From Roseovarius azorensis (GTDB taxonomy: Bacteria; Pseudomonadota; Alphaproteobacteria; Rhodobacterales; Rhodobacteraceae): a stretch of 64,000 bases of DNA. This document shows, piece by piece, positions 1 through 64,000 of the stretch. Under the pieces are notes generated by a model. The model saw only the letters and a list, made by a program, of their open reading frames with translations, was not told the origin of the DNA and made no database searches. Every line of letters starts with the position of its first letter. Position 1 is the first letter of the stretch. The translations under genes were made by a program, and so were the position numbers. The DNA is taken from the NCBI RefSeq assembly GCF_900109455.1, contig NZ_FOAG01000004.1, forward strand, positions 62,001 through 126,000, read 5' to 3'.

Positions 1-894
1 GGCGATCCGATCGACGCGATGCTCGGACAGGAACGCACACAGGCGGATATCGAGCGGCTGCGCGTGGTGCTTGGCCTCGACCGGCCCTTCGTGGTGCAAT
101 ACTGGCGCTTTCTCGAACAGGCGGCACAGGGCAATTTCGGGCTCAGCTACCGTCAGGGCCGCCCGGTCTCCGATATCCTTATGGAACGCCTGCCCGCCAC
201 ACTGGAACTGGCCTTCGTCTCGGGACTGATGGCGCTGATCGGCGGTATCGTTCTGGGCATATTCACCGCGATCCGAAGACGTGGCATCTCCGCCAACGTT
301 ATCATGACAGCCTCGCTCATCGGAGTCTCGCTGCCTACCTTCCTGATCGGCATCATGCTGATCTATCTGTTTTCCGTCGAACTCGGCTGGCTGCCCAGCT
401 TCGGGCGGGGCGAGGTGACACGAGTCGGCGGCTGGACAACCGGCTTTCTTACCGAAAGCGGCCTCAAGGCCCTGATCCTGCCCTCCATCACCCTGGGGCT
501 CTACCAGATGACGCTGATCATGCGGCTGGTGCGTACCGAGATGCTCGAAGTGCTGCGCATGGACTATATCCGCTTCGCCCGCGCACGCGGCGTCCGCGAG
601 AAATCCATCAACTTCCGCCACGCACTCAAGAACACGCTGGTGCCGGTCATCACCATCACCGGCCTGCAACTGGGTTCGATCATCGCCTTTGCGATCATCA
701 CCGAAACGGTGTTCCAGTGGCCCGGCGTGGGGCTGCTCTTCATCAACGCGGTCCAGTTTGTCGATATCCCGGTGATGGCGGCCTATCTCATGCTGATCTC
801 GGTAATGTTCGTCGGCATCAACCTTATCGTCGACATGCTCTATTTCGCGATTGATCCGCGGCTGCGCGCCGACCGAACCACCGGGGGACACTGA
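1..894 (+). CDS. ABC transporter permease, DppB/OppB type (5' end missing)
   Basis: Inner-membrane permease of a peptide/nickel/opine-class ABC importer. The reading frame is open from the first base (GDPIDAM before the first internal Met at 19), so the true start and first membrane helix lie upstream of the window. The remaining 297 residues hold about five hydrophobic segments and the cytoplasmic coupling loop DYIRFARARGVREKSINFRHA, typical of DppB proteins. It ends in TGA one base before the next permease start, so the two are co-transcribed. The binding protein is probably upstream, so the substrate cannot be named. Confidence 0.93.
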   Translation, partial: GDPIDAMLGQERTQADIERLRVVLGLDRPFVVQYWRFLEQAAQGNFGLSYRQGRPVSDILMERLPATLELAFVSGLMALIGGIVLGIFTAIRRRGISANVIMTASLIGVSLPTFLIGIMLIYLFSVELGWLPSFGRGEVTRVGGWTTGFLTESGLKALILPSITLGLYQMTLIMRLVRTEMLEVLRMDYIRFARARGVREKSINFRHALKNTLVPVITITGLQLGSIIAFAIITETVFQWPGVGLLFINAVQFVDIPVMAAYLMLISVMFVGINLIVDMLYFAIDPRLRADRTTGGH

Positions 895-895
895 C

Positions 896-1833
<938 letters not shown>

Positions 1834-1837
<4 letters not shown>

Positions 1838-2829
1838 CTGAATCACCCGTCCTCTCCGTTCGCGATCTCGTCGTGGAAATTCCCACCCGCCACGGCATCC
1901 TGCGGCCCGTGGACGGTGTCAGCTACGATATCCATGCCGGCGAAATCCTCGGCGTGGTGGGCGAATCCGGTGCTGGCAAATCCATGACCGGCAACGCGGT
2001 AATCGGCCTGCTCGATCCGCCCGCGCGCATTGCCTCGGGCGCGGTGCTGCTCTCGGGTCAACCGATTCACGCCCTCAATGGCGAAACGCTGCGCCGCCTG
2101 CGCGGCAAGCGGATGGGCATGATCTTTCAGGATCCCCTGACCTCTCTCAACCCGCTCCTGACCATCGGCGATCAGCTGGCCGAAACAATTCTCGAACATC
2201 TCGACGTGGCACCGTCCGAGGCCCGCCGACGCGCCATAGCCGCCCTCGAAGAGGTGGGCATCCCCGCCGCCGCACAGCGCATCGGCAGCTATCCGCACGA
2301 ATTCTCCGGCGGCATGCGGCAGCGCGTGGTGATCGCCCTCGCCCTCTGCGCCGAGCCCGATCTCATCATCGCCGACGAACCGACGACAGCGCTCGACGTT
2401 TCGGTGCAGGCACAGATCATCGCGCTGCTGAAACGGCTCTGCCGGGATCGTGGCGTGGCCGTGATGCTGGTCACACATGACATGGGCGTGATCGCCGAGG
2501 CAGCGGATCGTGTGGCGGTGATGTATGCCGGGCGGCTGGCCGAGCTTGGCCCCGTGCGCGAGGTGATCACGCAGGCCCGCCACCCCTATACAGCGGGCCT
2601 TATGGCCTCCACCCCGCTCGCCAGCCAGGGCCGAATGCGCCTGCGCCAGATCCCCGGTGCCATGCCCGGCCTCGATGCCCTGCCCGCCGGTTGCGCCTTT
2701 TCCCCGCGCTGCGAATATGCGCAGGACCGTTGCAGGCAGGATCCGGGGCCCACCCTTTCGGCATGCGGCGGGCGCGCCGCCTGCTGGTTCCCTCTGGTCA
2801 CGGACACCAAACAGGAGGTCAGGGCATGA
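1834..2829 (+). CDS. ABC transporter ATP-binding protein, DppD/OppD type
   Basis: Cytoplasmic ATPase of the importer, 331 residues, starting at an ATGA overlap with the permease stop. Walker A is GESGAGKS near residue 44, the signature is SGGMRQR, Walker B is LIIADEPTTALD, and the H-loop lies in LVTHDMG. After about residue 250 comes the C-terminal oligopeptide-transporter extension, with Cys residues in GCAFSPRCEYAQDRC; this extension separates the Dpp/Opp ATPases from other ABC proteins. It should form a heterodimer with the next gene product. Confidence 0.95.
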
Positions 2830-3791
2830 GCGCGATCATCAAGGTCGATCGTCTGACGCGCATCTTCGACGTCTCCAAACCCTGGCTCAACCGCGTGATC
2901 GAACGCCTGCCCAGGGCGCTGCTGACCGCTGTGTCAGAGGTCAGCTTCGAGGTCGAGGAAAACTCGGTCTATGCTCTAGTCGGTGAAAGCGGCTCCGGCA
3001 AATCCACCATCGGCAAGATCATCGTCGGACTAGTGTCGCCCTCCGGCGGCAAGGTCGAGATCGAGGGGGTCGACCTTGCCAGCGAGAAGGATCCCGGCAG
3101 AATCGACAGCGTGCGCGCCGACATCCAGATGATCTTTCAGGATCCCTACGCCTCGCTCAATCCGCGCTGGCGCGTGCGCAACATCATCGCCGAACCGGTG
3201 GCGGCGCGCGGCGGCAATACCGAGGGTCTGGCCGAGCGCCTTCTGGAACAGGTCGGTCTGTCAGCCGCCGACGCGGGCAAATATCCGCATGAATTCTCGG
3301 GGGGTCAGCGACAACGCATCTGCATCGCCCGGGCCCTGTCGTCGGAGCCAAAGATCATCGTCTGCGACGAGCCCACATCGGCCCTCGACGTGTCGGTGCA
3401 GAGCCAGGTTCTCAACCTCATGTCCGATCTGCGCGAGGAATTCGGCTTAACCTATCTTTTCATCAGCCACGACCTGACAGTGGTGCGCCATATGGCCGAC
3501 AAGGTCGGGGTGCTCTACCTTGGCCGCCTGGTCGAAGAAGCCCCGCGCGACGCGCTCTTCGGCGATCCCAAACACCCCTATACAAGGATGTTGTTCGATG
3601 CGGCGCCGCGTATGGATGCCTTCGGGCGTGATATAGAGCCGCCCAGGGGCGAAATCCCCGACGCGATCAACCCTCCCTCAGGCTGCGCCTTTCATCCGCG
3701 CTGCCCGCTGGCGGTGGCGCGGTGCAGCCGCGAGCGCCCGGAAATGCGGCAACTCGGCCAGACGCGCGTCGCCTGCCACCTGGCAGAGTGA
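2826..3791 (+). CDS. ABC transporter ATP-binding protein, DppF/OppF type
   Basis: Second ATPase of the importer, 321 residues, beginning with MSAIIKVDRL at an ATGA overlap with the DppD-type gene. It has Walker A GESGSGKS, a Q-loop in IFQDPYASLNPRW, signature SGGQRQR, Walker B IIVCDEPTSALD and the C-terminal motif GCAFHPRCPLAVARC. The family normally works as a DppD/DppF pair. The gene ends 17 bases from the convergent TRAP permease gene; I see no obvious terminator hairpin in that gap. Confidence 0.95.
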   Translation: MSAIIKVDRLTRIFDVSKPWLNRVIERLPRALLTAVSEVSFEVEENSVYALVGESGSGKSTIGKIIVGLVSPSGGKVEIEGVDLASEKDPGRIDSVRADIQMIFQDPYASLNPRWRVRNIIAEPVAARGGNTEGLAERLLEQVGLSAADAGKYPHEFSGGQRQRICIARALSSEPKIIVCDEPTSALDVSVQSQVLNLMSDLREEFGLTYLFISHDLTVVRHMADKVGVLYLGRLVEEAPRDALFGDPKHPYTRMLFDAAPRMDAFGRDIEPPRGEIPDAINPPSGCAFHPRCPLAVARCSRERPEMRQLGQTRVACHLAE

Positions 3792-3808
3792 CGCACCGAG
3801 AGCCACCC

Positions 3809-5164
3809 CTACCCGCGCAACACCAGCGGCAGACCAAGACTCACCACCGGGAACAGGATCAGCAGCGTGACGCGGAACAGTTCCGAGAAAAAGAACGGCG
3901 CCACCCCGCGAAAGGTGGTCATCATCGGCACATCGCGCGCCAACGCCGATATGACAAACACGTTCATCCCCACCGGCGGCGTGATCAGCCCCAGTTCCAC
4001 CACCACCAGCGCCAGTATCCCGAACCATATCTTGAGATCCTCGGTGGACATGCCAAATCCCGCCCCCGCCGCCATCTGGTAATCGCCGCCATTCATCGCC
4101 ACCATCACCGGCCAGAAGAACGGCAGCACCAGCAGGATCATCGACAGCGAATCCATCAGACAGCCCAACAGGATGAGCGTCACCAGAAGCAGGATCAGCA
4201 CCGTCATCGGCGCAAGGCCGGAGTTGACGGCAAGTTCGGCGGCGACCTGCGGCACACCGGCCCGCGACATGAATATCTTGAGCAGTTCCGCCCCCAGCAG
4301 GATCAGATAGATCATGCCGCTCGTGCCAGCCGTCTCCAGCATCGCATCGCGGATATCCGCGCGGCTCAGTTGCCCGGTGACGACCCCATAGGCGAAAACC
4401 GCGAAAACCCCGATCGCGGCAGCGGGCGTGGGGTTGTAGAATCCCGCGTAGATGCCCCCGATCACGATGCCAAAGACCACGACGACCGGGATCACGCCAC
4501 GCGTGGCGGCCCAGAATTCGGCCCGGTTGGCAGCCCCCTGCGCCGGGCCTGACCCCGGCACCAGCCGCACATAGACCGCGATGGTCAGCATGAACAACGC
4601 CACCGCCAGCAGGCCGGGAATGAGGGCTGCCATGAACATGGTGACCACATTGGCCTCGACGATGATCGCATAGATCACCAGCACCACCGAGGGCGGGATC
4701 AGAATCCCCAGAACCCCGCCCGCCGCCACCGACCCGGTGGCCAGCGCCGGCGCGTAGTTGTAGCGTTTCAACTCGGGCAGCGCGACCTTGCCCATGGTCG
4801 ACGCGGTGGCCAACGACGAGCCGCTCACCGCGCCAAACCCGGCGCAGGCCGCGATCGCCGCCATCGCCGTGCCGCCCCGAAACCGCCCGACCCAGGCATT
4901 CGCGGCGCGGAACAGATCGCGCGACAGGCCCGTCTTGGTGGCCAGCGCCCCCATCAGGATGAACATTGGCACCACCGACAGGTCATAGATCGAGAATTGC
5001 CCGTATCCCAGCGTCTTGAGTTGCGACATCAGGATCGCCGGCCCGTTGATCAGCGTGGTGCCGATGCCGCCCACAAGGATCATCGCATAGGCAATCGGCA
5101 TCCGAATGGCGATCAGCGCGATCAGCAGAACCAATCCCGCCAGCCCCAGCGTCATCGGCTCCAT
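3809..5164 (-). CDS. TRAP transporter large permease, DctM type
   Basis: Twelve-or-so-helix membrane subunit of a sodium-driven TRAP importer, 451 residues. The start MEPMTLGLAGLV at 5164 overlaps the small-permease stop as TGATG, which fixes it. Family landmarks are IRMPIAYAMILVG near the N-terminus, RFRGGTAMAAIAACAGFGAVSGSS near residue 100, and LITPPVGMNVFVI close to the end. It is the last gene of a minus-strand operon pcaC, pobA, dctP, dctQ, dctM, so its cargo is probably an aromatic carboxylate such as 4-hydroxybenzoate. That is an inference from gene order only. Confidence 0.94.
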   Translation of the reverse strand: MEPMTLGLAGLVLLIALIAIRMPIAYAMILVGGIGTTLINGPAILMSQLKTLGYGQFSIYDLSVVPMFILMGALATKTGLSRDLFRAANAWVGRFRGGTAMAAIAACAGFGAVSGSSLATASTMGKVALPELKRYNYAPALATGSVAAGGVLGILIPPSVVLVIYAIIVEANVVTMFMAALIPGLLAVALFMLTIAVYVRLVPGSGPAQGAANRAEFWAATRGVIPVVVVFGIVIGGIYAGFYNPTPAAAIGVFAVFAYGVVTGQLSRADIRDAMLETAGTSGMIYLILLGAELLKIFMSRAGVPQVAAELAVNSGLAPMTVLILLLVTLILLGCLMDSLSMILLVLPFFWPVMVAMNGGDYQMAAGAGFGMSTEDLKIWFGILALVVVELGLITPPVGMNVFVISALARDVPMMTTFRGVAPFFFSELFRVTLLILFPVVSLGLPLVLRG

Positions 5165-5631
5165 CAGGTTCGCCCCCGGATATCTTCGATCAGGGTGATC
5201 GCCGCCGCCAGCACCAGCAGCGCCAGCGAGATCACGATCGGCACATAGGCCCACCAGATCGGCAGTTGCAGGATGGTGCTGGCCAGCTGATACGCCCTCT
5301 GATCCAGCAGCCCCAGCCACATCCGCCACATGAGCAGCGCCGCCACCGCGAACGCCACGACCGAGGCCAGCATGTCCAGCCGCCGACGACCGCGCCCGGA
5401 CAGGCCCATGGTAAAGATGTCAGCGGTCACATTATGCCGGTAAAGCTGGCAATAGGGCAGGAACATGAACACGGCCGCCGCCACCAGCATCTGCGTCAGA
5501 TCGAAATCGCCGGTAAAGGGCAGGCCGATCAGCCCGCCCAGAACGGTCCAGACATTGACCAGTACCAGCACCGACAGCAGCCCGCCGCCCAGAAGCGCCC
5601 ACCACAGGATGAGACCTCTCAGAAAACCCAT
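5164..5631 (-). CDS. TRAP transporter small permease, DctQ type
   Basis: Four-helix DctQ-type subunit, 155 residues, usual length for the family. Hydrophobic segments lie near residues 10-30, 45-65, 85-105 and 125-148, with YCQLYRHNVTADIF between helices 2 and 3, a region well kept among DctQ proteins. It pairs with the large permease in the membrane. Its stop overlaps the large-permease start by one base, and it begins 30 bases after the binding-protein stop. Confidence 0.9.
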   Translation of the reverse strand: MGFLRGLILWWALLGGGLLSVLVLVNVWTVLGGLIGLPFTGDFDLTQMLVAAAVFMFLPYCQLYRHNVTADIFTMGLSGRGRRRLDMLASVVAFAVAALLMWRMWLGLLDQRAYQLASTILQLPIWWAYVPIVISLALLVLAAAITLIEDIRGRT

Positions 5632-5661
5632 CAGCTGCGTCCTTCCGGCCCGTTACCAGGC

Positions 5662-6690
5662 CTATTGCGCGTGTCTGGCGATGGCCGCCCGCGCGGCCTC
5701 GACCAGCCCCGCCCCGTCGATGCCCTTGGCGCTGACCTCCTCGATCCAGCGATCCACGACACCCGTCGTGGCCTCCAGCATCACGGCGGTCTCGGCCTCG
5801 GTCAGCACCACATGGGTGTTGCCCGCCTCGACCGCCATGTTGATGCCGAACTCATCCGTGCCGCGCCACAATTCGCCCACCTCGCGCAGCCAATCCTCGT
5901 TCGACGCCTCGCGGAACGCCGCCTGCACGGTCTCGGGCAGGCTGTCCCATGTGGCCTTGGTCATCGACACCTGAAACACCGACGTGCCCATCCGCTCCTT
6001 GGCGGCACCCTCGATCTGAAAATCGGTCTGCTCCTGCAGCCGCAGCGGCGGAATGATCTCCCACGGGATCAGTGCGCCGTCGATCACACCCTTGGCCAGC
6101 GCCTGCGGCAGGTCCGGCACCGGCATGGCCACCGGCGTGGCCCCCAGCGCCTCGATCACCCAGGCCCCGGTGCGTGACGGGGTGCGCAGCCTCAGCCCGG
6201 CCAGATCGGCGGGCGCGCGCACCTCCTTGTCCACCATCTGGAATCCGTTGCCTGCATGCACATGCAGGAACATCACCTCAAGCCCTTCATACTCCTGCGC
6301 CAGTTCGGCTTCGAACATCTCGCGCATCGCAAGGTTGGTGGCAACCGGATCATTGACATAGACGTTTGCCAGCTCGAAAACCTCGCTGCGCGGGAACAGG
6401 CCCGAGGTATAACCGTTCAGCGTCCAGACCAGATCGACCACCCCGTCGCGCGCCTGCTGCACCAATTCGGGCGGGCGCCCGCCCAGCGTCATCGCCGGAT
6501 AGACCTCGATATCCACCGCCCCGCCGGACAACTCCTCAACCCGCTCGGCCCAGGGCACCAGCATCTTGCTGTGCGCCGGAGCGCGCTCGCTCAGGAAATG
6601 GTGCAGCTTGAGCTTGTAATCCTGCGCCCCCGCTGGCAGGGCCAGAACGATCCCCAGCGCCGCGGTACTCATGATGTTCAACAGTTTCAT
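5662..6690 (-). CDS. TRAP transporter substrate-binding protein, DctP type
   Basis: Periplasmic solute-binding protein of the TRAP system, 342 residues. It opens with a cleavable signal peptide (MKLLNIMSTAALGIVLALPAGA, cut before QDYK). The mature protein carries family landmarks: LKLHHFLSERAPAHSKMLVPWAERVEELSG near the start, the FPAMTLGGRPPELVQQ-like strand, and LRLRTPSRTGAWVIEALGATPVAMPVPDLPQALAKGVIDGA, which includes the Arg that clamps carboxylate ligands. The start lies 35 bases downstream of the pobA stop, so it is most likely co-transcribed with pobA. The ligand is unproven. Confidence 0.93.
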   Translation of the reverse strand: MKLLNIMSTAALGIVLALPAGAQDYKLKLHHFLSERAPAHSKMLVPWAERVEELSGGAVDIEVYPAMTLGGRPPELVQQARDGVVDLVWTLNGYTSGLFPRSEVFELANVYVNDPVATNLAMREMFEAELAQEYEGLEVMFLHVHAGNGFQMVDKEVRAPADLAGLRLRTPSRTGAWVIEALGATPVAMPVPDLPQALAKGVIDGALIPWEIIPPLRLQEQTDFQIEGAAKERMGTSVFQVSMTKATWDSLPETVQAAFREASNEDWLREVGELWRGTDEFGINMAVEAGNTHVVLTEAETAVMLEATTGVVDRWIEEVSAKGIDGAGLVEAARAAIARHAQ

Positions 6691-6725
6691 GTCTTCCTCC
6701 CTGACATTTTGATGATTGGCCCCGT

Positions 6726-7898
6726 TCAGTAAGTCAGCCCGACATAGTTCTCCGCAAAACTCTTCTGCGCGGCCTCCGAATGGGCCAGATACTCGAACTC
6801 GGCCTGTTGCATCCGCCGCTCGAACGCCCCAAGCCCCGGAAAATCATGCAGCATCGAGGTCAGCGACCACGAAAACCGCTCGGCCTTCCAGACCCGCGCC
6901 AGCGCCGTGCCGGAATAGCCGTCAATGCCCGCAGACCTGCCGTGATTGAACCACAGGTCAAGCGCCCTGTGCAGATAATGCACATCGCCCACCGCCAGAT
7001 TGAGCCCCTTGGCCCCGGTCGGCGGCACGATATGCGCCGCATCGCCCGCCAGGAACAGCGCGCCATGACGCATCGGCTCGCAGACGAACGACCGCAGCGG
7101 CGCGATCGACATCTCCAGCACCTCGCCCTCGGTGACCAGCCGGGCCGCCACATCACCAGGGATCCGCTTGCAAAGCTCGTCCCAGAACCGCGTGGTCGGC
7201 CAATCCTCCAGCCGGTCAACCAGGGGTACCTGCACATAATAGCGGCTCAGGCTTGCCGAGCGCATCGAACACAGCGCGAAACCCCGCTGATGCGCGGCAT
7301 AGATCAGCTCGGGTGCCGCAGGCGGGGTGCGCGACAACAGGCCCAGCCAGCCGAACGGATATTCGCGAACATACTCCTGCCGTACCGCATCCGGAATCGC
7401 CCGGCGCGCCGGTCCGTGGAACCCGTCACAACCCGCGACAAACCGCGCCTCCAGACGGTGCTCTACACCGTCCCTGGCATAAACCACCACCGGTGCATCG
7501 CTCTGCCCCTCCTCGATGCGCAGCACCTCGGCCCCGTGGATCACCTGACCGCCGCGCGCGTCGCGGGCGGCATAGAGATCGCGCGTCACCTCGGTCTGAC
7601 CATAGACCGTGACCGACCGACCGGTCAGCCCCGCCAGATCAATCCGCACCCGCGCGTCGTGCCAACTCAGCTCGACGCCCTCATGCCTCTGCCCTTCGGC
7701 ATGCAACCTCTCTGCCACGCCCGCCTCTTCCAGAACGCCGACTGCCCCCGCCTCCAGCACCCCGGCCCTGATCCGGCCCAGCACGTAATCGCGGCTCTGC
7801 CGTTCCAGCACCACGCTGTCGATGCCGCTCAGATCCAGCAACTGCGACAACAGCAGACCCGCCGGACCGCCGCCGATGATCGCCACCTGCGTTCTCAT
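6726..7898 (-). CDS. pobA: 4-hydroxybenzoate 3-monooxygenase
   Basis: FAD-dependent aromatic hydroxylase that converts 4-hydroxybenzoate to protocatechuate with NAD(P)H and oxygen. At 390 residues it matches the usual PobA length. The start MRTQVAIIGGGPAGLL at 7898 gives a proper N-terminal FAD fold; longer in-frame starts add non-conserved sequence. Landmarks are GGGPAGLL (residues 9-16), RQSRDYVLGRIRAGVLEAG, the DG motif in AGCDGFHGPARR, and LAGDAAHIVPPTGAKGLNLA for FAD ribityl binding. It lies between pcaC upstream and a TRAP transporter downstream. The product feeds straight into PcaHG, encoded divergently nearby. Confidence 0.96.
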   Translation of the reverse strand: MRTQVAIIGGGPAGLLLSQLLDLSGIDSVVLERQSRDYVLGRIRAGVLEAGAVGVLEEAGVAERLHAEGQRHEGVELSWHDARVRIDLAGLTGRSVTVYGQTEVTRDLYAARDARGGQVIHGAEVLRIEEGQSDAPVVVYARDGVEHRLEARFVAGCDGFHGPARRAIPDAVRQEYVREYPFGWLGLLSRTPPAAPELIYAAHQRGFALCSMRSASLSRYYVQVPLVDRLEDWPTTRFWDELCKRIPGDVAARLVTEGEVLEMSIAPLRSFVCEPMRHGALFLAGDAAHIVPPTGAKGLNLAVGDVHYLHRALDLWFNHGRSAGIDGYSGTALARVWKAERFSWSLTSMLHDFPGLGAFERRMQQAEFEYLAHSEAAQKSFAENYVGLTY

Positions 7899-7935
7899 CT
7901 CCGTCGCTCCTGCATGCACGGTCCGCGCATCCCGG

Positions 7936-8316
7936 TCACGCCTCAGCGTCCATTTCCGCGAACACCGCCCTGGCGATCTTGAGCGCATGATTGGCGCGCG
8001 GCACACCGGCATAGATCGCCACATGCTGCAACGCTTCCGCCACGTCGGTCCGGCTTGCGCCGGTGCGGGCGGTGGCGCGGATATGCATCGGCAGTTCGTC
8101 GAAATTCCCCAGCGCGGCCAACAGCGCGATGGTCAGCATTGAACGCTCGCGATCCGCGATCGCATCCGACGACCAGACCCGCCCCCAGGCCGCCTCGGTG
8201 ATCAGCGTCTGAAACGCCCGGTCCAGCGCGTCGGTCTCGCGGGCCGCCCGGTCCACATGCTCATCCCCCAGAATCCGTCTCCGGGTCTGCATGCCCCGGT
8301 CATGGATGTCCGTCAT
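7936..8316 (-). CDS. pcaC: 4-carboxymuconolactone decarboxylase
   Basis: Small cytoplasmic enzyme of the protocatechuate branch of the beta-ketoadipate pathway; it decarboxylates gamma-carboxymuconolactone to the enol-lactone. The 126 residues starting at MTDIHDRGMQTRR match the single-domain PcaC length and the CMD/AhpD-like fold: RRRILGDEHVDRA near the N-terminus, SSDAIADRERSMLTIALLAALG, and YAGVPRANHALKIA with the conserved His. It is first in the minus-strand operon, ahead of pobA, and a PcaQ-type site lies about 150 bases upstream. Confidence 0.94.
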   Translation of the reverse strand: MTDIHDRGMQTRRRILGDEHVDRAARETDALDRAFQTLITEAAWGRVWSSDAIADRERSMLTIALLAALGNFDELPMHIRATARTGASRTDVAEALQHVAIYAGVPRANHALKIARAVFAEMDAEA

Positions 8317-8462
8317 CCTCGCCTCCGAAATCAAACTGTGCAGCGGTGGCAAATACCCCAGCTCCCTGTCCCATTTCTTCTATCGTGTTACGCATGCAAG
8401 TCCCCACGCCTTAGTCTGGCATAACTCCATCATCTCTAATAATAGAAATCGTGACATAACTC

Positions 8463-8478
8463 ATAACCAATTGGCTAT
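8463..8478. promoter_or_regulatory. Candidate PcaQ operator upstream of pcaC-pobA
   Basis: The bases ATAACC-AATT-GGCTAT form an imperfect dyad that fits the LysR-type box I recall for PcaQ of rhizobia (ATAACC, four bases, GGTTAA). It sits in the 230-base gap between the pcaQ stop and the pcaC start, about 147 bases upstream of pcaC, where a LysR activator would act on the pcaC-pobA-TRAP transcript. The assignment rests on motif similarity only. Confidence 0.55.
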
Positions 8479-8546
8479 ATAAAGCCACATCATCTTGCGC
8501 CATATCGACCCTTTCCTTTGATCTGCGTAGCAGCGCAGGGCGACGG

Positions 8547-9494
8547 TCATTGGTCGAGCGTTTCATTGACCACGCCGCCGTGGTCGCGCATCCGCACCAC
8601 CCGGCGCAGGTGTTCGATGAAACTGGTCCGCTCGATGCTGATCGTCGCCGCCTCGGGCAGGCTGATACCGACCGGCCCCGCCAGCAGCGCCGAGCCAAGC
8701 GTCAGCGACGCCAATGTGCCGCGCGCCAGTTCCTCGGCCACCACCCCGCGCGAGATGAACCACAGCATGTCTGAATGCTGCACCACACGTCGACCAAAGG
8801 GCAGCGAAACCGTCTCGAACGCGCCTCGCCGTCCGACAAGGCCAAGGCTCGACAGATAACGCTCGACCGTGAGCGCGATGACCGCGCCCCTTGGCGGCAG
8901 GATCAGGTCATAGGTGTCGATCTCCGCCGTCGGGTCGGGCACGGACAACAGCGGATGACCGGGCCGGACAACCAGCACCACATCCTCGGAATAAAGCTGT
9001 TCAAAGCTCAGACCAGCCAGATCGGTGGCCTCGGGCATCCGCCCCACGACCAGATCAAGACGCCCCTCGCGCAACTGATTGTAAAGCAGCCAGTTCGGCC
9101 CCGAGAGCACATGCAGCTGCGCCGCCGGATTGTCCTGCCGAAAACCAAGAGCGGCCAGCGGCACCAGATCGGTGGCGGCGGTCGGCAGCGCGCCCACGGA
9201 AATCCGCGCCGCAGCGCGTGCACTGCCCTGCACCCGGTCGCGGGCGCGCATCAACTCCAGCAACGAGGCCGAGGCGTGATTCTGAAAGATTCGCCCATGT
9301 GCATTCAGCCGCAGCCCGCGCCCCACCCGGTCAAACAGCCGCGCGCCCAGCATATCCTCCAACTCCTTGAGCGCACGCGATACCGCGGGCTGCGTGATGT
9401 TCAGCCGCTCGGCAGCCGCCGAAACGCTCTCGGCGCGCGCAATCTCCAGAAAGCAGCGCAGATGCCGCAGACGTATGCCGGTTTCCCAATTCAT
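8547..9494 (-). CDS. pcaQ: LysR-family regulator of the pca genes, PcaQ type
   Basis: DNA-binding activator, 315 residues. The N-terminal winged helix-turn-helix (residues about 8-70) reads RHLRCFLEIARAESVSAAAERLNITQPAVSRALKELEDMLGARLFDR, and the rest is the LysR effector domain. In the PcaQ family the ligand is beta-carboxymuconate. It is placed between pcaC-pobA (same strand, downstream) and pcaHG (divergent), and a PcaQ-like box lies nearby, so control of both arms is likely. The AT-rich gap to pcaH (9495-9614) probably carries its own operator. The family is certain; the PcaQ name rests on context and the box. Confidence 0.85.
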   Translation of the reverse strand: MNWETGIRLRHLRCFLEIARAESVSAAAERLNITQPAVSRALKELEDMLGARLFDRVGRGLRLNAHGRIFQNHASASLLELMRARDRVQGSARAAARISVGALPTAATDLVPLAALGFRQDNPAAQLHVLSGPNWLLYNQLREGRLDLVVGRMPEATDLAGLSFEQLYSEDVVLVVRPGHPLLSVPDPTAEIDTYDLILPPRGAVIALTVERYLSSLGLVGRRGAFETVSLPFGRRVVQHSDMLWFISRGVVAEELARGTLASLTLGSALLAGPVGISLPEAATISIERTSFIEHLRRVVRMRDHGGVVNETLDQ

Positions 9495-9614
9495 AATCTT
9501 AATGTAATTAAAATATCAAAAATAGAAATTTAAATAATCTATTTCTTATGTTTTTATTCACGCAGAGGACATCGCCATCGCCTTCATGCTATGCGCGAGA
9601 CTGGGAGGACCACC
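9495..9614. promoter_or_regulatory. Divergent promoter region pcaQ / pcaHG
   Basis: A sharply AT-rich 120-base stretch between two divergent genes. It holds an interrupted dyad ATAGA-11 bases-TCTAT (about 9524-9544), the place where a LysR protein would be expected to bind for autoregulation and activation of pcaH. AATAGAAAT inside it recurs upstream of pcaC near 8440. A good ribosome site, GGGAGG at 9603-9608, precedes pcaH. Confidence 0.5.
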
Positions 9615-10352
9615 ATGACCGATACCGCCCTGCCACCGGGCCCCTTCTATCAGCGTGACCGCAGGCTGCAGCCACCGGCGCTGACGCCCGCCTACAAGAC
9701 CTCGGTCGCGCGCTCTCCGCGCCTGCCGATGATCTCGCTGGAAAACACGATCTCCGAGATCACCGGCCCGCGTTTCGGCCATGCCGATCTGGGCCCGCTC
9801 GACAATGACCTCCTTCGCAACTATGCGCAGGATGGCGACCCCATCGGCGAACGCATCATCGTGCATGGCCGGGTTCTGGACGAAAACGCCCGCCCGGTGC
9901 CGCACACGCTGGTCGAAATCTGGCAGGCCAACGCCGGTGGCCGCTACCGCCACAAGAAGGACAGCTATCTTGCCCCCATCGACCCCAATTTCGGCGGCTG
10001 CGGGCGGTGTCTGACGGATGCGGACGGCTATTACTTCTTCCGCACGGTCAAGCCCGGCGCATACCCGTGGCGCAACTGGGTCAACAACTGGCGGCCCGCG
10101 CATATTCACGTCTCGGTCTTTGGCTCGGGCTTTGCCCAGCGGCTGATCACGCAGATGTATTTCGAAGGCGATCCGCTGATCGCCAGATGCCCCATCGTGC
10201 AGACCGTACCCGACGCGGACGCCATCGACCGGCTGATCGCCCCACTGGACATGAACGCGGCGATACCGCTCGACAGCCTTGCCTACAAGTTCGACATCGT
10301 GCTGCGCGGTCGCCGTTCGACCATGTTCGACAACCGCCCGGAAGGGAACTAG
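9615..10352 (+). CDS. pcaH: Protocatechuate 3,4-dioxygenase beta subunit
   Basis: Catalytic iron-binding subunit that opens the protocatechuate ring between the two hydroxyls to give 3-carboxy-cis,cis-muconate. 245 residues from [10 protein letters not shown], chosen because GGGAGG lies seven bases upstream. The four Fe(III) ligands of intradiol dioxygenases are visible: Tyr111 in GGRYRHKK, Tyr150 in GAYPWRN, and His163/His165 in RPAHIHVSV, offset by three from the Pseudomonas enzyme. It is followed two bases later by pcaG. Confidence 0.97.
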
Positions 10353-10354
10353 CC

Positions 10355-10969
10355 ATGCCGCAACCGCTTGACTATCTCCGCGAAACCGCCTCGCAGACCG
10401 CCGGTCCCTACGTCCATATCGGCCTCGCCCCCGGTGCCGCCGGGTTCGAGATTTTCCACAACCGCATCGGCGGGGACATCGCCGGGCCCGAGGCGCAGGG
10501 CGAACGCATCCGCGTCGCCGGCTGTGTGTTCGACGGCACCGGCGCACCGCTCAAGGATGTTCTGATCGAGGTCTGGCAGGCCAATGCCGCAGGCATCTAT
10601 CCGCATCCCGAAGACCCTCGCGCAAATGAGGTCGAGAAGGGCTTTCGCGGCTGGGGACGGGTAATTTCAGATTTCGAAACAGGCGAATTCACCTTTGAAA
10701 CGGTCAAGCCAGGCGCGATCCCGGGGCCGAAGGAAACTATGCAGGCCCCGCATCTCAATCTCTGGATCGTGGCGCGCGGCATCAACATCGGCCTGCAGAC
10801 GCGCGCCTACTTCGAGGACGAGACCGAGGCCAACGCTGCCGATCCGGTCCTGAGCCTGATCGAACAGGCGCAGCGCCGCGATACCCTGCTGGCGCGCAAG
10901 ACCGCGGGCGGGTATCGTTTCGACATTCATCTTCAGGGCGACAAGGAAACGGTATTCTTCGATGTCTGA
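10355..10969 (+). CDS. pcaG: Protocatechuate 3,4-dioxygenase alpha subunit
   Basis: Partner of PcaH, 204 residues starting MPQPLDYLRETASQTAGPYVHIGL, a normal PcaG N-terminus that contributes to the active-site mouth. It has the intradiol fold (RIRVAGCVFDGTGAPLKDVLIEVWQANAAG) but lacks the Tyr/His iron ligands, as alpha subunits do. The start follows the pcaH stop by two bases, and the 3' end overlaps the next gene by eight bases, so translation is probably coupled along the operon. Confidence 0.96.
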   Translation: MPQPLDYLRETASQTAGPYVHIGLAPGAAGFEIFHNRIGGDIAGPEAQGERIRVAGCVFDGTGAPLKDVLIEVWQANAAGIYPHPEDPRANEVEKGFRGWGRVISDFETGEFTFETVKPGAIPGPKETMQAPHLNLWIVARGINIGLQTRAYFEDETEANAADPVLSLIEQAQRRDTLLARKTAGGYRFDIHLQGDKETVFFDV

Positions 10970-11810
10970 TCATACTGGCAAACCCTGCATTCTCTGCGTG
11001 GCGATCACCGGATCGCTGCCGACCAAGGCCAATAATCCGGCGGTGCCGATCACCATCGCCGAGCAGGTCGACTCCACCCACGAGGCGTTCGAGGCCGGGG
11101 CCTCCATCGCGCATTGCCATGTGCGGCTCGAGGACGGCACGCCCACCTCCGACCCCGAACGCTTTGCACGGCTCAAGGAGGGGCTGGAAAAACACTGCCC
11201 CGGCATGATCCTGCAGTTCTCGACCGGCGGGCGATCCGGCGCGGGGCAGGCGCGCGGCGGGATGCTGCCGCTGCGCCCCGACATGGCCTCGCTCTCGGTG
11301 GGCTCCAACAACTTCCCTACCCGCGTCTACGAGAACCCGCCCGATCTGGTGGCCTGGCTGGCCTCCGAGATGCGCAAATACGAGGTCACGCCGGAAATCG
11401 AGGCCTTCGACCTCAGCCATATCCTGCGCGCCGTCGACATGCACAACAAGGGCGAGCTCTACGGCAAGCTCTACGTGCAATTCGTGATGGGCGTGAAAAA
11501 CGCCATGCCCGCCGACCGCGCTGTGTTTGATTTCTACGTTCAGATCATGCGCGATCGCGCGCCTGACGCCAACTGGTGCGCCGCCGGGATCGGACCCAAC
11601 CAGATTGTCGTCAACGAATGGGCCATCGCGGCGGGCGGACATACCCGCACCGGGCTTGAGGATAACGTGCGTCTCGACCGTGACCGGCTGGCCCCCTCCA
11701 ACGCCGCGCTGGTGCGCCGCGCGGTCGAACTGTGCGAGAAATACGCGCGCCCGGTGGCCACGGCAGCACAGGCGCGCGCGATCCTCGGGCTGCGCGCCGC
11801 AGCGGCCTGA
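10962..11810 (+). CDS. Beta-keto-acid cleavage enzyme (DUF849/BKACE family)
   Basis: Zinc-dependent enzyme of the family that condenses a beta-keto acid with acetyl-CoA and splits it to acetoacetate and a new acyl-CoA. 282 residues. The metal site is visible: His51 and His53 in IAHCHVR, and Glu233 in TGLEDN. Other family landmarks are AITGSLPTKANNPAVPIT and NEWAIAAGGHTRTGLEDN. It lies inside the pca operon between pcaG and pcaD, and no pcaIJ or pcaF is in the window. I infer that its substrate is beta-ketoadipate, giving succinyl-CoA plus acetoacetate. The family is firm; the substrate is inferred. Confidence 0.9.
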   Translation: MSDHTGKPCILCVAITGSLPTKANNPAVPITIAEQVDSTHEAFEAGASIAHCHVRLEDGTPTSDPERFARLKEGLEKHCPGMILQFSTGGRSGAGQARGGMLPLRPDMASLSVGSNNFPTRVYENPPDLVAWLASEMRKYEVTPEIEAFDLSHILRAVDMHNKGELYGKLYVQFVMGVKNAMPADRAVFDFYVQIMRDRAPDANWCAAGIGPNQIVVNEWAIAAGGHTRTGLEDNVRLDRDRLAPSNAALVRRAVELCEKYARPVATAAQARAILGLRAAAA

Positions 11811-11832
11811 ACCGGGAACAGGAGACCGCGCC

Positions 11833-12618
11833 ATGCCTTTTCTCAGACCGCGCGACGCGGTGCTCCATTACGCCTGCCGCCCCGGCGATCCGGCGCGCCG
11901 CGCCATCGTCCTTGCCAATTCGCTCGGCACCGATCTGCGCATCTGGGACGGCGTGATCGCCCGCCTGCCCGCAGACATCCCCGTGCTGACGCATGACAAG
12001 CGCGGGCACGGGCTGTCGGATGTGACACCTGTGGACATGGCCACCCATATCCGCGACTGCGCCGATCTGATGGATCACCTCGGCCTGCGCGATGCGCTGA
12101 TCTGCGGCGTCTCGGTGGGCGGGCTGATCGCACAGGGGCTGGCCGCCACCCGCCCCGATCTGGTGGCGGGGCTGGTGCTCAGCAACACTGCCCAGCGCAT
12201 CGGCGACGCCGACGGCTGGAACGCCCGCATCGCACGCGTTCAGGCCGAGGGGCTGGAGGGCATGGCCGACGAGATCATGGAACGCTGGTTCTCACCCGGC
12301 TTTCGCGCAGCCCATCCCGCCGACTGGGCGGGCTACCGCAACATGCTGCTGCGCACCCCCGCACCGGGCTATATCGCCACCTGCGCCGCGATCCGCGATA
12401 CCGATTTCACCGCGACGACCCGCGCCCTGCGCCTGCCGGTCACCTGCATCGCCGGCAGCGCCGATCAGGCCACCCCGCCCGCGCTGGTGCAAGGCATGGC
12501 AGAGCTGATCGAGGGCGCAACCCTGCACTGCCTGACCGATGTCGGCCACCTGCCCTGCATAGAGGTGCCCGCCACGCTGGCCGATCTGCTGCTTGACCTC
12601 TACGGACGCCTGCCATGA
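11833..12618 (+). CDS. pcaD: 3-oxoadipate enol-lactonase
   Basis: Alpha/beta hydrolase that hydrolyses beta-ketoadipate enol-lactone to beta-ketoadipate. 261 residues from MPFLRPRDAVLHY; the ATG at 11833 has AGGAGA eight bases upstream. The nucleophile elbow GVSVGG places Ser94, the oxyanion strand is VLANSLGTDLRIWDG near residue 27, and the catalytic His is in DVGHLPCIE near the C-terminus. The stop overlaps the pcaB start as ATGA. In this cluster PcaD and PcaC are separate proteins, not a PcaL fusion. Confidence 0.94.
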   Translation: MPFLRPRDAVLHYACRPGDPARRAIVLANSLGTDLRIWDGVIARLPADIPVLTHDKRGHGLSDVTPVDMATHIRDCADLMDHLGLRDALICGVSVGGLIAQGLAATRPDLVAGLVLSNTAQRIGDADGWNARIARVQAEGLEGMADEIMERWFSPGFRAAHPADWAGYRNMLLRTPAPGYIATCAAIRDTDFTATTRALRLPVTCIAGSADQATPPALVQGMAELIEGATLHCLTDVGHLPCIEVPATLADLLLDLYGRLP

Positions 12619-13676
12619 TCTCGGTATTCGACGGCGGCTGGATGCAGAGCCTCTTCGCCGACGCCGAGGCGGGCGCGCTCTGGTCAGCGGAGACGCAGAT
12701 GGGGCAATATCTGGCATTCGAGGCCGCCTGGTCCCGTGCCCTGGGGCGGGTCGGACTGGCCGCGCCGGACAGCGCGGAACGCGCCGCGAAAGTCATCGAA
12801 CGCTTTGCCCCTGACATGGCTCGCCTGCATGCCGATACCGCTCGCGATGGGCTGCCCGTTCCCGGCCTCGTGCGGCAACTCAGGGAAGCGGCAGCAGAGG
12901 ATGCGGACGCGGTGCATCGCGGTGCCACCTCGCAGGATGTGATGGACACCGGCCTGTCGCTGACCCTCAGGGCGCTCGATGATCTCCTGCTGACCCGCCT
13001 TGCCCGGTTGCAGAGCGCGCTCAGCACCCTGGTCGCCCGGTTCGGCGACAACACGATGATGGGCCGCACCCGGATGCAGGCGGCGCTGCCCATCCCTGCA
13101 GGTCACCGCGTTGCCGCATGGGCGGCGCCGCTCGACGATCACGCCGCGCGCCTCACCCGCCTGCGGCCCATGGCGGAGCGACTCCAGCTTGGCGGCGCGG
13201 TTGGCACCCGCGACGGTCTCGACGGCAAGGGCGCTGCGATGGCCGCGATCATGGCCGATGCGCTTGGCCTCCATAACCCGGCACAGCCCTGGCACACGGA
13301 CCGCAGCGGGCTAACGGATTATGGTAACTGCCTGTCGCTGATCACCGGCAGCCTAGGCAAGATGGGACAGGATATCTGCCTGATGGCCCAGCAAGGCGTG
13401 AACGAGATCGCGCTCGCCCAGGGCGGCGGATCCTCCGCGATGCCGCACAAGTCCAACCCGATCCTCGCCGAACTGCTGGTCACGCTGGCGCGGTTCAACG
13501 CCACGCAGGTTGCGGGGTTGCATCAGACAATGGTGCACGAACAGGAACGCTCGGGCGCCGCATGGGCGCTGGAATGGATGATCCTGCCACAGATGACAAT
13601 GACCTGCGCGCGCGCCCTCTCTGCCGCCACGACGCTCTGCGAGCGTATCGACCGGATCGGAGCACCCGTTACCTGA
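12615..13676 (+). CDS. pcaB: 3-carboxy-cis,cis-muconate cycloisomerase
   Basis: Fumarase/aspartase-superfamily enzyme that lactonises carboxymuconate, between PcaHG and PcaC in the pathway. 353 residues, at the short end of the family. The superfamily signature is complete (GGGSSAMPHKSNP near residue 275), and HRGATSQDVMDTGLSL near residue 100 is the second conserved block. Last gene of the pcaHG-BKACE-pcaD-pcaB operon. Its stop is two bases from the end of the convergent IclR gene, leaving no room for an intergenic terminator. Confidence 0.95.
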   Translation: MISVFDGGWMQSLFADAEAGALWSAETQMGQYLAFEAAWSRALGRVGLAAPDSAERAAKVIERFAPDMARLHADTARDGLPVPGLVRQLREAAAEDADAVHRGATSQDVMDTGLSLTLRALDDLLLTRLARLQSALSTLVARFGDNTMMGRTRMQAALPIPAGHRVAAWAAPLDDHAARLTRLRPMAERLQLGGAVGTRDGLDGKGAAMAAIMADALGLHNPAQPWHTDRSGLTDYGNCLSLITGSLGKMGQDICLMAQQGVNEIALAQGGGSSAMPHKSNPILAELLVTLARFNATQVAGLHQTMVHEQERSGAAWALEWMILPQMTMTCARALSAATTLCERIDRIGAPVT

Positions 13677-13678
13677 CG

Positions 13679-14458
13679 CTACCGGTCGTCGCCCTCAGCG
13701 ACGAGCCGCGACAGATCCTCCGCCGCCTTGCGCATCGCGGCAAGAAAGCCAAGCGCTTTTTCGACATCGAACCGCTGCGTCGGCGCATGAAACGCAAGCG
13801 TGGCCATCAACCTCCGGTTGGCGTCGAGGATCGGCACCGCCAGCGCTATCATGTCTGCCATGAATTCCTCGCGGTCCAGCGCATAGCCCTGGCGACGGAT
13901 CTCGCGGATTTCCTCGAGCAGCGCGTCACGGTCGGTCAGCGTATTGGGCGTGCGCACCACAAGTTCGGCGGCCGAGAGATATTTCAAAAGATGCGCGCGC
14001 GCCAGAGAACTGAGATACATCTTGCCGCTGGCCGTGCAATAGAACGGCACGCGCGTGCCGATCGGCAACTGGATACGCAGCGGCCATTGGGTCTCCACCC
14101 GTTCAAGATAGATCATGGCATCCCGGTCCGGCAGCGCGATGTTGCAGGTCTCGCCAATCTCGCGGCTGACACGTTGCAGGATCGCCTGTCGGGCGGTCCT
14201 GATCCGCAGCGACGACAGGATGCCACCCGCCAGAGTGCGCAGGCGCGGTCCGGGTGAATAGGTCCGCCCGTCCATGTCGCGCTGCAGGAACCCCTCTTCT
14301 TCCAGCGTGGCGAAGAGACGGTGGATGGTCGGCTTGGGCAGGCCAAGCTCTGCATTCACATCCGTCGGCGTCACCGGGACACCTACCCTTGCGATATGTT
14401 CAATCACCATGAGCAAACGCAGGTTGGTTGGTATCGTTGCCGAGCCGTCGCCGTCCAT
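13679..14458 (-). CDS. IclR-family transcriptional regulator
   Basis: 259-residue regulator with an N-terminal winged helix (about residues 10-75; VTPTDVNAELGLPKPTIHRLFATLEEEGFLQRD) and a C-terminal IclR effector domain (FYCTASGKMYLSSL; GYALDREEFMADMIALAVPI). It is convergent with pcaB and lies immediately downstream of the second TRAP operon on the same strand, so it more likely senses that transporter's cargo than protocatechuate. PcaR/PobR proteins are also IclR members, so a role in pca control cannot be excluded. Confidence 0.9.
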   Translation of the reverse strand: MDGDGSATIPTNLRLLMVIEHIARVGVPVTPTDVNAELGLPKPTIHRLFATLEEEGFLQRDMDGRTYSPGPRLRTLAGGILSSLRIRTARQAILQRVSREIGETCNIALPDRDAMIYLERVETQWPLRIQLPIGTRVPFYCTASGKMYLSSLARAHLLKYLSAAELVVRTPNTLTDRDALLEEIREIRRQGYALDREEFMADMIALAVPILDANRRLMATLAFHAPTQRFDVEKALGFLAAMRKAAEDLSRLVAEGDDR

Positions 14459-14471
14459 CCGTAATTCATTC

Positions 14472-15830
14472 CTAGCGTTGCGGCAGCAGCGCCGTCGACA
14501 GGCCGGGAACCAGCGCGACGATCACCCAGACCGCGATCAGAGCCACAAGATAGGGGACCGTGTAGCGCAAAAGCCGGAAATAGGGAACGCCCGTCACACC
14601 CGAGGCCACATAGAGGTTCAGCCCATAGGGCGGCGTGATGAATCCGATCGAGGCCCCGACAAGAAAGATCACCGCGAACTGCACCGGCTCTATCCCAACC
14701 GAATGCGCGATCGGCGCCAGGATCGGCGCAAGGATGATCGTCACCGGCAGGCTTTCCAGAACCATGCCGCAGACAAAGACAATCGCCATCGAGGTGAACA
14801 GAACCGCGTGATAGCCGCCCATCGAGGTCACGAAACCACCGATCACCTCCTGTGCGCCAAGCGCGGACAGCATCTGCTGCATCACGACAGAGACAGCGAT
14901 AAGCGGTGCCAGAATGCCCGTGATCTGCGCCGAACGCATGGTGATCGACGGCAGTTCCAGCGGACTGAACCCTTCGACCACCAGCATTTCCGAGATCCGC
15001 TTTTCCGACACGTCGCGCCCCTTGGCCCCGCCCATCAACCGATGGAGCGGCAGGCTGAGAAAGCCCACGATCACGCAAAATCCCACCGTGACGCCCGCCG
15101 CCTCGGTCGGTGAAAACTTGCCCGTGTAGATACCCCACAGCACGAGACCGATGGCGAAAAATCCCAGCCACGCCCCGATCGCGGTCTTGATCACCCGCAA
15201 CGGGCTCAGCGCGATGAGAAAACCCCAGCCGTTGCGCCAGCAGATCAGAAAGCAGGCGATCATCATTGCGCCCACCATCATCATGCCCGGAATGATCCCG
15301 GCCACGAACAGATCCGAGATCGGCAGATTCAGCAGGAACCCGTAGACGATAAAGATGATCGACGGCGGGATGATGATCCCCACCGTGCCGCCCGCCGCGG
15401 CGGTGGCCGCCGAGAATCGCTCGTCATAGCCGCCCTTGACCATCTCGGGATGCAACATCGAGCCGATGGTCGCCGTGGTGGCCGAGTTTGAGCCGGAAAT
15501 CGCTGCAAACAGCCCGCACGCCCCGAGCGAGGCCATCGCCAGCCCGCCCCGGATCCAGCCCAGACAGGCATAGGCGAAATCGCTCAGCCGCCGGGCGATG
15601 CCAGAGCGGTTGATAAGATCGCCGGTCAGGATGAAGAGCGGCATCGCCAGCAGCGCGAAACCGTTGGTGAATACATGCATCAGCGCTGCCCCGATGTTGT
15701 CCAGCGGCATGCCGATCAGAAAGGATACGCCAATAATCCAGTAGCCGATGACCAGAAACACCGGCACGCCCAGCATGAAGAGAAAGGTAACGCCGATCGA
15801 GATCAGCGTGATGATCGTGGAATCGCCCAT
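14472..15830 (-). CDS. TRAP transporter large permease, DctM type (second system)
   Basis: 452-residue multi-helix subunit. Landmarks are GVPVFLVIGYWIIGVSF, RIRGG-like CLGWIRGGLAMASLGACGLFAAISGSNSAT, AAGGTVGIIIPPSIIFIVYG and ITPPYGLNLYVASGV. It starts one base after the small-permease stop. The putative ligand is unknown: the nearest enzymes are a GMC oxidoreductase and, across the IclR gene, the pca operon. It is clearly a separate system from the one at 3809-6690. Confidence 0.94.
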   Translation of the reverse strand: MGDSTIITLISIGVTFLFMLGVPVFLVIGYWIIGVSFLIGMPLDNIGAALMHVFTNGFALLAMPLFILTGDLINRSGIARRLSDFAYACLGWIRGGLAMASLGACGLFAAISGSNSATTATIGSMLHPEMVKGGYDERFSAATAAAGGTVGIIIPPSIIFIVYGFLLNLPISDLFVAGIIPGMMMVGAMMIACFLICWRNGWGFLIALSPLRVIKTAIGAWLGFFAIGLVLWGIYTGKFSPTEAAGVTVGFCVIVGFLSLPLHRLMGGAKGRDVSEKRISEMLVVEGFSPLELPSITMRSAQITGILAPLIAVSVVMQQMLSALGAQEVIGGFVTSMGGYHAVLFTSMAIVFVCGMVLESLPVTIILAPILAPIAHSVGIEPVQFAVIFLVGASIGFITPPYGLNLYVASGVTGVPYFRLLRYTVPYLVALIAVWVIVALVPGLSTALLPQR

Positions 15831-15831
15831 C

Positions 15832-16500
15832 TCATTCGCCCCCGATCACGGCCTGCGTTACAAGCGTATCGCCCGACCGGAAATTGCCGATATCGGTCAG
15901 CGCGTTCTCCAGCACCCGCGCGACCAGCGTGGTAAAGGCCAGCGGCACCGAGATCATGAACCACCACTGCATCACATGGTCAGTGCCCAGCATGATCTGA
16001 AAATTCGAGGCGGAATTCGCGACCACCCGCAGCGAGGTCACCACCACAACCCACGAAAACCCGACCCAGAGTACCGCATCCAGCATCAGACAGGCCATCT
16101 GCCCCGCGCGCGGCATGGCGGTGCGAAACTCGGCAAAGGCCAGATGCGTGCGCAGCTTGACGTTATAGCTGCACCCAAACCACGTCATGATGAGAAACAG
16201 GAACGGCGGCAGGGTGGTGGACCACGGCACCTGCTGCGACAGCACGAACCGGCGGAACACCTCGACAAAGATGATGCCGCCGATCGCCAGGTATGAGACC
16301 ACCATGAGCGTCGACTCCAGACTGCGCTCGGCCCAGGGGCTGACACGGTAGACAACAAGTATCGCAACCGCCGTGACCAGCATCGCGATCAGCCCCAGCG
16401 GCCAGACCGCAGGCTGGCGCAATGCCTCGCTCAGCATCCAGGAATCGCCTGCAGATAGGGCGCTCAGGATCTCTCCCATGCCCTGAAACCAGCCAGTCAT
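15832..16500 (-). CDS. TRAP transporter small permease, DctQ type (second system)
   Basis: Membrane subunit, 222 residues from the ATG at 16500 (MTGWFQGMGEIL), which has GGAGG seven bases upstream; an in-frame GTG at 16536 would add 12 residues. It has an extra N-terminal helix (WPLGLIAMLVTAVAILVVYRVS) before the four core DctQ helices, so it is longer than the first system's DctQ. WFGCSYNVKLRTHLAFAEFRTAMP is the conserved central loop. Confidence 0.88.
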   Translation of the reverse strand: MTGWFQGMGEILSALSAGDSWMLSEALRQPAVWPLGLIAMLVTAVAILVVYRVSPWAERSLESTLMVVSYLAIGGIIFVEVFRRFVLSQQVPWSTTLPPFLFLIMTWFGCSYNVKLRTHLAFAEFRTAMPRAGQMACLMLDAVLWVGFSWVVVVTSLRVVANSASNFQIMLGTDHVMQWWFMISVPLAFTTLVARVLENALTDIGNFRSGDTLVTQAVIGGE

Positions 16501-16554
16501 GCCCATTCCTCCCTCTGGGTTGCCGTCTTCTGACACGCCGCGCGCGTCGGTGCA

Positions 16555-16585
16555 GAGCGGGCCGCCGCCGCAGGGCGGCCCGCTC
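16555..16585. promoter_or_regulatory. Strong hairpin between TRAP binding-protein and permease genes
   Basis: A perfect 12-base-pair GC-rich stem (arms 16555-16566 and 16574-16585, loop of seven) in the 98 bases between dctP-type stop and dctQ-type start. No T-run follows on the minus strand, so it is more likely an attenuator or RNA-processing/stability element than a full terminator. It would favour more binding protein than permease. Confidence 0.6.
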
Positions 16586-16598
16586 TCACGTTATCCGC

Positions 16599-17834
16599 TC
16601 AGGCCGAACGCCACCAGCGGCGCGGCTCGACATTCTCGGGCAGCATATCCACCGGGATCTCGCGCGCCACGTCATAGATTTCCTGATAGGTGTCGATGCC
16701 GTCTGCCCAGCCATTAAGCCGCTCACGCCATTGCGCCCAGGGCTCGGGGTTGAACTCGGGCGAACACATCTCCTCTGCCATTTTCACCTGATCGTCAGGC
16801 AGAAACGCCGGGCGCACGTTGTTCTCGGCAAAGATCGTGCCGGGCAGTTGCGGATCGGAGAAGCCCACGGTCTTGATCAGCGCCGCCTCGTTCGCGGCCT
16901 GCACATGGACCTGCGCCAGATAGGCCGATTCCATGATCGCATCCTGCAGATGCGGCTCCATCGCGTCGAACACCTTGGCCGACATCGAGGTGTGCTCGGT
17001 ACCGCAGAAGAACTTCAGATCAACCGACTGGCTGACCACTGGCGACATGTTTGCATAGGCCACGGCCGAAGCCCATGTTTCCGCCCCGTCAATGAGACCC
17101 TGCTTGAGGCCGTCAAGTGTCTCTTCCCATGCGACCGGCACCGGGTTGAGGTTCAGCAGTTGCATGGCGATCCGGCCCAGTTGCGTGCCGGTCACCCGGT
17201 TCTTGGTGCCGAACAACTCTTCCAGCTTGGTCACCGTGGGCTTGCCCGCAAAGGACTGTCCCATCTGAAGACCGCGCAATTCGCAATGGCTGAACAGGAA
17301 CTTCAGCCCGTGCCGCTTTTCCAGCGGGTCACGCAGGATACGCTGCGAGGCGGGGCTGTAGAGGAAATGATACTGCGCCGCCCTACTGGGGAACATATAG
17401 GCATAATCCAGCACGTTGAGATAAGGCGCGCCGCCGGCCGAGTTCTGGGTTGAGGCCGCATACATATCGACCACGCCCAACTGAGTCTTTTCCACACAGT
17501 TGAGCTGACCGCAGATCTGATTGTCACCGATGAATTCCACCCTGATCTCACCCTCGGTCCGCTCCTCCAGGTCGCGGGCGAATTCCAGAACGCCGGCGCG
17601 CTCGATCAACAGGTTACGCGCGTTGAAACCCGACGCGCCCAGTTTCAGCGTGTGCTTGGCTTCCTTGGCAAAACGCTTGTCATAGGTGCTCTCGGCGGCT
17701 CGCGCCAGCGACGACAGCGTGACCGTCCCGGTCAGTGCCCCGGCGCCCAGCACCACGGATGACAGGCCGAACTGACCTGACAGACGGAACAGATCCCGGC
17801 GGGAAATTCCGCTGAGGGCTTTTGATACTTTCAT
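16599..17834 (-). CDS. TRAP transporter substrate-binding protein with Tat-type signal (second system)
   Basis: 411-residue periplasmic binding protein, longer than typical DctP. The N-terminus carries a twin-arginine signal (SRRDLFRLSG, then a hydrophobic stretch to SSLARA), so it is probably exported folded. The mature part follows the DctP plan: LEERTEGEIRVEFIGDNQICGQLNCVEKTQLGVVDMYAAS, and GLKQGLIDGAETWASAVAYANM. It is the first gene of the operon dctP, dctQ, dctM, iclR, and its promoter faces that of the GMC oxidoreductase across 116 AT-rich bases. Confidence 0.9.
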   Translation of the reverse strand: MKVSKALSGISRRDLFRLSGQFGLSSVVLGAGALTGTVTLSSLARAAESTYDKRFAKEAKHTLKLGASGFNARNLLIERAGVLEFARDLEERTEGEIRVEFIGDNQICGQLNCVEKTQLGVVDMYAASTQNSAGGAPYLNVLDYAYMFPSRAAQYHFLYSPASQRILRDPLEKRHGLKFLFSHCELRGLQMGQSFAGKPTVTKLEELFGTKNRVTGTQLGRIAMQLLNLNPVPVAWEETLDGLKQGLIDGAETWASAVAYANMSPVVSQSVDLKFFCGTEHTSMSAKVFDAMEPHLQDAIMESAYLAQVHVQAANEAALIKTVGFSDPQLPGTIFAENNVRPAFLPDDQVKMAEEMCSPEFNPEPWAQWRERLNGWADGIDTYQEIYDVAREIPVDMLPENVEPRRWWRSA

Positions 17835-17950
17835 GGCTTCCTCCCATATTTTTAAATTTTGATACTTGTGGTCTCAATATTGATCGAATTATGCTCATTC
17901 TGGCAAGAAAAAACTTTCTGCCCCCGAAAAACTGAAAAGGTCAGTCAGAA

Positions 17951-19585
17951 ATGTCGGAGATTTCAGCGGATTACGTGATCGTCGGGGCGGGCTCTGCAGG
18001 CTGCGTTCTGGCGAATCGCCTCTCTGCCGACCCCCGGATCAGCGTCGTGCTGCTCGAGGCGGGCGGGCGTGACTGGAACCCGTGGATTCATATCCCGGTG
18101 GGTTATTTCAAGACGATGCACAATCCGTCCGTGGACTGGTGCTATCGCACCGAACCCGATCCGGGCCTGAACGGGCGGGCGCTCGACTGGCCGCGCGGCA
18201 AGGTACTGGGCGGCTCCTCCTCGCTCAACGGGTTGCTTTACGTGCGCGGCCAGCCGCAGGATTACGACCGCTGGGCACAGATGGGCAATCCGGGCTGGGG
18301 CTGGGACGATGTGCTGCCGCTCTTCAAACGCTCCGAGCGCCAGGAACGCGGCGCGGATGACTATCACGGGGATCAGGGAACGCTCTGGGTATCCAACATG
18401 CGCCTTCAGCGCCCCATCTGCGATGCCTGGGTCGCGGCAGCGCAAGAGGCGGGCTATCCCTTCAACCCCGATTACAACGGCGCGCGGCAGGAAGGGGTGG
18501 GATATTTCCAGTTGACCACACGCAACGGGCGCCGCTGCTCTGCCGCAGTGGCCTTTCTCAAACCCGCGTGGGGGCGGGAAAACCTGACCATCGTCACCCA
18601 TGCACAGGCCAGCCGCGTCCTCTTCGACGGTCACCGCGCCACCGGGATCGCCTACCGCGATCGCGCGGGACGCGAACATGTGGCTCGGGCCGGGGCAGAG
18701 GTAATCCTGTCTTCGGGCGCAATCGGGTCGCCGCAACTGCTGATGCTGTCAGGCATCGGCGAGGCCGCGCATCTTCAGGAACACGGAATAGAGGTCCGCC
18801 GCGACCTGCCCGGCGTGGGTCGCAACATGCAGGACCATCTACAGGCTCGGCTGGTGTTCAAATGCGTCGAGCCGACCCTGAACGACGAGGTGCGCAGCCT
18901 CGCGGGACAGGCGCGCATCGCGCTGAAATACGCCCTCTTTCGCGCCGGTCCGATGGCGATGGCCGCCAGCCTCGCCACCGGCTTCATGCGCACTGGCCCG
19001 CATGTCGAAACCCCCGACATCCAGTTCCACGTTCAGCCCTGGTCCGCCGACAGCCCCGGCGAGGGGGTGCATCCGTTCTCCGCCTTTACCATGTCGGTCT
19101 GCCAGCTGCGCCCCGAAAGCCGCGGCACGATCCGCCTCGCCTCGGCAGACAGCGCCGCCTATCCGAAAATCCACCCCAATTACCTCTCGACCGAAACCGA
19201 CTGCCGGACAATCGTCGAGGGAATACGGATCGCCCGCCGAATCGCGCGATGCGAACCCCTGAAACACAAGATAGCCCAGGAATTCCGGCCGGACAGCGCG
19301 CTCGACCTCGACGATTACGAAGGCACGCTCGACTGGGCGCGCAACAATTCCACGACGATCTACCACCCGACCGGCACCTGCCGGATGGGGTCCGGCGGTG
19401 ATGCCGTGGTCGATGCGCGCCTGCGCGTCCACGGCATCACCGGACTGCGCGTGGCCGATTGCTCGATCATGCCCGAGATCGTCTCGGGCAATACCAACGC
19501 CCCCGCGATCATGATCGGCGAAAAGGCCTCCGACATGATCCTCGAAGACCGCAAAACCTCCACACGCGCACCTCAGACGCCCTGA
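17951..19585 (+). CDS. GMC-family FAD-dependent oxidoreductase (choline/alcohol dehydrogenase-like)
   Basis: 544 residues. The N-terminal FAD fold is [20 protein letters not shown], followed by GMC signature 1 ([18 protein letters not shown]) and signature 2 ([15 protein letters not shown]). The catalytic pair is in [10 protein letters not shown] (His) and [16 protein letters not shown] (Asn). Relatives oxidise choline or primary alcohols. It is not next to a betaine-aldehyde dehydrogenase or betI gene here, so the substrate is open, and its divergent partner is a TRAP operon. The 3' end overlaps the convergent TauE-like gene by 13 bases. Confidence 0.92.
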
Positions 19586-20436
19586 CCCGGATCGCGGCGC
19601 GGCGCAGGCTTCTGCGCTGCCTCTGCCCTCTCTCCCGGCAAGTGGCGAAACACCGCCCAGGCCGACCAGATCAGCAGCAGGCCCAGCCCCAGTTTGAGCA
19701 CCGTGCCAGACACGAGACCAAGGGCCAGCGCCCCCAGGATCGCCCCCGGCACTGACCCCGCGACCAGCGGTAACAGAGTGCCACGCCACACCGCGCGCCG
19801 CCGCAACACCATGCCGGGACCAAAATGCCGCATCAGCCCGATGGCAATCGTCGGCAATCCCACCAGCATCGCGATGGATCCCGCCAGCTTTACCTCAACG
19901 CCAAAGACCAGCACGAGAACCGGGATGATCAGCTCTCCGCCCGCCACCCCCAGAAGCGACGAGACAGCACCGATCACGATCCCTGCAACAACAGCCGCTG
20001 CCACGGCGATCGGCACCGACTCGGGCAACAGCGTGAGAGGCGCTACCACCAGCAGGCTCTCGGCGATCAGCACCACGCCGAGCGCGACCAGCAGCACCAG
20101 GATCGCCAGACCCAGCATCCGGTCGCCAAGCCGCGACAACACCCCCGCACCGATCCACGCAGCGGTGAGCGATCCCGCCAGCATCCCCAGCACGACGGGC
20201 CAATGCGCAGCCACCTCGCCCAGCGGCACCGTGCCAGCCCGGAACGGCAGTGCCGCGGCCAGCACCACGAAAGACGACATCAGGTTGATCGCCACAGCCT
20301 CGCGCGCCGTGAAACGCAGGATACCCACCAGCGCAGGCAGGCGAAACTCGGCCCCGCCCAGCCCGATCAGACCGCCCAGTACGCCGACCACGGCCCCAAT
20401 GGAAAACGAATACAGGCGATGCCTCAGCGGCGTCAT
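19573..20436 (-). CDS. TauE/SafE (TSUP) family membrane permease, fourth gene of the mod operon
   Basis: 287-residue polytopic protein with about eight hydrophobic segments and two related halves, each with the family's Gly-rich entry (GVLGGLIGLGGAEFRLP near residue 18; GAVSSLLGVAGGELIIPVLVLVFG near residue 160). TSUP proteins move sulfite, sulfonates, thiosulfate or related anions. Its start overlaps the modC stop as ATGA, so it is co-transcribed with modABC. That suggests a link to molybdate/sulfur oxyanion balance, but no direction or substrate can be read from sequence. Confidence 0.88.
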   Translation of the reverse strand: MTPLRHRLYSFSIGAVVGVLGGLIGLGGAEFRLPALVGILRFTAREAVAINLMSSFVVLAAALPFRAGTVPLGEVAAHWPVVLGMLAGSLTAAWIGAGVLSRLGDRMLGLAILVLLVALGVVLIAESLLVVAPLTLLPESVPIAVAAAVVAGIVIGAVSSLLGVAGGELIIPVLVLVFGVEVKLAGSIAMLVGLPTIAIGLMRHFGPGMVLRRRAVWRGTLLPLVAGSVPGAILGALALGLVSGTVLKLGLGLLLIWSAWAVFRHLPGERAEAAQKPAPRRDPGQGV

Positions 20437-21542
20437 ACCAGCATCTCGCCCGGCTGATCGCCGCCGATACCAACATCGGCCTGCGCGATGGACACGGATT
20501 TGACGACCGCATGCGCGCTCGCACCGGGCACCAGCTCCAGCCTGGTCGCGGCGCGCCGCGTCACCCGCGCCAGAACGCGGCCCGCCGCCGTGTCCAGCGC
20601 CACCATGACCCCCGGCCCCGCCCCCAGACGCACCGAATGCACGGTTCCCGGCAGAATGTTGAGCGCCGACAGGCCAGCCGGCGCCACACGCGACAGGATC
20701 ACGTCATGCGCGGCGATCCGCACCCGCACCAATGCCCCCACCGGGCGACCCAGACGCGGCAGAAACAACGGATGCCCGCCTGCGTCCAGCTCGGTCAGCC
20801 CGTCGGAATGATGCGCCACCACCCGCGCCGCCAGAAGCGCCCCCGCCTCACGCGCGCCCAGCGGCGTGACCTCCGGGTCACCCAGCACCGCCGCGGCCGA
20901 TCCCTGCGCCGTCACGCGCCCGGCATCCAGCGCAACAACGGTGGTCGCCAGACGCGCAACCTCTGACGCGGAATGGCTGACATAAAGGACGGGAATGTCG
21001 ATCTCGTCGCGCAACCGCTCGAAATAGGGCAGGATCTCGGCCTTGCGCGCCTCGTCCAGCGACGCCAGCGGCTCATCTGCGAGAATGAGGCGCGGCGCGG
21101 ACAGCAGCGCCCGCCCGATGGCGACGCGCTGCTTTTCCCCCCCCGACAGCGCGCCGGGGCGACGGTCGAGCAGAGTACCAAGCCCCAGCATCTCGACCAC
21201 CCGCCCCATGTCCTCGCGCGGCGTGCCCTTCGGCGCGAACCACGCCCCGTAGCGCAGGTTCTGCCGCACCGAGAGATGCGGGAACAGCCGCCCCTCCTGA
21301 AAGATATAGCCCAACCTGCGACGGTGCGGCGGCAAGCCGATCCCCTGCACGGTATCCAGCAACACCCAATCCCCCGCCGCGATCCGGCCCCGGTCCGGAG
21401 TCAGCAGCCCCGCAACCGCATTCGCGATCGTCGTTTTGCCCGAACCGGAACGGCCAAAGAGCACGGTGATACCCGGCGGCGCCCTGAACTCCGCCTCCAG
21501 CATGAACCCCTCGAACGCATGGCGCAGCGCGATTTCCAGCAT
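20433..21542 (-). CDS. modC: Molybdate ABC transporter ATP-binding protein
   Basis: 369 residues. ATPase domain: Walker A FGRSGSGKTT (near residue 28), IFQEGRLFPHLSVRQNLRYG, signature LSGGEKQRVAIGRALL, Walker B LILADEPLASLD, and the H-loop in VLYVSHSASE. A C-terminal molybdate-binding MOP-like domain (about 290-355; SALNILPGTVHSVRLGAGPGVMVALDTAAGRVLARVTRRAATRL) confirms ModC. The ATG at 21542 makes a TGATG overlap with the modB stop; a GTG three bases earlier is possible. Likely role: energising molybdate uptake for molybdopterin enzymes. Confidence 0.95.
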   Translation of the reverse strand: MLEIALRHAFEGFMLEAEFRAPPGITVLFGRSGSGKTTIANAVAGLLTPDRGRIAAGDWVLLDTVQGIGLPPHRRRLGYIFQEGRLFPHLSVRQNLRYGAWFAPKGTPREDMGRVVEMLGLGTLLDRRPGALSGGEKQRVAIGRALLSAPRLILADEPLASLDEARKAEILPYFERLRDEIDIPVLYVSHSASEVARLATTVVALDAGRVTAQGSAAAVLGDPEVTPLGAREAGALLAARVVAHHSDGLTELDAGGHPLFLPRLGRPVGALVRVRIAAHDVILSRVAPAGLSALNILPGTVHSVRLGAGPGVMVALDTAAGRVLARVTRRAATRLELVPGASAHAVVKSVSIAQADVGIGGDQPGEMLV

Positions 21543-22237
21543 CACCTGCCCCCCACGCGGGCGGCCACACGCCGGGCGACCAGTTCGGACATGATCAGCG
21601 CGCCCATCGCCACAACGACAGAAACCAGAACCAGCCGCATGGCGGAATCCTCCCCCCCCGGCACCTGCAGAAACGCATAGATCGCCGAGGGCACGGTGCG
21701 CGTCTGGCCGGGAATGTTCGACACGAATGTGATCGTGGCGCCGAACTCGCCCATCGCCTTGGCAAAGGCCAGGATCGCCCCGGCCAGGATACCCGGTAGC
21801 GTCATCGGCAGGGTGACGCTAACGAACACCCATACCGGCGAGGCGCCAAGCGTGGCGCCGGCCTGTTCCAGCTTCGGATCGACCGCCTCCAGCGACAGCC
21901 GGATCGCCCGCACCATCAGCGGAAAGGCCATCACCCCCGCCGCCAGCGCCGCGCCGGTCCAGCGGAACGCGAACACAATGCCGAAATCGGCAAGAAAACT
22001 GCCCACCGGCCCGCGCGTGCCAAAGGTCAGCAGCAACAGATAGCCGGTGACCACCGGCGGCAGGATCAGCGGCATATGCACGAGACCGTTCAGCACCTGC
22101 TTACCCGGAAAGGACCAGCGCGCCAGCGCATAGGCGGTCAGCACGCCAAGCGGCAGGCTGACCAGCGTCGCCCACAGCGAAACCCTGAAAGAGAGCGCGA
22201 CCGCGCGCCATTCCTCGGGACCAAGCCAATCCATCAT
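21542..22237 (-). CDS. modB: Molybdate ABC transporter permease
   Basis: 231 residues with about five membrane helices and the ABC coupling loop in VDPKLEQAGATLGASPVWVFVSVTLPMTLPGILAGAILAFAKAMGEFGATITFVSNIPGQTRTVPSAIY, the ModB/CysT-type block. The N-terminus MMDWLGPEEWRAVALSFRVSLWATLVSLPLG is the normal family start. It begins six bases after the modA stop and overlaps modC. Confidence 0.95.
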   Translation of the reverse strand: MMDWLGPEEWRAVALSFRVSLWATLVSLPLGVLTAYALARWSFPGKQVLNGLVHMPLILPPVVTGYLLLLTFGTRGPVGSFLADFGIVFAFRWTGAALAAGVMAFPLMVRAIRLSLEAVDPKLEQAGATLGASPVWVFVSVTLPMTLPGILAGAILAFAKAMGEFGATITFVSNIPGQTRTVPSAIYAFLQVPGGEDSAMRLVLVSVVVAMGALIMSELVARRVAARVGGR

Positions 22238-22243
22238 GCCGCC

Positions 22244-23026
22244 CTACTCCGCCAGAACCACAAAGCCCTGGCGCTCGAACGTCGCACGCGCCTGCGGGCC
22301 GCGCAGGAAATCGACGAATTCCGCTTCCGCCGGCACATCACGATTCGCCAGATCCGCCAGCGGATAGATGACAGGCGGATAGCTCTCGGCCGGAAAGGTC
22401 GCAACCACCGTGACACGGTCCTCGGCAACCGCGTCGGTTGCATAGACGATGCCATACGGTGCCTCGCCAATGGCCACCAGCGCCAGCGCCGCGCGCACGT
22501 TGTCGGTCTGCGCCACCTGTCCGCTGACCGAAGTCCATAGCCCGAGGTTTTCCAGCGCGGCCTTGCCATAGATACCTGCGGGAACCGCATCGACCAGCGC
22601 CATGGCCAGCCTGCCCCCGCCCAGAAGACCCGTCAGATCGGTGCCCGGCCCGATCCTGATCGGTTCTGCGCCCGCCCCGTGGGCGATAAGCACGATTGAA
22701 TTGCCCAGCAGATCGACCCGTGTTCCGCTTTCGATCAGGCCGTCCTGCTCCAGCACATCCATCCAGTCCGGGCTGGCCGACACAAGAATATCCGCAGGAG
22801 CGCCCTGCTGAATCTGGCGGGCCAGCGCGGACGATCCGGCAAACGACAGGCTGAGCCGGTGATCAGTCGCCGCCTCGAACTGCGCCGCGATGTCGCTCAG
22901 GGCGGTGGCCAGGCTGGCGGCGGCAAAAACGGTGATCTCCTCGGCACTGGCCCTGACCGGCGCGAACATCGCAAGCGCGCAAAACGCGGCCCCCAACGCC
23001 TGACGGATGGATCTGATGGTCCGCAT
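22244..23026 (-). CDS. modA: Molybdate-binding periplasmic protein
   Basis: 260 residues starting MRTIRSIRQALGAAFCALAMFAPVRASA, a signal peptide cut before EEITVFAAAS. The molybdate pocket residues sit in FAAASLATALSDIA, LSFAGSSALARQIQQGAPADILVSAS and the later VPAGIYGKAALENLGLW and GEAPYGIVYATDA blocks. I preferred the ATG at 23026 to one 39 bases upstream because the former gives a clean signal peptide. First gene of modABC-tauE. Confidence 0.95.
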   Translation of the reverse strand: MRTIRSIRQALGAAFCALAMFAPVRASAEEITVFAAASLATALSDIAAQFEAATDHRLSLSFAGSSALARQIQQGAPADILVSASPDWMDVLEQDGLIESGTRVDLLGNSIVLIAHGAGAEPIRIGPGTDLTGLLGGGRLAMALVDAVPAGIYGKAALENLGLWTSVSGQVAQTDNVRAALALVAIGEAPYGIVYATDAVAEDRVTVVATFPAESYPPVIYPLADLANRDVPAEAEFVDFLRGPQARATFERQGFVVLAE

Positions 23027-23063
23027 CGCACTGTCTCCCGGCGCCAGATATGGCCTTGGAAAC

Positions 23064-23098
23064 ATATCGCAACCCGCACAGGATTGATCAAGCGATAT
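23064..23098. promoter_or_regulatory. Inverted repeat in the modA promoter region
   Basis: ATATCGC (23064-23070) and GCGATAT (23092-23098) form a perfect 7-base inverted repeat with a 21-base spacer, 38 to 72 bases upstream of modA. ATAT-rich arms are reminiscent of ModE-type molybdate operators, but spacing and sequence do not match closely any consensus I remember. Another regulator is possible. Confidence 0.35.
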
Positions 23099-23123
23099 TT
23101 TCCATTGGACATATCCCGGCCGA

Positions 23124-24074
23124 TCAGCTCAGGCGACTGCGCTGCTGCATCGGCGCGACACCATAGGCGGCGCGGTAGACGCGCGAGAAATGTCCCGCGC
23201 TTTCAAAACCGCAGGCCAGAGCGATCTCGATCACCGAGGCTTCGGTCTGAACCAGCAGATGCCGCGCCCGCTCCAGACGCAGATCCATGAGGTATTTCTT
23301 CGGCGAGGTATTGAGAAACTTGCCAAAGAGCCGCTCAAGCTGGCGCGCCGAAATCCCGATATGCGCGGCAATCGTCGAGGGGCTGGGCGGTGTCTCGATC
23401 TTGTCGCGCATCATCTGGATGGCTCTGGTCAGATGGATGTTGCGCACTCCGTTGCGCGACTGAAGCGAGACACGCTGCGCGGCAGTTGCCTCTCGCACGG
23501 AACTGTAGACCATCTGATCGGCCACGGCGACCGACAGGTCATAGCCATGGTCGCGCTCGATCAGATGCAGCATCAGATCCGCCGTCGCCGTCCCGCCCGA
23601 GGCCGTGACATGCCTTTCATCCGCGACAAAGACATTGCGGACAAGGTTCACCTCCGGAAACTCCTCCATGAACCCGTCATGGTATTCCCAGTGAATCGCC
23701 GCCTTCATCCCGTCCAGAAGTCCGATTTCCGCCAGAATCCAGGCCCCGGAACATAACGCGCCGATCGGCGTGCCATGGCGCAGCTCGCGCCGCAGCAGGG
23801 CTTGCAGGGGTCTTGTCACATGCCGCCGCATGTGGATGCCCGACAGGACAAACAACCGGTCACATTCTGGCGGATCGTCGAACCCGTGATGCACCAGCGT
23901 CACGGACCCGTTCGAGCAGGTCGCGGTTGCTCCGTTCTCAGACAGGAACGACCAGCGATAGAGGGGCTCCTCGCTGATCAGATTGGCGATGCGCAGCGGC
24001 TCGACCGCGCAGGCGAAGGCCAGATGCGAAAATTCCTCGACCAGAATAAAGGCGAAGTGCTGCGTTTTGATCAT
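23124..24074 (-). CDS. GlxA-family AraC-type transcriptional regulator
   Basis: 316 residues with a DJ-1/PfpI-like N-terminal sensor (HFAFILVEEFSHLAFACAVEPLRIANL; nucleophile-elbow-like GALCSGAWILAEIGLLDG near residue 115) and a C-terminal AraC helix-turn-helix pair (about 215-312; TIAAHIGISARQLERLFGKFL and IALACGFESAGHFSRVYRAAYG). This architecture includes GbdR, CdhR and SouR, which sense glycine betaine, carnitine and sarcosine, consistent with the methylated-amine genes further along. I chose the ATG at 24074. It is divergent from the GntR operon and may control it. Confidence 0.9.
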   Translation of the reverse strand: MIKTQHFAFILVEEFSHLAFACAVEPLRIANLISEEPLYRWSFLSENGATATCSNGSVTLVHHGFDDPPECDRLFVLSGIHMRRHVTRPLQALLRRELRHGTPIGALCSGAWILAEIGLLDGMKAAIHWEYHDGFMEEFPEVNLVRNVFVADERHVTASGGTATADLMLHLIERDHGYDLSVAVADQMVYSSVREATAAQRVSLQSRNGVRNIHLTRAIQMMRDKIETPPSPSTIAAHIGISARQLERLFGKFLNTSPKKYLMDLRLERARHLLVQTEASVIEIALACGFESAGHFSRVYRAAYGVAPMQQRSRLS

Positions 24075-24204
24075 CGCGGATATCCATCGAAAATGATGCA
24101 CATCCATGCAATGAATTTTCTTCGCACACAAGAAAAATTTATTGTGTATTCTTTTTGTATTTTATATCAGTCTCAGGACACCGACTCGAAAAGGAGGCAG
24201 CGCC
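24075..24204. promoter_or_regulatory. AT-rich divergent promoter region (GlxA-type / GntR-type regulators)
   Basis: 130 bases, strongly AT-rich between about 24110 and 24170, with two near-identical TTGTRTATT direct repeats around 24142-24163 that could be regulator half-sites. AAGGAGG at 24191-24197 is a strong ribosome site for the GntR gene. Confidence 0.4.
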
Positions 24205-24909
24205 ATGGCCGCACGCGACCGCAAATCCGCCCTCACCGCTCATCTCAGACGCGCCATCCTCACCACTGCGCTGCGCCCCGGCGACGATCTGGACGAGGTT
24301 GCGCTCTGCGCCGAATTCGGCCTCTCGCGCACCCCGGTGCGCGAGGTGTTCCGCGAACTCGCGGGGTTGGGCTATATCGACCTGCGCGACAATCGCGGAC
24401 CCCGAGTCACGGATCTGTCGCACACCACGCTGCGCGATTTCTTTCTGGCGGCGCCGATGATCTATGGCGCGATCCTGCGGCTGGCCGCACGCAACGCCAC
24501 CGAGTTGCAGACCGCCGCGCTGCGCGCCGCGCAAGAGGCATTTCGTGCGGCGCTGCGCACCGGCTCGACTATCGAGCGGACGCTGGCCAACAACCGCTTT
24601 CACGAAATCACCGGCGAGATGGCGGGTAATATCTACCTGCTGCCCTCGTTCCACCGCCTGCTCATCGACCATGCCCGGATTTCCATGACCTTCTACCGCC
24701 CCGAAACCCCCGCCATGACCCAGAGCGTGTCCGAGGCCAGCCGCCAGCATGACGCCATCATCGACGCCATCGCAGCGCGCGACGAGGCGGCGGCGGCCCA
24801 ACTGGCCGAGGATCACTGGAACCTCTCCCGCCACCAGATCGAACGGTTCGTGATGCCCTCGGCGCTCGACGTGCCGATGGGCGCCCTCGCCCGCCCCAAC
24901 CCCGCATGA
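24205..24909 (+). CDS. GntR-family transcriptional regulator (FadR/FCD subfamily)
   Basis: 234 residues from MAARDRKSALTAHLRR, with AAGGAGG eight bases upstream. The winged helix (about residues 8-70; LRPGDDLDEVALCAEFGLSRTPVREVFRELAGLGYIDLRDNRGPRV) is followed by an all-helical FCD-type effector domain that keeps metal-site-like residues (NRFHEITGEMAGN; RQHDAIIDAIAARDEAAAAQLAEDHW). It is the first gene of the operon with a DapA-like lyase, an aldehyde dehydrogenase and a PuuB-like oxidase, and probably represses it until a metabolite binds. Confidence 0.92.
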   Translation: MAARDRKSALTAHLRRAILTTALRPGDDLDEVALCAEFGLSRTPVREVFRELAGLGYIDLRDNRGPRVTDLSHTTLRDFFLAAPMIYGAILRLAARNATELQTAALRAAQEAFRAALRTGSTIERTLANNRFHEITGEMAGNIYLLPSFHRLLIDHARISMTFYRPETPAMTQSVSEASRQHDAIIDAIAARDEAAAAQLAEDHWNLSRHQIERFVMPSALDVPMGALARPNPA

Positions 24910-24917
24910 GGTCCGCA

Positions 24918-25835
24918 ATGACGCCCATATTCCGCTTCGACGGGATCTATACCCCCGTCATCACCCCCTATCATCCCGACGGATCGGTGAACCATGATGC
25001 GCTCTCGGACGTGATCGAACACCTGATCGCGGTGGGGGTGCATGGCATCATTACCGGCGGCTCCACCGGCGAGAACTATGCCCAGACGATGCAGGAGCGC
25101 GTCGACCTCGCCCGCTTCACCCACGAGCGGATCAAGGGGCGCGTGCCGCTGGTCGTGGGCACCGGCGCAATGCTGACCGGCGATTCCGTCGCCCTGGCCG
25201 AGGCTGCCCGCGACATGGGTGCCGATGCCATCCTTCTGGCCAGCCCGCCCTATTCGGTGCCCACAGACCGCGAGAACGCGCTCAATGCACTGACCATCGA
25301 CCGCGCCGCGAACCTGCCGGTGATGCTCTACAACTACCCCGGTCGCACCGGCACGATGATGGGCGAGGAATTTCTCGACCGCGTGGGCCGTAGCCGCAAT
25401 TTCTGCGGCATCAAGGAAAGCTCGGGGGACATCAACCGTGTTCACCTTCTGGCCCGCGACTATCCGCATATCCAGATGGGTTGCGGCATGGACGACCAGG
25501 CCCTCGAATTCTTCGCATGGGGCGCGCCTTTCTGGGTCTGCGGCGGCTCCAACTTCCTGCCGCATGAACATCTCGCGCTCTACAACGCCTGCGTCCGCGA
25601 CGGTGACTTCGCCAGGGGACGGCGGATCATGTCGGCCATGCTGCCACTGATGCGCGTATTCGAACAGGGTGGCAAGTTCATCCAGACCATCAAACACGGC
25701 GTCACCATGACCGGCATCGACGCAGGCGAAGTGCGCGCGCCGCTCAAGGGTCTCAACAAGGACGACAAACGCGCCCTCGAACAGGTGGTGCGCGTTCTGA
25801 AAACCACCATTGCAACCATCACGGCGGAGGGCTGA
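24918..25835 (+). CDS. Dihydrodipicolinate synthase (DapA)-family lyase
   Basis: 305 residues of the class I aldolase/lyase family. Family residues are present: GGSTGENYAQ (Thr/Gly/Glu pocket near residue 45), the proton-relay Tyr in LYNYPGRTG near residue 135, and the Schiff-base Lys in FCGIKESSGD near residue 163. Its neighbours are oxidative (aldehyde dehydrogenase, FAD amine oxidase), so a catabolic role such as a keto-acid aldolase or deaminating lyase is more likely than lysine synthesis. GAGG six bases upstream favours the ATG at 24918 over one at 24906. Confidence 0.88.
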   Translation: MTPIFRFDGIYTPVITPYHPDGSVNHDALSDVIEHLIAVGVHGIITGGSTGENYAQTMQERVDLARFTHERIKGRVPLVVGTGAMLTGDSVALAEAARDMGADAILLASPPYSVPTDRENALNALTIDRAANLPVMLYNYPGRTGTMMGEEFLDRVGRSRNFCGIKESSGDINRVHLLARDYPHIQMGCGMDDQALEFFAWGAPFWVCGGSNFLPHEHLALYNACVRDGDFARGRRIMSAMLPLMRVFEQGGKFIQTIKHGVTMTGIDAGEVRAPLKGLNKDDKRALEQVVRVLKTTIATITAEG

Positions 25836-25837
25836 TC

Positions 25838-27334
25838 ATGGCTTTGCTGACACGCGCGGAATATGCGGCCATCGCCGCCACGCTCAACTTTCCCACCGGG
25901 GCCTTCATCGACGGCGGCTATCGCCCGGCGATCTCGGGCAAGACGTTCCCGACGCTCAACCCCGCCACCGGCGAGACACTGGCGCAGATTGCCGCCTGCT
26001 CTGCCGAGGATGTGGACTTCGCCGTCCTCAAGGCGCGCGAGGCCTTCGACGATGGCCGCTGGTCACGCATGCACCCCTCGGAACGCAAGGCGGTGCTGAT
26101 CCGCCTGACCAAACTGATGACCCGCAACGCGCGCGAACTGGCGGTTATGGAGAGCCTCGATTCGGGCAAGACCATCTATGACTGCGAAACCGTCGATGTG
26201 CCCGAAGCGATCAACTGTCTCAAATGGCACGCCGAAACGGCCGACAAGATCTACGATCAGGTCTCCCCCGCCTCCGACGATCATATCGCGATGATCCTGC
26301 GCGAACCGATCGGCGTGGTGGGCCTCGTGCTGCCGTGGAACTTTCCCCTGCTGATGCTTGCGTGGAAACTCGGCCCGGCCCTGGCGGCTGGCTGCTCCGT
26401 GGTGCTCAAACCCGCCGAAGAGACATCCCTGACCGCGCTGCGCATCGCCGAACTGGCGCACGAGGCGGGGCTGCCGCGCGGCGTGCTGGCCGTCCTGCCC
26501 GGCAGCGGGCCGGATGTGGGCGAACCGCTGGGGCGACACATGGATGTGGACATGATCAGCTTTACCGGCTCGACCGAGACCGGCAAGCGGTTCCTGCGCT
26601 ACGCGGCGGACAGCAACGCCAAGGAGGTCGTGCTGGAAATGGGCGGCAAGAACCCCGCAATCGTCATGGACGACGCCGAAAACCTCGACCGCGTGGCCGC
26701 CCATATCGTCAACGGCGCCTTCTGGAACATGGGCGAAAACTGTTCCGCCACCTCACGCCTCATCGTGCATCGCGCGGTCAGGGACGATCTGATGGCCCGC
26801 ATCACCGCCCATGCCCGCGAATGGGTGGTGGGCGATCCGCTCGCCCCCGAAACCCGCGTGGGGGCACTGGTCAGCGAGGGGCATTATACCAAGGTCTGCG
26901 GCTATCTCGATCAGGCCGACAATATCCTGCTGGGCGGCAAGGCCGAAAACGGCTTTGTCGAGCCGACCATTGTTGCCCTGCCCGACAACGATCACCCGCT
27001 GGCGCGCGAGGAAATCTTTGGCCCGGTCCTGAGCGTGATCGAAGTCGGCAGTTTCGACGAGGCCATTGCCACCGCCAATGACACCGACTACGGCCTCTGC
27101 GCAGCCCTCTTCACCGCCAATGCCAAACGCGCCATCCGCGGCGCGCGGATGCTACGGGCGGGCACCGTGACCGTGAACAGCTTTGGCGAGGGCGACATTA
27201 CCACGCCCTTTGGAGGGCACAAGCAATCCGGCTTTGGCGGGCGCGACAACGGTCTGCACGCGCATGACCAGTATACACAGTTGAAAACCATCTGGTTAGA
27301 TCTGGCCGACGATGCGGACGAGGCCGTGGATTGA
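25838..27334 (+). CDS. Aldehyde dehydrogenase, PuuC-like
   Basis: 498-residue NAD(P)-dependent aldehyde dehydrogenase. Catalytic landmarks are LPWNFPLLMLAWKLGPALAAGCSVVLKPAE (oxyanion Asn and nucleotide Lys), FTGSTETGKRF, the general base Glu in EMGGKNPAIV, the nucleophile Cys in WNMGENCSATSR, and EEIFGPV. It is closest in style to gamma-glutamyl-gamma-aminobutyraldehyde dehydrogenases (PuuC) and other aminoaldehyde enzymes. GGAGG lies eight bases upstream. With the following PuuB-like oxidase it could carry an amine to aldehyde to acid route. Confidence 0.93.
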   Translation: MALLTRAEYAAIAATLNFPTGAFIDGGYRPAISGKTFPTLNPATGETLAQIAACSAEDVDFAVLKAREAFDDGRWSRMHPSERKAVLIRLTKLMTRNARELAVMESLDSGKTIYDCETVDVPEAINCLKWHAETADKIYDQVSPASDDHIAMILREPIGVVGLVLPWNFPLLMLAWKLGPALAAGCSVVLKPAEETSLTALRIAELAHEAGLPRGVLAVLPGSGPDVGEPLGRHMDVDMISFTGSTETGKRFLRYAADSNAKEVVLEMGGKNPAIVMDDAENLDRVAAHIVNGAFWNMGENCSATSRLIVHRAVRDDLMARITAHAREWVVGDPLAPETRVGALVSEGHYTKVCGYLDQADNILLGGKAENGFVEPTIVALPDNDHPLAREEIFGPVLSVIEVGSFDEAIATANDTDYGLCAALFTANAKRAIRGARMLRAGTVTVNSFGEGDITTPFGGHKQSGFGGRDNGLHAHDQYTQLKTIWLDLADDADEAVD

Positions 27335-28671
27335 CGCGCTATACCGCCCGCACCCTGCCCGCCCATCTGGGTCCCGCCGCCTGGAACGCGATCCTGCCGC
27401 CGCAGGATGCCCCCCGGCGGCTGGAGGGGGATGCCACCGCCGATGTGGCGGTGGTCGGTGCGGGCTTTGCCGGGCTGTCGGCGGCGCGCAGGCTGACGCA
27501 ACTCATGCCGGGCGCGCGCATCGCGGTGCTCGACGCAGGCCGCGTCGCCGAAGGGGCGGCGGGGCGCAACTCGGGTTTCATGATCGACCTGCCGCATGAA
27601 CTGACCAGCCAGGATTACGCTGGCAACGGGGATGATCGCGCAACGATCGCCCTGAACCGCACGGCGCAGGCCTTTGGCCGCGCGGCGGTCGAGGAATATG
27701 GCATTTCTCCCGCCTTCTTCGACCTCGCGGGCAAGATCAACGGCGCTGCCAGCGAAACCGCCCACGCCCATAACGAAAACTACGCGCGCCACCTCGCGGA
27801 CCTTGGCGAGACCTCGGAAATGCTCGACGCGCAGGCGATGCGCGACCTGACCGGCAGTCCGCATTACCGCTCTGGTCTCTACACCCCCGGCACGGTGATG
27901 CTGCAACCCGCAGGCTATGTCCGGGGGCTGGCGGCGGGGCTGACGCGCGCGGGCGTTACGATCCACGAGCAAAGCCCGGTCACGGGCCTTGACCGGCAGG
28001 GCGACGGCTGGCGGATCACCACACCACAGGGGCGACTCGGCGCGGACAAGGTGATCCTCACCGTCAACGGCCATCTGGAAAGCTTCGGAATCGCACGCGG
28101 GCGGCTGATGCAGATATTCCTCTTCGCCACCATGACGCCGGATCTCGACGCCGACGCGCTCGCCCGCCTCGGTGGCCGGAATCGCTGGGGCATCACCCCC
28201 TCCGATCCGATGGGCACCACCATGCGCCGGATCGACGGACCGCAGGGCGGCAACCGGATCGTCACCCGCACCTGCGCCGCCCTGCGCCCCGGCATGCGCG
28301 CGACCGACGCGGATCTTGCCCGCGCCGCCCGCGTCATGCAGCGCAAGTTTGATCGGCGATTTCCGCAACTTGCGGGCATGCGGATGGAATATACATGGGC
28401 CGGGCATTTGTGCCTTAGCCTCAACGGCGTCTCGGTGATGCGAGAGATCGAACAGGGGCTTTACGCAGGCTGCGTGCAGAACGGCCTTGGCACCGCAAGG
28501 GGCACGCTGACCGGCATCGGCGCGGCGGAACTGGCAGCGGGCACGACCAGCGCCATCACCCGCTATTTCACCGCACAGGACACCCCCAAGCGCCTGCCGC
28601 CGCAACCCTTTCGAGAAATCGGGGCCAACGCCGTGCTGCGATACAGGGAATGGCGCGCGCGCGACGAATAG
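27331..28671 (+). CDS. FAD-dependent amine oxidoreductase, PuuB/DadA-like (TTG start)
   Basis: 446 residues. The likely start is a TTG at 27331 that overlaps the preceding TGA stop and has GAGG seven bases upstream; no ATG fits. The FAD-binding fold is DVAVVGAGFAGLSAARRL near residue 42, followed by GAAGRNSGFMIDLPHEL, where the GRNSGF block is shared by gamma-glutamylputrescine oxidases. The remaining protein is the DAO-fold substrate domain. It probably oxidises a secondary or primary amine to an aldehyde for the upstream dehydrogenase. Confidence 0.88.
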   Translation: MTRYTARTLPAHLGPAAWNAILPPQDAPRRLEGDATADVAVVGAGFAGLSAARRLTQLMPGARIAVLDAGRVAEGAAGRNSGFMIDLPHELTSQDYAGNGDDRATIALNRTAQAFGRAAVEEYGISPAFFDLAGKINGAASETAHAHNENYARHLADLGETSEMLDAQAMRDLTGSPHYRSGLYTPGTVMLQPAGYVRGLAAGLTRAGVTIHEQSPVTGLDRQGDGWRITTPQGRLGADKVILTVNGHLESFGIARGRLMQIFLFATMTPDLDADALARLGGRNRWGITPSDPMGTTMRRIDGPQGGNRIVTRTCAALRPGMRATDADLARAARVMQRKFDRRFPQLAGMRMEYTWAGHLCLSLNGVSVMREIEQGLYAGCVQNGLGTARGTLTGIGAAELAAGTTSAITRYFTAQDTPKRLPPQPFREIGANAVLRYREWRARDE

Positions 28672-28754
28672 CGTCACGTCAGGCGAAGGGGCTGGGCCAC
28701 GCATGACCTTGCAACGGGGAGCCCCCCGCAGATTGCCGCCAAACCCCTGCTTCT

Positions 28755-28889
28755 CCCGGCAAGGGGCCGGGGCGTCGGACGTTCGCCGTTTGTGTCCTGC
28801 CCAGGCCCTCTCGGCCTCCAGACGGTCAACAACTCTTGTCCGGACCTTCCGGCCCCGCTCCTTGTCACCTGCCTGCCATGACATGTCAT
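28755..28889. repeat. ~135-base imperfect direct repeat, copy A
   Basis: Aligns with 28916-29048. Shared blocks in the same order are CCCGGCA at the left end, GTCCTGCC...CCCTCT, GGACCT, GCCCCGCTCCTTG, then ACCTGCC/ACCCGCC and CCATGACATGTCA at the right end. It ends in the palindrome ATGACATGTCAT (28878-28889). Confidence 0.75.
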
Positions 28890-28915
28890 CCGGGAGCGGT
28901 CACAACCCCGCCATT

Positions 28916-29048
28916 CCCGGCAGGAGCCGCGGCGCCACAAACCCGCCGCCCGAGTCCTGCCTGCCCCCTCTGGGGCTCGAAAATGCCCAGGGCATGCTAC
29001 CCGGACCTCTTGCCCCGCTCCTTGCTACCCGCCTTCCATGACATGTCA
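28916..29048. repeat. ~135-base imperfect direct repeat, copy B
   Basis: Second, diverged copy of the unit at 28755-28889, with the same block order and the same palindromic right end. The copies are separated by 26 bases. The middle third has diverged most, as expected for an old non-coding duplication. Confidence 0.75.
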
Positions 29049-29062
29049 AATATGACATGTCA
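29039..29062. repeat. Tandem TGACATGTCA palindromes
   Basis: Two perfect 10-base palindromes TGACATGTCA (29039-29048 and 29053-29062) separated by AATA. A single copy ends repeat unit A at 28879-28888, and a degenerate double copy occurs at 46105-46128, so this is a dispersed motif. Confidence 0.8.
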
Positions 29063-29142
29063 TGAGTCCGAAGACCGCGCCCCCGACCCTCCGGGGTATT
29101 TACCCCGAGCAAAACCAGCAGCACCGCATCGGGCCGGGAGGT

Positions 29143-30699
29143 TCAGTACTCCTGATTCAGCGCATCCGCCGCCGGAATCTCGCGCTCGCGCCGGGCGATA
29201 TAATCCAGCAGCGCCTCGTTCACGCCCGGATCCAACCTGGACTCTTCATAGGCATCAAGCAATCTGCGCGCATGGATCAGCGCGCGTTCGGTGATCTCTC
29301 TGGATCCATCGGCCACCCATTGCTCGATCGAATTGTTGTCGAAAAGCTCGGGCATGAAAAACGCGGTCTGGAAATTCTCCTGCGTATGCGGATGACCCAG
29401 GTAATGCCCGCCCGGCCCGACATCGGGGATCGCCGCGAGCGCCTCATCGAAATCATCCCATTGCGGGCCGGAAGCCATGCGATGCGCCATCGCGCATTGC
29501 TCGGCATCCACCACGAACTTGGCGACTGAACAGTGCATTCCCGCCTCATTCCAGCCCGCCGAATGCCAGATGTAATTCGCCCCGGCATGGATCACCGCCG
29601 ACAGCGTCGTCGCACTCTCATAACCCGCCTGCGCGTCGAATGTCTTGGCCCCGCCCAGCGTGTTCGATGTCCGCCACGGCACGCAGTAAAACCGCGCCAT
29701 CTGACCGATCATGAAATTCATGAGCGAAATCTCCGGCGTGCCCGCCATCGGCGCGCCGGATTTCATCGACACGGTCGAGAGGTAATGGCCGTAGATCGCC
29801 GGGCAGCCGCGGCGTATCACCTGGGTATAGGCCAGCGCGCTCAACGCCTCGGCGTTGAGCTGCGCCACGGTGGCGGGCACCGAGGCGGGCGTATTGGCCC
29901 CGCCCAGCACAAACGGCGAGCACAGCACCGGCTGGTTGCGACGGCAGAACGCCCGCATCGCGCCCAGCATCGTCTCGTCCCAGACCAGCGGCGAATTGCC
30001 GTTGCAGTTGCCGGTGGTGACAGGATGTTCCTCCAGGAAATCCGCGCCAAAGAGGATCGCGCACATCTCCATCACGTCCTCGGCGTTCTTCGGGCTGGTG
30101 GTCATGCCCATGAACATCTTGTCGGAATGCTTCATCGAGGAATAGGTGATGCGCAGATGCCGCTGGCTGATCGGGTGATCATAGGGCTCCACGATGTGAT
30201 GCGCCGAGGAATGCAAGGCTGGCATCATGTGGCTCAGCTTGTGGAACATCTCCAGATCGGCAAGTGTCGGATTGCGGCGCATATCATCCAGATCACGCAG
30301 ATATGGCGCGCCGGTCATCGGCACAAAGACCGAGTGCCGCCCGCCCAGCCGCACGTTCTTTTGCGGGTCGCGCGCATGATAGGTAAAGGTCTCGGGTATC
30401 GTCGCGATCAACTCGCGCACAAGGCCACGATCGAGATAGACCATCTCGCCGGCAACCCTGGCGCCTGCGCGTTTCCAGTCCTCAAGTGCGATGGGGTCTC
30501 GGAACTGAACGCCGACATTTTCCAGAATATCCATCGAGGCCGCGTCGATGCGCTCGACCTGCGCCCCGTCCATGACCTCACAGACCGGCAGGGCGCGGGT
30601 CAGTCCGGGCAGCATGTCAAACTTGGGCGCGGTACGAATGGCCCGCCTTGCGGAGCGTCCGCCAGCACGGGCGCGGGAGGGTGCAGTGTCAGTGATCAT
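29143..30699 (-). CDS. Trimethylamine methyltransferase (MttB) family protein, non-pyrrolysine
   Basis: 518 residues. Members demethylate quaternary or tertiary amines (trimethylamine, glycine betaine, proline betaine, carnitine) and pass the methyl group to a corrinoid protein. Family blocks include ILENVGVQFRDPIALEDWKRAGARV, HARDPQKNVRLGG, VTTGNCNGNSPLVWDETMLGAMRAF, PFVLGGANTPASVPATVAQLNAEALSAL and GHYLGHPHTQENF. There is no in-frame amber codon, so it is the non-pyrrolysine type that acts on betaines rather than on trimethylamine. Last gene of the minus-strand operon. AAGGAG eight bases upstream supports the ATG at 30699. No corrinoid partner is in the window. Confidence 0.92.
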   Translation of the reverse strand: MITDTAPSRARAGGRSARRAIRTAPKFDMLPGLTRALPVCEVMDGAQVERIDAASMDILENVGVQFRDPIALEDWKRAGARVAGEMVYLDRGLVRELIATIPETFTYHARDPQKNVRLGGRHSVFVPMTGAPYLRDLDDMRRNPTLADLEMFHKLSHMMPALHSSAHHIVEPYDHPISQRHLRITYSSMKHSDKMFMGMTTSPKNAEDVMEMCAILFGADFLEEHPVTTGNCNGNSPLVWDETMLGAMRAFCRRNQPVLCSPFVLGGANTPASVPATVAQLNAEALSALAYTQVIRRGCPAIYGHYLSTVSMKSGAPMAGTPEISLMNFMIGQMARFYCVPWRTSNTLGGAKTFDAQAGYESATTLSAVIHAGANYIWHSAGWNEAGMHCSVAKFVVDAEQCAMAHRMASGPQWDDFDEALAAIPDVGPGGHYLGHPHTQENFQTAFFMPELFDNNSIEQWVADGSREITERALIHARRLLDAYEESRLDPGVNEALLDYIARREREIPAADALNQEY

Positions 30700-30804
30700 C
30701 GGCGTTCTCCTTCTGCACAGGATCGTCGGCGATCCGCGCGCGGATTACCTGCAGATTTGCGAAACCCTGTTGCAGAAAGCGACACGGCGGCGCTTGCTGA
30801 ATAC

Positions 30805-31068
30805 TCAGTCCGACGGTGGCGTCTCCGGGGCCTCTGCTGGCGGCGGTTCGTCGCGATCCTCCGTAACCCCGGCACAATCCTGCCCGGTCCCGGCCTCTTG
30901 CCGGCACTCCGTATCGCTCCGCGCATTGCGCGCCGCCTGCAGCGACTGCAGACCCCGATGCCGCGCCTGACAGGTATCGCATTCGGCGGCGGTGCCCGGC
31001 GCAGGTTCACCCGCCAGCAGCGACCCGGACAGCCCCAGACAAACGCCAAGGACAAGCAGGCGGATCAT
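30805..31068 (-). CDS. Small Cys-containing secreted protein, unknown function
   Basis: 87 residues, unrecognised. A clear signal peptide (MIRLLVLGVCLGLSGSLLAG) is followed by a short mature region with four Cys: ECDTCQARH, then ECRQ and QDCAG, so disulfides or metal binding are possible. The CxxC is not followed by His, so it is not a c-type haem site. The tail is Pro/Glu-rich. Its start overlaps the ferritin-like gene's stop as ATGA, which argues that it is real and co-expressed in this amine operon. Confidence 0.7.
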   Translation of the reverse strand: MIRLLVLGVCLGLSGSLLAGEPAPGTAAECDTCQARHRGLQSLQAARNARSDTECRQEAGTGQDCAGVTEDRDEPPPAEAPETPPSD

Positions 31069-31550
31069 CCCGCCGATGCCGGCGTCGCGGCAAGATAGCC
31101 CCGCAGCGGCGCCTCGCTGCCCGGCTCCCCCTGCCCCTCAAGGCTCAGGAATTCCATCGCCGCCACTTCGTGCCCGGTCAGAAACGCAAGGCGCGGTCGG
31201 TCCTCTGTCGGACCCATGGCCTCGAGCCGCTGAAAGGCGGCGAGATAACCGGGATAGGTCCTGTTCATTTCCGCCATCAATCCCGGCCATTCCGTCGGAC
31301 CCCGCCGCGCCTGCGCCTGTCCCGAGCGGGTCAGTTCTGCGGTGCTGCGGGGCCTCAGGCCATATTTCTCGATCAGCGGCGCGACCGCCGCTGCCGCATG
31401 CCGCTCGACCTCCGCCAGAAGAGCAAGACGGCTCTTGTGCGCGGGCGCATCGAACATACGCGCCAATTCCTGAAAATACGCCTCGCCCTCGATCTCCTCT
31501 TCGTAATAGAGCAAGAGCTTTTCGAGATAGTCCTGATCGGCACGGCTCAT
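31065..31550 (-). CDS. Ferritin/rubrerythrin-like helical protein
   Basis: 161 residues, predicted mostly helical and soluble. Acidic and His residues fall where ferritin-like di-metal proteins keep them: YYEEEIEGEAYF (residues 15-26), AEVERHAAAAV (46-56) and LTGHEVAAMEF (124-134). I cannot show that all metal ligands are present. Both ends overlap neighbours as ATGA (TMADH-like upstream, secreted protein downstream), so it is a fixed part of the operon and may help the flavoprotein or act as a redox partner. The function is inferred only. Confidence 0.7.
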   Translation of the reverse strand: MSRADQDYLEKLLLYYEEEIEGEAYFQELARMFDAPAHKSRLALLAEVERHAAAAVAPLIEKYGLRPRSTAELTRSGQAQARRGPTEWPGLMAEMNRTYPGYLAAFQRLEAMGPTEDRPRLAFLTGHEVAAMEFLSLEGQGEPGSEAPLRGYLAATPASAG

Positions 31551-33646
31551 TCTGCTGCCCCCCTTGTCCAGAGTCCTGGCGCGGTCGCCTCCGCGCCCAC
31601 ATCAATCCTGTCATGCCGCAGGGGCAGGTCGATATCCAACACCGCATCCAGTTCCCGCGCATAGCGATGGCCCGCATGCACCGCGGCAGCAATGATCGCC
31701 GGAGCCTCGCAATCACCGATACGGGCCAGCGTAAAGGGCAGCCCGTCCGCCCCCGCCTCTGCCAGCAGCGCCTGATAAAGCGCATCCTCGGGCCTGCGCG
31801 CGGTCACCATGACGACATTCACAGCGGGGATGATCTTTTCCCTGCCGCTGTAAACACATTCCAGCCGCGCCTCGCGCCCGTCAAACCCGGCAAGACTCTG
31901 CGCGGTTTCGATGCCGACACCCAACCGCATCAGGTGGTTGCGCACCCGCCAGCGCTCGGCGGTATTGACTGTCCAGCGCGACACGCTGTCGTCAGGCGTG
32001 CAGAGCGTTACCTCCAGCCCCTCGGCCCGCAGGCGCTCGGCGATCACGCCGCCCATGTAATAGCCGTCGCCATCGAACACCAGCGTCGGCCCCTCAGGCA
32101 GACGGCCCTCCATGATGTCATCCGGCGTCAGCACCCGCGCCACCGCCTCGCCGGTGGCGATGGGCAGATAAACCTGTTCGTCGAACCGCTCGGGACGCCA
32201 GCGCGCGCCCGTGGCGATCGCCACATGATCAGCACCCACGTCCTGCACGTCCTGCACAGTCAGGCGGCTCTCACGGAAGATCCCGACATTGGGCATGTCG
32301 ATGAGCTGCTGCTCGCGGTAATCGCGCACGCGGATATATTCGCGCATCCCCGGCAGCGCCGCCTCGCGCGTCACACGCCCACCCAGATCCCGCGTCGCCT
32401 CGGCCAGCATCACCTCATAGCCGCGCGCACCCAGCGCCCGCGCCGCCTCCAGCCCCGCCGGACCCGCCCCCACGATCAGCACGCGGGCCTCGCTGGTCCT
32501 GGCGGGGATAACTTCGGGGTGCCAGCCACGCCGCCATTCCTCGCCCATCGTCGGATTCTGCGTGCAGCGGATCGGCACACCCAGGCTGTCGCCGGAATAG
32601 CAGATATTGCAGCCGATACATTCGCGGATCGCCGAAAGACGCCCCTCCTCGATCTTCCTCGGCAGGAACGGATCGGCGATCGAGGGCCGTGCCGCGCCGA
32701 TGAAATCGGTGATCCCGCGCCTGATCTGACCGACCATCGTGTCGGGCGAGGTAAAGCGGCCCACCGTGACCACCGGCTTTGAGGTTACCGATTTCACCCA
32801 TGCCATGTAAGGCTCCAGCGCCGCCTCTTTTACAAAGCGCGAGACACCCATTTCCAGCGAATAATCCGCGATGTTGATGTCCCACAGATCGGGCAGATCG
32901 GCCAGCATCGCAAACATCTCGCGGCGCTCGCCCCAGATCGGCGTGCCGTCCTCGCCCGCCACCTCATCCGCCGAGAACCGCACCGCGACGGCGCAGCGGT
33001 CGCCCACCGCCTCCTTCGTCTCTTCGATCAGTTCCCGCACCAGCCGCACCCGGTTTTCCAGACTTCCGCCGTATTCGTCACCCCGTGTGTTGATCCGCGG
33101 ATTGAGGAAGTTCGAGACCAGATACCCATGCGTCGCATAGACATAGACGATGTCGAATCCGGCCTCGCGCGCGCGCAGCGCCGCGCGCCGGTGCCAGTGG
33201 CGAAAGGTGCGGATATCGGCCTTGTCCATGGCGCGGGTCTGATAGGGATGCCCCGCCAGATTGGGCGCCGACTGCACATCCATCGACGGCAGGCGGGTCA
33301 TCATGTTGGCGGTGCGCGCGCCCCCGTACCACAGTTCCACCCCGGCCAGCGCCCCATGCTCATGCACCGCATCGGTCATCAGGGCATGCGCGCGCACATC
33401 GCTGTCATCCCAGAGCGAGGCCGAGGGATGCGGCAGATCATCGGACGACGGGTGGATCGAGGTGTATTCGGTGCAGACCACACCCCAGCCGCCCTCGGCC
33501 TTGACCCCGCGCATCGCGGCCAGCGTGCGGGGCCTGAGCCACCCCATGCCGGTGCAATGCGGCACCTGATAGAACCGGTTGGGCGCGGTCACCGGCCCGA
33601 TCCGGACCGGCTCGAACAGGATGTCATGACGGGGATCTCTGCTCAT
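31547..33646 (-). CDS. Trimethylamine/dimethylamine dehydrogenase-like iron-sulfur flavoprotein
   Basis: 699 residues. The N-terminal old-yellow-enzyme TIM barrel binds FMN (about 1-335), then CIGCNICY with a fourth Cys at 361 carries a 4Fe-4S cluster, then an NAD/ADP-binding domain follows (VLIVGAGPAGLEAARALGARG near residue 390). Tyr170 and His173 in YVYATHGYL align with the catalytic Tyr/His of trimethylamine dehydrogenase. The position of that enzyme's Trp355, part of its amine bowl, appears to be Asp353 here, so the substrate is probably not trimethylamine. DgcA and N-methylproline demethylases are close alternatives. It should oxidatively N-demethylate an amine. Confidence 0.92.
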   Translation of the reverse strand: MSRDPRHDILFEPVRIGPVTAPNRFYQVPHCTGMGWLRPRTLAAMRGVKAEGGWGVVCTEYTSIHPSSDDLPHPSASLWDDSDVRAHALMTDAVHEHGALAGVELWYGGARTANMMTRLPSMDVQSAPNLAGHPYQTRAMDKADIRTFRHWHRRAALRAREAGFDIVYVYATHGYLVSNFLNPRINTRGDEYGGSLENRVRLVRELIEETKEAVGDRCAVAVRFSADEVAGEDGTPIWGERREMFAMLADLPDLWDINIADYSLEMGVSRFVKEAALEPYMAWVKSVTSKPVVTVGRFTSPDTMVGQIRRGITDFIGAARPSIADPFLPRKIEEGRLSAIRECIGCNICYSGDSLGVPIRCTQNPTMGEEWRRGWHPEVIPARTSEARVLIVGAGPAGLEAARALGARGYEVMLAEATRDLGGRVTREAALPGMREYIRVRDYREQQLIDMPNVGIFRESRLTVQDVQDVGADHVAIATGARWRPERFDEQVYLPIATGEAVARVLTPDDIMEGRLPEGPTLVFDGDGYYMGGVIAERLRAEGLEVTLCTPDDSVSRWTVNTAERWRVRNHLMRLGVGIETAQSLAGFDGREARLECVYSGREKIIPAVNVVMVTARRPEDALYQALLAEAGADGLPFTLARIGDCEAPAIIAAAVHAGHRYARELDAVLDIDLPLRHDRIDVGAEATAPGLWTRGAAE

Positions 33647-33688
33647 TCTGTACTGCTCCGTTGCAAACCACTCCCCCCCGACGCCATG

Positions 33689-34348
33689 TCAGACGCCCGG
33701 CATTTCGAAATGCCTTGGATAGACCGACGCCAGATAGGCACGCACCTGCCTGTGGGCCTGATCGCGCTTGTACCGGTCGGGATAGATCAGGATGTTCAGC
33801 CATATCCCGTCATAAAGCGCCTCCAGCGTGCGCGCGATCACATGCGGCGGCAGCCCGCCATATCCGCCCTCTTCCTCGATCTCGGCGCAGAGCTGGGTCG
33901 AGAGGTCATACCGCTCACGGTCGAGGTCATCCACCAGCGCCCGGTAGACGGCGCGCCGCTTGCCCTCTCCGAAAAACGCATACCAGACCGCCAGCTTTCT
34001 GCGCGTGCAAATCCTAGGATGGAAATGCGACGCGACGATTGCCAACAGCTTTTCCGGCGCACTCAGCCCGGCATCCTCATAGGCGCGACGCCATTGCTCG
34101 TGATGCTCGCGCGCCAGAAAGGTCAGCGTTTCCTCCAGCAGGTTCTGCTTGCTCTTGAAATGGAAATTCACCAACCCGATCGACAGACCGGCAGCTTCGG
34201 TCACCGTCGACATGGTGGTTCCGCCAATCCCGTATCTGGCGATTGAATCGATCGTGGCCGCGATCAATTGCCCGCGCCGGACTTCTCTGGATTCCGTGCG
34301 GCGGGATTTCCCGGATTCGGGTTCTGGTCTCGTTACCGTCTCGTTCAT
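33689..34348 (-). CDS. TetR-family regulator, BetI-like
   Basis: 219 residues starting MNETVTRPEPESG; longer in-frame starts add unrelated sequence. The N-terminal helix-turn-helix reads IDSIARYGIGGTTMSTVTEAAGLSIGLVNFHFKSKQNLLEETL, with the NFHFKSK block typical of BetI proteins. The C-terminal domain has the BetI-like FHPRICTRRKLAVWYAFFGEGKRR and YDGIWLNILI. It lies inside the operon between the importer and the flavoprotein genes and is a candidate for the repressor that reads the shared TGAATGWTCATTCA operators. Confidence 0.9.
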   Translation of the reverse strand: MNETVTRPEPESGKSRRTESREVRRGQLIAATIDSIARYGIGGTTMSTVTEAAGLSIGLVNFHFKSKQNLLEETLTFLAREHHEQWRRAYEDAGLSAPEKLLAIVASHFHPRICTRRKLAVWYAFFGEGKRRAVYRALVDDLDRERYDLSTQLCAEIEEEGGYGGLPPHVIARTLEALYDGIWLNILIYPDRYKRDQAHRQVRAYLASVYPRHFEMPGV

Positions 34349-34349
34349 A

Positions 34350-34359
34350 CTGAATTCAG
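34350..34359. promoter_or_regulatory. Palindrome just upstream of the TetR start
   Basis: CTGAATTCAG is a perfect 10-base palindrome ending two bases before the TetR ATG. It shares the TGAAT/TTCA half-site feel of the two long operators but is shorter, so it may be a weak autoregulatory site or chance. Confidence 0.3.
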
Positions 34360-34397
34360 CGTCACATCCGCACCGAACGCAACCGCCTCTCCTTTGA

Positions 34398-35501
34398 CTA
34401 ATCCGTGTCCAGAATGACAATCGCATCCGGCGACCACGACAACCACAGCGCCTGCCCGCTCTGACTGTCCGCCCTGTCCAGCCCGCGACTGATATTCGGG
34501 GTGGATACCGCGACCGGCTCTGCCTTGCCCTCGATACTGACATAAAAATGGCTGCGCTCGCCCAGATAGGCCGCCGTGCGCAACCGGCCCTCGACCGCGA
34601 GCGTCCCGTCCGGCCGGGTGGCCGACAGGGCGAATTTCTCGGGCCTCAGCGCAACCTGAACCGGCGCGCCATCCGGCTTGGTGATCTGCTCCACCGGAAT
34701 CGGGATAGTGCCAAGCCCCTCGGTCTCGACGGCGGCCATGGCAGACCCGTTTCGCCGCACGGTGCCGCGAAAGAAATTCATGTTACCGATGAAACTCGCG
34801 ACTTCGCGGGTCTTGGGCATCTCATAGAGCCCCGCAGGCGTATCCACCTGCAATACCCGCCCCCCCGACATGACCGCAATGCGATCCGACAGCGTCAGCG
34901 CCTCTTCCTGATCATGCGTGACAAAGACAAAGGTGATGCCCACCTGCCGCTGCAAGGCGCGTAGTTCCAGCTGCATCTGCTCGCGCAACTGCTTGTCGAG
35001 CGCACCCAATGGCTCGTCCAGCAACAGCACCTTGGGCCGCAGGATCAGTGCGCGCGCCAAGGCGATCCGCTGCCGCTGCCCCCCCGACAGCTCATTGGCC
35101 TTGCGACTGCCATAGCCTGACAGCTTGATCAGATCGAGCATCTCCTCGACCATCTCCAGCCGCCGGGCAACGGGCAACTTCTGCTTGCGCAGCCCATAGG
35201 CGATGTTGTCCTGCACATTGAGATGCGGAAAGATCGCATAGCTCTGGAACACCATGTTCACCGGGCGGCGATGCGGCGGCACCTCCGACATCGGCTGGCC
35301 GTCGATGAATATTTCGCCCGACGAGGTGGATTCGAACCCCGCCAGCATCCGCAACAGCGTGGTCTTGCCACAGCCTGACGCGCCCAGCAGCGAAAAGAAC
35401 TCTCCTTGCCCAATGTCCAGCGACACGTCGTCGATCGCCCGAAATCCGCCAAAGAACTTGCTCACGCTGCGAATGGATATGAATGCGTCCGATGTGGTCA
35501 T
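34398..35501 (-). CDS. Spermidine/putrescine-type ABC transporter ATP-binding protein (PotA-like)
   Basis: 367 residues from MTTSDAFISIRSVSKFFGG. Walker A is LGASGCGKTT, the Q-loop region is MVFQSYAIFPHLNVQDNIAYG, the signature LSGGQRQRIALARALI, Walker B VLLLDEPLGALD and the H-loop FVTHDQEE. The C-terminal TOBE domain begins near residue 285 (VALRPEKFALSA). Overlaps the PotC-like gene as ATGA. The importer is polyamine-type, but its neighbours suggest that a betaine or methylated amine could be the cargo. Confidence 0.94.
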   Translation of the reverse strand: MTTSDAFISIRSVSKFFGGFRAIDDVSLDIGQGEFFSLLGASGCGKTTLLRMLAGFESTSSGEIFIDGQPMSEVPPHRRPVNMVFQSYAIFPHLNVQDNIAYGLRKQKLPVARRLEMVEEMLDLIKLSGYGSRKANELSGGQRQRIALARALILRPKVLLLDEPLGALDKQLREQMQLELRALQRQVGITFVFVTHDQEEALTLSDRIAVMSGGRVLQVDTPAGLYEMPKTREVASFIGNMNFFRGTVRRNGSAMAAVETEGLGTIPIPVEQITKPDGAPVQVALRPEKFALSATRPDGTLAVEGRLRTAAYLGERSHFYVSIEGKAEPVAVSTPNISRGLDRADSQSGQALWLSWSPDAIVILDTD

Positions 35502-36322
35502 GTGTCGGGCACTCCCAGATCTTCGGTGTCCAGCCCCATGCGCCCGACCCACTGCGCGATGAAGACCAGAACAAACGAGATAAACAGGATCAGCGAGGCC
35601 ATCGCCAGCACCGAGGGAAACTCCTTGGGAAACCGCAACTGCCCCCAGATATACATCGGCAACGTCGGATCGGTACCGGTCAGAAAGAACGCCATGATGA
35701 ACTCGTCGAACGAGATGGTAAAGGTCAGCAACAGGCTGGCAACGATGCCCGGCATGACCATCGGAAAGGTCACGCGCCAGAACGTCCACCAGCCGTTTTC
35801 GCCCAGATCGGCCGAGGCTTCCTCCATCGCCGGATCGAACCCCTCGAACCGCGGCAAGAGCGTCGCCACCGCAAACGGCATGCAGATGATCAGATGCCCC
35901 AACCCCACAGTATAGAGCGAGAGCGGAACACCCATCCGGCTGAGCAGCACCAGGAGAGCGACACCAAAGATTATGCCGGGAATCACCAGCGGCATCATGA
36001 TGAATCCCACCAGCGGGCCCTTGCCCCGCATCCGGTAACGGGTGATCGACCGCGCCGCCATGACCCCCAGAACGGTCGAGAGCACCGAAACGACAAGCCC
36101 CACCCTGACGCTGTTCCAGAGCGAATTCCAGAGCGCCTGACGCGACCACAGTTCGGTATACCACTGCAACGTGAACCCCTTGAGCGGAAAGCGCACATGC
36201 ACCGCGTCGTTGAAGCTGAAAAGCGGAATGAACAGCACCGGCACATAAAGGACGATCAGGAAAATCACCGCATAGACCTGCAAGGCCCTGTTGGGCCGCC
36301 TGATATAAGTGCCCGCGCTCAT
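35498..36322 (-). CDS. Spermidine/putrescine-type ABC transporter permease (PotC-like)
   Basis: 274 residues with six hydrophobic segments and the coupling loop MEEASADLGENGWWTFWRVTFPMVMPGI near residue 180. FSFNDAVHVRFPLKGFTLQWYTELW is a well-kept PotC entry block. The start MSAGTYIRR at 36322 overlaps the PotB-like stop as ATGA. Confidence 0.94.
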   Translation of the reverse strand: MSAGTYIRRPNRALQVYAVIFLIVLYVPVLFIPLFSFNDAVHVRFPLKGFTLQWYTELWSRQALWNSLWNSVRVGLVVSVLSTVLGVMAARSITRYRMRGKGPLVGFIMMPLVIPGIIFGVALLVLLSRMGVPLSLYTVGLGHLIICMPFAVATLLPRFEGFDPAMEEASADLGENGWWTFWRVTFPMVMPGIVASLLLTFTISFDEFIMAFFLTGTDPTLPMYIWGQLRFPKEFPSVLAMASLILFISFVLVFIAQWVGRMGLDTEDLGVPDT

Positions 36323-37254
36323 GCGATCCGCTCCTGCACCTTGCAGGTGACGAGCAGGAACGCCAGCGCCAGTGCCGCGATCCACAGCATCAGGACAATC
36401 GACAGAGTGGCCCCCATCGGCCAGTTGTTGACCGCGCCGAACTGCACCTGGATGAGATTGCCGATCATCGCGCCATCCGGCCCGCCCAAGAGCGCAGGCG
36501 TGATGTAATCGCCGGTGGTGGGAATGAAGATCAGGAACGAGGCAGCGATGATCCCCGGCATCGACAGCGGCAACGTGATCCGCAGGAACCGCGCCACCGG
36601 CCCGTCACCCAGATCGGTTGCCGCTTCCAGAAGCGACTTGTCGATCTTCTCCAGCGAGACGTAAAGCGGCAGGATCGCGAACGCCGCCCAGGCATGCGCC
36701 AGCGTGATGATCACCGCTGACGGGCTGTAGAGCAAGAAGGCCAGCGGCGCATCGATCAGACCCACCGCGCTCAATCCGGAATTGATCACCCCCTCATAGC
36801 CCAGGATCACCTTCCACGCGAACACCCGCAACAGGTAACTTGTCCAGAACGGCAATGTCATCAGGATCAGCCACATCATCTTGTTGCGATGCACGTGAAA
36901 GGCAACGTAATAGGCCATCGGATAACACAGCGCCACAGTGGCAACGGTCGCCACGCCCGAGATCCAGAACGATCGCGCCAGAAGCGCGCCATAGATCGGC
37001 TCGTTCCAGGCCCGCGCATAATTGGCCAGCGTCAGCGTCGTGTCGAAACTGAATCCCTGCCGCGTCCACATACTTATGACCAGCAGGATGATGAAGGGGA
37101 CCACGATCCCGATGGTCATGATCAGCAGCGTGGGCGACATCAGCAGATAGCCGCGCGCCGTCTCGCTGCGCCGCAGGTACCGGGTCAGACGCGCACCGAA
37201 AGCGCGCGGGGCGCCGCGCGCCGTCCGGGATTTCGACAGGGATGTTTCAGCCAT
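36319..37254 (-). CDS. Spermidine/putrescine-type ABC transporter permease (PotB-like)
   Basis: 311 residues from the ATG at 37254; a GTG nine bases upstream is an alternative. A basic N-terminal tail precedes six helices; the coupling loop reads LLEAATDLGDGPVARFLRITLPLSMPGI. WTSYLLRVFAWKVILGYEGVIN is a characteristic PotB/PotH block. The gene starts 66 bases after the binding-protein stop. Confidence 0.94.
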   Translation of the reverse strand: MAETSLSKSRTARGAPRAFGARLTRYLRRSETARGYLLMSPTLLIMTIGIVVPFIILLVISMWTRQGFSFDTTLTLANYARAWNEPIYGALLARSFWISGVATVATVALCYPMAYYVAFHVHRNKMMWLILMTLPFWTSYLLRVFAWKVILGYEGVINSGLSAVGLIDAPLAFLLYSPSAVIITLAHAWAAFAILPLYVSLEKIDKSLLEAATDLGDGPVARFLRITLPLSMPGIIAASFLIFIPTTGDYITPALLGGPDGAMIGNLIQVQFGAVNNWPMGATLSIVLMLWIAALALAFLLVTCKVQERIA

Positions 37255-37320
37255 CCGCCCCACTCTTCGACTTGCGACCGAACCGTCCGCCGACCAGACC
37301 GGCGAGCGATGCCGACTGGA

Positions 37321-38445
37321 TCAGAATCCGGCCTTGATCTGCTCAAAGAGCTCGTTCATCCGGGTTTCCCACTCCTGCGTCTGCGGTTGCTGGAAATGAC
37401 CGGCCTGCAGTATCTCGACCGGCTGCGTGCTCAGCCCCAGACCCGCCAGCGTCTCCTCGTCGAAGGCGTCAAACGACTTGCGGTTGGAATGGCCGTAGCC
37501 CCAGTCGTTGATCATGAAGTGCCCCGTCTCGACGCTCAGAAGCGAATCGATCACGTCGTAGGCGCGGTCCAGATTGGGCGCATCCTTGTGGATCATCACA
37601 CCGCACACCCAGGTCAGCGCGCCCTCTTTCGGCTTGGCGAACTTGACCGGGACACCTTCGGCCTGCAACAGCACGGCAGAACTGTTCCAGGTCATCGACG
37701 CCACCATTTCACCGGCCGCAAGCGCCTGTTCCAGCGTCGTGGTGTCATCGGTATAGACCCGGATCAGCGGGCGCTGTTCGCGCATAACGGCGGCGATCTT
37801 CTCGAACGCTTCCTCGCTATCGATATCGTCGAAATCGACACCCGCCTTGATAGCGCCGCACCACCATGCGTCACCGCCCGACGCCAGCGAGCCAAGCTGC
37901 CCGGCATAGCGCGCATCCCACAGCATGTCCCAGGTTTCCTCGCCCTCCAGCTCGAACAGATCCGTGCGGTAGGTTACCGAGGTCTGCCCCCAGTCGAACG
38001 GTGCCATCCAGACCTTGCCGCCCTCCGCGTCATTGCCGGGCAGATCCACCAGCTCGGGGATCACATCACCCCAGTTGGACACGCGCGAGGTGTCAATCGG
38101 CTGAAACAGACCCGTCTGCACCCAGCGCGGCATGCTCTGGTTGCAGGGATGCGACACATCGACGACAAATCCGCCGCGCATCTTGGTCAGCGCCTCCTCC
38201 GAACCGCCGAAGATCGCAAAATTCGGCAGGGCGCCATTCTTGGCCTGATACGGCTTGAACAGTTCCGGGATATCATAGCCGCCCCAGGTAAAATAAGTGG
38301 CCTGATCGCCCTCTGCCGCCATCGCTCGGCGCGCGGGCAACGGCATGGTTGTCATCGCCACACCGGCGGCGAGCAGTCCCTTGGCAAACCTGCGGCGGCT
38401 GAGCTTTCTTTCGCGCACCGCGCCTAACTGATCGAGAACGTCCAT
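37321..38445 (-). CDS. PotD/PotF-type periplasmic binding protein with Tat-type signal
   Basis: 374 residues. The N-terminus RKLSRRRFAKGLLAAGVAM with a following AMAAE site is a twin-arginine signal. Mature features match the family: YFTWGGYDIPELFKPYQAKNG, SHPCNQSMPRWVQTGLFQPID, MAPFDWGQTSVTYRTDLFE, and the late SVETGHFMINDWGYGHSNRKSFDAF. Ligand aromatic residues cannot be assigned with confidence. It is first in the potDBCA-tetR-TMADH-like operon, 132 bases downstream of a strong palindromic operator. Confidence 0.92.
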   Translation of the reverse strand: MDVLDQLGAVRERKLSRRRFAKGLLAAGVAMTTMPLPARRAMAAEGDQATYFTWGGYDIPELFKPYQAKNGALPNFAIFGGSEEALTKMRGGFVVDVSHPCNQSMPRWVQTGLFQPIDTSRVSNWGDVIPELVDLPGNDAEGGKVWMAPFDWGQTSVTYRTDLFELEGEETWDMLWDARYAGQLGSLASGGDAWWCGAIKAGVDFDDIDSEEAFEKIAAVMREQRPLIRVYTDDTTTLEQALAAGEMVASMTWNSSAVLLQAEGVPVKFAKPKEGALTWVCGVMIHKDAPNLDRAYDVIDSLLSVETGHFMINDWGYGHSNRKSFDAFDEETLAGLGLSTQPVEILQAGHFQQPQTQEWETRMNELFEQIKAGF

Positions 38446-38576
38446 AACAGTTCATCTCCCCTGTTGGTGCGGGTCCGGCGTTTCTCGACGGATCCCGTCG
38501 CGTGATCATTCCGTTCACGTTCTGTGCTGAGCTTCGAACGACATATCTTATTCCCGTCGCCTTGCCCTCACGCCAC

Positions 38577-38590
38577 TGAATGATCATTCA
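38577..38590. promoter_or_regulatory. Palindromic operator upstream of the PotD-like operon (copy 1)
   Basis: TGAATGATCATTCA is a perfect 14-base palindrome. With flanks, 19 of 20 bases (CCACTGAATG-W-TCATTCAAT) are identical to the site at 42267-42280 in front of the dimethylglycine-dehydrogenase-like gene. The dyad shape and size suit a TetR-family dimer. Confidence 0.7.
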
Positions 38591-38616
38591 ATGATTTCAG
38601 GACATCTTGCATCGAG

Positions 38617-39273
38617 TCAAGGTTTTTGCAGACTGCCCTCCCGAACGTGCAGCCGACCGGACGCCAGCCGTCCCAGACAAACCCGGCAGGATTCGAGCGC
38701 CCCCGCCCGGTCGAAGTCCGCCGGGGCAAGATGCAGACGCTGCCAGTAACCGTCGGTCAGTGTTTCCATCCATTCCGCCATCTGCCTGGCCCCGGCGATG
38801 CCACCCTCCGGCAAAAGTTCTGCCCATATCCCAACCAGCGCCTCACGGCGGCGCGCATCGAACGCCTCGGCGACCTCGGCATATTGCGCGGTGAACCGCA
38901 ACTCGCCCCAGAACGCAAACCAGAGCGGCAGCACGTCGCATCCACAGGCCTCGGCCCGGAAATCCGCCTCCAGCAGCGCCATCAGCCGCTTTTGCGGATC
39001 CGGCCCCGCGGCGTTCAGAGCGGATGTCCAGAGCGCCTCGTACCCCTCGTAGAGATCCCGCAGCGTCTCGGTCAGCAATCCGCCCTTCGAAGTGAAATAG
39101 AACACCGCCACCCCCTGCGACAGCCCCGCCTCATCCGCCACCGTCGCCAGCGTCGTGCGCGCCAGACCATGCGCCAGAATCGACCGCCGCGCCGCGTCCA
39201 GCAACTGCCGCCGCCTGCGCTCGGCATTCTGCTTGCGTTCCTTCCTCGGCTTTTTCACCACGGCTTCGGACAT
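38617..39273 (-). CDS. TetR-family regulator, second BetI-like copy
   Basis: 218 residues from MSEAVVKKPRKERKQN, with GGGAG five bases upstream of the ATG at 39273. The helix-turn-helix is ARRSILAHGLARTTLATVADEAGLSQGVAVFYFTSKGGLLTETL, and the C-terminal part again recalls BetI (LPLWFAFWGELRF; YWQRLHLAPADFD). Divergent from the class III aminotransferase gene across a promoter with a TTTGAGCGCTCAAA palindrome, its likely own operator. Confidence 0.9.
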   Translation of the reverse strand: MSEAVVKKPRKERKQNAERRRRQLLDAARRSILAHGLARTTLATVADEAGLSQGVAVFYFTSKGGLLTETLRDLYEGYEALWTSALNAAGPDPQKRLMALLEADFRAEACGCDVLPLWFAFWGELRFTAQYAEVAEAFDARRREALVGIWAELLPEGGIAGARQMAEWMETLTDGYWQRLHLAPADFDRAGALESCRVCLGRLASGRLHVREGSLQKP

Positions 39274-39343
39274 CCGCGCTCCCTCGCCTGCTGACTTCCC
39301 CATCCTTGCCACAGCAACCCGGACACGTCAGCAAAATTTTTTA

Positions 39344-39357
39344 TTTGAGCGCTCAAA
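39344..39357. promoter_or_regulatory. Palindromic operator between tetR and aminotransferase genes
   Basis: TTTGAGCGCTCAAA is a perfect 14-base palindrome in an AT-rich setting, 71 bases upstream of the tetR start and 64 bases upstream of the aminotransferase start. That is the classic place for a divergently acting TetR repressor. Its arms differ from those of the TGAATGWTCATTCA sites. Confidence 0.65.
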
Positions 39358-39420
39358 AAAACTTTACCCCGGCAGCGCTCTCTTCTACCCTGACGCAAGT
39401 AACCGGATACGGAGTGAACG

Positions 39421-40800
39421 ATGCCCGCGCTCGCCAATACACCCACCGACAGGGATCTGACCGACTGGGACCGCACCCATAACCTGCATCCCTGGGCTGG
39501 TATCCATGGCTGGCGCAGGGATGACTACATGCGCGTCAACACCGCCGAGGGCATCCACATCTGGGACCACGCGGGCAAGCGGTTTATCGACGGGCCGGGC
39601 GGCATGTGGTGCGTCCAGATCGGTTATGGGCGACAGGAAATGGCCGATGCCATTGCCGCGCAGACCATGACCATGCCCTATGCGTCACCATGGTCCTTCA
39701 CCACCGAACCCGCCGCCATGCTGGCGCGCAAACTGGCCGACATGACGCCGGGCGACCTCAACACCGTGCATTTCACCACCGGCGGCTCGACCGCCGTGGA
39801 CACCGCGATAAGGGTGATGCAGTTCCTCAACAACCGCCTCGGGCGGCCCGAGAAAAAGATCGTGATCTCGCGCGAACGCGCCTATCACGGCTCGACCTAT
39901 CTGGCCGCGACCGTCACCGGCAAGGAACGGTTCAAGACCCGGTTCGACAAGGCTGACGATCTGGTCCGCTTCCTGCCCGACGTGAACCCCTACCATCGCC
40001 CCCAGGCCATGAGCATCGAGGCCTGGTGCGACGAAAAGATCGCCGATCTGGAAACCCTGATCGCCCAGGTAGGGGCGGACCGGATCGGCGCCTTCATCGC
40101 CGAACCGATCCTGTGCTCAGGCGGCGTCGTCGTCCCGCCCCCCGGCTATCACCGCCGCACCCGCGAAATCTGCGCGCGCCACGACATTCTTTACATATCG
40201 GACGAGGTCGTCACCGGCTTTGGCCGCCTCGGCCACTGGTTCGCCTCGCAAGAGGTGTTCGGCATCACCCCAGACATCATCACCTGCGCCAAGGGCCTCA
40301 CCTCGGGCTATCTGCCGCTCGGGGCCTGCATCATCTCGGACGCGGTCATGGAACGGATCGCCGGGCCGGATGAGAACGACGTGTTCTACAACGGCTATAC
40401 CTATTGCGGTCACCCGGTCAGTTGCGCCGCCGCCCTGAAGAACATCGAGATCATGGAATGCGAGGATATCCTTGGCCATGTCCGCCGCGTGACCCCGCAT
40501 TTTCAGGATCGCCTGCGCCATATCGGCGAGACCTTCGATATCGTCGGCGATGCCCGCGGCATGGGTCTTCTGGGCTGTCTCGAATGCCGCCTCGACCCGG
40601 GCAACAACAGCTATGCCCGGCAACAGAAATTCGGCGCGGAACTCGATGCCGCCTGCGAGGACATGGGCCTCCTGCTGCGCCCCTTCGGCAACATGGCGGT
40701 ATTCTCGCCGCCGCTCATCATCACCGGGGCGCAGATCGACGAGATGTTCGACATCATGGAGGCGGGTCTTACCCGGCTGAGCGCGGAGTATGCCGCCTGA
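39421..40800 (+). CDS. Class III PLP-dependent aminotransferase
   Basis: 459 residues, omega-amino-acid/diamine aminotransferase type. The Schiff-base Lys is Lys291 in [13 protein letters not shown], the cofactor Asp is Asp261 in [14 protein letters not shown], and the phosphate-binding turn is [13 protein letters not shown] near residue 120. [17 protein letters not shown] and the C-terminal FSPPLIIT complete the signature. Relatives include taurine-, beta-alanine- and putrescine-pyruvate enzymes. Adjacent to a polyamine-type importer and a TetR gene, it probably deaminates an imported amine or its breakdown product. Confidence 0.9.
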
Positions 40801-41383
40801 CGCGCATCTTCCAGTCCGCGCGCCACATCTCGAACCAGGCCACCATCTCGCAATAGGCCCAGACCGGGCCGCAATCGCGCATCCCGCATTTATGCAACAC
40901 CCGCCGCGAGGCGGCGTTATCAGGATCGGTGCAGGCCACCACCTGTCCCAGATCGGTCTGCTCGAATGCAAAACGCAGCAGGCACTCGCATATCTCGGTG
41001 GCATAGCCCTGCCCCCAGACGTGTGGCAGCAGCATGTAACCCACCTCGACCGGGTTCTCGGGCCAGACGTCGGGGCGCACCTGATGCCACGGCGTGTCCT
41101 TTTCGTCGAACGGAACCGGGGTCAGCACCCCGTCTCCAATCCTCTCCCCGGTCGCCGTGACGGTGACGGTCCACGCTCCTATCCGCCCGCCCGCACCACG
41201 CCGTACCGCCTGCACCATGCGCCGCGCGACCTGCGCGGGGGTCAGCGGGTCGGTGACATAGCGCACGACCTCCGGGTCGGTCAGCAACGCGCGCTGGATA
41301 TCCTCGTCCTGCGGCGCTAACGGTCGCAGGGTCAGCCGCGGCGTCCGCAGCACCAGCGCCTGCGGATCAAGCGGCGCGATCAT
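40769..41383 (-). CDS. GNAT-family N-acetyltransferase, RimJ/RimL-like
   Basis: 204 residues from [22 protein letters not shown]. The RimJ-type entry [31 protein letters not shown] is followed by [28 protein letters not shown], which holds the acetyl-CoA loop (Gln/Arg-x-x-Gly-x-Gly/Ala type), and [14 protein letters not shown]. Its acceptor is unknown. It converges with the aminotransferase, with 32 bases of 3' overlap, and its start overlaps the methyltransferase stop as ATGA. Confidence 0.9.
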
Positions 41384-42159
41384 GCGGGCTTGCGGCCCCG
41401 GATATGGTGCGGACAGTGCTCGCCCGTCCGCAGCACCGGCACCATCGCCTGCCATGTCTCGATCTGATGCGCGATAAACGCCGCATCATGCCGCGCCTCC
41501 CAGTCTGCGCGGTTCGGCCCGGACAGTTCCTGCAACTCCGCCGCTGCCTCCCCGGCATACCACGGGCTGCGGTTGACCAGTTCGACATCCCTGAACCCGG
41601 CCCCATCCATGGCCGCGCGGTAACGTTCCGGCGAGGCCATGGCGAAATCCAGCGCTTCCAGCCGGATGTAATGCGCCATCTCCGCCGAGGGCGCGCCGTC
41701 ATGCGACCGCAGCCAGTCCGACGCGGCAAACCGCCCGCCGGGTTTGAGCACCCGGAACGCCTCGGCCGCCAGCGCCTCCTTGTCGGGAATGTGGATGATA
41801 GAATCCTTGGAAAACACAACGTCAAAGCTCTGATCCCGAAACGGAAACGGCCCCGGAACAACCTTCTCGACCGTGATTCTGTCGCTCAGCCCCGCCGCCG
41901 CCACCCGCGCCCGTGCCGCCGCGCAGACCGGATCCTCAACATCAATTCCCGTCACATGAGCCGCGCCATGCTCGCGGACCAGCAGAACCGCGATCGCCCC
42001 CGACCCGCAGCCGATATCCAGAACATACTTGCCTCGCAAGTCCACGCCATCAAGGACCCGCGCCACCTCCTCCGGCCCGCCCGGAGACAGGAACCCCTCG
42101 CCCCACAGATCCTCGAGAAAGGCAATATGGCTGTCATCGTAAAGGTCTTCACCGGACAT
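41380..42159 (-). CDS. SAM-dependent methyltransferase, phosphoethanolamine N-methyltransferase-like
   Basis: 259 residues from MSGEDLYDDSHIAFLEDLWGEGFLSPGG. Motif I is VLDIGCGSGAIAVLLV, motif II lies near VTGIDVEDP, and post-motifs are FDVVFSKDSIIHIPDKEALAAEAFRVLKPGGRF. The entry WGEGFLSPGG and the IHI block resemble phosphoethanolamine and sarcosine/dimethylglycine N-methyltransferases. It is divergent from a dimethylglycine-dehydrogenase-like gene, and the shared promoter holds the regulated palindrome. The methyl acceptor is not shown by sequence. Confidence 0.85.
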   Translation of the reverse strand: MSGEDLYDDSHIAFLEDLWGEGFLSPGGPEEVARVLDGVDLRGKYVLDIGCGSGAIAVLLVREHGAAHVTGIDVEDPVCAAARARVAAAGLSDRITVEKVVPGPFPFRDQSFDVVFSKDSIIHIPDKEALAAEAFRVLKPGGRFAASDWLRSHDGAPSAEMAHYIRLEALDFAMASPERYRAAMDGAGFRDVELVNRSPWYAGEAAAELQELSGPNRADWEARHDAAFIAHQIETWQAMVPVLRTGEHCPHHIRGRKPA

Positions 42160-42266
42160 GACCCATCCCCCAGATAAACTCTTCCCGCCGACCAGTATCC
42201 CGTGAAAACACCCTGCAAACAAGTCATTGCCTCAACCGCCAGAGGCATCGCACCTCATCATTCCAC

Positions 42267-42280
42267 TGAATGTTCATTCA
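42267..42280. promoter_or_regulatory. Palindromic operator in the methyltransferase / dehydrogenase promoter (copy 2)
   Basis: TGAATGTTCATTCA, a near-perfect 14-base dyad flanked by the same CCAC and AAT bases as the site at 38577-38590. It lies 67 bases upstream of the flavoprotein start and 108 bases upstream of the divergent methyltransferase start, so one regulator could act on both. Confidence 0.7.
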
Positions 42281-42346
42281 ATCAATTGCCATCGACCACA
42301 AGGATTGGTAACGCTATGACACAGCCGCACCGGACCGGAATACGCC

Positions 42347-44821
42347 ATGACCCAGCCCCTGCCCACCCACACCCGGACCGTCATCATCGGCGGCGGTTCC
42401 ATCGGGATCAACACCGCCTATCATCTGACCAGACTGGACCATGGCGACGTGATCGTTCTGGACCAGGGTCAACTCACCTCGGGCACCACATGGCATGCCG
42501 CCGGCCTGATCGTGGCGGGCCTGCTGAAATCCGAGGCCGAATGCGAAATCTACACCCACGGGCGCGATCTCTATGCCCGGCTTGAGGCGGAAACCGGCAT
42601 TTCAACTGGCTTTCGCGATGTGGGTTACCTGCAGATCGCCGGCAATGACGAGCGCGTGCACGAAATGCGCCGCGTCGCCCCCTTCATGCGCCGCTTCGGC
42701 ATCAACTGCCACGAGATTTCACCCCGCGAGGCGCAGAAGTTGTTTCCCATCGGCGACCTGAGCGACGTCAAGGCCGCCTTCTACATCCCCGAGGACGGCC
42801 GCGCCAATCCGGTCGACGTCACCATGTCGCTGGCCCGCGGCGCGCGCAACGGCGGCGCGCGCAACGGCGGCGCGCACATCGTCGAAGGCGTGCGCGTGAC
42901 CGATATCCTGACCCGCAACGGCACCGCCACCGGGGTGCGCACCGCCGACGGACAGACGATCACCGCCGAAAACGTGGTCATCTGCGGCGGCATGTGGTCC
43001 CGGCAACTGGGCGCGCGCGCGGGTCTCAACCTGCCGCTTCAGGCCGCCGAACACTATTACCTCATCACCGAAACAATCCCCGACCTGCCCCGCGACCTGC
43101 CGGTGCTCGAGGATCCCTCGACCTATACCTACTACCGCGAAGAGGTGGGCGGCATGATGCTGGGCCTTTTCGAGCCTCAGGGCGCAGCGTGGAACCTCGG
43201 TGGCATCCCCGACACCTTCCAGTTCGGCGAGATCGACCCGGACTGGGACCGCGTCGGCCCCTTTCTGGAACTCGCCTATTCCCGCGTGCCCAAAACCCTG
43301 AACTACGGCGTGAAAAAACTCTTCTGCGGCCCCGAAAGCTTTACCCCGGACCTTGCCCCGCTGGTCGGCCCCACCCCCGAATTGCGCAATTGCTGGGTCG
43401 CCTGCGGCATGAACTCGCTCGGCATCCTCAACGGCGCGGGCACCGGCATGGTGCTGGCCCACTGGATCGTGGACGGGTTGCCGCCCGTCGATGTCACCGC
43501 AATCAACGTCGGCCGCTTCTCGAAATCCCACAGCACCCCGGCCTTTCGCCGTGACCGCACACCGGAATTGCTGGGCAAACTCTTTGGTCAGCATTTCCAC
43601 AACGAAAGCCCGAAAACCGCGCGGGATGTGAAACGCTCGGTCCTCTATGACCGGCTGAAGTCGGCAGGTGCCTATTTCACCGAAGGCAATGGCTGGGAAC
43701 AGCCCGACTGGTTCGCCCCCTCGCCCGAAGAGGCCCGGATCGACACCTACAGCTGGTTCCGCCAGAACTGGTTTGACTGGCACGCCGCCGAACACCGCGC
43801 CGCGCGCAAGGATGTGATGCTGATGGACATGTCCTCGATGTCCTGCTTTCTGGTGCAGGGCCGCGATGCCTGCGCGCTGCTGTCGCGCCTGTCGTGCAAC
43901 GACGTGGATGTCGCGCCCGGTCGCGTCGTCTACACCGCCTGGACCAACGAACGCGGCGGGTTCGAGGCGGACCTGACCGTCACCCGGCTGGAACGCGACA
44001 AATTCATGGTCGTGGTCGGCGAAAATTCCCACGGCCACACCGAAATGCGCCTGCGCCGCCATATCGGCGCAGACGAATTCGTCACCGTCACCGATGTCAC
44101 CGCGGGTCGCACGCAGATCAACATTCACGGGCCCAGAGCGCGCGACCTGCTGTCGCGTGTGTCCGGCTCGGACCTCTCGAACGACGCCTTCCCCTTCATG
44201 ACCGCGCGCGAGATCGACGTGGGCTATGCCGTGGTGCTGGCGATGCGCGTCACCTTCATCGGCGAATTGGGCTGGGAACTGCACGTTCCCGCCACGCAAG
44301 CGGTGCAGACCTATGACCTGCTGATGCAGGCCGGTCAGGATCTCGGCCTGCGCAATGCGGGCATGCAGACGCTCAATTCCCTGCGGCTCGAAAAGGCCTA
44401 TCGCGATTTCGGTATCGACGTGGACAATACCGACAACCCGATCGAGGCAGGCCTCGGCTTTGCCGTCAAACTCGACAAGCCCGGCGGTTTCATCGGCCGC
44501 GACGCCCTGACCGCGATCAAGGCACGCGGTACGCCACACAACCGGATGCTGCAATTCCTGCTGCACGACCCCGAACCACTGCTGCACGGCAACGAACTGA
44601 TCTATCTGGGCGAGGCGCAGGTCGGCTATATTCAGGTTGGCGGCTATGGTCACACTCTGGGCGGCGCGGTCGGCCTCGGCTTTGCCGGGCTGGATCGCCC
44701 CCTGACCGAAGAGATCGTCGAAAACGGTGACTGGACGCTCGAGATCGCGGGCAAACGCTTTGCCGCCACGGCCTCGCTCAGACCGCTCTACGACCCGCAA
44801 ATGGCAAAGATCAGGGCCTGA
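42347..44821 (+). CDS. Dimethylglycine/sarcosine dehydrogenase-like FAD protein with GcvT domain
   Basis: 824 residues. The N-terminal DAO-type FAD domain begins TVIIGGGSIGINTAYHL, and SGTTWHAAGL holds His50, equivalent to the His that binds FAD covalently in the dimethylglycine/sarcosine dehydrogenase family. The C-terminal half from about residue 430 is an aminomethyltransferase (GcvT-like) folate-binding domain (DMSSMSCFLVQGRDA; NIHGPRARDLL; FIGELGWELHVP; NSLRLEKAYRDFGID) that captures the one-carbon unit as methylene-tetrahydrofolate. It oxidatively removes a methyl group from dimethylglycine, sarcosine or a relative. Two 15-base tandem copies occur at 42839-42868. Confidence 0.93.
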   Translation: MTQPLPTHTRTVIIGGGSIGINTAYHLTRLDHGDVIVLDQGQLTSGTTWHAAGLIVAGLLKSEAECEIYTHGRDLYARLEAETGISTGFRDVGYLQIAGNDERVHEMRRVAPFMRRFGINCHEISPREAQKLFPIGDLSDVKAAFYIPEDGRANPVDVTMSLARGARNGGARNGGAHIVEGVRVTDILTRNGTATGVRTADGQTITAENVVICGGMWSRQLGARAGLNLPLQAAEHYYLITETIPDLPRDLPVLEDPSTYTYYREEVGGMMLGLFEPQGAAWNLGGIPDTFQFGEIDPDWDRVGPFLELAYSRVPKTLNYGVKKLFCGPESFTPDLAPLVGPTPELRNCWVACGMNSLGILNGAGTGMVLAHWIVDGLPPVDVTAINVGRFSKSHSTPAFRRDRTPELLGKLFGQHFHNESPKTARDVKRSVLYDRLKSAGAYFTEGNGWEQPDWFAPSPEEARIDTYSWFRQNWFDWHAAEHRAARKDVMLMDMSSMSCFLVQGRDACALLSRLSCNDVDVAPGRVVYTAWTNERGGFEADLTVTRLERDKFMVVVGENSHGHTEMRLRRHIGADEFVTVTDVTAGRTQINIHGPRARDLLSRVSGSDLSNDAFPFMTAREIDVGYAVVLAMRVTFIGELGWELHVPATQAVQTYDLLMQAGQDLGLRNAGMQTLNSLRLEKAYRDFGIDVDNTDNPIEAGLGFAVKLDKPGGFIGRDALTAIKARGTPHNRMLQFLLHDPEPLLHGNELIYLGEAQVGYIQVGGYGHTLGGAVGLGFAGLDRPLTEEIVENGDWTLEIAGKRFAATASLRPLYDPQMAKIRA
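42839..42868. repeat. In-frame 15-base tandem duplication inside the dehydrogenase gene
   Basis: GGCGCGCGCAACGGC occurs twice in perfect tandem, followed by a third partial unit. It encodes GARNG-GARNG in a loop of the FAD domain (about residues 165-174). The perfect repetition at DNA level points to recent replication slippage. Confidence 0.85.
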
Positions 44822-44941
44822 GCGGTCGCGTTGCCCCCAACAGCCTGACGCAACCGCGGCCCCCGGCGTCGCATTCCCCCATTCACGGCGGACCCCCACC
44901 ATGCTAAGCCAGTCATGGTCAGATTACCGAAAGACCGCGCC

Positions 44942-45871
44942 ATGAGCCATGAAATCCGCCTCGCCTTCGAGCATCCCGCCGCCCGCGCGCGCGCCACATC
45001 GCCCGATGGCCCGCTGGATCGCATCTCGGTGCGCGACCACGTGGTCGAGGTCGAGATCGGCGCATTCCAGTCCGAACGCGGCACGACACAGCGCGTCTCC
45101 TTCAACGTGGTGGTCGAGGTGCGCCCCGCTACCAATCCGCTCGACGATGACGTGGACCGCATCCTGAGCTACGACAAGGTGACCGAGGCAATCGCCACGG
45201 AACTGGCTGCAGAGCGCCTCAACCTGCTGGAAACGCTGGCGGAACGCATCGCCGAGCGGATCCTGTTCGAACCGCAGGCGGTGCGCACCTTCGTGCGGAT
45301 CGAGAAACTCGACCGCGGTCCCGGCGCCCTGGGTGTCGAGATCGTCCGCTCGGTCGATGACCTCAAGACCAAGCCGGTCGCTCCCCACCATGACACCACC
45401 CCGCATCCGCATGTGGTGTTCCTGACCAATGCCGCAATCCGCTCTCCCAATCTTGGCCAATGGCTCGACCAGCTCGAGGCACGGGCCGAACCGGTGATCC
45501 TCTGCGTCGGTCGCGCCGATGTCGATGCACCACAGACCGGACGGCGCATGACCCAGCGGCGCGTCGATCTGCTGGCGATGGAACAGAACGCCTGGGTGCT
45601 CGCGGGGCGCGACGACCGCTGCGTCGTCGTCGCCACCCGCACCGAGCTTGACTGGGCGATGAAGAACGGCCAGATCAGTGTCTGGGCACCCTCCAAGATC
45701 GTGCTCGACGCGGTGGACGGGCCGGGCCGGGCCACGGACGATCCCGTCGCACTTGCGGCATGGTTCGCCGGCCATATCGAGGCTTCCGACCTGCTGCTGA
45801 TCGGCGAGGCCCCGCCGAAATCCTGCCGGGTGCCGGTCCTGATCCAGGACATCGCGCAATCGGGATTGTAA
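44942..45871 (+). CDS. folB: Dihydroneopterin aldolase with a long amino-acid-kinase-like C-terminal extension
   Basis: 309 residues against about 120 for ordinary FolB. Residues about 25-140 form the aldolase domain (ISVRDHVVEVEIGAFQSERGTTQRVSFNVVVEV; LSYDKVTEAIATELAAERLNLLETLAERIAERIL; VRIEKLDRGPGALGVEIVR). The rest (about 160-309) has the shape of an amino-acid-kinase fold: VVFLTNAAIRSPNLGQWLD, then WAMKNGQISVWAPSKIVLDA and DDPVALAAWFAGHIEASDLLLIGEAP. It cleaves dihydroneopterin in folate synthesis, and folP lies 357 bases downstream on the same strand. The start MSHEIRLAFE at 44942 is favoured over one 27 bases upstream. Confidence 0.88.
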   Translation: MSHEIRLAFEHPAARARATSPDGPLDRISVRDHVVEVEIGAFQSERGTTQRVSFNVVVEVRPATNPLDDDVDRILSYDKVTEAIATELAAERLNLLETLAERIAERILFEPQAVRTFVRIEKLDRGPGALGVEIVRSVDDLKTKPVAPHHDTTPHPHVVFLTNAAIRSPNLGQWLDQLEARAEPVILCVGRADVDAPQTGRRMTQRRVDLLAMEQNAWVLAGRDDRCVVVATRTELDWAMKNGQISVWAPSKIVLDAVDGPGRATDDPVALAAWFAGHIEASDLLLIGEAPPKSCRVPVLIQDIAQSGL

Positions 45872-46228
45872 GCGCCGCGCCGGGGTGACCCGACGGGGTG
45901 AGGCGCCTGAACGCAGAGGCATATATAGGCCGGGCTTCAGCCTGGCCCGCATGGCATGGCGAGGCGAGGCGGAACCCCGCCGTGCGAAAGCCGTGATCGA
46001 ACCGCCCGTCAATAGCGCGCGCGCTCTACCCGACCACCTGGGCGGCAAATCCGAACAAGAACCCGCTCCGCGTCACTCCCCTGTCGATATCATACACACC
46101 TGAAGACATGTCATATATGAAATGTTTCAACCGCCATCCTTGCCCCTCGAACTCCGGCCTTGACCCTGGCCCCACACGCCCTTACCCACCCCCGCATCGC
46201 GGCACGTGCCAGACCGAACGGACACTCC
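45872..46228. other. Intergenic region folB-folP, no gene seen
   Basis: 357 bases without a credible reading frame. There is a terminator-like stem GGCCGGGC-TTCA-GCCTGGCC at 45928-45947 with no T-run, preceded by ATATATA. Bases 45985-46040, read on the minus strand, contain GGTAGAGC and GGTTCGATC as in a tRNA, but the arms do not pair. A degenerate palindromic repeat lies at 46105-46128. Confidence 0.6.
46105..46128. repeat. Degenerate copy of the tandem GACATGTCA palindrome
   Basis: GACATGTCA-TATA-TGAAATGT matches the 29039-29062 element (GACATGTCA-AATA-TGACATGT) in order and spacing, with the second palindrome decayed. Confidence 0.55.
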
Positions 46229-47239
46229 ATGCCCTATTATCGCCCGATCCCCCGCACCGACCGCGCCCGCCCCGCAGGCGCCCTGCCGCTCGCCGGCGGC
46301 TGGTGCTGGTTCGACACCGTCGAGGTGCTCGACCGCGCCACCCCTGCGCATCTCATGTCCGCCGCCGACTTGCCCACCGACATGGCGGATCGCCTGACCG
46401 CCCCCCGTGCGCCCATCGCGACGCTCGACATGGGGCAGCCACAGATCATGGGCATTCTCAACGTCACACCCGACAGCTTTTCCGACGGAGGCCAGCATTT
46501 CGATCCCGGGGTCGCAATCGCCCATGCCCGCGCCATGGCAACAGCAGGCGCCGCGATCCTCGATATCGGCGGCGAATCCACCCGCCCCGGCTCTGCCCCC
46601 GTCGCCATCGACGAAGAGATTGCCCGCACCGCGCCTGTCATCGCCGCAATCCGCGCCCAGACGGCCACACCGATCTCGATCGACACCCGCAAAACCGCCG
46701 TTGCCCGCGCCGCGCATCACGCCGGGGCCAATCTGATCAATGACGTGGCCGGTTTCACCCATGACCCCGATCTCGCGCCCTTCGCCTCGCGTCACGCCCT
46801 GCCGGTCTGCGTGATGCACGCCCAGGGCACGCCCGAGACGATGCAGCAGGATCCGCTCTACGATAACGTCCTGCTCGACATCTACGACTGGCTCGCCCGG
46901 CGAATCGAGGCCCTCATTGCCCTGGGCATCCCCCGCGCGTGCATCGTGACCGATCCCGGCATCGGCTTTGGCAAGACGCAGGCACACAACCTCGCCCTCC
47001 TGCAGAACCTGTCACTCTTTCATGGCCTCGGCTGCCCGGTCCTGCTCGGCGCCTCGCGCAAGCGTTTTATCGGCGACATCAGCAACACGCCGGTGGCTGC
47101 AGACCGGATTCCCGGCTCGCTCGCCGTGGCGCTGTGCGCAGTCGCACAGGGCGCGCATATACTGCGCGTGCATGACGTGCCCGAAACCCGCGCGGCACTT
47201 GACCTCTGGCGCGCCGTCACCTTTGCCTCTACCCCTTGA
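46229..47239 (+). CDS. folP: Dihydropteroate synthase
   Basis: 336 residues from MPYYRPIPRTDRARP. It joins 7,8-dihydropterin pyrophosphate to p-aminobenzoate. The core domain starts near residue 70: IMGILNVTPDSFSDGGQHFDP, ILDIGGESTRPGS, ISIDTRKTAVARAA, LINDVAGF, VCVMHAQGTPETM, IVTDPGIGFGKTQAHNLALL and LLGASRKRFIGDI are all diagnostic. An N-terminal extension of about 65 residues precedes it, so the protein is longer than E. coli FolP. Confidence 0.96.
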   Translation: MPYYRPIPRTDRARPAGALPLAGGWCWFDTVEVLDRATPAHLMSAADLPTDMADRLTAPRAPIATLDMGQPQIMGILNVTPDSFSDGGQHFDPGVAIAHARAMATAGAAILDIGGESTRPGSAPVAIDEEIARTAPVIAAIRAQTATPISIDTRKTAVARAAHHAGANLINDVAGFTHDPDLAPFASRHALPVCVMHAQGTPETMQQDPLYDNVLLDIYDWLARRIEALIALGIPRACIVTDPGIGFGKTQAHNLALLQNLSLFHGLGCPVLLGASRKRFIGDISNTPVAADRIPGSLAVALCAVAQGAHILRVHDVPETRAALDLWRAVTFASTP

Positions 47240-47509
47240 CTTGCCGGATTGCGATCTCTGGCACAGGTTTATCCAAGGATTGTGTGAAATTGATTTTTAT
47301 AATCTTACCAAGCCGCACACACCTACTGTTTTAGCCCTGAACCGCACGGTTCGTATTCGCCATCCGCGTCCGAAAACGCGACGCGACGCGCCCCATCGGC
47401 TCGTCCTCACGCCGGTCAGCACGAACGCCACGGCGCGCGGCCAACGCGGCGGCAGCACCGTGGTCGACTGATCGGAGGGATATCCTGTATATCGCGCTCA
47501 TCCAAAGCA
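47240..47509. other. Intergenic segment folP-ilvC with an AT-rich promoter-like stretch
   Basis: The 317 bases between the convergent folP and ilvC genes (to 47556) hold no gene that I can name. Around 47290-47335 the base composition becomes AT-rich and contains TATAAT (47298-47303) as in a -10 box, then GC-rich sequence runs to the hairpin at 47511. A 63-codon frame from a TTG at 47280 to the stop at 47471 is possible but has no known relative. A short RNA is equally possible. Confidence 0.4.
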
Positions 47510-47510
47510 G

Positions 47511-47535
47511 AAGGGCACCCACGACGGGTGCCCTT
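47511..47535. terminator. Intrinsic terminator hairpin between folP and ilvC
   Basis: AAGGGCACCC-ACGAC-GGGTGCCCTT, a perfect 10-base-pair stem with a five-base loop. On the plus strand it is followed by TACATTTATATTT; on the minus strand by CTGCTTT. It lies 22 bases after the ilvC stop and can end ilvC transcripts, and probably also rightward transcripts. Confidence 0.8.
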
Positions 47536-47556
47536 TACATTTATATTTCAATTGGT

Positions 47557-48627
<1,071 letters not shown>

Positions 48628-48672
48628 CTACTTTCTGAACAATACTGATTTAATATCTGAAAATTTGGTGAT

Positions 48673-48694
48673 AATCATTCATTTAAAAATGATT
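48673..48694. promoter_or_regulatory. Inverted repeat in the ilvC / lrp divergent promoter
   Basis: AATCATT (48673-48679) and AATGATT (48688-48694) are perfect inverted arms with an 8-base spacer, just upstream of the first Lrp-type gene. ATTTGG hexamers recur around it at about 48663, 48693 and, reversed, at 48623. An AT-rich dyad with repeated short words is what Lrp-family oligomers bind, so this is a candidate site. Confidence 0.5.
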
Positions 48695-48706
48695 TGGTAA
48701 AATTTC

Positions 48707-49162
48707 ATGCTGACCGATACTGATCGTCGCATCCTGCGCCACTATCAGCACGATCCGATGCTGGGGCCCGCCGATCTGGCCGACCGGGCCGGAATTACCC
48801 CTGCCACCTGCGCCCGCAGGCTCGACCGGATGCAGGCGGCAGGGATCATTCGCGCCAACCGCGCCGTGATTGACTGGCGCGCGCTCGGCTATGAGGTTGA
48901 AGTGAGCCTGCGCATCACCCTCGACAAAACTCAGCCGCGTGCCTTTGACGAATTCATAGCCACCGCAAGAAACGTTCCAGAAGTCATTGAGATACAGACA
49001 TTTCTTGGCCGTGTAGACTTGCGTCTTTCGGTCATTGCCCGCGACATGGCGCATTATCAGCAGCTCTACCGCAGCGCTATCCTGGACCTGCCCCACATTG
49101 CCGATATCGAGGCGTTGATGCATGTGGCGCGGATCAAATCCGACGAGGTGCTGCCGGTATGA
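48707..49162 (+). CDS. Lrp/AsnC-family regulator, first of a pair
   Basis: 151 residues. Helix-turn-helix at the N-terminus (LTDTDRRILRHYQHDPMLGPADLADRAGITPATCARRLDRMQAAGIIRANRAVIDW) and an AsnC/RAM ligand domain after residue 60. Lrp proteins respond to amino acids. It is divergent from ilvC across 127 AT-rich bases and overlaps the next regulator as ATGA, so the pair may control branched-chain amino acid synthesis. Confidence 0.93.
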   Translation: MLTDTDRRILRHYQHDPMLGPADLADRAGITPATCARRLDRMQAAGIIRANRAVIDWRALGYEVEVSLRITLDKTQPRAFDEFIATARNVPEVIEIQTFLGRVDLRLSVIARDMAHYQQLYRSAILDLPHIADIEALMHVARIKSDEVLPV

Positions 49163-49617
49163 TCGCGCTCGATACCACCGACCGGCTGATCCTGCGGGAA
49201 CTCGTCCGCGACGCAACCCAGCCCGCCAGCACAATCGGGCGCAAACTGGGCCTGTCGCAGCCCGCCGCATGGCGACGAATTCGCAGGCTCTATGACAGCG
49301 GGGCCATCAAGGGCCAGAGGCTCGACCTCGACCATGAAAGACTTGGGTTCGGCGTGACGGTGTTCCTTGGCGTCAAGCTGGCCACCAAGGGGCGCGTCAG
49401 CCTGGACGATTTCGAACGCGCCGTCTCGGCCATCCCCGAGGTGCAGACGGTCGAGCATATCCTGGGCCTCTATGACTATCGCCTGCGGGTCGTGGCTCGT
49501 GACATTTCCGACTTCGAACGGGTATTGCGGCGGCGCATCATGACGCTGCCTGGAGTGGGGGATGTGGAGGCAAACGTGCTGTTGAGCGAGGAACGCCGTC
49601 CCGGCCCGATTGGCTAG
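49159..49617 (+). CDS. Lrp/AsnC-family regulator, second of a pair
   Basis: 152 residues. Helix-turn-helix LDTTDRLILRELVRDATQPASTIGRKLGLSQPAAWRRIRRLYDSGAIKGQRLDLDHERLGFG, then the RAM domain (FERAVSAIPEVQTVEHILGLYDYRLRVVARD). Only distantly similar to its upstream partner, so this is not a fresh duplication. The coupled start suggests that the two are made together and may form mixed oligomers. Confidence 0.93.
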   Translation: MIALDTTDRLILRELVRDATQPASTIGRKLGLSQPAAWRRIRRLYDSGAIKGQRLDLDHERLGFGVTVFLGVKLATKGRVSLDDFERAVSAIPEVQTVEHILGLYDYRLRVVARDISDFERVLRRRIMTLPGVGDVEANVLLSEERRPGPIG

Positions 49618-49682
49618 ACGGCGGGCTATGGACTTATGCCCGGAGGCTTGGCATCTTGCCGCCAACCAGCAGGAGTTGCACC

Positions 49683-50810
49683 ATGACCGCCCTTCTCGAC
49701 AATATCGACCCCGACGGCCTCTTGGAATACTCGGTCGTCTTCACGGATCGCTCACTAAATCACATGTCATTATCCTTTCAACATGTTATGCGGGATATCT
49801 CATCCATGCTGAAAGAGGTTTACAACGCCGACGCCGTGGCGCTCGTCCCCGGTGGTGGCTCTTACGCGATGGAGTCCGTGGCGCGACAGTTCGGACGCGG
49901 GGCTCATGCGCTGATCGTGCGCAACGGCTGGTTCTCCTTTCGCTGGACGCAGATTTTCGAAGCAGGACAGTTCTCTTCTGACACCACCGTCTGCATCGCC
50001 CGTCAGACCGGCAACGCTGCGGTGGCCCCTTTCGCCCCCGCCCCTATCGAAGAGGTCACTGCCAGAATCCGCGAGACAAGGCCCGATGTGGTCTTTGCCC
50101 CGCATGTCGAAACCTCGGCAGGCCTCATCCTGCCCGACGACTATGTGACAGCGCTGGCCAACGCAGCCCATGAGGTCGGCGCACTGATGGTGCTCGATTG
50201 CATCGCGTCAGGCTGCGTCTGGGTGGACATGAAGGCCACCGGGGTCGATGTGCTGATTTCCGCCCCGCAGAAGGGCTGGTCAGCCTCACCCTCTGCCGGG
50301 CTGGTAATGCTGTCAGAGCGAGCCATGACGCGCCTTGACGAAACGACGTCGGACAGCTTTGCACTCGATCTCAGAAAGTGGCGCGCGATCATGCAGACCT
50401 ATGAGGATGGCGGACATGCCTATCATGCCACCATGCCCACCGATGCACTGCGGGCGTTTCGCGATACGATGATCGAGACGCGCGATTACGGGTTCGAGAA
50501 GTTGCGACAGGCGCAATGGGAACTGGGCAACGGTGTACGTGCGATGCTGGCCGCGAGCGGCGTCACCTCGGTTGCCGCAGAGGGATTTGGTGCGCCCGGT
50601 GTAGTGGTCAGTTACACAGATGATCCCGACATTCAGAACGGCAAGAAGTTCGCCGCCAAAGGGATGCAAATTGCCGCAGGGGTGCCGCTGAAATGCAATG
50701 AGCCAGAGGGGTTCCGCACCTTCCGACTTGGCCTTTTCGGGTTGGACAAGCTCTATGATGTGCCTGCCGCGCTGAACCGGCTGGAAACAGTTCTGAACAA
50801 GGTACTCTAA
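49683..50810 (+). CDS. Class V PLP-dependent aminotransferase (alanine-glyoxylate / serine-glyoxylate type)
   Basis: 375 residues from MTALLDNIDPDGL, with AGGAG eight bases before the ATG. Landmarks are VPGGGSYAMESVARQFG, FAPHVETSAGLILPDDY, the cofactor Asp172 in LDCIASGC and the Schiff-base Lys197 in SAPQKGWSASPSAGL. Such enzymes transaminate glyoxylate with alanine or serine, or act on other small amino acids. Read on the same strand as the Lrp pair, 65 bases downstream, so it may be part of that unit. Confidence 0.9.
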   Translation: MTALLDNIDPDGLLEYSVVFTDRSLNHMSLSFQHVMRDISSMLKEVYNADAVALVPGGGSYAMESVARQFGRGAHALIVRNGWFSFRWTQIFEAGQFSSDTTVCIARQTGNAAVAPFAPAPIEEVTARIRETRPDVVFAPHVETSAGLILPDDYVTALANAAHEVGALMVLDCIASGCVWVDMKATGVDVLISAPQKGWSASPSAGLVMLSERAMTRLDETTSDSFALDLRKWRAIMQTYEDGGHAYHATMPTDALRAFRDTMIETRDYGFEKLRQAQWELGNGVRAMLAASGVTSVAAEGFGAPGVVVSYTDDPDIQNGKKFAAKGMQIAAGVPLKCNEPEGFRTFRLGLFGLDKLYDVPAALNRLETVLNKVL

Positions 50811-50812
50811 CC

Positions 50813-52042
50813 TCAACCGCGCGCGCCAAGACCCATCTGCATCAAGGTCTTGCGCACCGGGGCCAACGAATAGATCGCACTCAGCGCTTGCGCGCGTGCA
50901 TCCCGCAAGGGCTGTGCGCGCAGCATCGAGGCACGATTGAGCAGGTCGATGCCCGTCACCCGCGCCCGCACCTCCAGATGCCTGCGGCGGTGATAGGTTT
51001 CCAACATCTGCCGATCGCCCAGACGCTCTGGCGCGGCTTCGGCCAATTCCAGCAGCACCCGCATATCGCCAAGGCTCATGTTCAGCCCCTGCGCGCCAAT
51101 CGGCGGCACCACATGCGCGGCCTCGGCCACCAGCGCCACGCGCTCGGCATACATACGTTCCGCCATTTGGCTGATGATCGGCCAGACCGTGCGACGCGAG
51201 GCAAGCGTCAGGGGGCCGAACATATGACAGGAGCGCGTGTTCATCGCGGCCTCGAAGGCAGCTTCCGGCAGGTCCGCGAGCCGCACCGCCTCTGGCCCCT
51301 CCTCCATCCAGACCACGGCGGAAGAGGGCCGTCCATCATGATCAGGCAGCGGCACTAGCGTAAAAGGCCCACCAGAGCGGTGAATCTCGGTCGAAACGTT
51401 TTCATGCGGGATCGGATGCGTGGCCGCAAAGGCCAGCGCCTTCTGCCCATAGCGCGTAGTTTTCACCTCCACTCCCGCAGCCTCGCGGACGGGTGAATTG
51501 CGGCCATCTGCGGCGATTACCAGACGACAGCGCACCCGAGTGCCGTTACTCAACCCCACGCGCGCCTCGGTCTCGCGGGTGAACAGCGTGACGGCACCAA
51601 TACCGGGCAGGAAAGTTACCCCCGGCAGACTCTCCAGATGCGCCACCATCTCGCGGCGCAAGAGCCAGTTGGGCAGGTTCCAGCCAAATGGCTGATCGGA
51701 AATATCCGAGGCACAAAATTCCCTGACCACACGCGGCGCGGGTATTTCTCCGCCCGCGTCGACGATCCGCATCACCTGCAGATCGGTGGCATATGAGGCA
51801 AGGCGTCCCCATAACCCGGCCCGCTCCAGGAGTACCTGCGCCGGCTGCAGAAAGGCGGTGGTGCGCAGATCCGACCCTTCGGCCTCGCGCGACATGACGG
51901 GTGGGGCGGGGTCGACGCAGAGTACGGAAAATCCCGCGCCGCCAAAAACCGCCGCTGCCGTTAGGCCGGCGACACCGCCGCCCGAAACAACGATGTCATA
52001 TTCCGCATATGTCACATCAAACACCCTGTCGCCCGGACGCAT
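50813..52042 (-). CDS. UbiH/Coq6-family FAD-dependent ubiquinone hydroxylase
   Basis: 409 residues. FAD fold YDIVVSGGGVAGLTAAAVFGGAGFSVLCVD, an NAD(P)H/FAD DG-type motif in LVIAADGRNSPVREAAGVEV, and VALVAEAAHVVPPIGAQGLNMSLGD, where this subfamily has Glu for the usual Asp. It hydroxylates the ring of a ubiquinone precursor. The exact position (UbiH, UbiF or the alphaproteobacterial UbiL) cannot be told by eye. A later in-frame GTG (VTYAEYD) is a possible start. Its 3' end is two bases from the aminotransferase stop. Confidence 0.9.
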   Translation of the reverse strand: MRPGDRVFDVTYAEYDIVVSGGGVAGLTAAAVFGGAGFSVLCVDPAPPVMSREAEGSDLRTTAFLQPAQVLLERAGLWGRLASYATDLQVMRIVDAGGEIPAPRVVREFCASDISDQPFGWNLPNWLLRREMVAHLESLPGVTFLPGIGAVTLFTRETEARVGLSNGTRVRCRLVIAADGRNSPVREAAGVEVKTTRYGQKALAFAATHPIPHENVSTEIHRSGGPFTLVPLPDHDGRPSSAVVWMEEGPEAVRLADLPEAAFEAAMNTRSCHMFGPLTLASRRTVWPIISQMAERMYAERVALVAEAAHVVPPIGAQGLNMSLGDMRVLLELAEAAPERLGDRQMLETYHRRRHLEVRARVTGIDLLNRASMLRAQPLRDARAQALSAIYSLAPVRKTLMQMGLGARG

Positions 52043-52052
52043 CGCCTTCAGT

Positions 52053-52268
52053 TTAACCGCGCGAGATCATCAGCAAGAGCATCCATATCACCGGCACCAG
52101 CGCCAGCGCGGGGATATAAAGCCCCGGAATACCCCAAAGTGCAACGCTGGTCGCCCATCCGGCAAGGAATATCGCCACACTCACGAGAATGGGACCAACA
52201 ACGGATGCATCGGGATCGTCCTGCGTCTTGTCATACGTGGAGGCAGGTGCCGAGCGGGATATTGTCAT
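52053..52268 (-). CDS. Small two-helix membrane protein, unknown
   Basis: 71 residues from MTISRSAPASTYDK, with AGAGG upstream of the ATG. A polar N-terminal tail is followed by two hydrophobic segments (VVGPILVSVAIFLAGWATSVALWGI and YIPALALVPVIWMLLLM) linked by a Pro-Gly turn, a helical hairpin. No family recognised. It lies 10 bases upstream of the UbiH-type start on the same strand, so it is probably co-transcribed with it. Confidence 0.75.
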   Translation of the reverse strand: MTISRSAPASTYDKTQDDPDASVVGPILVSVAIFLAGWATSVALWGIPGLYIPALALVPVIWMLLLMISRG

Positions 52269-52359
52269 GATTGACCTCTTTGAGATTATGAAATTCCATT
52301 CCTGCAAATAGGAACCGCCCCGGCCACTCAAAGAGACGTTTCGCCGCAGCGGACCTGCT

Positions 52360-53004
52360 TCAGATCAGGCGGGCCAGAAATCCGCCGAGATCGTCGGTAT
52401 GATGATGGATATGCTCCGCCTCGATCCGTTCCGGTGCCACATGAACGGTGCGCATGCCCATCGCATGCGGCGCGGCCAGATTGCGCGGATCATCCTCGAA
52501 CATCGCAGCGGAGCCGGGCGTCGTCCCGTCTCGAGCAAGAATCGCGTGAAACGCCTCCGGCTCGGGCTTGGGCCGATAGCCTGCGTGTTCAACGCCATAG
52601 ATCGCATCAAACGCACCCGAGAGTCCGCGCCGCGCAATCACCCGCTCGGCATAGGGGGCAGACCCGTTGGTATAGACGATCCTGCGCCCCGGCAGTGCAC
52701 GGATCGCCGCGTTCAGTCCTGGATCGGCCTCCAGATGATCCAGCGAAATATCATGCACCTCGCGTAGATAAGGGCCTGGTTCCAGATCATGGAGCCGCAT
52801 CAACCCTGCAAGCGTCGTGCCGTGATCACGCCAATAGGCCTGGCGCAGCCGGTCCGCCTCGGCACGGGATACGTTGAGCGTGTCCATCACAAACTGCGTC
52901 ATCCGCGCCTCGATCTGATCAAACAGACGCGCCGAGGGCGGATAGAGCGTGTTGTCGAGGTCGAAAACCCAAGTGACGACATGGTTGAAATCGAGCATTG
53001 GCAT
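52360..53004 (-). CDS. HAD-family hydrolase, pyrimidine 5'-nucleotidase type
   Basis: 214 residues. HAD motif I FDLDNTLYPPSARLFDQIEARM, motif II VYTNGS, motif III Lys in GYRPKPEPEAFHAIL, and motif IV FEDDPRNLAAPHAMGM. The LDNTLYP variant and helical cap are typical of the SDT1-like pyrimidine 5'-nucleotidases. A role in removing phosphate from UMP/CMP-like nucleotides or phosphosugars is likely. Divergent from a GntR gene. Confidence 0.9.
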   Translation of the reverse strand: MPMLDFNHVVTWVFDLDNTLYPPSARLFDQIEARMTQFVMDTLNVSRAEADRLRQAYWRDHGTTLAGLMRLHDLEPGPYLREVHDISLDHLEADPGLNAAIRALPGRRIVYTNGSAPYAERVIARRGLSGAFDAIYGVEHAGYRPKPEPEAFHAILARDGTTPGSAAMFEDDPRNLAAPHAMGMRTVHVAPERIEAEHIHHHTDDLGGFLARLI

Positions 53005-53112
53005 GGGTCAAACATAGATAGGCGTGACAACGGGCGCAATCGGCCAAGGCTTGATCCCCGGCCCAAAGCGCGTAAGGTCTTTCGACGTCAGACAAAAGAA
53101 ACGGACACACCG

Positions 53113-53757
53113 ATGAAACCGCCTCCGACCGATGCCTACTCGCTGATCCTCGAAGCCATCGACGTAGGCATTTTCAAACCCGGCGACCGTCTGGTCGAAA
53201 GCGATCTGGCAGAGCGCTTCGGGGTTTCGCGCACCCCCATCCGCGAGGCGCTGCAACGACTAGAGACGCAATCCATGTTGACTCGCGATGGACGCAGCCT
53301 GATCGTGGCCTCGCTGGATTACAACCAACTGGCCGAGCTATACGTGGTGCGCGCTGAACTCGAGGGGTTGGCGGCCGGGCTTGCAGCCCGTCACGCCACG
53401 CCCGAAGAGGTGCGCGTGTTGCGCGACATGGTCGAGGATGACCGATCGCTGTTGGGCAAACCCTCCGAGATGGCGCGTGCAAACCGCCGGTTTCACAAAC
53501 AGATTCACCTTGCCTCGCACAACAGGTTTCTGGTGCAGCAACTCGATCTGGTGCATCGCTCCATGGCGCTTCTGGCAACCACATCGCTCGCCGCCGAGGG
53601 ACGAGACGAGGACGCTCTAAAGGAACATAGCGCCATCGTCGCCGCGATCGAGGCCCAGGACGAAAATGCCGCTACGCAGGCCCTGCGGGATCATATTTCA
53701 AAGGCCTTCGTGACCCGGCTCAAGCTTGATTCCGGAGAGGTCAAATCCACCGTCTGA
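53113..53757 (+). CDS. GntR-family transcriptional regulator (FCD subfamily)
   Basis: 214 residues from MKPPPTDAYSLILEAIDVGIFKPGDRLVESDLAERFGVSRTPIREALQRLE, a GntR winged helix, followed by an FCD domain with metal-site-like NRRFHKQIHLASHN and LKEHSAIVAAIEAQDENAATQALRDHI. It stands alone among housekeeping genes, so its target is unclear; autoregulation or the divergent HAD gene are the simplest guesses. Its last 60 bases overlap the convergent glycosyltransferase gene. Confidence 0.92.
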   Translation: MKPPPTDAYSLILEAIDVGIFKPGDRLVESDLAERFGVSRTPIREALQRLETQSMLTRDGRSLIVASLDYNQLAELYVVRAELEGLAAGLAARHATPEEVRVLRDMVEDDRSLLGKPSEMARANRRFHKQIHLASHNRFLVQQLDLVHRSMALLATTSLAAEGRDEDALKEHSAIVAAIEAQDENAATQALRDHISKAFVTRLKLDSGEVKSTV

Positions 53758-55629
53758 CATGCGCCGCCCGCCAGCAGCCACCGACAGACCATGCGCCGTC
53801 TTGTCCCAGAAAAAGGGATTGAACACCAGTTCATAAAGCGCCTTGTATGCGGCAATTGCGCCGAGCGGTGCATAAAAATGCATGCTCGGAACCCAAAGCA
53901 AGAGATGCCGGTGCTTGCGTCCCGAAACCGCCAGCATGTAAACGCTGAGACCAAGCACTTCGACCATCAGGAACAGGCTGCCGACGCCGACCATCAGACT
54001 GCGCGGCAGAACCGAATCCAGCGGATGTGGCAGTCCAAGGATAACCAGCCAGAACGACCAGAGAAACGGCGCCAGCAGGAATTGTGATAACGCCGAAACA
54101 AAATGCGCCTGAAACCCCCAGAATTTCCGAGCGCCGAGTTGGTGAAACAACAGGCGTGGTCGCCGCATATGCACCAGATAGGTCGTCATGTAGCCTTTTA
54201 GCCATCGCGAGCGCTGTTTGATCCAGGGCCAGGGGCGGCAATTCGCCTCTTCCTCTGTCACAGTAGATACCATCTCGGTCCTGTAGCCGTGCCGCGCCAG
54301 ACGGAATCCCAGATCGGCATCCTCGGTCACATTATGCGCGTCCCATCCACCCAGTTTCTCTAGCACGTCGCGGCGGAAATAAAGCGTCGTGCCACCAAGC
54401 GGAATTGCCAGACCAAGGCGTGTCATGCCCGGCAGGATCATGCGGAACCAGGTGGCATATTCGATGGTGAAACAGCGCGCCAGCCAATTCTGCGTCGGGT
54501 TGTAATAGTCGAGTATGCCCTGCAGACAGGCCACATCGCGTGGGGCCTGCTGAAACCGCCGGGCAACGACAGTTATCTGATCCGGGTCGGGGGCATCCTC
54601 GGCGTCGAAGATGCCGATGATGTCGCCCCGACAGAAATCGAGGGCGTAGTTCATCGCACGTGGCTTGGTCCGGGGCTTGCCATCGGGCACGACGACCGGC
54701 CGAACCCAGGGTGGCAGATCAATAGCCGCCAGAGTGGCCCTGGTCAGTTCATCCTCTTCCTCGAGTACCAGAACGACATCAAGTAGACATTTGGGATAGG
54801 TCAGACGGCTGAGACGGGCAATCAGCGCATGGGCAATCTCGGTCTCGCGAAAGAGCGGCACCAGGATCGACACCTTGGGGAGTGGGTCCAATTCCACGGC
54901 CTTTGGCCCGGTCGCCCGATCATCGGTCGTGGCGGCAAGGACAGCGGCGGTTTTCAACCCGGCAGAGATCAGCAGGGTGAAACAGGCCCAGACCACGAAG
55001 ATGGTGAACACCACCACCGGAAAGACAAGGCTGAGCGCGGCGATCACGGTCATGGCCGCAAGGCTGACCCGCAGTCGCCTGACGATGGAGCCGCCCCATG
55101 CGCGGCAGCTTTCGCTCTCGGGCACGCGGGTCTCTGCCAGGTCACGCAGCAGGTCGCGATGATCGTGGGCAACTCGGTCCTGAATCGCCCGTCTGGACGC
55201 GAGACTCGGGCGCGAACGACCAATGCCCGGGGGCAGGATCGGACGCAAGGCGTCCAGGTTTTCGGGTCTGCCGGTCACAAGTTCAGGCTCACCGGAGGCC
55301 GATTTCACCGCGATGATCTCGTGCCGGAGCAGAAACCGGGGATCAATCCCGATATCATAGCTTTGCGCGGCATCCAGATCGTCGCAAGTCAACCGGCGCA
55401 CAGAAAGGCGGCGGGCATGCGCCCTGAGCAGATCGTCCTCGCTGGCAAGGCCCTCGGCCTGCAAGATCTGGTCGACCGAGGTATCGCAATACTGCCGCAC
55501 CATCTCGGCGCGTGCCGCGTCGGATGCGCTGATCGCGCCTGCGCGCACCAGATCGCGCCCAATCCGATGGATCTGCACGCCTTCGAGCCGGTTCCGCGCC
55601 CCCAGATGGCGCAATTCGGAAATGCCCAT
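53698..55629 (-). CDS. Membrane family-2 glycosyltransferase with N-terminal GspE-N/MshEN-like domain
   Basis: 643 residues. Residues about 20-140 look like the type-II-secretion-ATPase N-terminal domain (LVRAGAISASDAARAEMVRQYCDTSVDQILQAEGLASEDDLLRAHARRL). Two helices (about 187-230) precede a processive GT2 domain: SILVPLFRETEIAHALIARL, DAEDAPDPDQ for UDP-sugar/metal, TEDADLGFRLARHG and QRSRWLKGYMTT, which is the QxxRW motif of cellulose- and hyaluronan-type synthases. Several C-terminal helices follow. It probably makes an extracellular polysaccharide; N-terminal domains of this kind can bind cyclic di-GMP in relatives. Polymer unknown. Confidence 0.9.
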   Translation of the reverse strand: MGISELRHLGARNRLEGVQIHRIGRDLVRAGAISASDAARAEMVRQYCDTSVDQILQAEGLASEDDLLRAHARRLSVRRLTCDDLDAAQSYDIGIDPRFLLRHEIIAVKSASGEPELVTGRPENLDALRPILPPGIGRSRPSLASRRAIQDRVAHDHRDLLRDLAETRVPESESCRAWGGSIVRRLRVSLAAMTVIAALSLVFPVVVFTIFVVWACFTLLISAGLKTAAVLAATTDDRATGPKAVELDPLPKVSILVPLFRETEIAHALIARLSRLTYPKCLLDVVLVLEEEDELTRATLAAIDLPPWVRPVVVPDGKPRTKPRAMNYALDFCRGDIIGIFDAEDAPDPDQITVVARRFQQAPRDVACLQGILDYYNPTQNWLARCFTIEYATWFRMILPGMTRLGLAIPLGGTTLYFRRDVLEKLGGWDAHNVTEDADLGFRLARHGYRTEMVSTVTEEEANCRPWPWIKQRSRWLKGYMTTYLVHMRRPRLLFHQLGARKFWGFQAHFVSALSQFLLAPFLWSFWLVILGLPHPLDSVLPRSLMVGVGSLFLMVEVLGLSVYMLAVSGRKHRHLLLWVPSMHFYAPLGAIAAYKALYELVFNPFFWDKTAHGLSVAAGGRRMSDGGFDLSGIKLEPGHEGL

Positions 55630-55712
55630 GGCCCTAGCCTTTTCCTGCTTTCGGAAACAAGACTAAGGTGCGTATGGTTAACTATCTTTTAACAAGCGAC
55701 CCAAAAACAAAA

Positions 55713-56873
55713 TCAACTGCCTGCATGCCCGGCCATCGAAGCCGCGAACCGCTCGAAGAGATAAAAGCTGTCCTGCGGTCCGGGGCTGGCCTCGGGGTGG
55801 TGCTGCACCGAAAAAACCGGGCGGTCTTTGATCCGTATGCCACAATTTGAACCATCAAAGAGTGAAACATGGGTTTCCATCACGCCCTCGGGCAATGTCT
55901 GGCTGTCGACTGCAAAGCCGTGATTCATCGAGGTGATTTCAACCTTGCCGGTCTCCAGATCCTTGACGGGATGGTTGGCGCCGTGGTGGCCGTGATTCAT
56001 CTTGATGGTTTGCGCCCCCAATGCAATCGCCAGCATCTGATGGCCCAAGCAAATGCCAAAGACCGGCAGGCCACGGTCGAGAACGCCGCGGATCATCGGC
56101 ACGGCATATACGCCCGTCGCCGCCGGGTCACCGGGGCCGTTCGACAGAAACACACCGTCTGGTGAATGCGCCAGCACATCCTCGGCCGTGGCAGTCGCGG
56201 GCAATACGGTGACCTCACATCCGGCGCTGGCCAGACAACGCAGGATATTGCGCTTTGCCCCGTAATCCACCGCCACCACCTTGTGACGCGCCTGCGTCTG
56301 GCGCTGATAACCTTCGGGCCAGGCCCAACGCATCTCGTCCCAGCGGTAGGACTGCGCACAGGTCACGTGCCGCGCCAGATCCATCCCTTCCAGCCCGGCA
56401 AAACCGCGCGCCTTGGCCACCAGCGCCTCGGCGTCGAACCGGCCTCCCGGATCATGGGCAAGGGCCACATGCGGTGCGCCCTGTTGACGGATCGCGCGGG
56501 TCAGACGGCGGGTGTCGACCCCACCGATGGCAATCCGCCCGCGTCGCGCCAGCCAGTGCGTCAGATGCTCCTGTGCACGCCAGTTGCTCGGATCGGTCGG
56601 ATCCCATTTCACCACCATCCCCTCGGCCACTGGCTCGGCGGTTTCGTCGTCGTCGAGGTTGACGCCGGTATTCCCGATATGCGGGAAGGTAAAGGTCACG
56701 ATCTGCCCGGCATAAGAGGGATCGGTCATGATCTCCTGATAGCCGGTCATCGCGGTGTTGAAGCAGAGTTCCGCCGTGGTTTCACCGGTTGCCCCAAACC
56801 CATGGCCATAAAAGAGTGAGCCATCGGCCAGCGCGAGACATGCAGTCGGACGAGAGCGGGACGCATGGGCCAT
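55713..56873 (-). CDS. carA: Carbamoyl-phosphate synthase small subunit
   Basis: 386 residues, glutaminase subunit that passes ammonia to CarB for arginine and pyrimidine synthesis. The start MAHASRSRPTACLALADGSLFYG at 56873 has GGAG ten bases upstream. N-terminal CPSase domain: FNTAMTGYQEIMTDPSYAGQIVTFTFPHIGNTG; class I amidotransferase domain: VFLSNGPGDPAATG, the nucleophile Cys in FGICLGHQMLA, NHGHHGANHPV, and the His/Glu pair in VQHHPEASPGP. carB is not adjacent. Confidence 0.97.
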   Translation of the reverse strand: MAHASRSRPTACLALADGSLFYGHGFGATGETTAELCFNTAMTGYQEIMTDPSYAGQIVTFTFPHIGNTGVNLDDDETAEPVAEGMVVKWDPTDPSNWRAQEHLTHWLARRGRIAIGGVDTRRLTRAIRQQGAPHVALAHDPGGRFDAEALVAKARGFAGLEGMDLARHVTCAQSYRWDEMRWAWPEGYQRQTQARHKVVAVDYGAKRNILRCLASAGCEVTVLPATATAEDVLAHSPDGVFLSNGPGDPAATGVYAVPMIRGVLDRGLPVFGICLGHQMLAIALGAQTIKMNHGHHGANHPVKDLETGKVEITSMNHGFAVDSQTLPEGVMETHVSLFDGSNCGIRIKDRPVFSVQHHPEASPGPQDSFYLFERFAASMAGHAGS

Positions 56874-57033
56874 GAAAAGGTATCTCCGGCTGTGCAAATT
56901 GGCGCATTCCTACGGGCCAGCCCCTGTCGGGTCAAGGCCAAGTTCAATACATGAGGCGCCGAGCCGGTGGTTGCCATGCCCCGCGCTTTTCGATAGGCTC
57001 CTTCTCTTGTGACAGGTCATGGGGATGGAATGA

Positions 57034-57492
57034 ATGGAATTGCGTGAACGGGTCAATCAGGCCCTGAAACAGGCGATGAAGGACAAGGCCACCCGCCGTC
57101 TGGCCACCCTCAGACTGATCAACGCCGCGATCAAGGATCAGGAGATCGCCGGGCGCAGCGCAGACGGCGTCACCGCAGTGGGAGATACCGAGATCCTCGC
57201 TATCCTCGCCAAGATGACCAAGCAGCGCAACGAAAGCGTCCGCGCATACGAAGAAGGCGGGCGGCTTGATCTGGCGGAGCGCGAGCGCGAGGAAATCGCG
57301 GTGATTGAGGAATTCCTGCCCCGTCAATTGGATGATGCCGAGATTCTAAATGCTATTGACAAGGCCATCGCCGATGTGGGGGCGACCTCGATCCGCGACA
57401 TGGGCAAGATCATGGGAAAGCTCAAGGAGCGCCACGCCGGGCAAATGGATTTCGGGGCCGTGGGCCCGCAAGTCAAGGCACGGCTGGGTTAA
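57034..57492 (+). CDS. GatB/YqeY domain protein
   Basis: 152 residues, a stand-alone copy of the tRNA-binding tail domain of GatB. The family block is MELRERVNQALKQAMKDKATRRLATLRLINAAIKDQEI, then EILAILAKMTKQRNESVRAYEEGGRLDLAEREREEIAVIEEFLP and GKIMGKLKERHAGQMDFGAVGPQVKARL. Thought to assist tRNA amidation or charging. Divergent from carA; the last four bases overlap the convergent DUF2244 gene. Confidence 0.94.
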   Translation: MELRERVNQALKQAMKDKATRRLATLRLINAAIKDQEIAGRSADGVTAVGDTEILAILAKMTKQRNESVRAYEEGGRLDLAEREREEIAVIEEFLPRQLDDAEILNAIDKAIADVGATSIRDMGKIMGKLKERHAGQMDFGAVGPQVKARLG

Positions 57493-57992
57493 CCCGCAGG
57501 CGGCGCGGGCGAGCGAAGGGTATCGGCCAATTCGGCATAAAGCGTCTTGCGTTCGTCTTCGGACAGAAAGGCGCCAATTTCGACCTCGCGCCCGGCCCCA
57601 TTGATTGTGATGTAATAAGTCACCGGCCCGCCATCCAGATGCACATGCACGCTTGCCCAATAGCGATTGCAACTCCATTCCTGCACATCGCCGCGCGGAT
57701 TGGTGCGCCTCAGATGCAGCTTTTCTGGCCCAATGGTGAGCACCTCTTCGATGCGGGCGCTGGAATAGCTTTGCTCCAGCGCCCACCAGATGCCGCCTAC
57801 GGCCATCAGCAGAAAAGGCAGAACGCCCCATAACACGAAAGTGCCCAGAAGCGGGTAAAGCGGTATGGTGATCAGCGTGAACGTGGTCAGCACAAAGGCT
57901 GCAAACCCGCGACGCGGCAACGACCGATGTGGCCAAAGCGTCAACCTGATATCCTGTTCCGGTCCGTGCGGCTGTGTCCATTGATACGGCAT
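57489..57992 (-). CDS. DUF2244 membrane protein
   Basis: 167 residues of a family common in alphaproteobacteria, function unknown. Two closely spaced hydrophobic segments near residues 28-70 (RRGFAAFVLTTFTLITIPLYPLLGTFVLWGVLPFLLMAVGGIWWAL) are followed by a cytoplasmic beta-rich domain (VLTIGPEKLHLRR; EWSCNRYWASVHV; YITINGAGREVEIGAFLSEDERKTLYAELADTL). It is the usual DUF2244 length. Confidence 0.88.
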   Translation of the reverse strand: MPYQWTQPHGPEQDIRLTLWPHRSLPRRGFAAFVLTTFTLITIPLYPLLGTFVLWGVLPFLLMAVGGIWWALEQSYSSARIEEVLTIGPEKLHLRRTNPRGDVQEWSCNRYWASVHVHLDGGPVTYYITINGAGREVEIGAFLSEDERKTLYAELADTLRSPAPPAG

Positions 57993-58064
57993 GTCCGGGT
58001 TCTAGCCTGACTATTGAGAATGAAAAGGAGCAATGCGCTGCCACATGTTCATGGCAGGCTTGAA

Positions 58065-58485
58065 ACGCGCGGAGAGCCTGTAAGCCGGATTCTGTCCTCC
58101 CGCTCCGGGGAACGGGATGGATGACCATTCCTCTTGACGCTCTGTCACCAGCGCGCCTCCAGCTGCCAACCCGGACCGCCGGGCCAAGACGTGCCTGCGG
58201 GCGGTATCGCGGGACCGTGATCCCGGACCAGCCCCCGCGTGCGGTCCCTATTTGGCATTGCTCCCGGTGGGGCTTGCCGTGCCGGTCCGGTTGCCCGTCC
58301 CGCGGTGGGCTCTTACCCCACCGTTTCACCCTTGCCTACGACACGCGCGGGCGGTTTCTTTTCTGTGGCGCTTTCCCTCGGGTTGCCCCGGCCGGGCGTT
58401 ACCCGGCACCGTTGCCTTGTGGAGTCCGGACTTTCCTCGCCCCCGGATCTTCTCCGGGACCGCGGCCATCCGGCCCTCCGCGCAA
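58065..58485 (-). ncRNA. rnpB: RNase P RNA, bacterial type A
   Basis: Catalytic RNA that trims the 5' leader from tRNA precursors. On the minus strand the 5' part contains GAGGAAAGTCCGGACTCCA followed by CAAGGCAACGGTGCCGGGTAA, the conserved region I that forms P2-P4, and the 3' part has GACAGAATCCGGCTTACAG, the universal P4 partner. Terminal arms GCGCGGAG and CTCCGCGC (58476-58483 with 58067-58074) pair as P1 and fix the ends. About 420 nucleotides. It is preceded by a promoter inside the end of ampD. Ends are accurate to a few bases. Confidence 0.96.
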
Positions 58486-58490
58486 CGCCC

Positions 58491-58519
58491 CACTTAGGCG
58501 CTTGCCCTCCTGCGGTCAA
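58491..58519 (-). promoter_or_regulatory. Predicted rnpB promoter overlapping the ampD stop
   Basis: Reading the minus strand, TTGACC (58519-58514) and TAAGTG (58496-58491) are spaced by 17 bases, a good sigma-70 -35/-10 pair, and the RNA 5' end at about 58484 falls seven bases after the -10. The first three bases of the -10 are the ampD stop codon. Confidence 0.7.
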
Positions 58520-59222
58520 CGGGGAAGCGTCGGGCAAGATCTCCAATCAATGCGGAATCCACCGCATCGAGCGGTCCTGTGACCGCGGGGCGAAAGCGCA
58601 TGCGAAAGGCTCTGAGCACGTCATCTGGCATGTTCTCGCCTGCTACAGCATAACCAAACGCCTGCGCATCCCCCACAAAGCGCGCGGCAAGATCCCCTGC
58701 CCCGGGCGTTACCTGCATCTGCGGCCAAACCGACAGGCCCCGCATCGCCAGCCTGCGCCAGTCAAAGTGCGGTCCGGGATCGGATTTGCGCAAGGGCGCC
58801 ATGTCGGAATGAGCAATCATCCTTTCAGGTGCGATACCCCAACGGCCCATGACTTCCGGCAAGAGACGTTCTAGCGCTGCCATCTGCGGCTCGGGAAAAG
58901 GATGCGCGCCGGTATTGACCAGTTCTATCCCGATTGAGCGCGAATTCACGTCCGTTACATCGCCCCATTGCCCAGCGCCCGCGTGCCAGGCGCGCATCTC
59001 TTCCTCAACGAGGCGCAGAACCTCGCCCGTCTCCGAGATCAGGTAATGCGCAGAGACCTCCGAACCGGGATCGCATAGTCTTTCCAATGCCGCGTCAAGG
59101 TTCTGCATGCCGGTGTAATGCAGCACGATCATGTCCGGTTGCGCGCCTTCGCGACGCGGCCCGTAATTGGGCGAAGGGTGCGGAAGGACCGCAGGGTGCG
59201 CCTCAGCGCACCCCTGCATCAT
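58494..59222 (-). CDS. ampD: N-acetylmuramoyl-L-alanine amidase, AmpD type
   Basis: 242 residues. Zinc amidase that splits anhydro-muropeptides in cell-wall recycling. Amidase_2 landmarks: SPNYGPRREGAQPDMIVLHYTGM (first zinc His), ALERLCDPGSEVSAHYLISETGEVLRLVEEEMRAWHAG, RSIGIELVNTG, and IAHSDMAPLRKSDPGPHFDWRRL (second His and the Asp). The C-terminal third may be a peptidoglycan-binding-like tail. The first of two Met codons overlaps the lipoprotein stop; no signal peptide, so cytoplasmic. Confidence 0.94.
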   Translation of the reverse strand: MMQGCAEAHPAVLPHPSPNYGPRREGAQPDMIVLHYTGMQNLDAALERLCDPGSEVSAHYLISETGEVLRLVEEEMRAWHAGAGQWGDVTDVNSRSIGIELVNTGAHPFPEPQMAALERLLPEVMGRWGIAPERMIAHSDMAPLRKSDPGPHFDWRRLAMRGLSVWPQMQVTPGAGDLAARFVGDAQAFGYAVAGENMPDDVLRAFRMRFRPAVTGPLDAVDSALIGDLARRFPVDRRRASA

Positions 59223-59923
59223 CCACCAACCGCATTGCGGAACGGACTGGGATCCCAGTTGCAGGCGTAACCATCCCCATCCGGGTCAAGCCCGAGGCGA
59301 TCCCTTTCAGGTCCACCACGTTTCAGGAACTCCAGTTGTGCCTGATCAGGCGACGGGAACTGAGCACAGTTGCGTGCAAATTTGCTGTCCTTGTTCAGTC
59401 CGATCCGGCGATAGATCGGCGTGCCGACTGCATGATTGCTGGCCAGCGCATAGGCCACGATATTGGGGCCGACATCGCCTGGGCGGCTGCCGATCGCCTC
59501 CGGCTGCACCACCTGATATTGCGCGCGCGTCTGTGCGATTCGCGCGGCGTCCTCTTCAATCGTGCGCTCTGCCCCTACGGCGTCAAAGTTGTTTTCCTGT
59601 GAAATGCCGACCGAGTTCACCACCGCGGACGGCACTTCTGCCGGATCGGAAGACGCCGCCCCGAGGTCTAGCGCGGCGCGGGTGTCGGCGGCGATGCTTG
59701 CCGGATCCGAGGGTGGAACCAGAGCCCCGGTGGTGCGCAACGGTTCACTTGAAACAGCTGTCGGCGGCGGCAGGGCATTGCCCGCAAGGGCAGCCTCGCG
59801 CGCCGCCTTCTCGCGCTGATAGGCGTCATAATCACCGAAACCGACGCCTGCGCCGCTGTCGGGGATCGCCGGAGAACAGGCAGTCAGGACCGCCAGGGTC
59901 ACCGCACCTATAAAGAAACGCAT
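59219..59923 (-). CDS. Lipoprotein with C-terminal excalibur-like calcium-binding motif
   Basis: 234 residues from MRFFIGAVTLAVLTACSP: a lipoprotein signal with lipobox LTAC (Cys16). The middle is low-complexity and Ala/Pro-rich, then YRRIGLNKDSKFARNCAQFPSPDQAQLEFLKRGGPERDRLGLDPDGDGYACNWDPSPFR. The DPDGDGYAC block with an earlier Cys is the excalibur-type calcium-binding loop. Function unknown. It overlaps the ampD start, so it probably shares a transcript with that cell-wall gene. Confidence 0.85.
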   Translation of the reverse strand: MRFFIGAVTLAVLTACSPAIPDSGAGVGFGDYDAYQREKAAREAALAGNALPPPTAVSSEPLRTTGALVPPSDPASIAADTRAALDLGAASSDPAEVPSAVVNSVGISQENNFDAVGAERTIEEDAARIAQTRAQYQVVQPEAIGSRPGDVGPNIVAYALASNHAVGTPIYRRIGLNKDSKFARNCAQFPSPDQAQLEFLKRGGPERDRLGLDPDGDGYACNWDPSPFRNAVGG

Positions 59924-59961
59924 TTGCTTTGTCCTGCCACAAGCTGATTTCGGGAGGTGTC

Positions 59962-61452
59962 TTACCACCATTTCGACGGTTTGGCCACAAACCCGGCGGC
60001 CTGTTCAAGCGCATAGGCGGTATTGAGCAGATCCCCCTCGTCCCAGGGCCTGCCAATGAGTTGCAGCCCCAGAGGCAACCCCTGGCCATCCTGTCCCGCA
60101 GGCACGGCGATCCCCGGCAGACCAGCCAGATTGACCGTAACCGTGAAAACGTCGTTGAGATACATTTGCACCGGATCGGCATCTGTCATCTCACCCAGGG
60201 CAAATGCGGCGCTTGGCGTCGCCGGAGTCAGGATGGCATCGATACCTTGGTCAAACACCTCTTCGAAATCGCGCTTGATAAGCGCCCGCACCTTGCGCGC
60301 GCGGTTGTAGTAGGCATCATAGAACCCCGCCGAGAGCACATAGGTCCCCACCATCACCCGGCGCTGCACTTCGTGGCCAAAGCCTTCGGCGCGGGTCTTT
60401 TCATACATCTCGGTGATGCCGTCACCCTGTGCCAGTTTCGCCCGATGGCCATAGCGCACCCCGTCATAGCGCGCGAGGTTCGAGGATGCCTCGGCGGGAG
60501 CGATCACGTAATAGGTCGGCAGCGCATATTTCGTATGTGGCAGGCTGATGTCGCGGATTTCGGCCCCCGCATCCCTTAGCATTGCGGTGCCATCGGCCCA
60601 TAGCCTCTCGATTTCGGAGGGCATTCCGTCCATCCTGTATTCCTTGGGGATACCAATCACCTTGCCGCGAATATCGCCGGTCAGCATCGCCTCGAAATCC
60701 GGCACAGGAATTTCGGCAGAGGTGGAATCCTTGGGATCATGCCCGCACATCGTCTCCAGCATGATCGCCGCATCACGTACCGATTTGGTCATCGGTCCGG
60801 CCTGATCCAACGAAGAGGCAAAGGCCACGATCCCCCAGCGGGAACAGCGTCCATAAGTCGGCTTGATGCCGGTGATGCCGACAAAGGCAGCGGGCTGGCG
60901 GATCGAACCGCCGGTATCCGTGCCGGTCGCGGCAAGGCAGAGATCCGCGGCCACCGCACTCGCCGACCCGCCCGAAGAGCCGCCCGGCGTAAGGGCAGCA
61001 GCATCATTGCCGCGCCGCCACGGATTGACGGCATTGCCATAGCAGGAAGTCTCGTTCGAGGATCCCATGGCAAACTCATCCATGTTGAGCTTGCCCAGCA
61101 TCACCGCGCCTGCATCAAACAGGTTTTGTGTCACGGTTGACTCGTATTCCGGCTTGAATCCTTCGAGAATGCGACTCGCGGCCTGTGACGGCACACCCTT
61201 GGTGCAGAACAGATCCTTGATCCCGAGCGGAATGCCGCACATCGCGGGCGCATCACCTGCCCTGATCCGGTCATCTGCGGCCCGCGCCTGAGTGCGCGCA
61301 AGATCCGGAGTGTGATGTGCAAAGGCGTTCAACGCGCCTGCTGCCTCTATGGCTACCAGACAGGCCTCGGTCAACTCGATGCTCGTGACCTCGCCCCGGC
61401 GCAGCGCGTCACGCGCCTCGGCAATCGTCAGTCTGTTGAGATCCGTCATCAT
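59962..61452 (-). CDS. gatA: Aspartyl/glutamyl-tRNA amidotransferase subunit A
   Basis: 496 residues. Amidase-signature enzyme that releases ammonia from glutamine for Glu-tRNA(Gln)/Asp-tRNA(Asn) amidation. The catalytic Lys is in [14 protein letters not shown], the Ser pair in [37 protein letters not shown], and [29 protein letters not shown] is the family block. It overlaps gatC by an ATGATG arrangement; the second ATG (61449) is equally possible as start. gatB is not in the window. Confidence 0.97.
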
Positions 61453-61736
61453 TCCACCACCTTGGGCACGGCAAAGAAACCCTCACGCGCGTCCGGTGCA
61501 TTCGACAGCACCTTGGCCTGCCGATCGCCATCCGTCACCACATCGGCGCGCCGCTTGAGTCGCATCGGCGTGACAGAGGTCATTGGTTCGATCCCCTCTA
61601 CATCCACCTCGCTCAGTTGTTCGATAAAGCCGAGGATGGTATTGAATTCCTGCGCCAGCGCAGGTAGCGCCTCGGCATCCACGCGGATGCGCGCCAGCTT
61701 GGCCACCTTGGCGGCGGTTTCAAGATCAATCGACAT
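61449..61736 (-). CDS. gatC: Aspartyl/glutamyl-tRNA amidotransferase subunit C
   Basis: 95 residues, normal GatC length, from [20 protein letters not shown]. It wraps around GatA and helps assembly of the GatCAB complex. Conserved ending [16 protein letters not shown] longer in-frame start would add 46 non-conserved residues. Coupled to gatA by overlap. Confidence 0.96.
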
Positions 61737-61885
61737 GAGCATCTCCCATCGTCCGGTCGTGCCTGCGTTTAGCGCCGGGGCGATCCGGGCGCAAGCGGAT
61801 GGCCGTGCCGCGAGTTGCAGAGAAACCCTTTCCTCGGCTGACAGGCTTGCTACTCTGGGCTCAACACAAATCATGGGAGACGAAA

Positions 61886-62578
61886 ATGCAAATCACATGG
61901 CTTGGGCACAGTTCCTTTCGCATCGAGATCGGCGGGCAGGTCATCCTGCTCGACCCCTGGCTTGACGGAAACCCAATGCTCCCCGCAGAGCGCCACGAGG
62001 CCGCAACGAGCGGCGCAACTCACATTTTGCTGACCCACGCGCATTTCGACCATCTGGGCGGCCTCTTGCCGCTGGCCAAAAAGATGGGTATGCCGGTGGT
62101 CGGGCAATATGATCTCATGTCCCATTGGGAGGCAAAGGAAAAGATCGCGACCATCGGCTTCAACAAGGGCGGCACCGTCGATCTCGGTGGTGTCAAAGTC
62201 ACCATGGTGCATGCCACCCATTCCAGCAGCATCGCAACCGACGCCGGCCCTCAGGTCACGGGCAGCGAATGCGGTTACATGATCGCGGGCGAGGGGCATG
62301 TGATCTACGTCTCGGGCGACACCGACGTGACGGCCGACATGGGCGTGTTCAACGCGCTGCACAAACCCGATATCGGCATACTCTGCGCAGGCGGGTATTT
62401 CACCATGGACATGCGCCGCGCTGCCTATGCCGCCAGAACCTTCTTTGAGTTCAAGACCGTGATTCCCTGCCATTACCGCACCTTCCCGATCCTTGAACAA
62501 TCGGCGGAGGAACTCGTGCGTGGCCTGCCCGGCGTCAAGGTCATCGAGCCGCAGGTGATGGAGCCTATCAGGATCTGA
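61886..62578 (+). CDS. Metal-dependent hydrolase, metallo-beta-lactamase fold (UPF0173 type)
   Basis: 230 residues from MQITWLGHSSFRIEIGG, with GGGAGA upstream. The metal motif is LLTHAHFDHLGG near residue 52; later ligands sit in VTMVHATHSSS, YVSGDTDVTADMG and TVIPCHYRTFP. Cytoplasmic, substrate unknown. Divergent from gatC-gatA. Confidence 0.93.
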   Translation: MQITWLGHSSFRIEIGGQVILLDPWLDGNPMLPAERHEAATSGATHILLTHAHFDHLGGLLPLAKKMGMPVVGQYDLMSHWEAKEKIATIGFNKGGTVDLGGVKVTMVHATHSSSIATDAGPQVTGSECGYMIAGEGHVIYVSGDTDVTADMGVFNALHKPDIGILCAGGYFTMDMRRAAYAARTFFEFKTVIPCHYRTFPILEQSAEELVRGLPGVKVIEPQVMEPIRI

Positions 62579-62643
62579 GATAGTATGGCCGAAGCAAGCG
62601 GGCGCAACCCATAGCCGGGATATCGGGGGCGCAGTAAGGGCGA

Positions 62644-63432
62644 TCAGTTCCGGCGGCGGCGCTGCGGTTTGAGGCGGGCAGGTTTGACCGCCTCCGGCTC
62701 TTCTGTCATCCCCAGTTGATCGCGCAGCACGCGGGGGCGGATCTCCTCGACGGCGCCGGGTTTAAGTTGGCCCAACTGGAAAGGACCATAGGAGAGACGT
62801 ATCAGCCGATTCACCACCAGACCCACCGCGTCCATCGCGCGGCGGATCTCGCGGTTCTTGCCCTCGCGAATCGCCACGGTGACCCAGGCATTGGCCCCTT
62901 GCTGACGGTCCAGCGTTACGATCATCGGCTGAAACATCTCGCCATCAACGACCAGCCCCTTGCGCAGCGGATCAAACGTGGCGTCCGTGGGTCGTCCATT
63001 GACGCGCACCCGGTAACGCCGCAGCCAGCCGGTAGAGGGCAATTCCAGCTTGCGCTTGAGCGCACCGTCATTGGTCAACAGCAAAAGACCCTCGGAATTG
63101 AGATCGAGGCGCCCCACGCTCATCACACGCGGCATATCCTCAGGCAGATCGTCATAGATCGTGGGGCGCCCCTGTTCGTCGCGGCTGGTGGTCACACGGC
63201 CCACGGGCTTGTGATACAGCCAGAGGCGTGCAGGTTCTGGCGCATCAAGCGCGCGTCCATCGACAGCAATCTTGTCGTTGGGCGTCACATTCAGCGCGGC
63301 GCGGTCGATCTTGCGTCCATTTACAGTGACGCGGCCCGCCTCGATCAGGCGTTCGGCCTCGCGACGGCTGGCAATCCCGGCGCGGGCAATGACCTTGGCG
63401 ATCCGCTCGCCTGACGGGGGTTTGATGCTCAT
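62644..63432 (-). CDS. rluB: Ribosomal large-subunit pseudouridine synthase, RluB/RsuA family
   Basis: 262 residues. An N-terminal S4 RNA-binding domain (RIAKVIARAGIASRREAERLIEAGRVTVNGRKI) is followed by the RsuA-type catalytic domain with the Asp in VGRLDLNSEGLLLLTNDG, and LWLYHKPVGRVTTSRDEQGRPTIYDDLP. GKNREIRRAMDAVGLVVNRLIRLSYGPFQL is the usual RluB block. A basic tail ends the protein. An upstream ATG at 63444 is an alternative start. The exact uridine modified (23S 2605-type) is inferred. Confidence 0.92.
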   Translation of the reverse strand: MSIKPPSGERIAKVIARAGIASRREAERLIEAGRVTVNGRKIDRAALNVTPNDKIAVDGRALDAPEPARLWLYHKPVGRVTTSRDEQGRPTIYDDLPEDMPRVMSVGRLDLNSEGLLLLTNDGALKRKLELPSTGWLRRYRVRVNGRPTDATFDPLRKGLVVDGEMFQPMIVTLDRQQGANAWVTVAIREGKNREIRRAMDAVGLVVNRLIRLSYGPFQLGQLKPGAVEEIRPRVLRDQLGMTEEPEAVKPARLKPQRRRRN

Positions 63433-63495
63433 GCGCTCGCGCATAACGCAATTGCCGGACTTGCGAAAGCGGTGATCGCCGGGCACAAGCAGTCC

Positions 63496-63957
63496 ATGAC
63501 GTTCAAGAGCCACATGTCCGCCGCCCTGAGCGAGGCCCGCGCCGCAGGCGCGCGCGGCGAGGTGCCGGTGGGCGCGGTGGTGGTTGATCCCGATGGGCAG
63601 ATCGTGGCGCAGGCCGGCAACCGGACGCGCGAGTTGAACGATCCGACGGCGCATGCCGAGATTCTCGCCATCCGCGCGGCCTGTGCCCTGGCAGACTCGG
63701 AACGCCTGATCGGCCACACCCTCTATGTCACACTCGAACCCTGCGCGATGTGCGCCAGCGCCATCGCCACCGCACGCATTGCGCGGCTCTACTATGGCGC
63801 AGCTGATCCCAAATCCGGCGGAGTGGCGCATGGCGCGCGGGTGTTCACCCATCCGCAATGCCACCACGTGCCCGAAGTTTATGACGGCATCGCAGCATCC
63901 GAGTCCGAGATCTTGCTCCGGGGATTCTTTCGCGACCGCCGGACACCCTCAGAATAA
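63496..63957 (+). CDS. tadA: tRNA-specific adenosine deaminase
   Basis: 153 residues from MTFKSHMSAALSEARAAG. Converts the wobble adenosine of tRNA-Arg(ACG) to inosine. The zinc/catalytic motifs of the cytidine-deaminase fold are present: THAEILAIR (His and Glu) and LEPCAMCASAI (two Cys). GAADPKSGGVAHGARVF and the terminal LLRGFFRDRR are typical TadA. Divergent from rluB across 63 bases. Confidence 0.95.
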   Translation: MTFKSHMSAALSEARAAGARGEVPVGAVVVDPDGQIVAQAGNRTRELNDPTAHAEILAIRAACALADSERLIGHTLYVTLEPCAMCASAIATARIARLYYGAADPKSGGVAHGARVFTHPQCHHVPEVYDGIAASESEILLRGFFRDRRTPSE

Positions 63958-64000
63958 CGTAAGCGCATCTTGCAGAAACGGATGCCGTGCAATTGCCGGA
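63949..64000 (-). CDS. Possible C-terminal end of a further gene
   Basis: The minus strand is open from the right edge to a TGA at 63949, reading PAIARHPFLQDALTLF, a plausible protein C-terminus convergent with tadA and overlapping it by nine bases. Too short to assign to any family; it could also be chance. Confidence 0.3.
   Translation of the reverse strand, partial: PAIARHPFLQDALTLF

Follow-up and report, generated by a model that had tools for sequence, protein, structure and literature searches.

A BKACE Gene in the pca Operon of Roseovarius azorensis and a Predicted Ending of Protocatechuate Degradation Through ScoAB and a Thiolase

Introduction

The operon for protocatechuate degradation in Roseovarius azorensis includes a gene for a beta-keto-acid cleavage enzyme (BKACE) that, with a probability that we put at roughly 0.8, ends the protocatechuate branch by acting on beta-ketoadipate, the acetoacetate that it would release then passing through the CoA-transferase ScoAB and a thiolase. 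In the predicted BKACE step, beta-ketoadipate and acetyl-CoA would be converted to succinyl-CoA and acetoacetate. ScoAB, the only 3-oxoacid CoA-transferase found, would activate the acetoacetate using the succinyl-CoA just formed, and the resulting acetoacetyl-CoA would be split by a thiolase into two molecules of acetyl-CoA. Such an ending would share with PcaIJ and PcaF both its starting compound and, once ScoAB and the thiolase are added, its net yield, but BKACE belongs to an unrelated enzyme family and 3-oxoadipyl-CoA would never be formed. The gene, its operon and family membership, the ScoAB pair, and the thiolases are all apparent from the genome sequence, in which PcaI-class and PcaF-class genes were not detected.

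BKACE endings have been described or proposed in other bacteria. Nearly all pcaG-bearing strains of Methylobacterium have the gene located between pcaG and pcaB, annotations of pcaI, pcaJ, and pcaF are reported to be absent there, and the gene is proposed to do the work of pcaI and pcaJ, with reference to Bastard et al. (2014) (PMC8963497). The same gene is named kce in a study in which pcaHGBL, kce, and vanABK were introduced into M. extorquens PA1 and conferred growth on protocatechuate and vanillate; the cloned set contained no pcaIJF, the native complement of PA1 being a separate matter (PMC12379598). The island of another M. extorquens strain is described with PcaIJ and PcaF (PMC12542667). 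For a betaproteobacterial homologue, a catechol role has been suggested, and linkage with protocatechuate 3,4-dioxygenase genes was noted (PMC6449761). The R. azorensis and Methylobacterium genes are alike in their position directly 3′ of pcaG, in operons without annotated pcaIJF, and in the reaction proposed for them (PMC8963497; PMC12379598); they differ in the gene that follows, which is pcaB in Methylobacterium and pcaD in R. azorensis. Deoxyribonate use offers a further parallel, in that a BKACE ending followed by thiolysis, and in one species by acetoacetate activation, is backed by mutant fitness (PMC6365646). In Pseudomonas simiae and Paraburkholderia bryophila, the BKACE likewise has an acyl-CoA and acetoacetate as its proposed products, with the acetoacetate activated and thiolysed, but that enzyme acts on ketodeoxyribonate and is encoded in another operon (PMC6365646).

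Since both the Methylobacterium arrangement and the idea of replacement are published, neither the enzyme nor the idea is new; the observation in R. azorensis is real, its interpretation is mainly correct, and it is already described in kind. What the present analysis adds is the link between the fate of acetoacetate and scoAB. No link of this BKACE gene with scoAB in pca operons was found in the literature searched, a body outside which most subscription journals lie.

Organization of the pca Operon

The subject of the analysis is a window, that is, the whole stretch of 64,000 nt that was analysed, of the R. azorensis contig NZ_FOAG01000004.1 (GCF_900109455.1). Within it, pobA, pcaC, and pcaQ are followed by the run pcaH-pcaG-BKACE-pcaD-pcaB on the opposite strand (Table 1), and each of these genes scores above an NCBIfam cut-off. 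The BKACE open reading frame runs from ATG to TGA and encodes 282 amino acids. It overlaps pcaG, the TGA stop codon of which occupies 10967-10969, by exactly eight bases (10962-10969), and a preliminary description of this DNA, which had placed the gene between pcaG and pcaD with an eight-base overlap, agrees exactly with these coordinates. The ATG of pcaD is preceded by AGGAG, and the start of pcaB overlaps pcaD. The start given for pcaH is our own choice, made for its position 3′ of GGGAGG in a frame that opens at 9591. The IclR-family regulator that converges with the operon is a candidate only for membership of the pca system.

Table 1. Genes of the pca region in the R. azorensis window, with model scores in bits.
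Gene	Product or relation	Coordinates	Strand	Model and score (cut-off)	Remark
pobA	4-hydroxybenzoate 3-monooxygenase	6726..7895	-	TIGR02360, 588.7 (538.7)	
pcaC	4-carboxymuconolactone decarboxylase	7936..8304	-	TIGR02425, 178.1 (155.7)	start uncertain, frame opens at 8352
pcaQ	LysR-type pca regulator	8547..9494	-	TIGR02424, 314 (303.8)	divergent from pcaH
pcaH	protocatechuate 3,4-dioxygenase beta	9615..10352	+	TIGR02422, 374.8 (296.4)	
pcaG	protocatechuate 3,4-dioxygenase alpha	10355..10969	+	TIGR02423, 250.1 (126.25)	
kce-type BKACE gene	predicted 3-oxoadipate:acetyl-CoA acetyltransferase	10962..11810	+	NF053568 (equivalog), 483.2 (350)	
pcaD	3-oxoadipate enol-lactonase	11833..12618	+	TIGR02427, 297.6 (255.85)	yields beta-ketoadipate
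pcaB		12615..13676	+	TIGR02426, 360.5 (355.75); NF004631, 448.7 (371)	
IclR-family regulator gene	PcaR/PcaU/PobR-related	13679..14458	-	TIGR02431, 168.9 (284.75)	below cut-off; convergent with operon

CoA-transferase and thiolase genes were not found in the window by tblastn at E 1e-3 with one ScoA/B pair, one PcaI/J/F set, and three thiolases as queries, and the earlier statement that the window is free of such genes holds within the reach of these queries.

Sets of genes resembling those of TRAP transporters, as judged by eye from the translations, lie on both sides of the cluster (3809-6690 and 14472-17834). Between pcaQ and pcaC, a near-palindrome (ATAACC-N4-GGCTAT; 8463-8478) departs at two positions from the PcaQ box. 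A scan with that motif, which was not used as evidence, returned 17 matches against 9.7 expected, little over chance.

Identity of the BKACE Enzyme

Membership of the BKACE family (DUF849) is given by PF05853, with a score of 302.5 bits against a cut-off of 24.8. Within the family, the enzyme matches NF053568, the model of 3-oxoadipate:acetyl-CoA acetyltransferase, over its full length, with an E-value of 2e-145 and 133 bits above the cut-off, and no difference that would distinguish it from the beta-ketoadipate group was found. That the functional survey of the family included a group active on beta-ketoadipate had been stated in the preliminary description, in agreement with accounts in the literature (PMC8963497; PMC4922564). 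The R. azorensis genome carries three further BKACE genes, none of which exceeds the NF053568 cut-off, so that the window gene alone passes. A second R. azorensis BKACE gene (L001, 1501-2391) scores above the model of 3,5-dioxohexanoate:acetyl-CoA acetone transferase (480 bits; cut-off 430). Identity with the Kce of lysine fermentation was considered and rejected, as the window enzyme failed the corresponding model (244.2 bits; cut-off 382); in an alignment with Kce (2y7d), the position of Kce Glu14 is occupied by Leu19.

The nearest solved structures are 3chv, 3fa5, and 3no5. Two long stretches of 3chv are identical to the product of Ruegeria pomeroyi SPO_RS19985, a gene that is located directly 3′ of pcaG, and a stretch of 3fa5 is identical to the enzyme of the pca cluster in Paracoccus denitrificans DSM 413.

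The BKACE enzymes that have been studied among the relatives are zinc-dependent. His51, His53, Arg229, Glu233, and Asp234 of the window enzyme align with the conserved His-x-His and Arg...Glu-Asp motifs of Kce (2y7d), which we take to be the zinc and catalytic residues, and all five are present in 99 of 99 aligned sequences, a set chosen for more than 60% identity to the window gene. Arg91 and Arg98 are likewise invariant across this same set and are replaced by other residues in two paralogues (L002 and L004), making them candidates for holding the distal carboxylate of the substrate.

CoA-Transferases and Thiolases of the Genome

The R. azorensis genome is 99.97% complete and contains a single 3-oxoacid CoA-transferase pair, which is of the ScoAB (succinyl-CoA:acetoacetate) class. 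The pair exceeds the cut-offs of TIGR02429 (231.6 against 128.5 bits) and TIGR02428 (329 against 243.55), models that are common to PcaIJ and ScoAB and do not tell the two apart. Its subunit A shares 67% identity with ScoA of B. subtilis (3cdk, the best structure) and 46% with Rhizobium PcaI, whereas the Rhizobium PcaI that adjoins pcaF is 49% identical to 3cdk. From the subfamily models and this nearest structure, the pair is predicted to be a succinyl-CoA:acetoacetate CoA-transferase.

A PcaI-class CoA-transferase was not found in the genome with queries that very distant transferase types may escape, and a PcaF-class thiolase was not found among five thiolase matches, two of which are adjacent pieces and the best of which reaches 396.5 bits against a cut-off of 597. 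Of the three thiolases examined, this best match passes the BktB subfamily model, and the other two have their top scores with acetyl-CoA C-acetyltransferase models, where they fall under the cut-offs, and lie above that of the general acetyl-CoA C-acyltransferase model TIGR01930. The PcaF cut-off was passed in none of 14 named control genomes and in 74 of the 120 genomes of a family sample that includes R. azorensis, so the search is able to detect genes of this class. The check for pcaIJF elsewhere in the genome that the preliminary description had proposed brought to light, within the reach of these queries, only the ScoAB pair and thiolases below the cut-off, and the possibility of a hidden set was set aside.

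These findings bear on the reading in which the classical route persists, ScoAB serving as the beta-ketoadipate CoA-transferase, a BktB-like or other thiolase cleaving 3-oxoadipyl-CoA, and BKACE being auxiliary. Such a reading draws on the inability of TIGR02428 and TIGR02429 to separate the two transferase classes, but the identities of subunit A place it in the ScoAB class, the R. azorensis thiolases found all score below the PcaF cut-off, and the BKACE gene lies within the operon itself.

Acetoacetate and the Linkage of scoAB

The preliminary description had BKACE end the pathway in one step. The predicted step consumes acetyl-CoA, and because its chemistry leaves acetoacetate, activation (probably by ScoAB) and a thiolase would be needed beyond it. 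A ScoA-class gene is present in 77 of the 80 genomes of the family sample that carry the enzyme and in 33 of the 40 that do not (Fisher 0.015), and its presence as such counts for little because it is near universal. In four of the 80 carriers (G072, G099, G112, and G039), it starts no more than 4 kb from the BKACE gene, where random placement would give 0.18 such cases (P 3.8e-5). Directly 3′ of the enzyme gene stand scoA and scoB in G099 and G112; in G072 (L129, 4096-7284), the enzyme gene is followed by scoA, two open reading frames that no NCBIfam model matches at E 1e-10, and then scoB, the ScoA-class match beside the enzyme being the only one found in that genome; and in G039, scoAB comes after pcaB. 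The Phaeobacter inhibens plasmid pP88_d has the order pcaC-H-G-kce-scoA-scoB-pcaD-pcaB, with a ScoA that is 88% identical to that of R. azorensis, and a further locus (L082) likewise has a scoA-class gene near the enzyme gene. The occurrence of scoA or scoAB beside the enzyme gene in some relatives suggests an ending of three enzymes, namely BKACE, ScoAB, and a thiolase. For another BKACE, BKACE15 of P. denitrificans, an IC50 of 1.45 mM has been reported for inhibition by acetoacetate (PMC11961710), an effect by which quick removal of acetoacetate would be rewarded.

A ScoA-class gene was not found in three of the 80 carriers (G008, which is 82% complete, G102, and G103). Among 30 named carrier genomes searched, Prosthecomicrobium hirschii (L018) gave no CoA-transferase match at E 1e-30 or better, and Marimonas arenosa (L030) gave a single match that belongs to neither class. 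Either acetoacetate takes another route in these ScoA-free carriers or the model fails there.

Reinterpretation of Roseovarius nubinhibens

Mutants of Roseovarius nubinhibens provide evidence on the fate of beta-ketoadipate that can be read in two ways. The transferase annotated as "pcaI" (ISM_RS03130) is needed for growth on 4-hydroxybenzoate, and the authors infer the classical ending from the failure of its knock-out to grow; pcaF is not induced, the single loss of pcaF or of the thiolase ISM_RS10035 has no visible effect, and cultures of the double mutant end at a lower density (PMC12442348). The acetyl-CoA C-acetyltransferase ISM_RS07170 is described as up in the mutants and down in the wild type on 4-hydroxybenzoate (PMC12442348). 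The terms "DUF849", "cleavage enzyme", "3-keto-5-aminohexanoate", and "acetoacetate" are absent from the main text of that study. The transferase knock-out and the lower density of the double mutant are the results that speak for persistence of the classical route, but the former would be expected just as much with ScoAB acting on acetoacetate, and the harmlessness of losing pcaF alone tells against that route. Weighed together with the transferase class, the thiolase scores, and the place of the BKACE gene in the operon, persistence of the classical route in R. azorensis appears unlikely.

If R. nubinhibens has this BKACE, most of the results would follow from an ending by BKACE, ScoAB, and an acetoacetyl-CoA thiolase, which might also explain why the single loss of pcaF is harmless; the wild-type drop of ISM_RS07170 suits passage through acetoacetate less well. 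The pcaB gene of R. nubinhibens lies apart from the pca cluster, and a Roseovarius relative (L013) carries an NF053568 gene directly before pcaB. In R. spongiae (L069), the single transferase match is of the ScoA class. We lean, by little over even odds, to a broader proposal: that in roseobacters and their relatives the pathway often ends through BKACE, ScoAB, and acetoacetyl-CoA thiolase in turn, that scoAB is sometimes drawn into the operon because acetoacetate inhibits BKACE, and that the "pcaIJ" of R. nubinhibens would be scoAB acting on acetoacetate, with pcaF dispensable there as 3-oxoadipyl-CoA lies off the main route. The scoAB linkage bears on the recent puzzle of a pcaF whose sole loss shows no effect.

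Distribution Among Relatives

Among the best 80 of 503 relatives of the enzyme, 63 of 80 loci have pcaG within 2.5 kb upstream in the same orientation, one of the remaining loci being cut off by a contig end; chance adjacency of the two genes is ruled out by this recurrence. The nearest named matches are from Rhodobacteraceae. In the family sample, the counts for which were taken from match lists whose weakest entries fall far under the classes counted, the NF053568 enzyme occurs in 80 of the 120 genomes, pcaG in 72, and both in 65, among the matches listed. In 45 of these 65 genomes the enzyme gene starts no more than 1.5 kb from pcaG, in 47 no more than 6 kb, and in 18 it lies elsewhere. BKACE may accordingly be a usual way for protocatechuate degradation to end in the family (65 of the 72 sampled pcaG genomes, among the matches listed), in which case annotations as "3-keto-5-aminohexanoate cleavage protein" and similarity searches for pcaIJ or pcaF would miss the real route. 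Where the enzyme gene stands alone, Pfam scans of its neighbours revealed no common theme.

A pcaIJF cluster or a CoA-transferase-pcaF cluster, counted where a PcaI-like gene stands beside pcaF or pcaF stands near pcaG, is present in one of the 65 pcaG genomes with the enzyme (G094) and in five of the seven without it (Fisher 8.8e-6, a value that ignores kinship). The other two enzyme-free genomes are G091, with pcaIJ close to a contig end and, on a different contig, a PcaF match (528 bits) that is partial, and G119, which is only 78% complete. Among the carriers scored as cluster-free, G082 may hold a pcaIJF cluster split between two contigs, one with pcaIJ close to its end and the other with pcaF at its start. 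A PcaI 67-78% identical to that of Rhizobium is found in five of the 65 carriers (G052, G082, G092, G094, and G101), with pcaF adjoining in G094 only, and in four of the seven enzyme-free pcaG genomes; in G066 and G088, PcaI is 55-56% identical to the Rhizobium protein.

The PcaF model also takes thiolases of the phenylacetate pathway. A PcaF-class thiolase was tried as a marker of the classical route and dropped, as the model takes thiolases of other pathways and, among the matches listed, one is present somewhere in 43 of the 65 carriers, the remaining 22 having no thiolase above the cut-off.

The preliminary reading that BKACE replaces PcaIJ and PcaF is upheld for R. azorensis by a genome in which no PcaI-class or PcaF-class gene was found, but BKACE would not end the pathway alone, and replacement is not universal, because eight of the 30 named carrier genomes searched (of the 80 loci) also hold pcaI-pcaJ-pcaF, P. 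denitrificans DSM 413 included. Coexistence of this kind raises the reading that the two endings operate side by side, whether as redundancy or for flux control, and examples of it are G094, with the enzyme within the pca operon (L155) and pcaIJF on a separate contig (L116), and a Nitratireductor MAG (L070, 10001-13154), in which the BKACE gene is followed directly by pcaF and then by pcaB in a mixed ending. With neither PcaI-class nor PcaF-class genes found in its genome, parallel endings in R. azorensis are very improbable. The notion that BKACE has some other beta-keto acid as its target, a side substrate within the operon, has behind it the promiscuity of BKACE enzymes (PMC4922564), but it can be all but dismissed. 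Against it stand the NF053568 equivalog match, the tight linkage to pcaG, the fact that carriers in the family sample rarely have PcaIJF clusters, and the two genomes without the enzyme (G014 and G059) in which a CoA-transferase pair and pcaF take up the same slot, between pcaG and pcaB.

In a sample of 240 genomes of the class, pcaG occurs in 47, the enzyme in 12, and both in five, and 34 of the 42 pcaG genomes without the enzyme have a thiolase above the PcaF cut-off; as only five of the 47 pcaG genomes carry the enzyme, this sample was not used to assess mutual exclusion.

Several loci deserve mention in their own right. In the two BKACE-free genomes with a filled pcaG-pcaB slot, this slot (L133, 1964-3630; L134, 7297-8929) holds divergent CoA-transferase pairs (PF01144; no NCBIfam match at E 1e-10) together with pcaF. 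In R. pomeroyi DSS-3 (L101, 9001-12767), two CrcB-family genes follow the enzyme gene, pcaD and pcaB lying outside the stretch examined. Two contigs labelled as actinobacterial, from Enemella evansiae (L074) and Nocardioides marinus (L075), have pca clusters with an enzyme at 78-79% identity, which reflect either transfer or mislabelled assemblies.
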